Assembly (NCBI GenBank): GCA_032358165.1
Contig: JAALGY010000002.1
Coordinates: 238,973 to 302,972 of the forward strand
DNA from: Diplosphaera chodatii
Lineage: Eukaryota; Chlorophyta; Trebouxiophyceae; Prasiolales; Stichococcaceae
Direction: 5' to 3'
Length of the DNA stretch: 64,000 nucleotides
Shown: positions 1-64,000 of the stretch, piece after piece
How positions within the stretch are numbered: position 1 is the first letter of the stretch
Layout: each line of letters starts with the position of its first letter
Translations under genes and position numbers: made by a program
The notes under the pieces: generated by a model
What the model was told of the DNA's origin: nothing
Database searches by the model: none
The model's input: only the letters and a program-made list of their open reading frames with translations

Positions 1-632
1 AGTTTGCAATAATACAGCAGTCACGCAACTCCGGTTCATAAATTACTGGGCAACTGTCAGACGCCTTTCTTGGCGTTTTGCCAGCCCGATTAGTGTGCTG
101 TCGACCCAGCAATGTAAACGGGATGGTTGGTGGTGAACGCAGTTTGGTGATTGGTGTTTTGATCACTGGGAAAGCTGACATTACAGGCAAAATCTGCATA
201 GCAAACGCATCCATTCCACTGAGCACGAGGAAGCTGTGCTTGGCGACCAAAGCTCTGCTCCCCCGACGGAACCCGATGGCATGACGACTGTCCACTGCCT
301 CTGGACATGTGTAAGATCGGGGCAGAAGCCTACCGGCAGTGCATTGTTGACCGCTCGCAGGCCCGACAGCGCACGGCTGGCGCCGCCTCGGGAGGCTGTC
401 GCGTGCTTGCCCTTGCGCGTCAGCGTCGCCTGCGGACCACAGCGGGGCTTGCACCACATGGGACCAGAGAGCACCTGAGGAGATGGATGTTATGCGGTGT
501 GACATACCATCTCAGGGGAACTATCAGGCGGCGTTCCGGGCGTCGATCATCCAGAGCGCTGCCGCATTCCAAGCAGTGTGCATGTTTTGTGACTTGGGGA
601 CGTGATTTGGCAGGGTCGGGGAAGGAGCCTAC

Positions 633-3600
633 CGGCGGCTCTATGCCCAGCAGCCTGTCCTCCATCAGCTGCACATCCACGTCTACATTGCAGCCGGCAA
701 CCAGCGGCTTGGCGACGCCCGGGCTCTCCAGCCGTGCGCATGCCGCCGTCCACGCCTTCTTCAGGCCGACATCTGCCAGCAGCCTGCGGTGGCATGCACC
801 ATTGGTGACCACAATGTATATGCACAGCTGCTGTTGCTGCAAGGAAGGTAGAACTGGATCACAGCGGGGCCTCACCTCTTGCCGTCCTCCTGGCACACGC
901 CGGAGCGCAGCAAACAAGCCACAGTGTACTTAATGTACCTGCATAGCACGCAGCACAGATGGGTCACCACCTACAGCATGATATGAAATGTAGATGATGA
1001 TTGCTGTACATCATCTGAACGTAAGGTAAGAGATTTGGCCACAGTCTGGTGAGGCCATGGCCACTCGGTGGCCGAAGAGTTCGGGGACTGAGTGGGAGCC
1101 TGTACACCCTGATTGACTGCACACATAGCACTGGCAGCAACGGCGCAACTCTGTGCATTTGAAAACGCTTCCGCAGCTGCATTGCGACTCAATGATGCAA
1201 ACTGCTCTAGATGCTGTCCGTGGTTGTCAGCAGCTCAGAATGATGTCAGTGGGCTGCAGCATCAGGCGATTTACATCTGCAAAGCAGGGTGCCACCTGTT
1301 CTGATGCACAGCAGCACGTGGACGCGGCACCGGGAAAAGCATCAGCAGGCACAGGGGCACGGAACAGTCGGGCTCGTCGGGTGACACTGACTCACCACAC
1401 TGTCAGCCATGCCGCAACCACCTCCACCACCTCCGTAGTGCGCTCCCAGTTGTCCCGCAAAAGCCTGAGTGCATTAGACTTGGGCCGCATGCCGACGGCG
1501 ACAGCCCAAAGATTCAGCACGCTCGCCGCCCGCTTTGCACCGACCTTGGCCAGCACCGCCGGCAGAAAGGCGACCAGACCCACGCTTGCAAGGGGGTCGA
1601 AGCTGTCCTGCATCACTTCTGCCTGCAGGCATGGAACTACAGGCTGTGTTACACCCTGTGCTCCAGGCGTCAGGCGCCAGCACACACAAACTATGCAACA
1701 TTCATACACACTGCAAGATAGTGCTCTAGGCAACGTTTGGTCTGGGTTGTTGCCAACTACGTCGAGTGTAGTACACTATTGTGTTTGCAAGGCTGGTACT
1801 TTCGTGCCGCCTTTTGTCACACATGATGGGAAATGCTGGCGGCGCCGCCCTGCGCCTGGGTTCGCAGCCAGTGCTGGACTCAACGACCATCTAGAATGTG
1901 GTGACTGACACAAGCACTCGCCTTATCTGTCAGCTCCTGCGCATAGTTGTACAGCCTTGCGCATCCGCTGCGGCTTGCAGGCTTCGCGGCTTGCAGCCGC
2001 CTCCTTGGGCTGCGAGATAGCAGCGCACACGGTCAAGCGTCGTCTGATTGACAGGTTGGAGGTGTGAAGTGCACGATGCAGCAGAAGCCAATCGATCCGC
2101 ATGCATGCAAGGCGCACAGATCGCACCAAGAAGGGCTCAAACACCCCGTTCACAGCGGCCTCATGACGCTCCAGGACCTCCGCGACCCCCACCAGGAGGC
2201 GCGTCCGCACAAGGAATCGACTGTACTGGGGTACGGTGAGGCTCCGCAGGCCAAGGGTCTTACATAGAACTTTGTCCGCCACCAGCGCCACCACCGCCGC
2301 CTGCATGCGACCTTTCAGCAGGTGATTATTGCGCACACCGCCTGTAGGCGCGCAGCACATGTCCGCCACCAGCGTGTCCCCACCTTGACGTCGTCTGACG
2401 CAGCCATGTCGAGCAGCATCCTGACCCGGGTGACGAGGTTACTGTTGGTGGTCCCGCCGCCCCGGTTGAACCACCTGAGTGCATCCATAGGCCGGCACCT
2501 TGGCGCAGGCCTTCTCCAAACCATCTTCCAAGAGCATGCAAGCCAAGCCAGACGGGTCCTCCAACAAGCACTGCAATTCTGCGCACCTGATCACAAGCTC
2601 GTCCCCCAGGATGGCAGTTAGCTGCGTGCAAAGCGCAGCGTCGCCCGCACACAGCTCCACCAGCTCCGCGTCCGCCCCGCAGTGCAACAACATCTCATCC
2701 ACCTCGCTGCGGAAGCACCTTGCGACAGCAACGATTCACAAGGTGATCAGACCCAACGCAAGACGACTCGGCTGGTTGCAGTGGGGCTTTTAGGACTGCC
2801 ATACAGTGGCGTGACCCATGAGATGCTGCAGAGATTCCAGTGCTCGTAACCCTGCGCTGCTGCATGTGGTGAACATGCCCCGTTTCTGCAACTGAGCAGC
2901 AAGGCGTGGTGGAGCAACCTCTTGCACACCTGCGGTAGGCGGCCGCCATGTCCTCCTTTGCCGGTCCTGCCTTTGCCGCGGCCTGCTGTGCCACCTTGCC
3001 CGCGAGGATGATGCCCCGCGGGTTGGCGAGGCGGGCAACCAGGGCATGCATCGTTGACCCGATGATCCCGTCCGGAACCTGGGCAGCAGCAGCAGCAGCA
3101 GCAGGGTGAGGCTTTGCCAAGCATGCTGCCTTGGAATCATTTCTATCAATGCCAAAGCAGCTGATGAGTGCAGTTATGACCGACCCGCAATGCATCCACC
3201 TCGACATGCGGGTTTCTGAAAACAACCAAAAACGCTAGTTTGGAATTCAGATGAGCAGTACGTTGCCCTTGAGTGACTAATACTGTGATATATGGACGAG
3301 CACCAGCTCATAGAAGCAGTAGCTTCGCTGGCCCCACAGACACTAGCAGAACAAGCCTAATCCAGCTTTGGTAGACAAGGCAAGATGTCAGCGGCAGCAG
3401 CAATGTGTATGTGTGACCGCATGATGGCACACTGCTTCCGCGCCGACGACCGGCAAGCAGCGTCTGGTGCCGGTGAGACAGAACGCACGGGGCAGAGGTC
3501 TTCCTGGAAGTCCGAGTGGGTGATGTACTCTGGCACGAGCCGGCTGTAGTCCGCCATCATGTGCGCCTGCGTGTCTGGCGTCTGCTGGCGGGCCTGCAGC

Positions 3601-4391
3601 GCCCGCCACAGCCCCGCAGCAGTGGTGCCGTAGGCCGAGTGGGCGCCATACGCCAGCGCGTCGATGGTGGCCGCTGCGGCGGCCACTGCGCTTGGCATGT
3701 GCGGCAGGTATAGCGCTGTGATTTTTGCGTAGACGGGGCCCGTTCGCATCGACAGGGCGACCTGTGCATCAGTGAATGTGCCACCGCATCAGTCTACAAG
3801 ACGCGCTGGTGACTGCTTGGAAAACGGCTGCAAACGACATGCTGTTCATTCAGCAGCTGCCACCCACCGCCACTGCGGCATTGCCGATGACGATCCGCGG
3901 CTTTCTGCCGCGGCAGGCTTGTAGTGCCTCGGCGTGCTCCGGGCCTGCCCCAGCCAACACTGCATCCTGTGAGTCAGAAGGGAAACACTGCTTAGGGCGC
4001 TCCGTCCGCGGCCTTTGGTTGGTGTTGTGTGCAAGAGTAGTGCAGACCCGCGCGCATTGATGCATGCACGGCTCACCAGCAGCTGCTGGTACGTCGTCCG
4101 TCTGTCGGCGGCTGCCGGAGACGGCTGTGCTGCGTCATCAAGCATGTCGCCATCGCGGTCGAATAGGAGGGCGATCTCGGGCTCTGGGCCCGCGCCGTCG
4201 CGGCCGTTCACCCCATTCTGCTGAATGACCGCAGCATTGCTGTCGGCCCAGGCGCCGCAGCTGTCGAATGCCGCAGTGCGCGTGCATTGATCGACATCTA
4301 TGAACAGCCCGATGCAGTCCTCAGCACCTGGCACTTCAAACGGCTTGCGGCTTTCTTTGCCGGTCTTCTGCAGCTCCATGCACTGCCCCAT
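633..4391 (-). CDS. Multi-exon gene of unknown function (gene A)
   Basis: I do not recognise the family. Reading down the minus strand, exon 1 runs from the ATG at 4391 to 4077 (105 residues, acidic), exon 2 is 3966-3868, exon 3 is 3761-3489, exon 4 is 3078-2930 and exon 5 is 2718-2475. All are bounded by AG/GT signals, and the phases agree from one exon to the next. Further coding-like exons with good signals lie at 1622-1396 and 783-633. The product is rich in Ala and Leu, consistent with an alpha-helical, possibly repeat-type protein; no catalytic motif is visible. Around 2,310-2,475 the frame breaks: the only apparent gap would be an intron of about 35 bases, so this part may hold a mis-assembled exon, a very short intron or a frameshift. 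The 3' end is not fixed, and a further exon below 633 is possible. Confidence 0.55.
3083..3104. repeat. (GCA)7 trinucleotide microsatellite at a splice acceptor
   Basis: Seven GCA units plus one G. On the minus strand this is a CTG tract that ends four bases before the AG acceptor of exon 4 of gene A, so it sits where the polypyrimidine tract should be. Confidence 0.9.
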
Positions 4392-4598
4392 GTCGCATCA
4401 CAAGACGGTGGGCGCGGCGCGATCACTTGTGCGTCACCATCGGCATCGATGACTCGGTAGTTTCGGCAGTGATCACACCCTAGGCGCCGCGTCCGTGGCT
4501 AGAGTCGCGGTGCTGTTGTTTACTTGTGTTGTGTCCATGGCGTGTTACAAATAGCTATTAGATAGTGTCGCAAACAAGGATGCAGGGATGGGGTGCCC

Positions 4599-6482
4599 CT
4601 ATGCTACCAGACTTTGCAGCATTGCCACCCATACACTGGACACGTGCTGGTGGGCCCGGGTGGGGGCAACAGCAGGGTCCAGGTTGGCACCGACAGCTAG
4701 CCTCCCTGGCATGCACTCGCTGCCTTCCAAACATAGTCCATGCAGCCCCATCGAAGCAACCTCAGCATACCACACCACGAGCAACAGTTGTTCCTATGCC
4801 GGTTGCGGCGCAGCCAGTCAACAATGGTGCCAGTCAACAACGATGGCATCTCAAAGTTGGCGGGCATGCTGACTATAGCTGCAAGACCCAGCCAGGCGCT
4901 GTTGTCTCCGCGGCAGATCATGTGCCCTGCTGTCTGTGTCCGACGACTCTACACGGCACACGCACCCATGTTGGAGCATGCCCGGCACTGCACTTGTGCA
5001 TGGCATGCCGAAGCGAATTCCAGGGGCACAAAGTCACCTGCCGTGGATGACAGCCAGGCCCCACGCAAAGTCACCATATTCCAGGCGCCACTTGAGCGCC
5101 TGCCTTATGCGAACACGCAGGGGCAAGACGTCACTCGATGGGAAGCTGTCGGCGGACGTGTCAAGCATTACATCCGTGGCGGCGGCATGCTAAGCCTGCT
5201 GACCTGTTGGTGGACAACAGGCGGCATGGAAGGTGCCGCACCATGCCAGCTCACCCGCGGCTGACGGTCCTGCAGACGTGCAGAGCCAGACCCTCAGCAG
5301 CCAAACAGGAATGCCACCGCACTGCCAGGCACAGCAGTCCCTTAGCGGCAGTCGTGCAGCGTCATTGCTTGCTGTCCTGGCTGTGCCATGCCGGGGAACT
5401 CCCTGATTGCGCAGCCTCAAATGCTGCCGTACTACTCGGACAGCCGGCTCGTGTTGCAAACACGGCCGCGGTGTGCTTTCAGAGGCCATGTGCAGGTATT
5501 TGTACCAACCTTGATAGCTCTGCCGTTCACAGGCCTGCCGTGCATCACAACTCCTTGCCGGGCTGCTGATTGCGGTTCGGCAACCCTGCGAAGCGCGATG
5601 GGCACCCCAGACATAGCCGCCGACCTGCTGACCGGCTGCAATCTTGGCATCAATACCAACCTCAACAGCTTTTGGCTGGTGCTGCGCTGTGGATGACCAA
5701 GCCGAAATGTTTCTGAGATGCCAGCACAGCAGCATTGTCGTGGTGTCATTTCAGTTACAACAAGTCCTAGACGTACTCACTCTGGGTCTCGGCAGTGCTT
5801 GGTGAAACGCGCGAACTTTCCCCTACCGAATCATGCTGCTCCATGCACGTCTACACGGCGCGGGCGGCCGCAGCGGCAACAGCTGCCCTTCAGACCTCTT
5901 TCTGCACTCTATACCAGCAAAACCCGATCCCTTGCTATTCATCTGCTACTGGAAAGACGCCTCCAACCACCGGCCGCGGTTTTGGCATGCATGGGTCTGA
6001 GGGAATCACATGATGCTGCAGCAATGTCGCACAACGACTGCTCACATTAGCCACCGTGTGTGTCTGCCGCATTGTTTCAGGATTACACTGCTGCAGTTTT
6101 GCATGCAGGGCATCCGAATGCAGCGAGTACAGGAGCGGACTGAGGTGCCAGCTCATCTGCTCATGAGGGGCCTCGTCGGGAATTAGAGCCTGAAGCTGGA
6201 AGGGAATCGGTAAATACACACTTCGATGCAAGCTTCGCGATTAAGTGCAGCGCCATTATCCACTTCCAAACTCCCTCTATTTCTTTCACCCTTTCAACTG
6301 CTTGAGACCTGTGCTCGCACCGATGTTCGATGCAATGTCAAAATATTCAGCCTGCTCGTCTCCTCGGTTCCGACACCTGGTTCAGGTGTTCTCTGACCCG
6401 CGACCCCAAACCGTGTACACTTGCATCAGCGCTGTGAACAACAGCCGCATGCTCGGCCACGCCAACCGTTGAATCTACGAAG
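4599..6482 (-). CDS. Multi-exon gene of unknown function (gene B), 5' end unresolved
   Basis: Four minus-strand exons have good codon content. Exon 6482-6377 has AG and GT borders. Exon 6195-6046 is 50 residues and ends with AAT|GTGAGC. A third exon starts at 4878 after a TCTTGCAG acceptor. A terminal exon ends in a TAG at 4599. Between 5,200 and 5,700 at least two minus frames stay open and I cannot choose between them. No domain is recognised; the 50-residue exon is helical and mixed in charge. Upstream exons probably lie between 6,500 and 8,000, where a candidate is seen near 6,864-6,933, but good exon-like stretches also occur on the plus strand there. It could be one gene or two. Confidence is in the presence of coding exons, not in the model. 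Confidence 0.4.
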
Positions 6483-8971
6483 CTGCGTGTATCTGCGGCT
6501 CCAACAGCCTGAGGGCTATTACCGTGCGGCATCCATCGGCGGCGCCGCCCTGTCTGCAGCGTCGGTATCAGCGCCCGCTCAACAGCTCCACCACGACGAC
6601 AGCGGGCTTCGGTGCGTCAGAATCGCTGCAACTGCCAACCACTGCTACTTTGCTTCCGCCCCGGCAGCTTCATCCTGCACTGTCCCTGGTTATTGGTGTG
6701 GCTTTGAAACCTGAAAGACGAAAAGCTTGGCACGCAGCAGCAAGGGGCAGTTGCGGCGGTGGCGGGGACGTCGCTTTGGGCACCAGGCGTGGCCATGACC
6801 CTCTCAAGAGAGTTCCAAGGGGACTTGTGGAGGGGTTCAAAGATATCAACAGCACCATCAGATACAGTGCTGCCACTGTGCGGGCCCGCGGTGGCCGCAC
6901 GGACGCCACATGCAGATACGGCCCTGCGGCGCGCTAGGCAGCTACCGCTGGTGCTGCTGTGCCGCCGCAGCGGTTGCGGCTGCCCTGTTGAAGGTGCAGC
7001 ATCTACAGTGGCCACGCAGACCTGTGAACTTGCCCTCTCTGACATGGCTGCTGGATCACATTGCCAACATTGTCAGTATAGCTGCCTTTTTTTGGAATGC
7101 AGCAGCTGCGCTGCCATGGCGCTGCATTATTAGGGATTTCCTATTGAGTTGCGTATGTGTCCTGCAGCGGCAGGCGACAGCGTGCGATGGCATGCTGCGG
7201 ACAACCCAGGCGGTCGCCAGCGGCTGCAAACAGCGGCCTCGGCATCCGAGCCGAGATACTGCCAAGTGCGAGACTTGCAGGATCAGGGGTCAGCTGCAGC
7301 GTCCATCCCAACGTCAATCGCAACGTTCACACATGCCGCATGTAACATTACAGCTGTATTGTGTGTTGTCCGCTGGCAACAGACTGTCGCCTCTGTGCCA
7401 CACCGCACCATGAGCTGCACCGTCTGAGTGCTGGCGCTGCATGCCTGCAGGTAGCATCCTCGGCGGGGGCCATTGGCATTGCCGTGGGATGCGGCGGCAA
7501 TGCCAAAAGCTGCAGGGTTGCCAGCCTACGCCGCCGCCGCCACCTGGAACTGCTCGCAGCGTATGCTGGCGACATGCTGCAGCGAAGCTGTGCCGCGTGT
7601 GCCAGGTTAGTCACCCCAACGAGACACTGTCATTGCTTTGGTACAACCCACATGCACCGAGGACGCGATGGACATCAGTGCAGTCCCCACGGTCTGCTGC
7701 TGCTTCGAGCCAGCTTGGCGACTGTTCAAGACGTGACTGCACCATGTCCACCTGGATATCCACTGCTGCTGACACCGCATGCCCCGGAGTGTGCACAAGC
7801 AGGAGTGGCGGCAGTGATGCGCGTCTAGCAGCACCGGCGGCCTCGCCAGCAACTGACACAGTTGCGAGGAGCGTTCTGCCACTGCGCAGCAGTATGAATG
7901 GCATTCCTGTGTAGTGCAGCAGCGTATGCGGTCCGCCCAGTAGTAGGTCTGTACCCACCCTGTGGCTGATTGACACAGGACGAATAAGGCTGCATTCTGT
8001 CTGCAGCAATGTGATGATGCTGTAACACTGATGTGCAGCTACTGTGGCAGCTGACGCTACGTAGGATATTTGGCCCACCCGAGCCCGCGCTGGTCGTCTT
8101 TTGTCGCTCCCCTGCGGTCTTGAACTGTTGGACCACCTCTGGCGTTTCTCAACGCCACTTTCACGCAAGGATTGCTAGTATACTATCAAGCACGCACTCT
8201 GATCTATCTGTCCACTGTCTGCCTGCATACTACATCCTGCCGGCCATCGCCCCGCCACACTAGCACCAGCGTGGAAGCATCAGCCGTAGCAGTGGTTGCA
8301 TTCGAAAGGAGCCCCGGTGCCCCTGAACCCTTCCCAAACTGCTTCCTGTTTACTGCCGAGACCACGCCCGGCGTGTCATCGCCGATCCTGCAGCACCCAG
8401 CCTTACATTTGGTGTCCCATAGCGCATGAAGCAGACGATTCGTGCGCGTTTGACCGCCAGGCGGCGTGAGGTTGTGAGATTGCGTCCGCACATTTCAATT
8501 GATGTGATGTGACTCCTCCGAAACGATGCCCTGGCGCTGACTGCACGTGGCGATCCTCTCCGGCTAGCAGGCTCTCAGACATCATAATACACAGCTTTGT
8601 GGCACGGCAATCCCAAACAGGGCACCCTTGAGAGTGCCTGCAAAGTGACAGTCACGCAACACATCCATCGATCGTCCTTAGGCAACACTCTGGTGCAGGC
8701 TGTGCAAAAACAGACGCGGCAGTCTACGTGATGAGTGGTAGATGCCCTGGGGCGCACGCGTGAGCACGTAGCAGCCACTGATGGTCTCGAGAAAGGACCC
8801 GCCGGAGCCGCGCCGCCGTGACAGCAATGGTGCAGTATTGAGTATTGCCAACAGCACAACGTTGCGCTTGCTTGTCCCGGACGGCCCCGGATGTTTCAGC
8901 GCAGTGGTTGCTTATCCTGGGCAGGCACCATACTGGAGCAAGCACTGACGTGCTTCTGCCGGTACATGCAG
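6483..8971. other. Region with unresolved exon candidates on both strands
   Basis: No gene can be supported here. A plus-strand stretch at about 7,451-7,605 has a clean AG acceptor, about 50 open codons and an AG|GTTAGT donor. A minus-strand stretch at about 7,690-7,960 is also open. Neither links to a neighbouring exon in phase. The 5' end of the LSD1-like gene should lie in the last few hundred bases. Confidence 0.3.
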
Positions 8972-11900
8972 CCGACGACAGTGATGGCGGCAGGCGGCCA
9001 GCTGCGCCTGCCAAACGCCGCAGCGACGCAGGCGGCCCGCCGCCCAAGCGAAAGTGCGGACATGGACGCAAGGCGGCGTCCGCAGTGAGCGCAACCGGCG
9101 CCGACTGGGTAGAGACCCTGCCGCCAGAGCAGGGCATGCTGTGGAACGAGGCCAGCGGCGATGGCTTTGAGCGTGGCGTCAGAGTGCTGGTCGGTGAGTG
9201 CCTATGGTCGGAGTGCCGTGACTACCCACACTCAGCCCTGAAAACGGTGTGACGGGTGGCTGTAGAGCTGCGTGACTGTGGGGATGACAGAGGTCCAGCT
9301 GCTGAACAAGCATGGAATGCATGCTGGATGCCATCGTTCGTACAGCATCTTTGCATGAGGCACTCTGCATCAAAAGCGCTCCTGCTTGTCGTTCATCAAT
9401 GGCAACAATCTACTCTGCAGGAAAGGACCGGTCCAGGGATGGCTGGCATCCGCCTGGGCCATGGATGGCCAGCGCCAGCATGGCGACCGTCCTTTGCAAG
9501 CAGGGCCTTGACAAGCGCCACCAGCCAGACGGGTGCGCTGTTGTATGCTGTCGGCACAGCAGCAAACCGACGGTGCCGTCCTGCACTGCTGCTGTCGCCT
9601 GTCAAGACGATGCATCCTTTGCGCCACTGCCTCTAAATGCCCCTGCTCACAGGGAGCTGCCGCCGGGAGAGGTGGCCAGCTGCGGCGTTCCCGGGTGGCT
9701 TGGGGTGCGGGTGCAGGGCGCCGAGGACTGGAGTGAGCAGTCTACAGGTGTGAAGCGAAGGCTGTAGCATCCATGTCAGGGTCGAGCATGCATGTGTACA
9801 ATTGCTCTTGGAGTGGCGCGAGAGATGGTCACCTTCAATAATTTGCCTTATGTAGGGCCTTACTGCGCCGTCCTGTGGGATGAAGAGTCCGACCAGGAGA
9901 TCTGCGTCCTGGTGCGGCTCAGTCACGCCAAACCCCGCATGTTCAAAGCAAACTTCATGAGGATGAAGCTGCACTGTACTTGACTGCTGTATGCTCTTGA
10001 TGGCTGCGGGACAGGTGCACGAGGACAACGGTGTGTTTGGCGTCACACATGCACTTGGTCCAAGCAAGCAGGTGGCAGTCTGCCTCGCTATCAGGTAACG
10101 CTGATCCCATTTTCCATTTTCCAACGACAGCGGGACGCGGCCACGGTGAAGGAGGCAGCGCTGGCGTACGATGCAGCGGCACTGGCATGTGCAGCCGGGG
10201 AAGATGTTGATACCAACTTCCCGCCGACGCCTGGACAGGTTCGGCCCTTCACCCGCACATCACTGCTTCAGATCGGGCGGCTGCTTTGCTGTGTGGTACT
10301 ATTTCGATAGTCGACGTGAGCTGCAGGTGTCAGCCCCGCATCCTGGTTCCCGACGCCTCTGCATACCGCAAATGATGGTGTGCAGTTTGTAGTTTCTCAC
10401 TAGTTGCGTTGCCCTTTTAGGGTGGGCTGGGCGGCCTGGCGACTGTTGTGCAGTGTGGGGTTCGGCTTCTGAAGCTCGCACAGCAGCTGGAGGAGGACAC
10501 CGTGCTGGGTGCAGCCTCAGCTGAGGTGGGTCCATCTGGCATCTGCCAGTGTTTGCACCGACCCCAAGGCCACCGTGAGCATGCATGTCACCCTGAGCCC
10601 TGAATGCGTGCTGCAGGAGCTGCGCGGCCGGCAGGACGGCATCCGTGCAGCAATGGCGGCCCCATTCACACAGGAGCACAGTGCTCCCACCATGGCTGAG
10701 CAGCTCAAGTGGCTGCTGCAACAGGTGAAATTTATGTCTTCAGATATCGTAAACCCCAGCCCTAAGATGAAGCACCTGCTCCCCTCAGACTCACTACACA
10801 AGCAATGCAGCAGACCATTCTGTGCAATGTATGTGTGTGTGCGTGTGCAGGCGCGGCAGCAGTGCCTGACTGCATTGATGCCAGACTGGCGCGGCCAACT
10901 GTTCGGTGTCTTTGAGAAGGCGTGCGACGCATGCACCGTCCTCGGTGGCAAGACAGATCATTTCTCGAATGCGGCAGACTGTGCTTCGTGCCTGCGCCTC
11001 GCTGAGTCGGTGAGCATGTCAAGACGTTCTCCTCGCCCAAATCCTTGATCATACGCCTTCTGGTTCCGGGCAGGCTGCATCATGCCCACTGAGCGCCTCA
11101 GTGCTAGATTCAGCTGGCGAGCATTGTCATCGCAGCAGTGCCCCAAGCAAGGGCCTTGGCATCACAACCCGCTCAGACCGTTGGGTTTGCCAGCGCAGGG
11201 GCAAACCCAGCTGGGAGGATACTCCCACGGGTCAAACACCCTGTTTGCGCTGCTGCACGCTGCGCAGAACGAGATCCTCTCGCGAAAAGCTTGTGACGCG
11301 CTGCGCCGCTGCGGTGAGCCTATCATTGCATGCTGTGGACTTTGCTATGGATCACAGTCCTTTCAAGCCATCTGTGTGTTTGCGAATTGCCAGGGAGCAA
11401 TATCCAGCTTGTTGCACGGCTATATTGCAGGGCACGACATGGCCATGGCAGAAGACGCTGCGGACCTGCAGCACCGGGAATTGGCATTCAGCCGCAAGCT
11501 GCACGCCCTGCAGGTTCGTGTCAGCAGCGATCGCCAAGCCCTGCGATCAAGCATCTTCAGGCTGTGTCCTAGGTGCTGCAGCTTGGCTGCTCCTTCAGCA
11601 ACCTCCTGGTGCAGTCACGTAAGGCAGATGCCCACTTCCCTGCCGTGGCGCCGCTGGTGCAATGTAAGGGTGCACCCCTGGAGCAGGCGCCAAGGCCTGC
11701 TGGCAACGGGGAGGAGGCGGTGCAGGAGCAGCAGGGGGAGCCAAACACTGCAGAAGAGGGCGACGATGACCAGCCGCAAACCGTTCCAATGGACCTGCCG
11801 CCCCCGCGCAAGCCCAAGCCCATCCCGCCAGGGTAAGCCAGCCGTGCTCCATGGGTTGCAGCTTATACCGCCAGAAGTCGCAAGCACCCTTGCCAGCGCC

Positions 11901-14900
11901 ATGCGTTCTGATCATGTGTGCCGTGATCCGCCTGTGGCAGCACGAAGGCTGAACGGGACCCAGCGTTTGAAGGGTGTCCCTGCGTTTTGCGGTTGGTGCC
12001 GAACAAGCCTTCCTGCATGATTGACAGACAGGCGGTACCAACTGGTATTGACAGTTGGTATAAGTCGACTTCTCGTTTAGTAGAGTGCTGGCCGCTGGAT
12101 ATAGGGGACGCTACCGTTTGGCAAGCGCCAAGCTGAGACAACTATCTTATGCGGCCACACTGCAGGTTGCTAGATTGCAGCCACTGCACGACCTTTGACA
12201 ACGGGTGAACATGTTTTGCTTCGCACAGGCTGCGCGTGGTGGTGATCGGCGGCGGGGTCTCAGGCCTCAAGGCAGCTCAGGACCTGCTGGCTGTAGATGC
12301 ACAGGTGGGACAGGGGTTTTAACCCTCGTAACATGCCACACGCACCTGGCATCGCCGTCTGGCGCACCCAGCTGCATCTGATAGCTGCCACCTTCCACAG
12401 TCTCATCAGCAACCTGCGACCATGCGCCCTGGGCTGTCGACTTTTGCCCCTGCAACGACACCGTGGCGGTCTGCAGGTGACAGTGCTGGAGGCACGGGAG
12501 CGGCTGGGGGGGCGCGTGCATACACGCAGCCTGACTGCGCGCGACGGCACGACCGTCAAGGTGCTGAGCTAAAAACTCCCTCCTGCAACATCACGGCAGT
12601 GAGTCCCATGCATCGTCCACGCATGTGGTTGGACAGGGTTGCACAACTTTTTTCTTGGAGCACAAGATCAGATTCGCTGACACCTACACGATGTGCACAG
12701 GTGGACATGGGCGCCACGTTTATTTGTGGCACGAGCCGGGAGGAGCCACGCAACCCCATGTTGACCTATGCCGTGGACTGCCTGAAGCTGGGCACGCGGC
12801 GCAAGCTGCGTGACGGTCCCCACGCAACTGCGGTCTACGACCGGTAGGCATCGTGAACATCCACTTGCCGCACTGCCTGCATGCAGCCGCCAAAAATGTG
12901 AGCGTCCTTATAAGGACCCACGCTGTTGATGCATGGTGTCGGCTGCCAAGCCGAGCTGCCGTTGATTTGACGCCTGCGGACAACAATGTCATTCGTTCAC
13001 AAGGCCCTTACCTGCTCCCTTACAAAGCGTGCCTCACGTCGCAGCGAGGGCAAGCTGCTCCCGGCCGAGAAGGTCGCAAAGGCGGAGAGGAAGTACCAGG
13101 CGCTACTGGCAAAGCTGCTGACGGGGTCTGCCGGGGAGCCTGGCGACACAACCTTGGAGCAAGGGGTTGCAAAGCTGCTACCCGGCCTGGACCTCAGCCC
13201 CGAGGTCAGCACAGTTCGTACACACACATCGTTGTGCTTTCCATATGCACGGGTTCCAGTGACACACAACTGCCCACCAGACGGCAGTGCTTTCATAATG
13301 GCTTGCATAGTGTGACGTATCCCTGAGTGCCTGAGTGTCTGTGCTCGGTCTGCAGGAGCAGCAGATCTCCGATGCCTTCACGAGTGACCTGTACGTGGCC
13401 GCGCTCGACACGCTGAGCTGGCGGGGGACGGTCGCTGATGGCTTTGACGGCGCTCACGAACTGGTGGTCGGCGGCTACTCGCAGGTGAATTCACCTCCCT
13501 TGGTCGATTAGATATTAGACTGCGATGGGTGGCTGCGACCATGCGGCGTCATCACCGCCGGCAGTATTGTTGCTGCCCAGGCACAGGTCACTTGGCCTCC
13601 GCTTGGGCGAAAGCCCCGTGAGTTCCAAGTGCAGGTAGTGGACGCACTGGCCGCGGGGGTGCCAGGAGACGGCGGCCCGCCGCTGCAGCAGAGAGCAGAC
13701 ATCCGGCTGCGGCAGGTCGTTGAGCGGGTGGAGCTGGTCGATGGCGGCGGCGTCGCAGTCCACATCCAGGGGCAGGTGAGGAGACAGCAGCTGCGCCTGG
13801 TGCGGTGCTGCTGGTCGGTCATCAACAGCGCCTTGTTGACAAAGGATGGGGTGTTGATGATGTAGAGCGCTGGAGCTTGCACGCTACTTTGAACCCTTTG
13901 CAAAACTCCTTGCACTCTGCCATGTCCAGCGCTATGTTCGCCGACACTCCTGCCTGTTAATGCGCCCTCAGGCGGAGCCACTGCTGGCACATGCGGCGGT
14001 TGTGACGCTGCCGCTGGGCGTCCTGCAGCGCGGTTCCGTCAAGTTCTCGCCAGAGCTGCCCAAGTACGTACACGATGCCATGATGAAAAATTTAAAAATT
14101 GCCGGACACACCAACGAGACACGGAGCCTTGCTTCTACAACGTGCATGTACTTGCACCCGTACTCTGATGCTGACTAGCAACGTTAAATCTGCTTGACCT
14201 TGCAGGTTCAAGCTTGAGGCGCTTGCTGGGTTGGCAATGGGAACAGAGAACCGGGTGGCGATGTTGTTCCCGGGCCCCCAACCCTTCTGGCCGCTTGAGC
14301 CGCACTTCCTGCGGCCACTAACAGGGTGAGCATTGGTTATCAAACACTGCAGCTGTGCTGAAGTAGAGGTTGGAAGGAGAGGCTGGTAGACTTTAATCTG
14401 TAGAGTGCTCGCACGAAGCCCAATTGAGCGTGCCTGCTGTTGCAGTCGGCATGCGGCGGCATTTGTGGACTCACATACAGTCGAAACTTATACAGCGCAG
14501 GCGGTACACCTACATCAACCTGCATGCGCTGGGCGTGCCGAACGTGTTGTGTGCCTGGGTCCGGCCCCACGTGAGCTTCAGCTCCCATCCATGCAGCCAT
14601 GTGCTGCACAATGGCAACCAGGTCTCATGCAGTACCCCACTCTGGCACAGGCTCGTGTGCTGCAAACACGAGCCGGCACCCATGACGAGCGCCAATTGCA
14701 TGCACGTGACCTTGGTGCCACCTGCAGGCAGTGGAGGAGGTGGAGGCGTGGAGTGACGAGGCAACCGTGGCAGATGTGTGCAGCCAGCTGCACTCTATTT
14801 ACGGTGCGTGTGCCATCGCCATTCTGGTGCGGGAGTGGCACACTATGATTGCATGGCATCACTAGCGGTGCAGCCACGGCGCCTTGCCCGCGGGTGCCAG

Positions 14901-15679
14901 GCAATTCGACATGACTGTGAACCATCGCTTCGTGACGCTGCCAGTCGTGGTACCGTGCAGGCGAGGCGTTCCAGGAGCCTGAGGATACACACGTGACGCG
15001 GTGGAAGTCCGACGAGTTCTGCTATGGCGCCTACTCATATGTGCCGGCTGTCGCCGGCCTGCCGGGGGAGCGGGCGGTCGCTGGCACGCGGGTGAGCTGT
15101 CGGGCTGCTAATCAGTGCACTCATCCATCCTGCAAACTCTAGAATTGAGCATTTTGCGGGCGTCACTCCCAGCGCGTTGAGCTGGCGCGCTGCCTTGCGT
15201 GCAGAACAACTATGACCTTTTGAGCGTCGCACTGACCGGCGACCATGAAGTAGACGCCAAGCGGGTGCGCGGCTGTTGCTGAGCGGTCGCAGGTGCAGGT
15301 TGCATTGAGATTCCTATGGACAAAGCATCACACTTTTATATGGTGAAATATCGCTTCGATGCAGGCCTCCAAGAAAGGCTTTGCGCCGCGCAAGACCACC
15401 CGCCTGTACTTTGCAGGCGAAGCAACACACAAGGAAGATGCATACACCGTGCATGGCGCGTACATGTCAGGTGACGTTGCTCGAACAGCGATCATCTGCT
15501 TGCGTTTTATGATCACACGCTGCGGGCAGTGCAGTCAACCGGTGAGGGGCACACCATTGTCTGCCAATTTGTGCCCGAACTGCCACCCTGTGTGGACAGG
15601 GCAGCGCGAGGCGGACCGCATAGCGCAGTGGTGGCGACGATTTGGTGCCGGCATAATCGCGGCGCCCAGCGCCAGCTGA
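8972..15679 (+). CDS. LSD1-like (LDL) flavin amine oxidase with N-terminal AP2-like and Cys-rich regions
   Basis: Predicted nuclear FAD-dependent amine oxidase of the lysine-specific histone demethylase family. Confident exons: 10131-10238, 10421-10525, 10617-10724, 10851-11009, 11074-11313, 11394-11513, 11573-11832, 12229-12304, 12477-12560, 12701-12843, 13045-13204, 13356-13483, 13634-13774, 13972-14063, 14205-14325, 14501-14570, 14727-14803, 14961-15091, 15205-15264, 15365-15470, 15600-15679 (TGA). Exon phases match across the oxidase part. Motifs in order: basic NLS (PPPKRKCGHGRK, near 9,045), AP2-like patch (KEAALAYDAAAL...NFP), CxxC-rich stretch, FAD-binding VVVIGGGVSGLKAA, VLEARERLGGRVHT, AVVTLPLGVLQRG, RWKSDEFCYGAYSY and C-terminal FAGEATHKEDAYTVHGA. 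The Lys that is nearly invariant in LSD1 (NK before VAMLF) is Arg here. No SWIRM or Tower domain is seen. The N-terminus and the exons between 9,193 and 10,015 are uncertain. Confidence 0.85.
10015..10238 (+). other. AP2-like sequence patch within the LSD1-like gene
   Basis: Exon 10015-10071 reads NGVFGVTHALGPSKQ, and a possible short intron (10072-10130) leads to an exon reading VKEAALAYDAAAL then DVDTNFP. The second part matches the helix and the NFP end of plant/algal AP2 domains (EAARAYDxAAxxxxGxxAxxNFP); the first resembles the YRGV start. The strands between them are weak, so this may be a degenerate or partial AP2 fold. The intron boundary is the least certain part, because a donor at 10094 would put the next exon out of phase. 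Confidence 0.45.
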
Positions 15680-16462
15680 GCACCGGATGCCGGCTATAGC
15701 AGCGACGGCATTTGCTGCTGGGAGTGCACAGGGGCACGACTCCGGAAACCCGGCACGATGTGTGTTCTGAGCATGGCGTCCGCTTGGTAGTTGAGCCGTA
15801 TGCCTGGCAGCACTATGTTCCGTTCAGAGGTGTGCCAACAGCTGATAGGTATTCTATGACCAGCTGTTTGCGGGTATTGACAGTATAGTGGCATAGCAGG
15901 TGCGTGCTGGCAGCGTGGTCAAGCGCAATGCAATGTTCGTGTGCTGCCGCCATGGTCTCATGCTACAACGACCTACAAGGTGCAACAGTTTCACTGGCGC
16001 ACTTGTTGTTGGAACTACGGTGCTCAATACCTACTGCTGGTACATACTGACGTTGTTGCCTGGCGGCGGCCGAGATGCTGGAAATGCCCTGGCTGGCCGC
16101 CCGGTTGGTATCTGTCCAGCGGCGGCGGCGGCCGGCATGGTGGATCCTGCTCCACGTGCACCTTCCTGCTGAGCCGCATGCCGCAAGCTGCAAGTTGAAC
16201 CTGGACTTCTGAACTGCGCTGGCGGGAGATGGTATGTGGGTCGTTGCTGACCCACAAACGCAAGAGGTTGTCACTTGGATGTTCCAACAGTTTTCGGCGA
16301 ATTGACAATAAAAGTGACGTGCACGAGCATGCTCCGATAAGGAGCAAATGTGCGACGCAGTTCCCCATCAACCCACCAGCAGCTCTTCACTGCCATTTGG
16401 GACTCTAAGATATTAAGTCCCATACATGTGCATGCATTGCAATGTATGATTGCATGCAGCAC
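15680..16462. other. Intergenic region, no supported gene
   Basis: Lies between the convergent 3' ends of the LSD1-like gene (+) and gene C (-). The last exon(s) of gene C may extend into it: a minus frame stays open to about 16,271. Nothing else is recognisable. Confidence 0.4.
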
Positions 16463-18462
16463 CGACAGGACTGCGGCAACATCCGCTTGGATAGGTCCGA
16501 ACACTCGGCTCTGCAGCAGCCTCAGCACATGCAGCATGCCGCAACATGTGCTGTCCAGGCAGACGGGCAGCATGTAATTGTCGGTCCAATGACCTGCCTG
16601 CTGCGCGAATGCCATTATCGACCCAAGGATGGAGTTGCCTGGATGTAGCGGCCCGCTCAGGGGCCTCAGCATGCTCGTGCAGTTGCTATGAGGTGCGATC
16701 CAACCGCGCCTGCACTGTGCAGCGGCTGTTGTGCCCCAGCCCCTCCAGTGCTGACATGAGCGCACTCTGCAATCTCCTTCACGAGCCACAGCTCGCATCG
16801 ACGAGGCCTCTGTCTGCCGCGACGCTGACGCTGACGGTGATGCCGATGGCCGTTGCAACTGCAGTTCGCCGATTTTGCGATGCCGTTCCCCAGCATGTGT
16901 TCCGGGGCCATCACCAGCATTGCGGGTGGGGTCAGTGTGCGAGTCGTGCACGCGTATGCTGCTGATCTGTCGAGCTTCGTTGCAAGATGATGATCGTGCT
17001 GATCCAAAATCGTTGCGGCCTGCAGCTGCCGAATGGCTCCTCCAGTGTTGGCGCCCGGCATCATCCCTTGGCAATTTTGGACATGTTCGCCTGCACATGA
17101 AGGTAGGTTGTGAAGCTGCTCATTACTGCAGTTGGCAAGGCCGCGACAAAGTCCTTCACTGTCGTCCGAAAAGATTGCTGTGACATCGTGCAGATGTATT
17201 GTGACATGATGCCGGCCACCGCTTGCAGCCTGGATGCTGACGACGCTGGAGCTGGAGCTGGAGGGGCGCTGGGGCCGGAGCTGGAGGGCCTACGGCCGAC
17301 GGCCATGCAGGGCGGGCAGCACCGGACTCCAGTTCCGAAGCAGTCTGCCACGCCAATGTGCCTGCTCCGGCGAGCTCCCGCTCAGGTCTCTGTCTGTTCA
17401 AGGCGGCACTGAGAGTGCGCGTCACTGCCTTGGGTCTCGCAAATACATGCAGCAGATGATCAACTTGTCGTTGATGGCATCTCCACCGGCATCCGATGAT
17501 GCCTGAACATCACAGCCATGTTGATCTGAAAACCTCACCATGGGCACAGTTGACGATATATTCCTCATTGCAGTTTGACTTTGCCGCTGCAGGGCGCATG
17601 GGCCGTGACGTCACGGCGTCCGAAGCAGCAGCAACGCGCGCCCTGACGCAACTGCAACCCCTGGCAGCATCCGACCACCTGACCGGCTCCTCCAAGCCAG
17701 GGTGCGCCTGGTTGGTAACTACGCAGCCCACAATGCAGCCCACGATCTGTCACACGTGACCAAGCAGCGTTGCAAGTAGCACCACTTGCTGCTGGGTGTA
17801 CCTCGCTGCACGCCGTCCAAGACGGCTGTTTGTCAAACGCATCCAGGGTCGCCGGCAATCAGAGGATGACACCTGGCATGCGGGCTGCAGGCTGCTGCCG
17901 TTGGGCCCAGAGTGCGGCAGATTGGTGGCCCTCACCGCGCTTGAGAGGCCGCAGGTGAGACGCTGCAGGAGCCAGCAATTACTGCGTGGTCTTGGCTCCC
18001 ACTCCCATCCTTGGAGAGTGCGTGCACTTGCAGCTGCGTATCAGCACTGCCTTTCAGTCCAGAACCGGCGTCAGTATCATTATACTGCGCACGCTCAACA
18101 TGCATCAGCAGCAGCATCAGCATGTCACTGCTACTGCCTGTGCTCAGCCTTCAACACGAGTGCCCCTTGCTGCTCTTCAGGATGATGACTCGCTGTGAGG
18201 CGTCGTCAGGGACCGTGGTGCGCAGGAGCCTGGGGGGGGGGGCCACAGCTTCCGCCATGACCACCGCCGAGCGTGGAGGGCGGGCACCTTCACGGGCGCC
18301 GGCAGGCGTCCTGCCTCCACCCTGGACGGCGCCGCGTGCACCGCCGCCGCCGCCGCCCGTGCCATCCCCCGTTCGGCCCCTTGGCGCTGGGCAGCTCAGG
18401 GTCCGTAATTCTGTCAAAATATTCGCTACAGGGTGGGCAAAGTTTGGGCCACCGAGTTGCAT
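16463..18462 (-). CDS. Multi-exon gene of unknown function (gene C)
   Basis: Not recognised. The likely start is the ATG at 18462, opening a Gly/Pro/Ala-rich N-terminus with a low-complexity Gly run. The reading frame crosses an 11-base G homopolymer at 18,232-18,242, a possible site of frameshift or sequencing error. Exons with good codon content and splice signals include one near 17,226-17,095, with a Ser/Thr-rich helical sequence, and 16597-16463. The latter is 45 residues (AG acceptor, TCG|GTGCTG donor) and carries three Cys and a hydrophobic helix. The intervening part (16,660-17,000 and 17,300-18,100) has competing frames. It could be more than one gene. No enzyme motif was found. Confidence 0.4.
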
Positions 18463-19639
18463 TCGCCAAACTCCCCGGCACGACTGCCGTCCTTGACGCT
18501 GGGGATGATCGGGTCAGCGTGGCAGCTGTCACACACTATGCGAGTCGATACGTGTAGGGTCATGCTTCGCCCCTGATGTGCATCGCATAGAGCGCAGCGA
18601 GAGCTGGTTTTGATGCCGCCCTGCGGGATTTAGTTTCGATGGCCAGTGCCATGCGTAACACTGTCGTCTTTTGCTTCTGATCGCATGGTGACCCAAGGGT
18701 TGCCAACACATTCGGATGGTTTGGTTGCAGTAATGCAGCTCGGAGACCGCACCTGAGGTGCGCTGCGCCTCCGGGGATGCGTTGTGGGGTGACGAGCTGC
18801 CCACAGGCTGCCGTGGGCCGCTGTGGGCACACCACTCCGCAAATGGCAGGTGGGCTTTGCTACTTTTTGTGGGTTTGTGGTCCTGTCGTCGCAAGTCGTC
18901 CATCCAGCCATTTGCACCTATGATTCGATGTGTGCAGGAGCAGAGGCTGAGTGTTCATGGGTGCACTGCAGGTTCTGCCGTCTGGAGTGCTGACTCCCTT
19001 GGCGCCAGACAACAGGCAGGCTTCCATCCGTATACTAGCAGCTGACTCTGCAGCTGTCGTCTGTGCGTGTGACCAGCCCTAGGTATATTGTTGCTGTTAC
19101 CGCGCAAGAAAATTGGGGATGTCAGTTCTGTCGTGGCTCCCAAGCTGCGGTGGATGAGTCCGTCGGCAACTGCCACGCGGTGTGGCCTGCAGAAGGTATG
19201 AAGGCGTACTTTATGATCACGAGTTGAGTCTGTCAAGTTTTCATATTTGCTGCATCTAGCCATCTTCAAGAGTGCTGCTGCATCGAGCAGAAGCAGTCGT
19301 TGATGGTACGTGGTTGCTGACAGGCTGCGGTGTGGCGCACCGGCGCTCAGACTACTCAGCTCGCCTGGCAAGTGCGCCAAGTTGTTGCTGCGTACGTCCA
19401 GCCTTTCACAGCTGTTGACTGTGCATATGACACTACCCCAGATGTGGTGGGACCGTGTAGAAGCAGAGGTGCCATGCATGCCGCCGTGCGCAGGGCGCAT
19501 TGTGGCCCATCATCAGTGCCCCCAGTCTCGAACAATCCTGGGCCTGCAAGTGACAGGCAGGCCTGCTCGCGGTGGGCACCAACCGTTCCTGCCGCGCCAC
19601 GCGCATCAAGCCAGCCTCACACCGGGGTTGGTGGCGCAG
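18463..19639. other. Mostly uninterpretable region with one LRR-like antisense stretch
   Basis: No complete gene could be built. On the minus strand, 19,330-19,420 encodes one 24-residue stretch with leucine-rich-repeat spacing (LDVRSNNLAHLPGELSSL), preceded by an AG acceptor-like site. No adjoining LRR units were found on either side. Confidence 0.3.
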
Positions 19640-20670
19640 GAGCAGAGCAGCACATGATGTCGATGCTTCAGGGTGCCCTGCTGAAATTTGCCAACACCAC
19701 AGCTGGCCCTGGCGGAACTGCAGATGGCAGGTGGGCCTTGCCCCTTGCTGACATGCACCCTGTTCAAGTAACCGCTCGTGCACATGGCGAGCTCGGTTGT
19801 GATGCTCTGGCATGCCTGCAGCGCCGTGCTGCTCATCTTCATGAATCACATCCTAGCACGACTTTAGGGCTGGACATCTGGCCATCCCAAGCAGCCGGTG
19901 CTGCCGACTGATCCATCGACCTCTGCCTTGTGCTCTCCGCAGGACATTGCGGTGCAGCGGGCGGTGGACCCCGGGTGGCGCGACATGTCTGTTGGACGGG
20001 GTGCGCGCTTCCCGTGGCCACCACGCTGGAGGTGGAACCTGTAGTGATGATGTGAACCGTACCAGCCCTGGGTTCCCATTTTATTTGCTGCTGCACATGG
20101 TGCGGGGTGCTACCATGGCGCGGCTGGGCTGGCCCGATGCCCGTTCATGTTCACAGAAACGCCATGTGCCGAAGTTTGGTAATCTTCACGGCTACTTGGG
20201 GTTTAAGCTCTGTCATAACTGTAGTGCTGGCCAAGGTTTCTCATCTGGCAGACACTGACTTTGCGGCTACTGCCCGCTCCAGGTGGTGCGGCCTCCAGCC
20301 CTGCAGCCGTGCAGCTGGGCACGGCCGCCCCGCCGGACCCGACGGCGCTGGCGGCGCACCCGCATATCCAGGAGCTCAATGCAACCCCCGACCTGTGCCC
20401 ACTGGTACGCCCTGATGGATGTACAGCAACGGTTTCCTTGTCCTTGGAAATCCAGACCATGATGTGAATGTATGTAGATGCACCGATGGTGGTAGAATAT
20501 CTACTTCCTGTCTTCCAGGCATGGCAGCAACTGGCTACCAACAGTTTCAGCACCTTGTGCACACTCGCTGTCAGCGGCATGACATTGACGCCACCGCACC
20601 TCGCTCCTTGCCGCAGGTGAATGCCCTGCGGGCTGCGGGCGCTGGCAGCCTGCTGGAGGCAAAGCAGTGA
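19640..20670 (+). CDS. Small multi-exon gene of unknown function (gene D)
   Basis: Several plus-strand exons seem to belong together. One is 19640-19730, with an ATG at 19654. Another starts after CCGCAG at about 19944. A third is about 20282-20403, Ala/Pro-rich, and ends in a GTACGC donor. The terminal exon is 20616-20670 with a TGA. The last two join in phase 0 and give a helical C-terminus ending LLEAKQ. The join from the first to the second exon does not keep the best frame, so the model is weak. Not similar to any family I recognise; a helical repeat or adaptor protein is possible. Confidence 0.35.
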
Positions 20671-21349
20671 CGGCGCAACCACGACATGTGCGCCTTTGCC
20701 AGCAGCGACAAAGCTGTGCCAATGCCAGCACGGAACCCCGCATGTTGATGCACCTGCAGGAGTCATGCCGCTGGTGCACAGAGCGGTGCTGCGTTGGTGA
20801 CTGCAGTAGCTGCAGAATGCACCGCAGCATGTGCAAACTGCTGTTGGCGACTCGAAACGAGTGTGGCACACAGCTGACCGACTGAAGCAGCGGCAGAGTG
20901 AAAGACTGTTGGCCTATCGTGTGTGATGCAGGCTGCTGGCGGACAGCCCGGCAGAGTCATTGCTGCTGCTGCAGAGCCGCCTTCCTTTCCAATCGCACGC
21001 ACATGATTTTGCACCAGCCGGCAGCACGTTGGCATGTTTGCAGTGTCAGGTCGTGGATTGTGCGTCATGCCAGAGTGGCAGGTAGTCCCGACACTGCATC
21101 CATCGCTCAGCAGCAGCATGGTAGTATGCACAGCTGGCATCATAGCACAACATCGTTTTGCAAGCCACCTCAATCTGCGTAGGCGAAGCTACAAAACTGT
21201 TGAGAAGACCGCCATCAAAGACCAGCGCAACCGCCCACGTGGATGTGTTGCATATCCCCATCGACTGTTGCCAGTTGCTGCAACTGATATGCAGCCTGAT
21301 GCACATGAAAGCTACCTCCCGATGCACTAGGGCCAGCCAGATGCACAGC
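20671..21349. other. Intergenic region, no supported gene
   Basis: Open frames exist on both strands, but none combines splice signals, codon content and a recognisable motif. Confidence 0.4.
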
Positions 21350-23417
21350 GCATGGCTGTGGTGACGGCATGAGATGCGCCGTACAGCTCCACCGTTGACC
21401 AGCCAGCGCGGGCGCCGCCCTCTTCCTTGAAGAGCGCAAACACGCCGGTGTGCCGTCCGCCATACCACCTGTCAGCATTGCACAGCCGCAGAACTTTGTT
21501 TGTAATGAAACTGCGCCCATCCGATGCTTCGGTGCATGTCATGTGCCAGCATTGGCCAATTCCCACATGGCATTGGCTTATGTCCCACTGCAATGAACTC
21601 ACAGCGTTCGATCCAAGTGCAAACAGCAAAGGTTGAGTGTCCAAAAGCTCACTTGCCCAGGCCACGGAACACCAGCGCGAGACTGCCAGGTTTGCGATCC
21701 GTGCTGACAAACTCACGCCGCACCCGCAGGAATGCAGGCGGCATGCACGTCTCGCCGCGCTGACACTGGAAGTTCACCTGCAGAGGCATGCGATATATGC
21801 TCTAGCACTTGGCATGTCTGTGACACGTGGAATGGCGGCCCCCGCTCATCTCATGCTGATGCAATGCCAGCATAGCGCAGGGAAGCTTTTCAGGACTGAC
21901 AGCAGAGTGAGCGACGCACATGAAACTGGGCGCCGTTCACGTCCAGTCCGAATGCCGCCCATGAGTGTATCGTCACGCCTCCCGGCAGCGCCTTCTCATG
22001 CACGGCGACGCTGAGCTTCTCCAGCAGCATGGTGATGCTGCCGCCCGCATCGCCCGCATCGCACGATGGAGCCTGCATGGCAAGGGGTCCGAGCGTCTCA
22101 GTCGCGGCAGCTCGAGTAGATGCGTGGTGGAGCCTTCTGGCCACCACTCCCCACTGATGCCAATGCAGTATATGCGGGATGGGTGCAGCACTGTTGCATC
22201 GTGCAGCCACCCCATTCGGATGTAGGGAATGTCCATTGTCTGTCGCTGGCGGAGCAGTTCTTGGGAGAAGGTAACATTGCCTGCATTCCGAGACGTGCCA
22301 AGGCGCACTGGAGCCTCCCGCGTGACACACCTGATGCTGCTCAAGGACCTTGATGGTGTTCGATGTCGATCTTGGGTCCACCGCATTGGGGTACCGCCGC
22401 CGCAGGTCAATGACGCCCAGCCCTCCTCCCGCAAAGTCGGGGTCCCACTCCTGCAAAGCCGAAGGGTGATCCTGTGCAAACAATAGAACATATGTTCATA
22501 TCCAGCACGCATCACGCCAAGCACTGAAGAGTTGTGTGCTCAGGGCAAAAGTGTCACATGCGATGAATGTCATCCCAATAGCAGCTCTCAGATGCTACGA
22601 CGAGGGCCCTGCTGTCACCAAACAAGGACATGCTTTATTTTCATGCCAACCGCGCCTGTCCTGCGGAACTGGGTGCGGCGGCGGCCGCTGGCTGTCGCCG
22701 GGCGTCCGAGGCGGCGCGAGGCCTTTGAGCGGGCTCCGCCCCTCCAGGCTGTGGCTGCTGAACACTCTGCAGCGCTGCACGTGGCGGCGCCATCGGCGCA
22801 GCTTGCACCCACCCCCATGCTTGGCGCTGCTGCCGTGGGGCTGCGCTCTGCATCGCCAATGGCAGTGGCTGCTGGCTGGCCACCGTGCTGTGCGACTGCT
22901 GCTGAGCGCCGCGCTCTGCTGTGGTCGCTTCTACCTGTTGTACATCCGGTGGCCGCTGCGCACCATGCGCTGCTGCCATGGAATGCTGCACCTGTACATC
23001 CTGTCTCTGCGATGTGGCACGAGCCGAGGGTGCAGCGGCTGTGGGCGCTGCCGTGTGCTGCTGAGCAGGCGCTGCAGCCAACTGTGGCTGCATGGCTGGC
23101 ACCGAGTTGACGGGGGCAGACCCCAGGGCGACTGCGGGCGAGCCTGCGGCCGGCGAGCCGCCATCGCCGCCGACAGCCGGTGATGCTGACCGCCCCCGCT
23201 TGCGGCTCTGCCAGTCTGGCTCCCGCAGCAGCTGCCCTGGCGGCCGTTCAATGGAGCGGCGGCTGGCAGCTGTGCAGGCAGCCTCCGGCTCTCGCTCTTC
23301 TTCGATCTCGTCGTCTGACATCACGTCGTACAGCCTGAGGAATGCGCCTACAGTCTCAGTGCCAGCCTGGCGGGAGCCGTTTGCTGACAATGGGCACTCG
23401 GGCTCACAACACTGCAC
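21350..23417 (-). CDS. Gene of unknown function with Gln/Ala/Pro-rich N-terminus (gene E)
   Basis: The 5' part is a long minus-strand open frame (23,417 to about 22,641) with an ATG at 23321 opening an acidic patch (MSDDEIEEE). It is followed by a basic SRKRGRSASP cluster and then about 150 residues rich in Gln, Ala and Pro, the composition of a disordered nuclear regulator. Downstream exons have better-conserved-looking sequence: about 22,455-22,350 (EWDPDFAGGGLGVIDL), about 22,245-22,160 (MDIPYIRMGWLHDATVL), about 22,060-21,920 and about 21,455-21,370 (WYGGRHTGVFALF). Each has plausible AG/GT borders, but I did not verify every phase. No family was recognised. The open frame on the opposite strand at 22,532-23,183 is its shadow. 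Confidence 0.4.
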
Positions 23418-24455
23418 ATGGCCACAACATCCGGTGATGCGAGCCTGGCCATTGAACTACGCATGGTCAGCACATGTGACTTGACCACCACGCCTACAGC
23501 TGCTCACCCTGGGGATGGACGTCGATCTGCGGCTGCGGCGGCGGCGCTGGGCTCCATGAAGCCTGCGGCACAACAGCCAAGGCGTCCGTCGGATGACTGT
23601 CATGGCTCCATGACAGTGCCGCCGGTCGTGGCTCATTCTCGTGCTGAGAGCTGTCGCGTATCAGTGTGATTGCAATTCCATTTGGATGACACAAATTGAT
23701 TGGTAATGCAGGGCGCACCTGGTGGCAGATGTGCTCGGCGCACCAGCCTCTGGGTCCGCGGAAGTTGCTATCAGCAGCAGGCTTTCCGGGGTCTCAAGCA
23801 CACCTGCAAGAGAGGCTATCATTCAATCAACCAGCTCCGCGCACTGGACCGCATGCGATACGAGAATCCACAGCAGGGTGCATGCGGCAGGTGCCATGGC
23901 CAGCGGGCCACCCACACGCACCTTGACCAACTGTGCCGAGGCTCCGTCACAGGCGTCTCAGACTTCACCTCAGCGCTATTGCGTGCATGACGCTGTCAAG
24001 CGGACAATGACACAGTGCACACAGCATTGCAGTTGGTGCCTGCAGTTCGTGCAATTTCGACTCCAACAAGCAGTAAACAGTCTGCCGTGTCAGAGCCGCT
24101 GTCGTCGACACGTAGCAAGGGAAGACATGCTCATGTGTAATGAAATTGTGATGTCGTTCTTCATGCTGTCTGCACGAACAGGTCCAAGGCGATGATTCAG
24201 CCTACCACGTGGGAGGGCTCGTCCCAGAATGGGTCGATTGGGACGACTCGAAGGGCGCATCTCTCACCCACCCCTCAATCCGTCAACCCTGCTGCGCGCG
24301 GCACTCGCCCAGTCGATCACCAGTAAGCGAAAGAGTGCGGCCTCCGATCGTGGCACAGCGCTAGCACCGAGCTGCGAACTGCAACATCACAACCGTGGGT
24401 CCCTGAGGCAGCCCGTGCATGTTGTTCAACTCCTGCCGACCTGTCCTCGGCGGGC
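23418..24455. other. Intergenic region between divergent genes E and SNM1-like
   Basis: This should hold the promoters of gene E (-) and the SNM1-like gene (+). An open plus stretch at 24,181-24,320 with a CCA|GTAAGC donor might be a non-essential upstream exon of the nuclease gene. No TATA box or other motif can be assigned with confidence. Confidence 0.35.
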
Positions 24456-26429
24456 ATGCCCCGCCTGGCTCACATCGAGCAGCAGAAGCTGGTATTATGG
24501 ACGCCGCTGGTGATTGACGGTGGGTGGCAATGCCGCGCCGCGCCATTGTCGCCCTCGCAGATGCTGCAGACGTCGCCAAGCAATGTTTGCACGCTGTCCA
24601 ATCACTCACTGCTGCTGCATGAGCTGACCCCGCCTGCTCCGCGCGCAGACTTTGGCAGCTGGCCATCTGGCAAGCGCTACCGGTTGCTGACGCATGCTCA
24701 TCTAGACCACTGCCAAGGCGAGTCACGGTGCTGACACGGTTGGCGTGTATGCACCACACATACACCATCCAGGTCCGACCTCTGTTTTGCTTTGCCTGCA
24801 GGGCTGTCGTCCAGGTACAAGCACGGCCTGATCTACTGCACGCCCTGCACCGCCGGCCTGGTGCAGGCATTGCTGGATGTTCCTGCAAGCATCCTCAGGA
24901 TGCTGGAGTTGGACACGGATTACTTGATCGCGGGCTGCACCGTCACGGCCCTGGATGCCAACCACTCACCCGGGTCCTGCATGTTTGTCATCAAGACGCC
25001 GCCCAGTAGTGAGGTGGGCGCCTGGCTTCCTTGGACTGTCGGAGCTTGTTGAGTACTCATTGTAATAAGGCGGGTGCTGGCATATAGACATCACGCCCCG
25101 TCGAGACTGACTGTCAACCCGATGTCACGGGACTCGTGCCGCATGCAGTTGCTGGTCAATGCTTGATCTGCGATCCGCCTTGCACCAGGCGGCGGGCAAG
25201 ACCATTGTGCACACCGGCGACTTCTACTGGCTACCTGAGATGGCTATGCACAAGGCGCTGCGAGGAAAGCAGATTGATGCGCTATATCTTGATACAACAA
25301 ATCTGGACCTGGCACACGAGCCTCCCTCACAGGTTCGTGATGATTCAATTGGCTGAAGTTCGTGTTCACCGATGTGGACAGGCTTACATGTGGCGGTGCA
25401 CAGGCGTTTCACTTGCATGATAACTCTGAATTGTGACTTCTGCAGGCAGCGTGCCTGGCCACACTGCTCGACCTGGTCAGCACCTCCCCAGCAAACACGC
25501 TGTTCGTGCTGGGGTTGTACAGCACAGGCAAAGAGCAGCTGGCTTTGGCAGTGGCGGAGGCGATACAGTGCCAGATGTTCTGCACAGATCAACAGCGCCG
25601 GCAGGTAGCGCGGCATTTGGCGCTGTCTGTTGTGGGACAAATGTGGTGCGGCCAATGGGTGCTGCATCATCACCCTGACTCCGTCGCTGCCGGTTGATAA
25701 CATGCAGACACTTCAGTACCTCGAGCTGACGAACGAACAGCGCGGACGTTTCACCGACGACCAGTCAAACGCTCGGGTTGTGATTGCCAAGGCGCCGCAT
25801 GCCAGGGACTGGGACGTCGACGAGCTGAACAAGCTGAAAGATGCTGCCCGCTGCGAGCATGTGCTGGCAATTTGCCCAACAGGTGTGGGTAAAGTTGCTT
25901 TGGTTCATGAAGCCTTTTGAAGATGACACCATTGCAACGATGTTCAACACATGTTTTTCCGCAGGGCGTGGATACATTGAAGGCATTTCTGACACACCGC
26001 AGCACCCTGCCGCCGGCGTGACAACTGAAAAGTTGCCGTACACGTCTCACAGCACGCCGTCGCTGTTGCGCCGATGTGTGGCAGCCCTGCAGCCAAGGCG
26101 CATCATCCCCACGGCCCACGTCACCGCAGACAAGGCCAGGCACGCCCTGCACCTATGTCTGGCGTGCGCAACCATGAGCATTGCATCACTGTGCACATGA
26201 GTCGTGTTACTGTTGCACCCCTTGCAAGTCACACGTTTGCTTATGATCATCAACGCCACCTGCCATGCCATGCCATGCCATCTTTCTCCATCTCCAGCTG
26301 ACTTTATTCGTCGTCTCTTGCAGTGTGGACTGGCAGGTCGCCAAATTGGAAGATCTCACCCGGCTGGTTGGGGACAGGTCAAAAATCACATCGTTCTTCA
26401 AGGCCGGGCCCACCGCCGGCAACATCTAG
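24456..26429 (+). CDS. SNM1: SNM1B/Apollo-like metallo-beta-lactamase/beta-CASP DNA nuclease
   Basis: Predicted nuclear 5' exonuclease of the SNM1/PSO2 family, used in interstrand cross-link repair and, for Apollo, telomere-end processing. Exons: 24456-24520, 24649-24717, 24802-25013, 25189-25332, 25446-25604, 25708-25882, 25965-26163, 26324-26429 (TAG); all phases agree. Motifs: the first ATG leads to LVIDDFGSW, then HAHLDHCQGLSS (metal-binding HxHxDH), IYCTPCTAGL, DANHSPGSCMF, IVHTGDF, GKQIDALYLDTTN, VLGLYSTGKE and PYTSHST (beta-CASP His), followed by IIPTAHV. The short N-terminus and the GKQI..LYLDxTN and GLYSxGKE matches favour Apollo over SNM1A or Artemis. The intron after 24717 starts with GC instead of GT. 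The C-terminus ends shortly after KITSFFK, a PIP-box-like motif. At about 310 residues it is shorter than the animal proteins, which carry long tails. Confidence 0.88.
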
Positions 26430-27458
26430 GTGCAATTCTGGAGAGAGATTGTTGTGTCGCCTCGAGCTGTTCGGCTGCAGCAGATGACATGCACACGGCT
26501 GCAACATCTCGATGTTGCCTGCTGGCAGGCCGACAATCTGGTCCGGGTGTGTCGTAGAATGTTTGATTTCGATGCGGAATAGGATGTGCATGTAACGCTG
26601 CCATGCTTGTGCAGTACACAAAGCTGCCGACTTGGCCCATGCTCACTGACACACACCGACTTGCAGCACATCATAAGAGTCTATTCCCTTCGAGTCCGAC
26701 TGGCAACGCCTCTTTTCTTTTTCTCCCGGTTCGTTTTGCACGCATGTTCTGGCGATGTGCTGGACGACCTGGTCTGTAGATTTGAGACTTTGCAACAGTT
26801 GGCACACAGTGCTCGTACACCAGACGGGTACTTACGTGCAGATGCTGGCCGCCCGACTCGGGCGCTTGGGACCAGGCTGCTCGTCCTGCTCAGTTATTGG
26901 TTGTCATCCAAAGAGCCAACCCCGCCAAGGCCAAAACAGCTTGAGTACCCTGCGCAGCTGCCACTCTGCGGGCTAAGGCGCCAAGGCGAGTCACCTGGTG
27001 TGTCTGGTGACACATATTCTTGCGTGGACGCGTGAGCGCTGCCCGACCCGTTCACTTTCGGCCACATCACCTGACCGTTCGGGCTGTGCGTGCGCTGCTG
27101 CACCACCGTCGCGCAGATCTTTCGTCCAGCGTAGTGATGACTGACGTCCAGCTGTGCAGCTGCGGGCGGCTCATGGCTCATCAGGCCCAGATGGGGAGGA
27201 CGTCAACTGTGATATCAGGCAAACTAGGTGCGACTACACCTGTGCAGCACGCCCGTGATAACGCTGCCTGCGATGACACCGCGACAACAGAGGCTTTGCG
27301 GCTTGGCGCAATTTGCGTATACACAGCACACGCGCTGTTTGTCAGCTACGCGCATGCCTCACGCATGCGCCAGTGTGGGTCTGTCTGGTCTCCTGAACCG
27401 TGTGTACCAACCTTTGCTGTCACGATCGGAGCTCTCTGCGCATCTCTGATTGCTGCAG
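26430..27458. other. Intergenic region, no supported gene
   Basis: Two plus-strand open frames (26,586-27,035 and 27,020-27,703) span it but have no clear splice chain or motif. Just upstream, inside the last SNM1-like intron, is a short (TGCCA)4-like tandem at about 26,260-26,281. Confidence 0.4.
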
Positions 27459-29846
27459 GCTGCCATGGATGCGGCACTGGCCAACAGCCCTGGCCCTGTC
27501 AAGAAGATGGGGGGCGCGGCACCCGGCTACCCTGTGGACCAGCTGTCTCCCGCCAAGGTCCGGACGCATCCACTGCACAGTTGCATAGCAGTTGTGACGT
27601 TGCAAAAATGCATAAGAACCAGGACCGTGTGTCCTGCTGGAGGTCGCCATGCGCACCCAGAATGCTGTCAGCGCATGCATGTCCACGAGTCAGCATGCGT
27701 TGACAGCCTTCGGTTGTGTGTGATGATGGGGGGGATGCCGCAGGGCTACTTCGGGGGCTACTTTCCTGAACAGCACGCGCCCGTCAACGACCTGGAGCAT
27801 GGCCGCGGCGGCCTCCAGCGCTTCTGCTGCGGCTGCTCAAAGCGGTGGGCTTCTGCATACTTGTCACCCCCCTGCCGCGCAGCCTGCTGTGCCAGAACGT
27901 ATTGCAGGCAGCCATGCTGTGCACCTGCCTCGTGCGCACGGGTGCCTAGAGGGCACTCGGGGACATCTGCACTGCACACTCAGAACACACTGCGCAGCTT
28001 ACGCCCCGACTTCCTACTGCGTTACAAGACGTGCATGTTGAACGTTTTCAAGCTTGTGACTGTCATCAGTTGTTGAGCTGAGAACGGAAAGACCACACTT
28101 GCTCAGAAATGCGAGTTCATTTGTCCCCAAGCGTCTCTCAGGAATTCCCGCATGCGTATGTTTGTTCTTACCAGCGCTCAGAGGTGAAACATGCACGTTG
28201 TTTGCAGGACTGCCATCATCGCGTCGGTCGTGCTGGCTGTGCTGCTGCTTGCCGGTGTTGGCCTTGGCGCCGGGCTAGGCATTGGGCTGCAGAAATCAAA
28301 TGGCACATCGCCCCCACCCCCTGCCATCGCCCTGCCCCCGCCTGCCCCACCACCAGGTGAGGTGCAGTGACATGGCACGGCACCAATCGCCTTGCCTCCG
28401 AGAGCCGCTAAGCATGCCTCTGCAACGCAATGGCTTCGGTCATCACTTGGGGGAGGTGTGGTGCAGTGTCAGTCCTGGCTGTGCCATGGAAACAAGGGAC
28501 ACGTTTACACATGCAAGCCTCAACAACGTGCAGGTTGCAATATCCTGACAGTCATTTGTGAAGCTGTGACTGCCCATCCTGCAGGCATTGGTCCTATCCG
28601 TCCTGACTGCACCAGCGACCAGGAGTGCTCCGTAAAACGCTTGGGCGTCCTGTGTTTTGCGGGTTCCTGCATCACCCAGCAGACCGACAGCTTGAATTGC
28701 AACAAGACGTTGGGCAGTCTCCAATGCTACTCTGGCACCTGCGGCGATAAGAGTGCATTGGGGATCTCGACTGGTCTGGATCCTTTCGCCTGCCTTCTGA
28801 CAACGGGCAACCGGTGCAAACGCTCAGAAGCCTGTGCGTCTGAGGTGTGATGTTCTGAATCTCTGGTACGGTGATACCTTCCGCAGTACCCATGTCAAAG
28901 GAGCAGCATAGCCATATCCAGGCCTTGGTGTCCCTGCTGGCATAGTTGCCCATTGTCATCTCGGTATTCTTTTGCGCTTACAGGGAGTGCTGTGGCAAGC
29001 TGGCCTGCAACACGTCAAATCGGGCAGTTAACAATGCTAAAGGTGCTGCCAAAAGACCCCACAGACAACTGTGCAACTCGGTGCAGGTCTGCAAGGAGTT
29101 GGGGGCTGGGTCCCAGGCTGGTAGGTACTGTGTCGCAAAGTCGGGCGTCACAGATCAGCCACCCAAGACAGTCGTCATCGGAAGGTGCGCCACTGCGATG
29201 CATTGCCGGCTACCCATTGTTCTGAGATTCCAGGTGCTCGGGTACGACTTGCTCGCAGACGCAGGCGGCCACATGCAGGGACTTAGGCTGCCTAACTGGA
29301 TTGGCAATATTGCACGATCAGTTGCAACACAAACACGGGCCTTGTGCGCGTGTGGCAAGGCATCACATTGCTGACACTACGTCCCTGCCTCGCATTTGCA
29401 GCCCTTGCAAAGTCGACGTTCACTGTGGTGGAGCAACAGCCAGATGTATCCAGGTGCACCACGGTTGGTTTCCAGTTCCCATCTCATCCTGGGTCCATTA
29501 TTGCTACTAGCAGCCAATTCCAAACTGCAGAGGGCTGTTGCACCTTGCTTGTACATATGCTCCTGTTGTGATGCACAGGTGACACCTGGCCGCATGTGTT
29601 TGCATGCTGTGAAGCAAGGTGTCAACTCCACCATCCCTGCAGGGCCAGTGTACCAATAAGGCGGATTACCCAGAGGCCTGCGCCACGGGCACAGACTGCT
29701 TCAGCGGCGCCTGCATATTCAATGCGGCTACAGAGAGCGACAGCTGCGCCGTTGCCGATGGTGGCTTGTGTCGCGGTGGCACGAGCGCGGTCTGCAAGAA
29801 ATCCAGTGCCTGCTCAAGCGACGGGTATTGTGAGTCCCAGCGGTGA
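27459..29846 (+). CDS. Single-pass membrane protein with Cys-rich extracellular domain
   Basis: Likely cell-surface or wall-associated protein. Exons: 27459-27557 (ATG at 27465), 27744-27844, 28208-28356, 28584-28844, about 28982-29130, and 29642-29846 (TGA). The first four agree in phase. The N-terminal region of about 60 residues is cytosolic-like and ends in a CCGC cluster. Then comes one hydrophobic helix (AIIASVVLAVLLLAGVGLG), a Pro-rich linker (PPPPPAIALPPPAPPP) and repeated Cys-rich modules with spacing such as C..DQEC......LCF.GSC and C.TGTDCFSGAC......C. There is no cleavable signal peptide, which suggests type II topology. The exon near 28,982 carries ECCGKLAC but does not join its neighbour in phase with the borders I chose. 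The modules resemble the small Cys-rich repeats common in algal surface proteins. Ligand and role are unknown. Confidence 0.65.
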
Positions 29847-30899
29847 CTAAACCAAGGAGGCGAACACGCCTGGGCGTTGAAAGCGTGTCGGTTGTGCATG
29901 ATACTATAAATACGCCTGCCGTCAGATTTACTCGGATGCAACCAGCATGACACAGTACGTTGTTGTCAAGTTGCAATCACACGAACCTGATCAGGCTGCT
30001 GTTGTAGGCAAAGGTCCTGCATGGGCAATGAAGATGTCTGAGATGCAAGCATGTGGTCATCTCGGCAAAGCTTCTAGTGGTCGCCGAGCTGACCACGGCT
30101 GGAGAAATTCATCCAGCCAAGCATGCCTCCGTTCAGTGGATGAGGGGCTGATGCCGCAGGCGGTAGTATATATGCAGGCTCGCATGCTTCTGAGCAACCT
30201 GTAAAGTCGTGCGTAGGGCATGCACGGAACCCTGACACAGCAGATCAGCGTTTCAATTGGAACAAACACTGCTGCCACACCAAGCACGCACCTCACAGTG
30301 CCCTGACGTTCAAACAATTTGTGTCTATTCCTCAGTTTCACAAGGCTCACACAATCAAGATCATGGCACCCTTATTGGGTCCGAAGGTAGGCGTCGCAGC
30401 AGCAGGCAGGTTTGCCGCTAGCCGCATGTGCACAGTTTGTATTCCATTGATGCACATGCATGTTCAGGTCATGACCTGCATCAAGACACGATTTCCTGTA
30501 GCATGCTTAAGCTGCTGGGTATGATTAGAAAGGCACAGATCGCGGAGCTGCAGGATCATCTGCAGGCCCTCAAGGGAGCATAATCTACGATGAACAACGA
30601 GAATGCAGCGCTGCAGCAGATGCGGGTGCTGCAGGTTGGCGGGAATGTGCAGACGGCACATGTCACGCACAGTTGCCCCTGCTTTGGGGTGTTGAATGGC
30701 ATGCTGCTGATCGCCGCTGATCACATAGTAGCGTTCACAGGGTGCGCAGGATGCAGTAGAGCATGAGATGTAGGGTATTAGTGAGTCTGCTGACACCACC
30801 ACCACATTGCACACAAGCCCAAACAAGCAAGACCCAGAGAGGCAAGCTCTGTCTTGACCTAAATAAATGGCAAGCGCAGCGTAACCTCACCTGTCAAAC
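29847..30899. other. Region where the missing 3' part of the FAD monooxygenase would lie
   Basis: Only low-quality open frames are seen on the minus strand (30,464-30,826), without the motifs expected downstream of exon 4 of the adjacent gene. Nothing else is recognised. Confidence 0.4.
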
Positions 30900-31974
30900 C
30901 TGCTATCAAAATAGATGACATCGTCTGGCAGCGTGCTCTGCACAGCGCAGTGCATCTCCCACCAGCCCAGCCGCTTAAACGTCGAGCCGTACTTGCGGGC
31001 AAGGCTATCCTGCTTGTCATACGACATGTCCCTAAACCCTTTAGGCATTAGAGGATATTGGGAGAACCGCCTTCAGCGAACTTCGATGTGCATCAAGATC
31101 ATGCAACCTCTGCCTGCATGGCAGGCCAGGCGTCCACCAGAACAGATGTGTCATCAGGATCCGCAGCCTGGCGCTCTGAATTGTTGAACACTGCCTGCCT
31201 TGTCCAGGCTGACTTGACGCCAAACTGCCACCCATCCCACGCAGGTGTGGACTGCCAGGGATTTCAATTAGGAGGAATTCAACCCACATTTTGCTGCCCC
31301 TAAGGTGCGAGTTTACGAAGGTGCACAGACATAGAAGTCCTACCTGACCCTCACCCCAAGTGCCGACGAAGGCGCCAGTAGGCCCCTCCCACAGCAGGTT
31401 GCCTGTGCAGTACAGCATCCATCGGCACACTGTCAAGGCAGAAGCGCTATCCTCCAGATTTCCCCTATGCGTGTGTGATGGCTTTATTTGGCAGGGCACG
31501 CTACATGTCACTCTGCAATGCTGGGCATGGACACCTTGTAGGTCGTGGCATACTCTGTGGCCATCAGGAACTGCCGCAGCCGCCGCCGCTAGCAGCAGTG
31601 CTGGGTCAATTGCAGCCAGCGCCTTTTGGGCATTGGGCGGCATGTACAGCAGCGAGCCTGCCTTTTGGTACCGTGGGTTCTGCTCAAACACCTGTGGACA
31701 TGCAGAGGAACTCACACCTCGCAGATCAGGCTGTCAGCTATATGTTCTGAGCCTCACATGCTTGCATCGCAACCATGCAAACTTGGCGGTGCCCGTCAGT
31801 AAGCGACCAGCCATTCTGTGACTGGAGCACCGCAGGCAAGGGTCATGGGGACACCCACCGTCCTGGACCACCCACCTTCACCCTGGCACCTGGGCATGCG
31901 CGCCGCACAGCTGCTGCTGTGAGCAGACCTGCGAGGCCCCCGCCCACCACAGCCACATCTGTGGACTCCTGCAT
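30900..31974 (-). pseudogene. 5' half of an FAD-dependent monooxygenase, apparently truncated
   Basis: The start matches flavin monooxygenases of the UbiH/salicylate hydroxylase/zeaxanthin epoxidase type. Exon 1 (31974-31876) begins MQESTDVAVVGGGLAGLLTA, the dinucleotide-binding GxGxxG. Exon 2 (31691-31535) has VFEQNP and YMPPNAQKALAAID, the usual ..PNA..AL..I pattern. Exon 3 (31429 to about 31350) has LLWEGPTGAF. Exon 4 (31038-30900) has MSYDKQDSLARKYG and then LPDDVIYF. Phases from exons 1 to 3 agree, and an acceptor at 31039 keeps the frame into exon 4. The second half of the family (GADGxxSxVR, then the GDAxH FAD motif) is not found before the next gene ends at 29,846. It may be a truncated gene or have strongly diverged exons. 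The mobile element at 32,526 begins about 550 bases upstream of its start. Confidence 0.6.
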
Positions 31975-32525
31975 GACGACACATGATACCAAACTTGTGT
32001 GCGTTCCGGTTGGAAAGTTCACAGAAGAAAGCTGGATGGTGAATAAACTGGGCAATCTACTGCAAGTGCCGTAGAATAACTGTTAACCAGTGCCAGGGCT
32101 GATGCAGCAGTGTCAGTTGGGTGCCTGTGGGCTTGTACCATATCCAACCGAACTAAACCACAAAAAACCACAAAGGTTGACAGTCAGTGGGGTGTGAATG
32201 TGTTTGCCTGCACATGGTGCGCCGCCAAAATGTTTGACACGGCCCTGCAAGGCCTCATCAGACGGGAAGCTGCCGGTCTTGGACGTCTCTGCAGGTCAGC
32301 TGCAGATCGGTGCATTTCAGCATACTGCAGCTTGGTGGGCCGCTGCAGCCCCTGGGACTGTGACATGACAGCTCAAGGCAGCTAGGCGGTTCTCTCATCA
32401 ACTCATAGCTCATCACCAGCACGGCACCAGCATCGCTGACTGTATCTCTGCTGGTGGCATTAGTAAGCTGCCTGCCGGACGTAAAGGCAGACGGCTGAGA
32501 AGCCCAGATGTGGGAGCGCCTCGCA
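31975..32525. other. Upstream flank of the monooxygenase, adjoining the retroelement
   Basis: No gene is supported. The last bases (CTCGCA before TTGT) are the left target flank of the Kangaroo-like element. Confidence 0.5.
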
Positions 32526-32695
32526 TTGTGGTAATGCAACTGTAAGGTTACACAGAGGCCAAGTAAAGTTCACACATGCTGACAAACGCGCGCCAAGCTT
32601 CGGGAGCAGCACCGAGACGTGCTGCACTTCAGTTCGCACACGCTGCTGATTGCAAGTGAGCTGTTTAGCAGCGGAGAAGCTCTCAAAAAGTTTCT
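32526..32695 (+). repeat. Split direct repeat A1 (left end of the retroelement)
   Basis: 170 bp, base-for-base identical to 39932-40101. It begins TTGTGGTAATGC and ends AAAAAGTTTCT. Confidence 0.95.
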
Positions 32696-32737
32696 TCAGC
32701 GTGTGCACGCTGCTGACGCTCTGTGGCGTCAGTTGCA

Positions 32738-35506
32738 ATGGCTGATCGAAATGCGCGGGCTCGAGGTCGGGCAGTGGCCAGAGATGCAGCCCCGCCAGCG
32801 GTGGGTCTGCCAATGATACTGGCGGCACGGGGCGCCGCGGTGTTCAGTGTGGCCCGGGTCAAGCAGGGCGCCGGGGAGGCCGCAGCGATGGTGGTCCGCG
32901 GCATTGCACAGCAGGACGTCACGGATCTGAACGGCCCACTGCAAGCGGCCGTGACAATCGAGCAGGAGGCGGGCGGCGCCGACAGGCATGAGATCATCAC
33001 CCTGCGGGGTCAGATTGCGCTGGAGCCAGCAAAGGCGCGGCGGTTCAATCTGGACTTGGCAGCGGGCCTTCGTGCCGCACCGCTTGTGAGGCTGCGCGCT
33101 GGCGAGTCGCTGGGCGAGCTGCCAGACGTTCCCGCTCCAGCGCCGCTGGCACAGCCAGCCATGCCCGCCGCTGAGCAACCACGACGCCGCCGGAAGTCGC
33201 GGTCCCGCTCACGCTCCCGCTCTCCGCGGCCGTTGCCTCGGCAGGGCGGGCAGGAGCCGCCAGCAATCGACTTGAGCGAGGACCAGTACCTCAACTCTGC
33301 GGAGCGCAAGGTAGGGGCTTCGTTGCTTAGCTTCAGCCTTGAGGCAGCCTGGGACACTCTCAGATCGCCCAGGCTTGTGGCTTACATAATCGAGAATGCT
33401 GCAAGCTCAAAGCCCGGTTGTCGGTGCAGATTGACAGCATTATACTGTAATGAATCACCATTAACTTCGTTTGCATGCTTGCATGCTGAGCGCTGATGCC
33501 TTCGATTAGTGTCCAGAGTTGTTCGTCGAGTCCAAGATTTCTTAATGTGTCGCAAGGTGCACAGCTTCACGCGCCACACTATGGTTGATGATTGTCATGT
33601 GATGGATCAGAATAGGCACGATGGCAGCACGTGTAAGCAGGCAGAGTCCTGGCGTGCTGTTGCATCACAGTAGGCACGATGGCAGCACGTGTAAGCAGGC
33701 AGAGTCCTGGCGTGCTGTTGCATCACAGTGTGCACGATGGCAGCACGTGTAAGCAGGCAGAGTCCTGGCGTGCTGTTGCATCACAGTGTGCACGATGGCA
33801 GCACGTGTAAGCAGGCAGAGTCCTGGCGTGCTGTTGCATCACAGGGTGCACGATGGCAGCACGTGTAAGCAGGCAGAGTCCTGGCGTGCTGTTGCATCAC
33901 AGTGTGCACGATGGCAGCACGTGTAAGCAGGCAGAGTCCTGGCGTGCTGTTGCATCACAGAGTGCACGATGGCAGCACGTGTAAGCAGGCAGAGTCCTGG
34001 CGTGCTGTTGCATCACAGTGTGCACGATGGCAGCTCGTGTAAGCAGGCAGAGTCCTGGCGTGCTGTTGCATCACAGTGTGCACGATGGCAGCACGTGTAA
34101 GCAGGCAGAGTCCTGGCGTGCTGTTGCATCACAGTGTGCACGATGGCAGCACGTGTAAGCAGGCAGAGTCCTGGCGTGTGGTAGCATGCTACGAAGGCAC
34201 AATGGCAGCTCACATGACGATAGTAGCCCTATAAGAGCAGTGAACAGCGGTTTGAAGGTGCTGTGCTGTGGGGTGCCCACATGGTCTCATTACCAGCGGA
34301 CATGACACATAGCAGTTGCCAGCTGTGCAGTACATCTATGAGTGAGCAAGGTGCACCTGGTTGCAGGAGGCTGTAGCGGTGCTCTATGACCGCGTCAGGA
34401 AGGAGTACGAGTGGTCGTGGGACACAGCTTGGGCGGCGACAAAGGCCGATTACAACCAGTTCTCGGAGAACAAGCAGCCGATGGCTATGGCCTTGATCAC
34501 TGCACATGAGGACAAGAAGAGGGACTTTCTACGGTGCGAACCGACCTGGTGGTGATTTGCAGCAGCATAAGCGCATGGCAGTGTCCTGCATCGAGTTGCA
34601 CAACCCTGGCCAAGCCAGTGATTGCATGCAGCTTCTGTCGGTCAGGTCGGTCCCAACATGGCAGCAGACATGACTAGCGTTGCGTGTTTAACACAGGGCG
34701 TTTTCGCCAGTGCAAATGTATGGGGAGGCAGCGGTCATGGCGGTGATGATCTTCTTCGGCATGTTGGTGGATCAGCTGGCTCTCACTTACATCACTGCAG
34801 CCAGGGTCGAGTGGGCTGCAGGCTGTCAGGATCTCAAGCGCGCAGCAGAAGCAGCAGTTCGAGCAGAATTTGCTAAATTCGGCAGGTCAGCAGGCAAGGC
34901 TGTGGCAGCAATCAACGCAGTCTCAGCACTGGCCCAGACATGGCGTGGAAAGCTGGCAGCAGCGGCACAGGAACAGGCGCGGCACGCGATGGATCAGGAA
35001 CGACACATAATGGCAATTCAACAGGTGACTACGGCTGAGCATACATAAACAAGCAGCCTTCAAGTGGACTTGGTTGGGTGCTCAAGACCGACTGCCATGG
35101 CAGCAGAGCCAGCTGTCCTTGGGGTCAATGGCTGAACCATGTACGGGCAGCTGATGCAGACATTGTGTCGGCGCAGACAGACACACTGACGAGGATACTG
35201 GCACGCGGGAGCGCCGGCGGCGCGGGCATGGGCGCAAGCGCCGGAGGAAACGCTTACCCCTCGGGGGGCCAGCGGCCAAGCGGCGGTGCATCGCGTCAGT
35301 ACGGCGGCAGGCCGCAGCCAGCAAACCTCATGCAGCAGGCAGGCATCCAGCAGGATGACGGATGTGTGTATTGGAATGGCAGCCAGGGGTCGTGCACGCG
35401 GCCCAGGTGCAACTACACACACACTGCGGGCGCAGCCTCCGATGCGCATAAAAAGTATGTGAGGACACATGGCGAGCCGCCGCGGCCGCCGCAGCGGCGG
35501 GCCTAA
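32738..35506 (+). CDS. Gag-like ORF1 of the retroelement, spliced, with CCCH zinc finger
   Basis: Probable nucleocapsid/gag protein. Exons: 32738-33310, 34367-34533, 34697-35024 and about 35177-35506 (TAA); phases agree. The start is the ATG at 32738 in the first frame after A1. The N-terminal part is Ala-rich and ends in an RRRRKSRSRSRSRSP stretch, a basic RNA-binding and nuclear-targeting type of sequence. The middle part is helical and charged (coiled-coil-like near KRAAEAAVRAEFAKF). The last exon is Gly-rich and carries a CVYWNGSQGSCTRPRCNYTH finger (C-x9-C-x4-C-x3-H). Intron 1 is 1,056 bp and contains the 58-bp minisatellite. The acceptor of the last exon is the least certain, because several AGs lie nearby. 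The stop is followed three bases later by the pol ATG. Confidence 0.75.
33615..34194. repeat. Minisatellite, ten tandem copies of a 58-bp unit
   Basis: Units begin near 33615, 33673, 33731, 33789, 33847, 33905, 33963, 34021, 34079 and 34137. Each has GCACGATGGCAGCACGTGTA followed by AGCAGGCAGAGTCCTGGCGT and a TGCTGTTGCATCACAG end. Copies differ by only one or two bases (for example GCAGCTCGTG in the eighth); the tenth degenerates after CTGGCGTG. The array lies wholly inside intron 1 of the retroelement ORF1. Confidence 0.95.
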
Positions 35507-35509
35507 AGC

Positions 35510-38321
35510 ATGGCGCCGCCTGCAGGCCAAAACGCCGCCCAGCAGCCAGCAGCCTCGGCAGAGGCAGCTGCAGACTGGGAGCCTGCAGGCGGCATGGAGC
35601 CGGCAACAGCAGCGCTTCTCGAGGCGGAGCTGGAGCTGGAGTTTGACCTTGCAGCAGTCGATCAGCAACAGATTGCTGCAGATGTCAGGGGGAGGGCACC
35701 CCCACAACAGGATGGGATAGGCATACAGCAGCTCGTGTCAGACGTGCAGCAATGTGACATGGTAGCAGAGGTGCTAGCAAGGCTGGCAAAGCATGGAACT
35801 GGGAACGATGTGGACGACACATCGGATGATGTTTGGTTGCAGCGGGTAGCAGACCTTGCATTATCAGATGATATGTTTCAGGCAGGTAACATCAGCCAGC
35901 ACATGCCAGCATTTGAGGCGTACTTCCAGGCAGCAGGGGCACTAAAGCGTGGGAAGGTAAAGCAGGTGCTGCGCCAGATCAAGCATGGGCTCAGCATAGA
36001 TTTCGTGCATCCTCGCTCAGCAGCACAGCAAGAGCATCCAAGGTTTGCCAGCAAGCTGCGGCAGGTGGAGCAGCTGCTGCAGCAGACAGTGCCAGCAGAG
36101 CAGATTACCAGCTTGCTCAACAGCGACATGCCACAGCGTGTGGTATTCAAGAACAGAGTGTCATGCCAGCAGCACGCGGACTGGGTCGGAGATCAGATCG
36201 GCGAACTGCTCAGAGTTGGAACGTTACGGGTGTGGCAGCAACAGTGGGGCCAGCCGGTGGTAGTCAGCGGCATGGGCGTGGTGCCAAAGGCTGGCAATAA
36301 GCTTCGTCTCATCGTGGATCTGCGCTACCTCAACCTCTTCGTGAGGTGCGCCTTGAGCAGCAAAGAGGCTTGCACAGAATGCTGCAATGCTTTCAGAGTC
36401 AGACCGACATCTGCAGTGCACAAGCTGATAGGAGCATGCATACATACAGACCGCTGACTGCACATGCATGTGGCATGAGCTGCAGGTACACACCATTCAA
36501 GTACGAGCGGCTAAAGGACGTACTGACGTACATCAAGCAGGGCGACGTGGTGGCCTCGACAGATATGAGGTCGGGGTACCATCAGCAGCCCATGGCACAA
36601 TCAGCGTGGCCCTATTTAGCAGTGCAATTTCAGGGTGTGGTGTACTGCTACACGCACATGTGCTTCGGCTTGGCATCAGCTTGTGAAGTGTACACCACAC
36701 TAATGGGAGAGATCTTGCGACCCTTGCGCAGCGGCCAGCTTGCTAGCGAACGCCTCACCACCATGATAGATGATACGCAGATTGCATACAGCAGCAAAGC
36801 ACAGGGCAAGTATCGGATGTATACCGTTGTGCTGCTGTATTCAGCATTGGGCTTCTTTCTCAGCTTGGACAAGTGCAGCTTGTTGCCACAACACAGCAAT
36901 AAAATTCTCGGACTGATCGTTGATGCACAGCAGCTTCGGTTTGTAGTGCCAGATGACAAGATCAGCAAGTTCAAGTCAGCTGCAGCATGGTTCCTTCAAC
37001 AGCACCACATATCAGCCAGACAGATTGCACAGCTGGCTGGGACAATACTTTCGTTTGCACCAGCAGTGGCGCTAGCGCCGCTATTTACGCGAGAGTTGTA
37101 TCATGCAGTCAAGGGAACACAGGCGAGTCCAGCTGCCGATGGCATGAGTTGTAGGCGATGAAAGAAAGCAGCCATATGACAGGGCCATGCATTTTGCAGG
37201 GCTGGGATCAGACCTTTGCCATTGGCGGCGGCGCACGAGAGGAAGTCAAGTTCCTACTGGAGAACATCGAAGCTATGAATGGTGAGCAGCGATGCCCAGA
37301 GCTGACACCTGCATAACACTGGAAGTGAATAGCCTGGGTGTCATTAGACGCAGCTGACCAGAGTGGCTATTGGGCCCTACTGTCAGCTGATGCATGCTGA
37401 CCGGAAGGTATGCCATTGATGATGGATTGATCCGCTGCAGGATCCAACATGTTCAAGCGAGAAGCTGCCGTGGTGGTCGTCGGCGACGCGTCGGAAACCA
37501 CCTATGCAGGGTACACTCCCAATGGCGAGCTGCCAGCGGCAATCCAGGTGCCCTTCACAGCGGCTGAGCAGCAGCGCATGGCGGCGCGGCAGTTCAGTTC
37601 GACCAGCCGCGAAGCAATCGGTCTGTGCAAGGTGGTGCATGTGGTGCTGGAGCAGCTGCCAGCGGAGCTGCTCAGCAGACAGAGAATACAATTCATCGGC
37701 GACAACCAGGGCTGCATATCGGTATTCCAGCATATGAGAGGGCAGCCAGAAATCGTGCAGCATATGAAAGCAATGAGGTTAGCTGTGGCTGCGGCCGACG
37801 CCGAGATAGAATATGTGTGGCAGCCCAGGGAGTCAGCGGAGATTCGTCAGGCAGATGCACTGTCAAAGGAGATCGACACATCAGACATCATCCTCAGCAA
37901 GCGTGTCACCTCACAGCTGTGTCAGAAGTTTGGGCAGCCCACCTGTGATGCATTTGCAACGTCTGTAGATGGCGGATCCAAGGCAGATTGCTGGTATAGC
38001 AAGTTTTTCGAACCGGGCTGCAGTGGAGTCAATGGGCTTCGTCATGCCTGGGGTAATAAGCAATTGGTGTGGGTGTTCCCACCGTTCGATTTGGTTGCAG
38101 TCAGCATCAAGAAGGTGCAGGAAGAGCAAGTGCATTGTGTCCTGATCGTGCCCCAGTGGACTCGGTTCTGGTCGGCAATGTTGGCGGAGTTGCCAGTGGT
38201 AGAGGAGGTGTTGCTGGCATACACTGCAGGACTGTATCGGTTGACGAGCAGAGTACCAAAAGAGTGGCATGGAAATCAGCCTAGGATCCCTTTGCGAGCT
38301 TTGCATATCAAGTACAAGTAA
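35510..38321 (+). CDS. Pol of the retroelement: reverse transcriptase, RNase H, methyltransferase-like domain
   Basis: Exons 35510-36345, 36486-37122, 37200-37281, 37441-38321 (TAA); every phase agrees, giving about 811 residues. The first ~220 residues are a Gln-rich helical region. The reverse transcriptase follows: VVPKAGNKLRLIVDLRYLN, motif A STDMRSGYHQQPM, FGLASA, and MIDDTQIAY in the YxDD position (Tyr replaced by Met, both Asp present). RNase H has VVVVGDASE, GDNQGCISVF and RQADALSKE, supplying the acidic residues. The last ~130 residues, with CDAFAT, a WYSKFF segment and VFPPFDLV, match the methyltransferase-like domain found after RNase H in DIRS-order elements. Intron 2 uses a GC donor (CAG|GCGAGT). 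The gene starts three bases after the ORF1 stop, so it may be made by reinitiation or from its own transcript. Confidence 0.88.
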
Positions 38322-38432
38322 TGTAAACGTGACCAGACACACAGATGTCCATTATACAGTGTGGTGTCAGTTGCAGTACTGGTTGAACATGCACACAGTA
38401 TGCTGCCTGATACATGCCTGCTATGTAGAAGT

Positions 38433-39725
38433 CTACTTCCGACGTCGCTTCAAATTGTTATGATGAGCATCGCGATTGAGGTAGCGATGCTGGATGATCG
38501 CCTCTGTCTTGTTCAATGCATGCTGGGTGATGGCTGACAAGCTGCAGCCTAGGCTGTCCAGCTGCTGCAGGCGGCCACGCCGAAAACCATGAGGTGTGAG
38601 ATCGCCACCTATGCCGAGCTGCTGCTGTCGCGCCTTCAGCATCGCATTGATGCTTGAACTGGACATGGGCTTGTCTGCGAACTGGCTGCGGCAGGGTGCC
38701 AGGGGCCGAGTCAGGTACCCAGACAGTGGCCTGCTGGCGAAAGCACTGTGCTCCAGCTGCAGCTGCCGCAGCCACCAGATGCAACACAGATGCTGATCGT
38801 CAGCGCTGAGTACCTCGACTGGGACGCGACCGCCGTTGGATGCCGGTGCGGTCTTGGTGCCGTCTGGCCTGAAAAACAGCTGGCTGCCAGGCTGGACATC
38901 TGCACCGCTGGTCATGAAATCGCTGACTGAAGAGCCATCGGTGAAGATGACGTCGCTGGTGCGCAGGCGGCCAGCATTGTCGCCTCGCAGGGCGGTGTGC
39001 CACAGGGTGCTGATCAGAAAGCCGTCACGAGCCGCCATCACTGCTGCTGCTGTGTGGGGTTCCGTGTCCTCGAGCATCACTGCCATGGCCTGCAGCAGCT
39101 GATCCACTTGCTCAAAGGTGACTGGAGCAGCAGCGCCCTGGCTGACGCCCTTGCTGCGCAGCTCATTGCCGTAGCCCTTCCGAAGCAGGCGGACGACTGA
39201 GCTGAGCACCGGGTTCCCCTGCTGCAGGTCCTCCTGCAGCATCTGGTGAGGGCCAGCACGCCCCTCAACATGCTCGAAGTAAGAGCTGAGGTGAGACAGC
39301 ATGGCTGCCAGTGATGCTGCAGCTGTAATCCGCTCGCCTGAGGCCGGTAGCTGCGAGCCAGCATGCTGGGGCAACCAGTGCTGGGTCAGGTACACTGCCA
39401 GCAGCTCTGGAGAGATGGTTGCCATGTTGCAGCCTGGGAAGTGGCATGCTAGCCAGGCCTGCAGCTCCGACACATGGCGTCGCTGTGCAGCAGCTGTTGC
39501 TGGCTTGACTGCCTGGGCCATGAGGGCAGCTGTGGCATCCATGCCATCGGTGACAGTCTGCAAGCTGGCCAGCCAGCTGGGGGACGTGTGCACCGCTGGC
39601 AGGTGGGCTGTTGGGTACCGCTGCTTCGCCAGCAGCAATTCATGTAGGAACCCGGCATCCGTCAGCGATGCCAGCTCTGCACTGGCATCCTGCAAGCATG
39701 ACACGACCGCTGATGACAGTGCCAA
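38433..39725 (-). CDS. Tyrosine recombinase of the retroelement, inverted orientation
   Basis: Lambda-integrase-type recombinase expected to insert the circular cDNA. Its 430 codons run opposite to pol and converge with it, 111 bases apart. Catalytic positions are visible: the first Arg in TALRGDNAGRL, the HxxR box in LTPHGFRRG, a further His in ITQHALNKTE, and the nucleophile Tyr in IIQHRYLN near the C-terminus, followed by a basic NLKRRRK tail. An N-terminal core-binding-like helical region (RHVSELQAWLACHFPG) precedes it. The frame's first codon is TTG at 39725 and there is a stop upstream, so translation may begin at the in-frame ATG near 39,540 or be joined to an upstream exon. The frame is free of stops, consistent with a functional enzyme. 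Confidence 0.85.
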   Translation of the reverse strand: MALSSAVVSCLQDASAELASLTDAGFLHELLLAKQRYPTAHLPAVHTSPSWLASLQTVTDGMDATAALMAQAVKPATAAAQRRHVSELQAWLACHFPGCNMATISPELLAVYLTQHWLPQHAGSQLPASGERITAAASLAAMLSHLSSYFEHVEGRAGPHQMLQEDLQQGNPVLSSVVRLLRKGYGNELRSKGVSQGAAAPVTFEQVDQLLQAMAVMLEDTEPHTAAAVMAARDGFLISTLWHTALRGDNAGRLRTSDVIFTDGSSVSDFMTSGADVQPGSQLFFRPDGTKTAPASNGGRVPVEVLSADDQHLCCIWWLRQLQLEHSAFASRPLSGYLTRPLAPCRSQFADKPMSSSSINAMLKARQQQLGIGGDLTPHGFRRGRLQQLDSLGCSLSAITQHALNKTEAIIQHRYLNRDAHHNNLKRRRK

Positions 39726-39840
39726 TCTTGAAGAGTTGAAAATTTGCCTCAGTCACAGCAGCTCAGAATGACTTGATCTGCTGGGCCTGAGGCCGCGCAG
39801 ACACGCGGTGCCTGCGCGCAGTGTTGGCCACTGAGTATGT

Positions 39841-39935
39841 GGGGTAAGGTGTAGGTTCCTAACTCAGGAGCCTGGCATCTTAACACGCCAATATCTCAGG
39901 GCTAAACAGCTCAGCACTTCAGCAAAAGGTGTTGT
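39841..39935 (+). repeat. Split direct repeat B1
   Basis: 95 bp, identical to 40249-40343. Its last four bases (TTGT) are shared with the start of A2. Confidence 0.95.
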
Positions 39936-40101
39936 GGTAATGCAACTGTAAGGTTACACAGAGGCCAAGTAAAGTTCACACATGCTGACAAACGCGCGCC
40001 AAGCTTCGGGAGCAGCACCGAGACGTGCTGCACTTCAGTTCGCACACGCTGCTGATTGCAAGTGAGCTGTTTAGCAGCGGAGAAGCTCTCAAAAAGTTTC
40101 T
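39932..40101 (+). repeat. Split direct repeat A2
   Basis: 170 bp, identical to A1 at 32526-32695. Fused directly to B1 through TTGT, which marks the likely recombination crossover. Confidence 0.95.
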
Positions 40102-40248
40102 CCCGCCCACCCGCCCTCTTTCTGGTTCGTTTGTTGCAGCCCGCAGGCGTCTGCAGTGTTTGCACGCTTACCTGCAGGCTGTCGTCGGGGTTGCACCTCG
40201 ACGCTTGGGTGTCCGTACCGCCTGTACGGAGATCCGGGAATCAGAGGG

Positions 40249-40343
40249 GGGGTAAGGTGTAGGTTCCTAACTCAGGAGCCTGGCATCTTAACACGCCAAT
40301 ATCTCAGGGCTAAACAGCTCAGCACTTCAGCAAAAGGTGTTGT
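40249..40343 (+). repeat. Split direct repeat B2 (right end of the retroelement)
   Basis: 95 bp, identical to B1, ending AAAAGGTGTTGT immediately before the right target flank CAACACCC. Confidence 0.95.
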
Positions 40344-42229
40344 CAACACCCAGAAAACACGCACGCATCACGTGTGATAGTCGCACATGGAGATCCAAAC
40401 TGCCTGGTCGTCACTTTGGCTACCGAATGGGGGCAAACAAAAGGAATGCATGTCACTTTCATAACCGTATAGATTTCAAGCCTGACGAGGTCGTGCTCAA
40501 GGCTGTGTGCTTACTAAGGCAACCTGCTCACTTTCAGTGCAAGCGACTTTTGAGCATGCTTGCGTACGACGTTGTCCGGATTGCTCAGCATACAGCAAAC
40601 AACAGGAAGCACAGACTGCTGGAGACTCGGGTATGGCGATGGGCGTACTGTAAAGCATGTTGTGTACTGCTGTTATGCAACAACTCCGAGCGTGCCCTGG
40701 CACATTTGCAGCGCTTATATCACCATGCACGGGCATAGCATGCATGGTATGAACCAGAAAGGCCAAATTGAACGTGCATGTTATATTCCAATGACATCAC
40801 ACGTCTGCAGTCGCTACAAGGGAATAGCTTGGGCCTAGGTAGGCGGCGGCGGAAGTCATGTGCCAAGCGACTTATTTCTGATAGGAACTTGACTCGCTTC
40901 TGGCTGTATGTCAGTTGTATGTGGATTGTTTGTGGCACCTCCAGTAAACTTGCAAATGCTTCTGACTGACGAATGTGAGTTGCGAAGCATGTTGCAGAAA
41001 CAAGGGCTGTTGTTGGTCTATGGCACTACGAGCACAGCCAAACGAAAGCGCACACTGTACCAGCCAGAGGGCGTGCGTCGTCCATGCGTTTTGCACATCG
41101 ATCATGCATGTTGCACACAGTGACATGTTCGGTGTGACAGATGCATACATAGGCGTCATATGCAGCCAACTCCAACATCTGACACTTCTGCGAGGGTGTA
41201 GCGCAGTAGCGAGCAGAAGCTAGTCCGAGGAGTCCTCAGGCCCGTACAAGCATGCTTTGGCGGCATTCAGCCTCTCAGGCTGTGCCGGCAGGCCGTGAGC
41301 GCTGCACTGTCCGTTCCGGAGCACTCTCGGGCGGTGATGCAATCGATACGCCGGATTTTCGGGCACTGTACAATCTGCAAGCAACCTCGCTGCTCACCCG
41401 CATGCCCACTGGCTGCCTACGGTATGTTGCTGTCTGCATCTAGGCCAGCAGCATGACAGAAGTACGGTTTGGTATTGCTGCCACAGCACCGATAGCGGTA
41501 ACATCATTCAGCTGCAGCCAAATGGACAGACACGCCAGGCTGAAAAGTTTTGGCCCAGGGTGCGTGACGCGCCAATGTGATATGAGTTACCAGCACGAGC
41601 CCAAAACACGCGGTGCGGCCCACACCGAGGCCAACAGCAACAGTATATCTGCACCCATGGAGTGACTACAACAGTTTGAGCACCCTGTTGCCGGAGGTAG
41701 GCAACAGTCAGCTGGGCGGGAGCCTCGTCACGGCCAAGAAACAGACGAGAAACCCATCTTTGGCAAGGACGATCTTGTTTTGTTCCTGGGTTTCATGCAC
41801 TGCTGTCCACAGCAGATGCACAAGCTACGTAGTATGCTCGTCAGTGACTTAGAAGACGCAAAAGTGTTAGTTCGAGAAGTTTGATCCCACGCACGTATAG
41901 CTTGCTTGCCTGGGTAACTGTCAATGCAGACGGTCGTCCGTCCCATTTACTCTGGGAGTGCTTGCGGTGCAGCCATGGCCTCTGCAGTGCGCTACTATAG
42001 TGGCACCAGCTCGTTGCACCAGATCTGCAGCCATCCTTGGAGCTATCTGTGCCCTCGGCCACATCCGAAGGTCCCAGTGCGGCATTTGACATGCCGCACA
42101 GCTATCCTATTCGGCAGGAAGACACGCATAGCTGCGGTCCATGGTCCTACAAACTTTCCTTCCATGTTCTCGCTGTCAAGATGTACAACGACTGTCAAGT
42201 TGGAAAGTATTATGGCCCCTGCATCAGCA
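40344..42229. other. Region with weak exon candidates only
   Basis: Open plus-strand frames occur at 40,337-40,738 and at 41,252-41,443, the latter ending at a GTATGT donor. These may be upstream exons of gene F, but no in-phase chain could be made. Confidence 0.35.
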
Positions 42230-43153
42230 TGCAATGCAAGCAGCAGTGCTGGCCAGCCAACTGCCACTCGAAGGCAGCTGGATCAGTTGTTCGACGTTCT
42301 GTCCACCGAACACAACATCGTGACAGGTCAGTGCTGGTCTTCCGCCGACTATCACAGCTTTGAAGGTCGGATGCTTTATGGTGCTGGTGACGGTGTGGAG
42401 GCCATTGGATGCTGCTACTTTGCGGTGAGCACATGGCAAAGCATGAAACATGGCTACATGACTTTTTCATATTGCAAACCCTGTTTGCAAGGTCTTCATA
42501 TGCATAGAGCTCTGCCGCACTGCACATCATAGCGCCAAGTGGCTTGTCCACAAAAGCACATTGCATGTGCCGGTGTTGTCTCACTACAAAATGTGCGTGT
42601 AAATTAGACAATGGCATTTCGCTTCGCTTCCAGACATGTTGACAAGTAGGACTTGTGCATGCTGCAGGGGCAAGCAGCTAAGTGTTTGGCAGAAAATGGT
42701 TACCTGGAGCTCATTTACGGGGGCTTTGATCACGACGACGATCAGAGGGACAAATTGGTGGCCGATGTGATTTGCAAAGCAGCTCTTTCCTGCAACATCC
42801 CCATACAGTGAGTATATCAAGGATTGGTCATGGAAGGCAGTAGTTCTCGCAGGCATCCAACACCTGCACAGAAGTGTGAGCGTATTGGATGCCAACACTC
42901 GCATGGTTCGCATCATGCGTGCATGCTTTCAACTTGTTGACATCTCACGCAACTCTAACTGAGACACAGCGCATATCTGAATGTCAGGATCAGCAATGAA
43001 GACCACTATCATTCGGATCTGCAAATCGCTGGCTTTGATCCTAAGGAGTTTGCCAGGGAGAAGACGGGCGAATGGGAGGATTTTGAATTCCATGAAGACG
43101 GCACCATGAGAACTTTTCTAATGTATAAGAAGTACAAAAACCACGGGAAGTGA
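42230..43153 (+). CDS. 3' exons of a gene of unknown function (gene F)
   Basis: Three consecutive exons read well. One ends at 42424 (TTTGCG|GTGAGC) and includes RRQLDQLFDVLSTEH and SADYHSFEGRMLYG. The next is 42668-42807, with an acidic GFDHDDDQRDKLV segment. The terminal exon is 42970-43153 (TGA), ending KKYKNHGK. The last two join in phase. The product is hydrophilic and acidic, with no membrane segment and no motif I recognise. The first exon's start and any upstream exons are unresolved. Its base composition is somewhat more AT-rich than that of the LSD1-like and SNM1-like genes. Confidence 0.5.
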
Positions 43154-44802
43154 CTGCGAATTGCAGTCCACGCATTTACAGAGCAATTGTGGGCCTGTGA
43201 CACCTGCAACAAACAAAGTTGGTCTCAAACATCTCACCGGCTAACTGGCTGCGCAGGGTCTGTTGCTCACAGCTCCACGAACTGTCCAATATATGTAGCA
43301 GAAGGTGGCACCTTGTCCCTGCTCCGCGATAGCTACAAATAGATGGTAACTTCCAACATAAGCGAGTAGTGGAAATTCTCATCATTGACAGTGGGCTCGC
43401 CTGCATGCTGCGTATCAAGTGAGATCATTTCCATGTGTCATTACCGAGATGTAAGAACTGAGATGCAGTTATCGATTGCGACATCACTGCTGAGTTTATT
43501 GCGCCCTGAGCACATGCGCGTACTTGTACCTGCCACCTCGGCAGTATTGCTTGTCGCACACATCTGCAGACACGCCTTGAGGCACACAAGCTTATGTTAG
43601 CCGACAGCAAGCAAAGTCTGCACACTGCCCTTAAACCATGATCCGTCTGCATCATCATGGACACGGATTGAACAATTCGGACTGGCCAGAAGCCATGTCA
43701 GTCTTAACCTTGGACTGGCATGCTATGGTGTGAGTGCATCAACCTTGTAACAGTATCTGCTGTGTCTACTTAGCTTTACGAGTCAAGCCCTGTCATTATT
43801 ACAGTGTTTTTCCTCGCGTCAAATGACAAGCATTGCAGAGCGACACTGTAGCAGACTCATTTCATCACCTCGTCATTCTATGGCACTGTTACCAAAGGAG
43901 ACTTACTGCCTCTGAGACGTTGCTCAACTTCATAAGGATGCGTGCTGTCCTCACAGCCCTACACGTATGCTGCACGCCAGTGTCCGCAGCGGTATTCACT
44001 ATCCACAATCGAATGGGCCCTTCATGCCTAACTGACTGGTGTACTGCGGTATCGTGCAGACTGCACGAACCAAACGGTTGCACGTACACGATGCAATCTT
44101 TGTGACTGCCAGTGTCGTCTGTGTCCTCCTTTCACCCAATGGCGTTCTTCCAACCTGCACACTCCTCGTAGTCGATGCCAGCAATCAACATGTCCGAGTT
44201 CTTCGAGATTCCACCTGGATGGTTTCAGATTGCCTGGTATCTTATTGCACCAGCTGCGCTGCAGGGTTGCTGACCGTGCTCGTACGGACCACAGGAGCAG
44301 CAAGAAGAGCCTGCAGAGGTGTCATGACATGGGGAGGAGCCACGAACTCAGAGCGCCTCCAAGGTCAGTAGTGGCGCTGATGAATTGTCTTGCTTTCTAC
44401 CACAAGGTACGGTGCCTGAACCTGTGGCTGCCTCTGCAGACACAACAGAGGGTCGCAGGAGCAGCAGGCACTGCCAAGCCAACTAGCAATCGTTTCTTGA
44501 CCAGGTGAGCTGGAGTTGCGCTTTGCCGCACAACGACAGTCCTGTCATGCATGGCTCTGACGGGCTAGCTCTGCTTGTCTGCAGGATCACCAGCTCTAAG
44601 AACAGGCCGAGCTAGCCGCTTGTGGGTGCAGCAGCATCAGGTTCGCCTGCTGCCCACGTATGGTGACTACACTTGGCATGCGCCACCGCAGATGCAGTGC
44701 TTGGCATGCCCTGACAGCCGCCTAGTGAGTGACACCTAGCTGCGCACATGGCACAGATGCCAGTGAGCTGCGCAGCCATGGTCAGTTCATAAACAGGATG
44801 GC
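43154..44802. other. Intergenic region with a possible short gene end
   Basis: A probable 3' terminal exon pair occurs on the plus strand. An exon at about 44,442-44,505 ends ACCAG|GTGAGC, and an exon after CTGCAG at about 44,585-44,614 ends in TAG, giving a basic C-terminus (SKNRPS). No upstream exon could be linked. The rest shows nothing. Confidence 0.3.
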
Positions 44803-47517
44803 ATGACACCCCATGCCAACCGCACTATGGGATGCAGGAAGCTGCTGCAGACAGCCACCTCCACCGTCATTTTGGATGTGTGGACCAACAGTCTGGCGGC
44901 AAACTTCACGCCGTCAGTGATCTGGGGCGGTGTTTTCAACAGCGGGGCCCTGGCATCTCTGGGCCCTCGCAAAGCCAACTGGACCGGCACCTTCCTGAAT
45001 GCCACCATGCACCTGGTGCGCACCCACCCTGCACTGAAACAGACTGCACTGTCGATCGTGGTGTTGGTGTGTTGACAAATCATCATAGCTTTACGATGCT
45101 GCAGTCAGCCGATGTGATGGGTTTGCATGCTGCAGAGGAGCTTCAATGGAAGCGATGTGGGGACTCGGCAAGACCCGGCACTCAACAGCACTGCCGGGTG
45201 GGTGTGCAGCCAGTTGCTGTGCATCCCTTGCAGTCACGTCTGTCATAACTTCGAACATTGGCACACCCAAGCTGGCTGACGAAGACCTTTCCCAGACATA
45301 TGTTTTGCGGTCCTGCAGAGCACCGCAACCATCTGATAGGTCACTGTCTGCTGGCGCAATTGCCGGCATTGCCATTGCAGCGGTGGTTTTTGCTGCTGCA
45401 CTAGCCGCAGGTGAGCAGTGCATCAGTTTGCGTGACATTCCGTGCACTATTGCTGTGCTTGCGCCCTGTTGATCCTGCACAGTTCGTAGCAGGGTCCGGG
45501 GTCCGTACTATCGATTGGCATCCCTGCATCTGAGCATAAAGCAACTTCACAGAGCTGATGCGAAGGCTGCTAGCTGTGCCTATGGGGTGGCTGACTCGTT
45601 TTGTTACAGCTTTGGTGCACCTGTACGTGCAGTGGCACTCTGGCTGGTGTTCAAAAAGGGCCTGGCTGCAAGGAGGCAAAGACGGCATGATGCAGCTGCA
45701 GCAGTGAAGACAGATGGCAGTTCCTCGTCAGAGAGCAGTGACATTGGGGGCGCTAAAAAGGCAGCCTCAGTGTCGGTGAGGCATCTGTGCATTATGCATA
45801 AAAGAATATTGGAAATGTCCCAACGACACACAGTAATCCCGAGAGTATGGCGAGTCTATAGTTGTCTGAAGACAGCGGTAGAAGGGCATGGCTCAACGCC
45901 TTGCGCATGGTGACTGACTTTGTGAGCGTGCTGCACATGCGCCGTGTCACCATCGTGGTTGGTGATCAGGTGATGAATGGCAGCACCGTGTGGAAGCCGC
46001 AGCTGCGCGCTGCTGACATCCAATTCAGCACCGATGTTGCCGGCAAGCGGATCGTTCTGGGCGGCGGAGCCTTCAGCGTGGTGAGCCTGGCTGCTGAGGG
46101 TGTATGCGCACAACAAATGCTGAGGGCTGCTGCCAGGCGAAACGGGACCTGCACTGGAGCTACATGCGCTGTTGACAAACATAACAACTGTTGCACGGGG
46201 TGGCAGGTGTACAAGGGAACGCACCTGCACCGGGATGTGGCCATCAAGTTGCTGCAACTGGATAGCAACTCTGCGCACGCTGTGCAGCGGGAGGTGCGGC
46301 GGCGCCTGTGTAACCTTTCAGCGGCTGCCATTGGCAGTTGAAAATACCGACAGCACGGGTGCTGGCCACGGTGGGATGGGCACACATCGCCATGCTGCAC
46401 CGTGCCAGCTCCTGACATCGCCCTGTGTCCCTGCAGGTGCAGCTGGCGGAGCGGGTCAGCCAAGACGCCAATGTGGTGCAAGTCTACGGCGCGGCTGCGG
46501 CGCACGACGGCCAGTCGGTGATGCTGGTCATGGAGCTGATGCAGGTGTGGGGTTGAATGCCGAACGTTTGCCGTTCTTGCGGGTGCCGTGCAGCTGCTCA
46601 GCAGCCCCCTAGTTATTGAACTGTATTCACATCAGCCTCTAGCATGCTATTTGAAACCGCCCATACGGGGGACCGCCCATACGGGGGTCGGCCGTGAAGG
46701 AGTCGAGCTGTTGTGACTTTCCTGCAGGGTGGGGACCTGCGCGCAGCGCTGGACGGGCCGGATGGGGCGCAGTACCTTTGGCACAACCGGGGGCCTGCCA
46801 TAGCAGCTGACGTCGCGCGAGGGCTGGTGTACATCCACACCACCGCCGTGGTGCACAGGTGAACCTGACCTGCATACGTGCGCATCCGGCTCAGCCCATG
46901 GCCTGAGTCCGATGCCATGCGGACAAGAGCCTCTTCAGGCGTTGTTAAGCACCTGCAGTGTCAGGCAGCGCCAGCGGGTACCGACAACGTGTCACGCGGT
47001 CACGATGCAGCATGGGATGCGTCTGCAGGGACCTCAAGTCCAGCAACATCCTGCTGGCGGCTGACGGGCGCACAGCTAAGGTGGCGGACATAGGGTCGGC
47101 GGCAATGATGGATGCGGGTTACATATCACAGCACTTTGGCACGCTGGCCTGGGCCGCGCCGGAGCTGCTGCTTGCGGACAGGAGCAGCAAGCTCGATGCG
47201 AAGGTAGCCGCATGCATGCTGGCCCCCCAGATGCCTGACCAGCTCAGCTGCCAAGGACCCTTGTGACCATGTCGCTGTGATGTGGAGACTTGAGTGCGCT
47301 CCTGCATCCTTCGTAGGCGGATAGCTACTCATTTGGCGTGGTGCTTTGGGAGCTGATCACGGGGGAGATTCCGGTGCGTGGCAACATGCGGCCTGTGCGG
47401 GTGCCAGAAGAGTGCCCCGCGGCGGTGGCAGCGCTGGTACAGCGGTGCATGGCCGCGTCGCCGGCAGAGCGCCCCAGCGCGGATCAGATCAGCAAGCAGC
47501 TGCAGCGGCTGAGATGA
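44803..47517 (+). CDS. Receptor-like protein kinase of the TKL group, intact copy
   Basis: Type I membrane kinase. The N-terminal exon (ATG 44803 or an acceptor just upstream) encodes an ectodomain with NWT and NAT glycosylation sites. A transmembrane helix (GAIAGIAIAAVVFAAALAA) is split by an intron and resumes at 45633 as VALWLVFKKG with a basic stop-transfer. Kinase exons: one ending 46080, then 46207 to about 46307, 46437-46544, 46728-46858, 47029-47203 and 47317-47517 (TGA). Motifs: LGGGAFSVVYKG (P-loop), DVAIKLL (Lys), VVHRDLKSSN (catalytic loop), VADIGSA where DFG is expected, TLAWAAPELL (APE), SYSFGVVLWEL and ERPSADQ. All key catalytic residues except the Phe of DFG are present. The HRDLKSSN and GTLAWAAPE motifs favour Ser/Thr kinases of the TKL/RLK type. 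The exons between the ectodomain and the membrane helix are less certain. Confidence 0.85.
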
Positions 47518-47640
47518 GGGCAGGCGCGCAGCTGTGATGCACGCAACCATGCGGCTGCCTTCAGCGAGGCACGGCCAGGCTGTCGAAGAAGTGAAGGGGC
47601 TCCAGATACAATGGCGGGCAGCAGCAACGTGTGGAGAGCG
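44820..47640 (+). repeat. Left arm of a kinase-gene inverted duplication
   Basis: Homologous, exon by exon and into the 3' flank, to 51,150-53,960 on the other strand. The match starts in the ectodomain exon (AGGAAGCTGCTGCA, VWTNS, NFTPS) and continues past the stop codon through GATGCACGCAACCATGCGGC. Introns are much less similar than exons. Confidence 0.8.
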
Positions 47641-50514
47641 AACCCATCCGTTGTTGAAGATGTCCTGGCTTGACTGCGGCGAAAGGCACCCTCTATTTGT
47701 TGAGGAAAAGGAGCTTGTGAGTATTTCATGTTTTTTCCGTTTGCGTGCACGTGATGTATGTGTCTATATACCAAAACCTTTGCGTGGCGAGCAGACTCGC
47801 AGTCTGCGTGCAGCAGAGGGGTTTGAACGCTTGTTGTCTGCAGTCGTTACGCAGCCTGCTATGTGTTGGTGTAACCCAATTGTATTAGAAGATGACAAGG
47901 GGCTCTCAGACCCCGTCGTGCAGTGACTTGGGTCTGCAGGAGCGGACTCTGTTCAGCTACCAGGTGCACAAAGCTGGGCAACACCATGAATCCCGCTGCC
48001 AAGACAGCTGAATCTTGAAATGCACCATGCCATGTGTAGTCTCGTGTTGAACATTTACTGTTGTCAGAATGAAGGTGACAGGCAGAGTGCTGGACGATGT
48101 CACGGCAGTTGAAGTATCAATCTCTAGGACTTGCAGCAGTGTGGATCTTTGCACTGCATGTAGAGACATTTTACATGGATGTGCTCACAATGACTGCAAC
48201 ACGCTGATAGATCCCCCTATAGGACTGACTGCTGCTGTGCTCCGGTACCCAGGTATTCAGGTCGGAGTGTGCTGCAGCGGTCAAGCCACTGTGATACCGA
48301 ACCCTGTTGCAACTGCTTCACGTTCAGCATTGCATACCAGGCAACCCACCTGGCAATCTGCATGACAACTGATGGTGGTCTCAATTGAGATATCAGCGTC
48401 AAACAGCAGTGTTGCATTGCGCTGATCGCAATTATTCCGATAGTTTGTTTTTGTAGGCGTAGAAAAGTCTTCAAAGGTGTCGCTTTCGGTGCTGTACCAG
48501 AAAGGGGCGAAGGTGCACTTCGTTACCTATCCCGCAGCCAACACGATACAGCCTACTTTTACCTAACGTGTTGAAACCAGTATAATGCTTGTGCTGCATT
48601 GCAAGTGGAGTGGTGCAGGCATCGCACCGACCAAATTAATTTGATCACCATACTTTGAACGCTGGCTCATCAACTGGCAACATGCATGATTCATACAGTT
48701 GTGCATTGCGTTGATGATGAAGCCAGCAACAACTAGCAGCCAGGCTGTCATCACTCGTGCATTTCTTTACCGTCAACAGCGAAACATCTCTGAAAGTTTG
48801 GTTGCCAAGGCACTTCTCGAAGTGTGCTCTTCATTTGGTATTGACCGGCAATGTTTGAGAAGAGAACTGTGGAAGTCCTCAAACCGGGTTGCCAACTGCA
48901 CCGTGCTGTCGTTGCGCCTGTAGAGAAAACAAGTGTGGTTTTGTAGCCTTGTATTGAGTTTGTATTGCGCATGGGGCACCGCTGCACGCACGGCGCCAAT
49001 GGCACAATATGATGCAGAATGTGGACGATGTTCAGGATGGATCGCGTGTCCACGGCATTGGGCACCAGCTGCTGTTGTGCTGCTGGAGCCGCGCAGTGCT
49101 GATTGTGTGGCGCAGAGCTTGCGGATGCGTTTCGTTGGAGCTGTGAACCTCTTGAAGCAACGCATCTGCCATGCGCCACAACTGCCGTTCAGTCATTTGC
49201 AGCTCCAGCTTTGCTAGTACCACCTGCGCACGGTGGACACCTGTTCGTCTTCACATTTGCTTTTGCAGTCTTGACCGTCACAGCAGACAGTTTGTGCGGT
49301 TGGTGCACCTCAGCCACGATGCTCAGAAGCTTTTCGTGTTGCGTTTGTCGACCACAGACATTACCAGGAGAATCTGCGCAAGCGCCTCTACCGTCATCAT
49401 GCAGTCGTTTGATGGCTGGCACAACTCATAAGCCGCATGCAAGATTCCCTGGGATGCTGCACGTTGCAGCAGCAGCAGCGCATCGACCAGGAGTTCTGCC
49501 GGCACCTCATGTGCGCCTCCTGCAAGTTTCACAGCTCCGGTGGCATGTGCATGGCAGGAAGCTAGGAAGCTGGTTTCATACTGACGATGCCACTGTCTGC
49601 CGATGCAAGACATTCGGCCACTAAATGCTTGCCGTCAAAGTGCGTTAGTTGCTGACAATGACACTATTGTTGCATGCCTGGATTTTGAGAGTCAGAAATC
49701 TTCTTCGCAACTGCACCATCGCCAAGTTGCCCGTACACCACATGCTGAAACGCTCGTAATGACAAATCCAATTGTGAAATGCTCTTTCCTGTACTCTCTT
49801 GCAGCTGTTGCAGCGCAGTCCGTATCCCCCTCTGCCACAATTTGCACGGCTGTCAGCCATGCATGATCAGATGAGGCTGGTGGCATGTCGTCGGCAGAGG
49901 TGCAACGTAACTTTGGCAGACGCTTTACTGCAACAGGTGGTTGATACAGCGTGCACTTCTGCATGTCTCAGGGCAGTGCAGACACGATAGAAGGTGTCGA
50001 CATCTTTAGGCAGTGAGCACCATGTGTACATTTCGCAGTGTATGATGCAATTTAGTCTTCGACCCTACCTGCATACAGACATCGTCATCCTGCTGGCTTT
50101 GCTTAAGCTGGTGAATCGGATGCTGCAGAGCTGTTTGTCTGGCGCTTCCCTGGGACGGCTGCTCGTGAAGTCCTCCTGCTGCGTCTGCACTAACTTCTCG
50201 CTTCGAAGGCACAAGATTTGCAGTTGCAACCTGAAATCCGGTGATGTCCGCTCCGTCTGCTCTCTCCATTACCAGACGATGGAAACCAGAACGGATCACC
50301 AAAAGTACGACGACAAACGAGGCATAGCGGTCTCTAGCTTCCGCACAGGCGGTCCCACGTCAGGGTGACATGGTACCAAGACCGCGACGCAGATCACGTC
50401 ACGGTGAAGCGATCGGGCCATGCAGAATGCAAGTGCGACCTGACGTAGCGAGACGTTCCTTCTGCTTCACGCGCTACCGAGCGATCAAGACATCGCACCT
50501 TATATATGCTGTTT
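47641..50514. other. Spacer between the inverted kinase copies, no supported gene
   Basis: Open frames occur on both strands (for example 49,103-49,624 and 50,006-50,302 on the minus strand), but none has a linked exon chain or motif. The base composition is more AT-rich than that of the gene regions. Confidence 0.4.
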
Positions 50515-50548
50515 TAGGGGGAGTTAAAGAGTTCTTTAACTACCCCTA
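50515..50548. repeat. 34-bp near-perfect palindrome flanked by 10-bp direct repeats
   Basis: The 16-bp arms (TAGGGGGAGTTAAAGA and TCTTTAACTACCCCTA) have one mismatch and a 2-bp centre. The decamer GCTGTTTTAG occurs on both sides (50508-50517 and 50549-50558). A TATATAT lies just upstream at 50501-50507. Confidence 0.85.
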
Positions 50549-51132
50549 GCTGTTTTAGTCCGCTGTGGGCACGTGTACAAGGGGTATGATCATGCTGACC
50601 ATGCTGTGGCCTCGAGGTTGCTCCCTGCGTTTTGTTTTCGACCAGTGCGAGCGGATCTGCCTATTGTATCAATTATTTCGAACGCAAGAGTGTCATGTGG
50701 TTCAACGTTCCGGGTGCTGAGTCCAGCTCTCCTGTCCGTCAGGGTGTTGTCAGCCTGATTTCGTGTTAAATGCTGTACCTGCTCGTACGCAAGCTGGAGA
50801 GACTCCGGTCTGCTGAACAAACAAACACAAGTTTGGGCGTACTCAGTGTTTTGTACTATACGAACTGAATAACCTCGCGCTTCCAGCTCGCTGGGATCGC
50901 TGTGACATCCATTGCCGTCGTCAAACGCTGTGCTCTCTAAGCTCTGCTGCATGCAGGCTGCATGCTCATTGGCCCTGCTGTGTACTCCGATCTGATCACT
51001 TGATCGGTTAGGAGCCTGTAGTTTTGGCGAGGCTGCTGTGGGGCTGATGCTATACGCTATCTTGGTTGGTCTGGTGTTGCCACGACCAGCGATGAGCAGG
51101 ACGGTTTGACCCATCACAGCAGTGCATGCAAG

Positions 51133-51135
<3 letters not shown>

Positions 51136-51171
<36 letters not shown>

Positions 51172-51173
51172 AT
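51136..51173. repeat. (CTG)n microsatellite, about 12 units
   Basis: Uninterrupted GCT/CTG triplets in the 3' flank of the kinase pseudogene. At the matching point beside the intact copy (near 47,620-47,630) only two CAG units are present. Confidence 0.9.
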
Positions 51174-53960
51174 GCCGCCATTATATCTGATGGAACCCCT
51201 TCACTTCTTTGATAACCTGGTCGTGCCTGACTGAAAGCATGCAGCCGCATGGTTACGTGCATCACAGCTGCGCGCCTGCCCTCAGCCGCTGCAGCTGCAT
51301 GCTGACCTGGCCCGCGCCGGGGCGGTCAGCTGACGCCACGGCCATGCACTGCTGTGTCAGCGCCGCCACTGTTACAGGGCACTCCTCCGGCACGTGCACA
51401 GGCCGCAGGTTGCCACGCACTCGCTGCCCAGCGGGGTCTCTCTTGTGACCAGCTCTCACAGCACCACGCCAAACGAGTAGCTGTCAGCCTGCACATATTG
51501 CACATGCATAGTGAGGGTCTGATAAGGTGGCCACAGGCATCCCTGGCAGCTGCTCATTTGATAACGAAGGCTTCCCGGGGGCCAGCAGGCATACAACTAT
51601 CTTCGCATCGAGCTTGCAGCTCGTGTCCGTAAGCAGCAGCTCCGGCGCGGCCCAGGCCAGCGTGCCAAAGTGCTGCTTCTCATCCGTGTGTGCTGCCGAC
51701 CCCATGTCCGCGACCTTGGTTGTGCGGCCGTCAGCCGCCAGCAGGACATTGCTGGACTCAAGGTTCCTGCAGACGCATCCCATGCTGAATAATAACTGTG
51801 CGCTGTCTGAGTACCAGGTGCTGCTATGGACGATGACATTCGACAGTGCTCCTGCTCCCATGACTGGGACTCGGGCAATGAACACAGTGCTGCGTCAAAT
51901 GTACACACCAGCAGACCGGGTCGCCTGTGCACATCGCCAGCGGTGTGCATGTAAACCAGCCCGCACGCGATGTCAGCTACCATTGTAGGGCCCCAGTTGT
52001 GCCAAAGATAGTGTGCCCCCTGCGGCCCGTAAAGCGCTGCGTGCAGGTTTTCACCCTGCAGGAAAGTGACCACAGCTCGACTCCTTCACGGCGAGGCTGT
52101 TCTGAGCGTTCTCACACGACATGCTTGAGGTTGCTGTGGCGGCAGGGTTAATGCCAATCGGAGGCCGAATAGCTGCACGGCCTCCACGACAACAGCAGAC
52201 GCAGGTTATCAGCCTCCGCACCTGCATCAGCTCCATGACCAGCAGCAGCGACTGGCCGTCCTGCGCTGCAGCCCCGCCATAGACCTGCACCACATTGGCG
52301 TCCGGCTGACACGCTCCGCCAGCTGCACGTGCACGCTGCGCATGAGGTGCAATGTCAAGCCTGGCGCAGCACAGCACGGATGCTGAAACTGCATGACAGT
52401 GTCTGGTGCACAGGGGTCTGCCAGCTGGTGCTGGGTCACCAGCAGAGACACAGCCGCCGCCGCACCTCCCGTTGCACAGCCCTTGCCAGGCCGCCGTCCA
52501 GCTGCAGCACCTTTGCAGCCACATCCGAGTGCAGGTGCCTCCCCTTGTAGACCTGCACACTGGACAGCAGTATTGCATGAGCTGGCCCTCAGCGACATAT
52601 AGAGAAGCACTGCACGCCCTTCTCTGTCAAGAGCAGGAGTACTTCACGCAGCTGTTGACATGGATTTCCAGCAACCAAACCCACCGTGCCAAAGGCTCCG
52701 CCGCCCAACACAATGCATTTGCCGGCGGTGTCAGCGCTGAACTGGACGTCAGCATCGCGCAGCTACGGTGTCCAACCGGTGCTGCCATGACACCTGTTAC
52801 TGACCATGACAGAGTTCAACTTTTGCATAACAATGATCTCATGAGCAGTGCCTCTGCCCCCGGTATTGCCCCACTGCACGTTGTAAGGACCTCGGGCGGT
52901 TCTATATCGTCGTCAGTGAGTTTTGACGTGTAGTCTGTGCCAAATTCCATACAAGCATGGCTCACCAACATCATGGCCTCTTCTCCAAAATCACCGCCAC
53001 TGTTATCGGTGCTGTCCGGAGTCGAATTAACATTGACCGCTGGATCTGCCGCCGCTGCCACATCTTGCTGTTGCCACCTCGCAGCTGAGCTCTTTTTGAG
53101 CACCAGGTACACTGTCACTGCGGGAAAAGCACAACGCTGTAAGCAAGATACCTCGATTTATCACAATCAGGGTGTGGCCCTCAACTACATTGCACATCGG
53201 CAACTCGGCTGGAAGCAGCAGTAATGCATGGCATGTGTCTGTACTGCACTGGTGCACAAAGATTGATGTAGAGGTGGAGAAGCGGATGTGTGTAATGGAA
53301 ATACATCGTGCTCACCTGCGACGAGTGCATACGCAGCTGCAACCACCACCGTTGCGTTGCAAGCATGATGACGGCAATGGCACCAGCAGACAGGCAGTAA
53401 CCTGATCGTGTTGCTGACCGGCAGAAAGACGAGGAAATGTGTGCAGAGGCCTACAGCACCATAGTTGGTGATTCACCAGGGTGCCCAGTGAAGGTTGGTA
53501 GGCAGTGGGATTATTATCGGCCGAAAATAATTGCAATGGCCGGTAGTAATTGACACCAACCCTGAAGTGCTTGTGACTTGCGGGTCTTGCAGAGACCCCA
53601 TGGCAGTTCCAGCGAATGTCCTCTGCAGGATACACACCAGAAGACCCATCAGGTTACTGCAGGGTCAACGAGCCATCACAGCTCCTGCGATGCATCAAGG
53701 GCAGGGGCAGGAGCGCATCACTGAGTGTATCCCGCAGCAAAGCAGGGTGGTGGCACACCAGGTAAATGGTTGCATTGAGGAAAGTGCTGCTTCAAAGATT
53801 CGAGGGCGTCGCCGGCAAAGACGTTATCCCAGACCAGTGATGGTGTGAAATTGCTCGCCTGGCTGTTGGTCCATACGTTCAAAAGTACTGCGGGGGCCGC
53901 CGTTTGCAGCAGCTTCCTGCACTAAGCATCAGGGGTGGTCTTCATCATCTAGTATCTGCT
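51150..53960 (-). repeat. Right arm of the kinase-gene inverted duplication
   Basis: Inverted homologue of 44,820-47,640, separated from it by a spacer of about 3.5 kb. Similarity covers ectodomain, membrane helix, juxtamembrane and kinase exons and about 100 bp beyond the stop. Confidence 0.8.
51265..53960 (-). pseudogene. Receptor-like kinase pseudogene, inverted copy
   Basis: Same exon order as the gene at 44,803-47,517: ectodomain near 53,960-53,760, membrane helix near 53,400-53,330, juxtamembrane near 53,120-52,970, P-loop (CIVLGGGAFGTV) near 52,750-52,690, VYKG/VAAK exon near 52,560-52,440, then the C-lobe. Lesions relative to the intact copy: a net frame shift within the membrane helix (about 53,355-53,372); a one-base deletion at about 52,303 in the exon matching QLAERVSQDANVV; the HRDLK catalytic loop changed to HRNLE (Asp codon to AAC at 51763-51765, Lys to Glu); the preceding donor GT changed to GC; and the Trp of GVVLWEL replaced by TGA at 51458-51456. 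DFG reads DMG. The product cannot be a full kinase; a transcript could still be non-coding or regulatory. Confidence 0.85.
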
Positions 53961-54642
53961 CCCACTGAAAACTCTCTGATCTTGCGGGACTAAGTATGGC
54001 AACTGTGCCACAGGTGCAGCGAAGGCGAATATCGATCACCTAGTCCTGAACGTGGAGTTTACCACAGTGACGTCAGACTTATTGGTTGGATATAATGCTG
54101 GGTTTGCAACTGCACGGTCGGTACACTGTCTCTGAAAACGTCGTTGCCTTGTCAGCAGGGAAGGGGAGCTGGTCTGTGCCGGTAAGCTGAAATCAGCAGT
54201 CATTGGTCATCAAGTGACATCAGTATGGGTGCTCAAGTGGAACGGCGGTACCACTTTCACAAGCTCAAATAAAGGCATTTCCGCAGCGCAACATCTAGTA
54301 TCCCAGGCGTCGCAGCACTGCTCGAGCCTCGTGGCATGCAGCATACAGGGCCAGACATGCACCTGAGTGTGCGACAGTGCCTCTGCCGAGTATGCTGCCT
54401 GTCGGGTGTAGGACTGCCCGCCTCACCCTGCCACGTTATTGTTGCATCGTTCTAACGTAGTGACGCTCAGACAGCAGCACGCCTGTCACGCCGTTAAGCT
54501 GTAGCGCAAACATGCACCATGTTGCTGTAAATACGACAAGTGTAGCAGTGCATTGCAACAGTGTATTGCGACAACCATGATGGCACGGGTACTTGCAGCA
54601 TGGTACACCACGCCGGCCTTGACTGTGCATCACATGAGCATG
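53961..54642. other. Intergenic region between the kinase pseudogene and the DNA transposon
   Basis: No supported gene. Several short open frames without splice signals. Confidence 0.45.
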
Positions 54643-54700
54643 CTCTGAGAACGAGACTTCGTCCTGGTGGCATTAATTCTGTCTTCAGTGCCGTCTTCGG
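54643..54700. repeat. Left terminal inverted repeat of the DNA transposon
   Basis: Starts CTCTGAGAACGAGAC and continues CATTAATTCTGTCTT. Inverted match to the right end with about eight mismatches and one gap in the first 50 bases. Confidence 0.85.
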
Positions 54701-55116
54701 CCCATCCTGGGACCGTCTTCGTTCAAGACGGCGGCAGGATGCGGCAGGATGCATCAATACGATTTGGAATGGTGTCAGCTGGTGTCTTGAGATGCCGTCA
54801 TGATGCGTCTAGGGGCTCAGATCCAGGACGTGCTCAACTTTGCTCGTATTGGCACATCTTCACATCGTCCTATAGCACAGTCTCAAGACACTGCACCAAG
54901 ATATGCCCAATATGCCCTCAAGACGTCAGCAGTCACCAGCCATCCCCAATATAGCAGTCTGTACTGCTGTTGTGAAGGAGGTGCATCAATGACTATCATC
55001 CACTTGCTAAGGTGTCAACACGAAACCGTTGCTGACGTCGCACACGCAACCGTCTTGACTAGCATAGACGAATGAAATGTCCAACAATATGTCCCCCACC
55101 GCTGCAAACTGCCTCA

Positions 55117-58100
55117 CTACTGCCTGCTGCAGTTGTTATAGCGCACAAGCCGCAGCTGCTGGCCGCCACCGCTGCCCGCGCCCGGATCGACTGTACTGAT
55201 CAACGCTGTGTCGATCTGTGCAATGTCAACTGCGCGCAGCCGGCCGCCGTCAGCGGCCCTGTTCGTGTTGAATCTGAAAACCTGTCCCTGCTGCTGAAGC
55301 GGGTTGAAGAAGCGGCAGATAGCAAGGCGTAGCGGCTGCAGCTGCGCAGCACCGGCTGCACCCGGCTGTGGCGGCGGCAGCACCCTGAGGAACCGGATGA
55401 TCTCGCCTACATGCTGCTGACCGCTGAAGGTCACCAGCACCCAGTAGCCGCCGCTGCGCGTGGCGCGGCTGTGCGCCCGGCTGGAGAAGATCTCGCGTCC
55501 GCCACGGCTGGCTTGGCTGTGCCTGTAGATGCGCGACTGCTCGACGTCGCTGCCGTCTGCTGCAAACCCGTCTGGCTGATAGATGCGGACGAAGCCGGCT
55601 ATGGCAGCGCGGGCGGCGCGCAGCTCCTCTGTGCGCTGCTGCCGCAGCTGCTCGTTGGTGGAGTAGCCCGTCAGCAGTGTGCCAGCATGCAGCAGCAAAT
55701 GGTTGCCATGCTCGTCGCCGCTGTCAAAGGCTGGGCCGCTGAGTGGCTGCGAGCGGTACTCCGGCACAAGATCATCGAAGGTGGCCGCCATGCCTTGGGC
55801 TGCCAACTTGCTGAGTGCGTGCCGCGTCAGCAGCTCGTTCACCATGAGCACCTCCGGGCTCTGCGACAGCCGGTATTTGCATACTGCCTTCATCTGCTGC
55901 AGCCCGCGCTCCACCCACCACTCTGTCAGCAGCGCGACGGCGCCGTGCTGCTGCTCCTGCCGCTGCAGATGCACGGCGCAAGCGTGCAGGTTGGCTGTGC
56001 ACATCCGCGCCGGCAGATGCTGCACAGCACAGGAGCTGCTGTCAACATGCTGGGGCCGGTATCAGCATCCTGGAGCACGCCAATAAAAGTGAAGACGAAC
56101 ACAGAACAACTTGTAGCTGCAAGTTGCCGATGCACGCCCCAGCGCAGCGCACAGCAACTACCAGTCTGCTGACTCACCTCTTCGACAAGCTTGGCAAAAT
56201 CCCACAGCGCTTGTGCCGCTTCGCGCCGAGCAGCCTCCGTAAAGGTATACCGCCCCTGCGTCGATGTGCTGCGCAGGTAGTGGCAGGTGGCGCGCTGCAG
56301 GAGCCTGCAACACAGTGGCAAATAGTTGCCTGCTTTCAGATTGCCTCATCACCGTCTATGCAGATGTGCACACCGCTGAAACCCTTTGTTATGACATATA
56401 CAGGGCCCTCGAGCAGTGCTCTGCTTGACGCACCTATGCATGGCAAGGAAGCGAGGGTCCAGCAGCTCGTCTGGCACCACCAGGTCCGAGAAAGTCTCCA
56501 CGAAATGCAGCCAATCGTCAAGCTCGTACTCGCCGTACTTGTCAACCACACACCTACACCAGTTGAACGTCCCAGCGTCGACCACTGTGCTGACAAAGAG
56601 GTCATTGGTATAGCAGATGGAGAGGCTCACAGTGCTGCCTTGGCTGATGTGACTGGCGGCATGCTATGTGGATCTGCAAAACGTTTTAAGAAGATGCTGA
56701 TGCCAAATTGTGCGAGCACGTCTGGGTGCTGTACCTGTACGGCCTGCCGAAGTCGCTGGTAATGGTGACCGCTGCGCCCAGCTGGCGGATGCGCGCCCGT
56801 GCCTCCCGCGACAGGACGTACCACGGCGCCTCGCAGCCGCGCGGCACCGGCGACATCGCCAGCACCCACAACGCCTTGACCTGCAGAAAAGGGTTAACAC
56901 GCAGGATCATACCAGATCTGGAAAAGCTCGATGCACTACAGCTTTATAGCTGAAGACCTGCAAAGGCCCATAATGCTATGATAGACAAGGTATGCCACTG
57001 CGGAATGAAGCAATGGCTGGATGCTGTGTATAGACGACGTACCGGGCCGTACAGCAGCGCGTGCGCAGCCCCCACCAGCCAGAATGTCGATGGGTCGGTG
57101 TAGTACAGGTCCGCAGACAGGCAGAAGAGCGGTGGGCCGTTGCAGCCGACCTCGCCGGGGTCCTTGATGCCATCCACCACTTGCTGCACGCGCTTCTTGA
57201 CGCGCCTGCACATGCAGACCGCAGAGTTTCACGCTCCAGCTGTCACACACGCTCCAACTGTCACCGTCAGCAGTTCTCCCAGCGTAATCGTCCATAATCT
57301 CACCACCGCCACCATCAAAGCTATCTTTGTAGGCATGGCAGAGTCACACCCTGTACAGACACCTCATGCACGAGGTCAGCCAAGGTATACACGAGCTGAG
57401 GAGTCGGGCCATGCCTTTTCAGACGAGGGTAATGTGTACTCACGCATGTGTCAGCTGCAGCTTGGGGTCGGAGGCCAGCATTGGCTTCCCGCCATGCATG
57501 ATCGTCTGCGGCACCGGCTCTCGGTACCCCCGGAAGTAGATGCCGCTGCGGTTGTCGCCTGGCAGCAGCGTTGCGGCGGCGTCGCCCGTCAGCGGCACGT
57601 TCTTGGTCCCCTGCTGGCCATGACATCCATCCAGTATGACTTGTGGCTGCCATTCACAAGGGCGCCTAGGACATTGCCAGAGGTGTGGGATATCATTCAA
57701 TGCCCTGCATCATGAAAGCACTACAGGTGGCTACCATACACAGCCGCCGACCTGAAAGAGGCACATGCCGCAGCCCAGGTAGCTGGCCACGCCCAGGGTG
57801 TTGGCCATCTTGTGGCGTGCCGGGGTGTCGGCCATCAGGTTGGGCACGAAGACCGTGTGCCGAATGGGCTGCTGCGCCACAACCCGCCCGTCAGGCTGCC
57901 GCACATGTGGCGTAACCATGATGCCCTGACCTGCACATGCAGAACACAAAGGGCTCAAAACACAGTGTTGCAAGGTCAGATGGCGGCTGCATTTGTACAG
58001 GCTAGCTGGCACGCTGCATCATATCAGCCAGGTTGTGAGTGTGGCAGCAGAGCTGCCTCCCTAAAGATGTTGTCAGCATCTGTACACATGGCACATGTCT

Positions 58101-60693
58101 TGACGATTTAGTTTGGAAGGTTCCTTTCGCTAGACTGGCGTGTGGCTCCCGCAGATTAGATTGCATTCAAAACCATACCTCTGGGGGCAGGGCCGGCGTC
58201 CGCCAGGTCTGCCCGGACCAGCTCCTCGATGGCTGCCAACTGCCCGTGCATTGGCTCCTTGGGTCCAGGGATGAGCGCCAGCAGGGGGTGCAGCTGACGC
58301 CTGTTCAGCAACTCGGCTGGCAGGTTCAAGCACCTGCGGGCGCCAGCTGCTGAAGCCTAGAATGACAGTCATGCAGGTTCCAGCTGGATCGAAAAGCATC
58401 ATCCAGGTTCTCATGAAAAGCAAATCAGCATGCTTGTGCACTGCCAGCAGAGGCGCGTTCCGGGTGAAGCTGCACCTTATGAACAGAAAGCCAGTGGACC
58501 AGGTGACGAAGTTGAACACTTGCGCCCAGTCGATGCCCAGTTGATAAGCTGCCGCTGTGGCGCTATGCAGCTGGCTTTCGCCAGTGGCGAGGCGGGTGAA
58601 GCGATCGATGCGGTCCGCCTCACTACCGGCATACCACCCTGGCAGCACACAACACCGCGGCTGGCAATGATGCAGCTGCACCTGAGGATGGTGCCTATGT
58701 AACAGGGGCTGCTGCTATTGATCGCGCAACTGCGGTGACTGCAGGCACAGCAATCGTGCTCGCAGCTGCAAACTCAGGCTCAGGCAGAACCGCTGTACAG
58801 TATGCACACCTATATCGCTGTGCCTGCCGATGTTGGCACAGAAGTCGGGGTCGTCAAAGAGCCGCTGCAGGACCTTCGCCACGCCAAAGTAGTAGAACCG
58901 CTACATGCCAGCACAATAAACACATCAGTGTTTGTTCGGACTCACAGCAGAGTACAGGCGGCAGCACAAACAGTGGGAACAGCTGATGGGAGCAGGATAT
59001 GCGTTGTCGGCCGCTGGCTCAACATGCATCGACAAGCTGCCACATCTGCACCTTCACAGGGGTGATGCGGCTGCGGCCACTGGCGTAGGTCCGCACATTG
59101 AAACGCGGTCCCTTGCAGGTGGTGCACGCATGGTGCGTCTCCTTCTCCCACGTGCAGCGCCCCTGTGATTTCCACACCGTGCGGCCGCACTCGCACATGT
59201 GATATTCGTACTCTTCCGCGGCCTCGCACCTGCATGTGTGGTGGCAGAAACTGTTGTTGCTTCATGCATAGTGAGCACTTGTCAGTGGCATATCTGTGTA
59301 CAAGCTTCAGGTGTGAAAAGATGCACAGACTCCTGCCTCGCCAGTGGCTCACCCCACGACCTTCTTCAGTAGGTGAAGTGATGGCGGCATGACATTGGGC
59401 TGCGGCAGCAGCCGTGTGGCCAGCACGCGTGCAAGCTCATCTATGATGCAGGCTCTGACGCTATGCTTCTGCTTCATGTCGAGCAGCAGCACGCTGACTT
59501 GCAGCACCGTCATGTCCGCACCATCATACAGCGGCTCATTCTGCCTGCTAATGAACCATTCTGCTGTGCGCCGCTCGCTGCCGCTGCCAGTCCTGGAGCC
59601 GAAGGATGGTCCAGCGGCCGTCTGATCGCCACTCTGACTGCCAGCAGCATTGCTATCCGCTGGTGCGTCTGGCTGCTGGCTGCTGTGCTGGTCCGCGGCT
59701 GAGGAGGCTGCCGCTGCACCGCCAGCTGCATGTCCGTCAGCAGCACTGCCACCCAAGCCGCCAATGTAGGCTGCATCATCATCGTCAGAGTCTGGCTCGT
59801 CCCAGTCTGACCAATCATCTGGCGACCTGCCAGCGGCGCTGCCATGCTGTCGATCATCGCCACTTTGGCTGCTGGCATCGTGGCTGCTGGCATCGCCTTC
59901 TGAGGCAGCGCTGTCTGCGTCCGCATGAATATACATGTGCGAACATGTGCATGATGTTTGGCAGTCGTGAGGGCATTCCTGATGACAGACAGCTGCGAAG
60001 CCAGCCATGCATGGCTGCATCTGCAGATGCATAAGCAAGTCACCTGATGCATCACTTCCATCATCTCCGTCATCTGCCGCTGCAACGGGGGCCTCGTCAT
60101 CATCTGCGTGTAGCCAGACAGGCGGATGGTGAAGTCCGATACACATCGAAAGACCGCTCACATTTGCATGTCACATTGGGTGCGGTCCTGACTTGTCATG
60201 ATGTTGATGCCGCAGATGCTCGACACGGACAGTGGGTGTCGAGCAGCGCACCTGAGGGCCAGCCAGCAATGGCACCGTCGTCGCTGAAAACTGTACCGAA
60301 CTGCGCTGCTGCTGCAGCAGCAAGCTGTGGTGCAGCATGCTCGCCGCCTGCAACCGTGGCGCTGTCATGCTCGTCGGTCTGGGGTCCTGGTGCGTCATCT
60401 GCTGTCTGCGTGATTGCGGCGTTGCTGCTGCCGCCGTGCGCCGTCAGCGAGCCTGCTGTTGCTCGACTCCCTTCTGCAGCGGAGCCGCTACGCCGCCGCT
60501 TGCGAGATCGCGGGCGCCATCCAGCATCATTCAGAAGCTGCTGCGCTGGCTCACACTGCTTGCAGTGATCGTAAAATGCAGATGGGCGACGCAGTTGCAA
60601 GTCTTTATAGCCCAGGCAGTAGTATCGATCCTTGCCAGCATCATCCAAGTGCTGCTCGCCACACACATCTAGTAAATTTGGTACCCAACTCAT
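55117..60693 (-). CDS. Tnp2-like transposase, multi-exon
   Basis: Transposase of the Tnp2 (EnSpm/CACTA) type common in green algae. Exon 1 begins at the ATG at 60693 with a BED-like Cys/His cluster (CGEQH, YYC, FYDHCKQC) and a basic RPRSRKRRR stretch. Next come acidic Asp/Ser-rich exons (about 60,105-60,045 and 59,921-59,355) ending in the conserved PLYDGADMTVLQVSVLLLDM region. Later exons carry a zinc cluster (HMCECGRTV...CTTCKGPRFN, about 59,229-59,060), FYYFGVAKVLQRLFDDPDF, GIDWAQVFNFVTWSTGFLFI, LNLPAELLNRR then ALIPGPKEP, NLMADTPARHKMANTLG, a CLSADLYYTD exon, REARARIRQLG with SDFGRPYR, an acidic helical exon, and a 55,117-56,025 C-terminal exon with NLHACAVHL and TEWWVERGLQQMK. Exons have plausible AG/GT borders; not every junction was phase-checked. 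No internal stop was found in the main exons. Confidence 0.8.
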
Positions 60694-61018
60694 CGATGAT
60701 ATCTAGCCTGGTCAGGCGCGTTAGGGTTAGGGCCTGCATCGAATCGATTGCTTTGGAATGAGTTGGGTTCTGCGGAGCAACAGACATGCTGAGATATCAG
60801 CCTGTGTCAGAGCAGAACAATGCCAGCTCAGCGGGAAAATCTGAACAGAAGGTTCGAGACGATTCGCTATTGAGTCACTGAATGGTCGTGCCGAGCTGTA
60901 GTCCATGCTCACTTGCTCAGCGTTGCTTGGCGGCATGCTTCTGACTCATCAGTGCTGATCGATCCTTTGGAACCAGTTTCCTGCGCACAACTCCCTCCAG
61001 AATCACCCGGATTGCAGC
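60694..61018. promoter_or_regulatory. Bidirectional promoter region of the transposon genes
   Basis: 325 bp separate the two divergent start codons (60693 on minus, 61019 on plus), so promoters of both genes must lie here or overlap the genes. It contains TTAGGGTTAGGG at 60721-60732. No clear TATA box is seen. Confidence 0.55.
60721..60732 (+). repeat. Two TTAGGG units
   Basis: TTAGGGTTAGGG preceded by CGCG. Too short to indicate a telomere; it may be a binding site or chance. Confidence 0.8.
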
Positions 61019-63276
61019 ATGAACACTTCAAAGGTGTTGATCGTGACGCCCAGCAGTGATCCTCCCGCAAAACTGCGGAAGAGAATGGGGGCAGCTGCAG
61101 ACCCGCCGTTGAAATCCATTGTGACAAACCACACAGATCTGCCACGGGCAGAGCGTGCGCTGTATGCACCCTTTCAGGCCTTTCATAAGCCTGCAACAGA
61201 GGAGATCGTGTTTTCCGCGAAGTCGGGCAATGACAGCTTCGATTTGCAGCTGCTTGACGCCCTTGGCCTGCTGCAGAGTTGGCAGCCCGGTGACCAGCCG
61301 CCATCGGGCTTGGACCCTGCCAGCCGCGAGATGCGGCTACACGCCGACGTGAAGCAACTCGTGAAAAGGATGCGCCGCACGGCGGCTCAGATCGCAGCAG
61401 CGAACGGCTCAGAAGCACCTGAAAGCCTGCAGCTCAAGCAGCAGCGTGAGGAGTTCTTCAAGGACCTGCGCAGCTGGGTCAACAAGTGAGTGTGATGTGG
61501 GTGAACAGCAACCAATGTCGAGTTCCTGTGGATGTACTTGAAGCGGCACGGACCGCGTGATGCAGAGCTGGTATCTTGATCTGCAATCTGTATGCGTCAT
61601 TCGTACAGCCATGCGCATGTCACATGTGTGTCAACCTCCAAAACTCTGTGCAGGTATGCGCCACGTACCCAGCAGGGAAACTTTTTCCTGAAGCAGAAAC
61701 ACCCTAACGAGGACGGCTGGCTGCCGGGCATTATCCAGATCGTTGCTGAGGTGCTTACAAAGTACCCAAATCATGCGGAGCTGATGGCGGAGCCGCTGCA
61801 GACCAAAATCCGCAAGTGAGCGCCCATGACTGTGCCTTCTGTGAAACACACTCCAGACTGCTTCACCATGTCTATCTGCAGGTAATGCTGCTATAGTATG
61901 GCTTGTCTGCCAAGCTGGCGATCTGAACAGATTCGTGACCCTCAGCATTGCACCCTTGTGCAGGCTGTGCAGCAAGGCAAACAAAAAGTGCGAGAAGGCA
62001 AAGGCGGACGGGGACAGTGGGTTTGTGAACAATTTCCTGATCGCATCTGAGCCGTGGACACAGACTTATGCGGAGTTCGCGCCGAATGATGTCCCTGACA
62101 CGTTTGCAGGTGCATTGCAGTCACTGTGCAGGGTGCTGCAACCAGCCACTTCGTCACATAACTGTATGAGCATGATCTGTAGATGTGTGCACTTGCATGA
62201 CCAGAGTGTGTCGCATCACTGTTGGCAGCGTGCATGTGAGCTGATGTACTGTGTTGTGACTGATGCAGACTACTGGACGCCGCACGCGCAGGAGCTGAAG
62301 AAGGTGCAGGGCTTTGCACCTGTGATCTGCGCAGTGTGCCCGGGGGAGGATGGCGCCGAGAACGTCACAAAGGGGCCCGACAGGAATGGCACCGGCAATG
62401 ACACCGTGACTGGCAACGCCAGCCCCGACAACATGGAGTGTACTGAGGGCCGCAACAGGTATGGCTCAGCAGTTCTCACGGCTCACAACTCATGCAAGTT
62501 GTCTAAGCAATGTGTCAGCCTGTGCGCCGGCTGCTTGGATGCCCAGATTGCTGGTGGGAGTCAGCCATCAGCTGTCCGACGTCGCAGCGGTTAGCCAGAG
62601 CTCAGCATATGCGTTTATCAGCTGAGCATTTTGTCATGTTGAATACATGCAACAGTGGTGCTGCCGGCAGCAACCCACCGGCGGCTGCCCTGCACCCTGA
62701 GGCTCTGGCGGCAATGGAGCAGCGAGATGCCGAGGAGTCATCTGCGGACGAGGACGAGGTGCATTGCTACACCTGCAAAACGCCTCTTATTGCCATCAGA
62801 CAGCTTGTACGTATATGACAGCATATGTGGTGATAGTCCTACCCACATACAGGGCACACAAATCATGTGTTGGTGGGTGACAGGATGAAGCATTGGCAGA
62901 GATTCCGGAGGGCAGCAATGCCAATGCCGCTGTTGCGCGCGGCAGGGTGCGCAAAGGCAAGCAGGGGCCTGTCGAGTCTTAGGTGAGTAGGTCATGCTCT
63001 GTTTGCACCAGGCGCAGCTCCTGCTCAAAATTGTTGATGCGCTGCAATACCGCATCTGTACATCTTGACGTCTAGATGTGTTAAAACATGGCTGTGGATC
63101 TGTGATCATCACGCCGTACCTGTGGTATCGTCAATCCGCAGGAACGCAAGAAGAGGGCATTCAGGGCACCGAGGCCTGTTGCAGGGTCGAAGCGCTCGCG
63201 CGAAGCCGCGGCGGCAGCGAGCAACGGCGGCAGCAGCAGCAACACTGGAAACCGCACCAACCCGCCCCGTGCTCAG
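61019..63276 (+). CDS. Accessory protein gene of the DNA transposon, with a TAG at an exon end
   Basis: Family not recognised; by position it is the second gene of the element and might bind DNA or help the transposase. Exons: 61019-61485 (ATG), 61654-61815, 61964-62109, 62269-62458, 62656-62758, 62884-62982 and 63142-63276; all junctions agree in phase. The first exon holds basic and Gln-rich helices (KQLVKRMRRTAAQ, SLQLKQQREEFFKDL). Exons 2 and 3 give GWLPGIIQIVAEVLTKYPNH and CSKANKKCEKAK; the later exons are acidic and disordered (AEESSADEDE). Exon 6 ends with an in-frame TAG directly before a strong GTGAGT donor. The next exon is open in the same phase and carries basic clusters (ERKKRAFRAP, GSKRSRE) like a nuclear signal. 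Either the protein ends at 62982 or the TAG is a recent mutation. Confidence 0.65.
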
Positions 63277-63941
63277 GTGACCTTCACTTCGTGTGCATGG
63301 CAGCAGGGTCTCTTGCACTGGTATGCAACTGCTGCGCATGCCTTGAGTGCCTTGCTTGGCGCAAAACAATATCAACTCATCGCTTGATGAATGATGCAAT
63401 GCAGATGACGTACAGGAAGGTGCATCATACCAAGGCATGATCGTTCTGGCGGCATCAGCGGTCGGTGCACAAGCAAGGGCGGTGACGCAAGTGCTGTGCA
63501 TGCAGCACGGCAGTGGCGGCATCTCAGAATAATACGCACGGCGGACAGCAAGCCAGAGGCAGTTGTCACCTGCAAATGCACAGCTAGGAGCTGCTGGCAG
63601 TATGGTATAGCAGTACAAGGACGTCGTGGTTCCATCTTTCACATGTGTGTAGCAGTGTGTTCGAGTATACATTTGCAGAGTACAGGGACTGTACAGGATG
63701 CGTCCTGACGCCGTCTTGTAACCGTCTTCACAGCCTTGCCAGTACAAGTTTTCCGGCTGGGATGCCATCAAGATGCATCAATACTCCCCGAAGATGCAAC
63801 GAAGACATCACTCACAGTACAGCCGCCGTCCTGACCGCCGCATCTTCAAGCCGTACTGAGAGTGTACTGAGGCATCCTGCTGGCATCCTCATATCATCCT
63901 CACACACCCTACAGCCGTCCGCAGCAACCCTGAAGACGACC
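63277..63941. other. Right subterminal region of the DNA transposon
   Basis: No gene. From about 63,690 it is filled with short repeated motifs (CCGTCTT, GAAGAC, GGCATCCT). A copy of GATGCATCAATAC occurs here and another near 54,750 in the left subterminal region. Confidence 0.6.
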
Positions 63942-63999
63942 TCAGGACGCCCCTCAAGACAGAATTAATGTCACCCAGGACAGGGTCTCGTTCCCAGAG
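63942..63999. repeat. Right terminal inverted repeat of the DNA transposon
   Basis: On the complementary strand it begins CTCTGGGAACGAGAC and continues CATTAATTCTGTCTT, matching 54643-54700. It may extend beyond the window. Confidence 0.85.
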
Positions 64000-64000
64000 T

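Follow-up and report, generated by a model that had tools for sequence, protein, structure and literature searches.

The locus at positions 32526-40343 of the window, the 64,000-nucleotide stretch of Diplosphaera chodatii DNA analysed here, raises the question of what kind of mobile element it holds and how an element so rich in introns could be copied through RNA. We conclude that it is very probably a complete, recently inserted tyrosine-recombinase retrotransposon of the PAT group, with a proposed RNA cycle; this judgement does not extend to the role of a stem-loop array in its first gag intron, which is weighed separately. The literature, as far as it is available, describes few PAT elements whose recombinase is inverted, and their replication has been modelled, not observed.

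The element, called C2 below, has the complete A1...B1A2...B2 arrangement of split direct repeats, with gag and pol on the forward strand and the recombinase (YR) on the reverse strand (Table 1). The first-pass annotation had described repeat pairs of 170 and 95 bp without a mismatch, and both pairs are identical along their whole length; B1 and A2 overlap by TTGT. Both ends read TTG in C2, in a second full-length copy in the genome (C45, locus L022) and in a solo A-B unit (L023), with unrelated host bases beyond, and the flanks of these three insertions point to TTG as the probable crossover core. The same junctions place the proposed boundaries, 32526 and 40343, correctly to within this core and give a net insertion of 7,814 bp with the core counted once. 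An older solo unit, L025, has TTG at its left end and TTT at its right; L024 and L026 have ambiguous ends. The insertion had also been called very recent: it is indeed young, its repeats being identical, and "very recent" can be given as 0 differences in 265 positions, with a rule-of-three upper bound of 1.1%. The A (window 32657-32669) and B repeats share a 13-nt inverted match, TGAGCTGTTTAGC, by which the RNA ends could pair; a match of at least 12 nt was reached in 1 of 300 shuffles, and 12 nt are kept in C45.

Table 1. Features of the element C2, in window coordinates.
Feature	Position	Strand	Basis
A1, left terminal half of the split direct repeat	32526..32695	+	170/170 identical to A2
TTG crossover core	32526-32528 (left end), 39932-39934 (B1/A2 junction), 40340-40342 (right end)	.	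comparison with the junctions in C45 and solo L023
gag exon 1, beginning MADRNARARG, with an Arg/Ser-rich stretch	32738..33310	+	open frame, donor AAG/GTAGGG
gag intron 1, 1056 nt	33311..34366	+	GT..TTGCAG; similarity stops here in C45 and P0017 too
Array of a 58-bp unit in 9.7 tandem copies, stem-loop CAGCACG-(6)-CAGG-(6)-CCTGG-CGTGCTG	33616..34178	+	TRF
gag exon 2	34367..34533	+	in phase; tblastn to C45, alignment with P0017
gag intron 2, 163 nt	34534..34696	+	C45 and P0017 read through its place with no gap
gag exon 3	34697..35024	+	comparison with C45 and P0017
gag intron 3, 152 nt, GT..GCGCAG	35025..35176	+	acceptor before 35177 joins without a gap to P0017
gag exon 4, CCCH zinc finger CX9CX4CX3H at 35363-35422, then stop	35177..35506	+	alignment; Pfam zf-CCCH sub-threshold
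pol exon 1, ATG 3 nt past the gag stop	35510..36345	+	89% identical to C45 at the amino-acid level
pol exon 2, reverse transcriptase core, MIDD replacing YxDD	36486..37122	+	Pfam RVT_1 3.9e-9
pol GC-AG intron	37123-37199	+	exons join in phase
pol exon 3	37200..37281	+	splice joining
pol exon 4, RNase H (model residues 6-144), then C-terminal region	37441..38321	+	fold match
Tyrosine recombinase, main exon	38433..39689	-	Phage_integrase matched by 8 of 9 aligned sequences; R256, K300, H388-x-x-R391, Tyr of RYL (numbering of the 439-aa frame)
B1	39841..39935	+	95/95 identical to B2
A2	39932..40101	+	170/170 identical to A1
Possible 8-codon first recombinase exon, inside A2	39960..39983	-	tentative; sole C2 candidate under the script limits
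B2, right terminal repeat	40249..40343	+	95/95 identical to B1

A search for other copies, as had been proposed, covered the 85.6-Mb assembly (55 contigs; match counts are lower bounds) and recovered at least one further full-length copy, C45. The recombinase, the pol N-terminal exon and the RNase H exon each gave at least two matches, the reverse transcriptase (RT) exon at least two strong and at least five weak ones, and the gag exons at least seven, confined to C2 and C45 among the matches listed. The A repeat (at least eight matches) and the B side (at least nine) resolve to C2, C45, the solo A-B units L023-L026 and the fragments L027 and L028. L023 is well kept; it agrees with C2 at 398/411 aligned positions (27 gap columns) and with C45 at 363/409, which makes C2 the nearer copy. 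L024, L025 and L026 are older. Within L023, the start of B is partly duplicated (~26 bp, near 1428-1453 of its reverse complement). Four loci with weak RT matches and open frames of 477-1398 aa (L033-L036, on contigs C15, C26, C9 and C33) are probably other retroelements. When flanks were joined in search of empty sites, those of C2 matched only its own two flanks in this assembly; those of C45 and L023 gave 14 matches. Four of these were the flanks themselves, at 100%; the other ten were diverged matches to C45 flank sequence, at 71-87%, and by coordinates none of the ten spans a join (surroundings inspected for two of them). The genome also carries a nuclear gene for the Rubisco small subunit, matched at two places; its nearest PDB entries are 7jfo, 8q04 and 1gk8, from Chlamydomonas and Chlorella, which points to a green alga as the host.

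The repeats of C45 are likewise identical, over 171 and 96 nt. Between the two full copies, pol differs with a dS of 0.36 and a dN/dS of 0.10 (37/28/160 differences by codon position) and YR with a dS of 0.30 and a dN/dS of 0.18 (36/18/72), values that indicate purifying selection on both genes. Since the copies stand 0.30-0.36 apart in dS and yet each has identical repeats, they represent two long-parted lineages that both inserted recently. Local DNA identity between them is 93% in the first 200 columns, 32-72% over gag and its introns, and 90% from 35624 on. The gag of C45 is thus either swapped or hugely diverged, giving a mosaic-like copy with flanking parts ~90% identical; it probably arose when elements recombined with each other.

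The element had been described as PAT-like and Kangaroo-like. The Kangaroo element of Volvox carteri was reportedly described by Duncan et al. in 2002. The PAT assignment is supported: C2 is a young insertion whose coding frames are open, it combines A1-B1A2-B2 repeats with an inverted recombinase, its pol carries RT (by Pfam) and RNase H (by fold), and a tyrosine recombinase stands in place of an integrase. Split direct repeats are the mark by which the PAT group is recognised in the accessible part of PMC4157794. According to the same source, the YR of Kangaroo is inverted, its internal repeats separate MT from YR, and its Gag has no zinc finger. The inverted recombinase, opposite to pol in both C2 and C45, agrees with this, as do the green-alga host and the PAT group, but the two other features do not support the label Kangaroo. 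The internal repeats B1A2 (39841-40101) lie outside YR (38433-39689), distal to it, in two of two full copies, and the CX9CX4CX3H finger is present in all three gag sequences compared (C2, C45 and the relative P0017), where the Pfam zf-CCCH match is sub-threshold. C2 is therefore a PAT-group element of variant layout, set apart from Kangaroo by the published description. It could still be a true Kangaroo as in Volvox, given the inverted recombinase, the host and the split direct repeats (PMC4157794, as accessible), if the repeats had moved and earlier descriptions had overlooked a gag zinc finger; the repeat order in both copies and the finger in all three Gags make this rather unlikely.

Other described elements share parts of the variant layout. 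In Daphnia pulex, an unnamed PAT form (PMC4157794, Figure 1G) has the same split repeats and an inverted YR, and its internal repeats sit close to the 3' end, immediately upstream of the terminal repeat there; its host is an animal, the accessible text describes neither introns nor a stem-loop array for it, and the likeness to C2 is one of layout alone. Toc3 and other algal PAT elements share the split direct repeats and algal hosts, while Toc3 differs from Kangaroo in YR direction and is given a Gag without a zinc finger (PMC4157794 and PMC8226300, accessible parts). The Cafeteria Ngaro elements resemble the C2 family in their A1-[ORFs]-B1A2B2 structure and in having solo A-B units, which the available text of PMC8547959 considers to be left by repeat recombination; unlike C2, they belong to the Ngaro superfamily and to a flagellate host.

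The coding capacity of C2 agrees with the first reading of the locus. Its gag exons join in phase to encode 465 aa, provided that intron 3 ends at 35176. Two phase-0 acceptors lie beyond 40 nt in this intron, before 35087 and before 35177; the former keeps the phase, but the latter gives the gapless fit to P0017, a metagenome protein that is a 52% identical gag relative. An acceptor at 35159 was ruled out by a frameshift. We also considered that C45 might lack intron 3, its frame staying open there; this is made improbable by an in-frame, stop-free 159-nt GT..TTGCAG stretch at the same place, and because its removal joins the same residues as in P0017, C45 probably has the intron. P0017 is without introns 2 and 3, and its similarity ends at the intron 1 junction, which suggests that its gene keeps intron 1. 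Across C2, C45 and P0017, intron 1 thus seems to be present in 3/3 gag sequences, intron 3 in 2/3 and intron 2 in 1/3.

The pol exons likewise join in phase, to 811 aa. The 67% identical protein P0012 runs without a gap across all three pol intron junctions; its source may include RNA assemblies, so the absence of introns in P0012 could be due to splicing. With C45, P0017 and P0012 being gapless at intron sites, five of the six splice junctions of C2 are supported by relatives. A protein search with pol gave five matches, none carrying a family name. In DIRS-type elements, a methyltransferase-like domain is expected after RNase H; the C-terminal part of pol exon 4 had no Pfam match, and the match lists of its structure model were filled by RNase H. 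At the pol start (window 35504-35512), C2 has ATG and C45 has GTG at the same place, so that initiation may differ between the copies or begin further in.

On the opposite strand, the recombinase frame is open from 39752 to 38433 (439 aa), as had been reported. The match of C2 to Pfam Phage_integrase scores 24.8 bits (E 2.1e-5), just below the 27.1 cut-off; the domain is matched by 8 of 9 aligned recombinase sequences, in which the catalytic residues align, P0003 departing at the C-terminus. A PDB sequence search returned weak integrase matches, and the structure model (mean pLDDT 41.6) was left out of the fold search. The first in-frame Met of the frame comes late, and TGCAG, immediately ahead of 39689, could be a splice acceptor. 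The relatives P0001 and P0004 both start with a Met two residues before this site, and predicted starts in other relatives vary. C45 offers three candidates for a short first exon, one of them at the same place as the tentative exon of C2. Among 16 pattern stretches in viral contigs and 32 in genome contigs, no relative was confirmed with a recombinase profile.

This anatomy suggests the following cycle. RNA running from A1 to B2 would be reverse transcribed by the element's own RT-RNase H, and a closed circle would be restored on the internal B1A2 block as template. The recombinase, expressed from the opposite strand, would then recombine the B/A junction of the circle with a host TTG; apart from the TTG core, the target would not be duplicated by the insertion. 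Gag and pol would be translated from spliced mRNA, and unspliced RNA would be the genome that is copied. The stem-loop array of gag intron 1 might tag this unspliced RNA, a step much less certain than the rest of the cycle. The element could instead now move mainly as DNA, the recombinase excising and reinserting a circle and the introns persisting without any packaging rule. Persistence of introns in both copies, conservation of the recombinase and the finding of two full copies (a lower bound) would all suit such a mode. We consider it very unlikely as the main route, since RT and RNase H are under purifying selection and since copies so far apart in dS, each with identical repeats, argue for repeat renewal at insertion. 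The precise absence from C45 of gag intron 2, present in C2, would also suit RNA-mediated loss, although the gag of C45 belongs to another lineage.

The copies of the array unit in C2 are 98% identical among themselves (TRF), and intron 1 of C45 carries 8 monomers (pattern with mismatches) in units of ~100 bp. Both arrays share the motif CAGCRYG-N-CAGG-N-CCTGG-CRYGCTG, and outside them the similarity of the two introns is limited to one 10-mer. When the genome was scanned for the exact stem-loop pattern, all 13 matches lay within intron 1 in gag sense (8 from C2, 5 from C45), and the reversed pattern had none; as the pattern was derived from these arrays, the finding is its absence elsewhere in the genome. 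Compared with one type of C45 unit, the C2 unit has the same base at 26/26 stem positions and at 4/12 others (Fisher 1e-5); with the other type, the counts are 23/26 and 6/13 (Fisher 0.008).

Over nine distinct units, 113 of 117 cells (96.6%) form standard pairs, and one pair shows a two-sided change, C-G to U-A, in 3/9 rows, probably a single event. Shuffles reached the observed paired percentage in 3 of 500 cases and the covariation score in 1 of 500; they reached the changed-pair count in 393 and the pair-type count in 476 of 500. The folding energy of array units was no better than that of shuffles (z -0.6 to -1.1), and Rfam and tRNA scans of the window gave no match. In viral contigs, the stem-loop pattern occurred in three stretches with one match each, taken as background.

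On a simpler account, the array has no packaging role: it is a mere minisatellite, with slippage caused by its hairpins, or a spacer whose folding brings distant splice sites close to each other. We consider this somewhat probable: the C2 copies are near-identical, as in any expanding minisatellite, their folding does not exceed that of shuffles, and intron 1 is far longer than the other five introns (77-163 nt). Less easily accommodated are the confinement of the motif to two arrays genome-wide, by exact pattern, and the fact that arrays with periods of 58 and ~100 bp share the stem and differ in loops and linkers. These observations would fit a packaging or retention signal: binding of the stem-loops, with their asymmetric bulge, by the CCCH-finger Gag would restrict encapsidation and reverse transcription to unspliced RNA. 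The array is kept in unspliced RNA alone, which is why it could serve as a tag on that RNA for Gag binding or reverse transcription. We regard this reading, which the probable retention of gag intron 3 by C45 makes somewhat less likely, as unlikely; slippage or the approach of splice sites is both simpler and likelier. In the titles and abstract openings of the accessible literature on YR retroelements, no intronic stem-loop array or packaging signal is mentioned. If real, the signal would have arisen independently of the one that retroviruses carry downstream of their splice donor, while corresponding to it, and the survival of introns in such a retroelement would be explained.

The family is low in copy number but includes two recent insertions as well as solo units, and its core is clear; of the six introns, five have junctions supported by relatives that lack the intron. 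A single alga would allow two questions to be tested: by what means an intron-rich retroelement keeps its genomic RNA from being spliced, and whether the signal for this is the conserved stem-loop array.

Elsewhere in the window, positions 46464-47236 and 51568-52302 form a long imperfect inverted repeat in four pieces, 80-90% complementary, around ~4.3 kb with one ORF of at least 180 aa between the arms; it is perhaps another mobile element or an inverted duplication.
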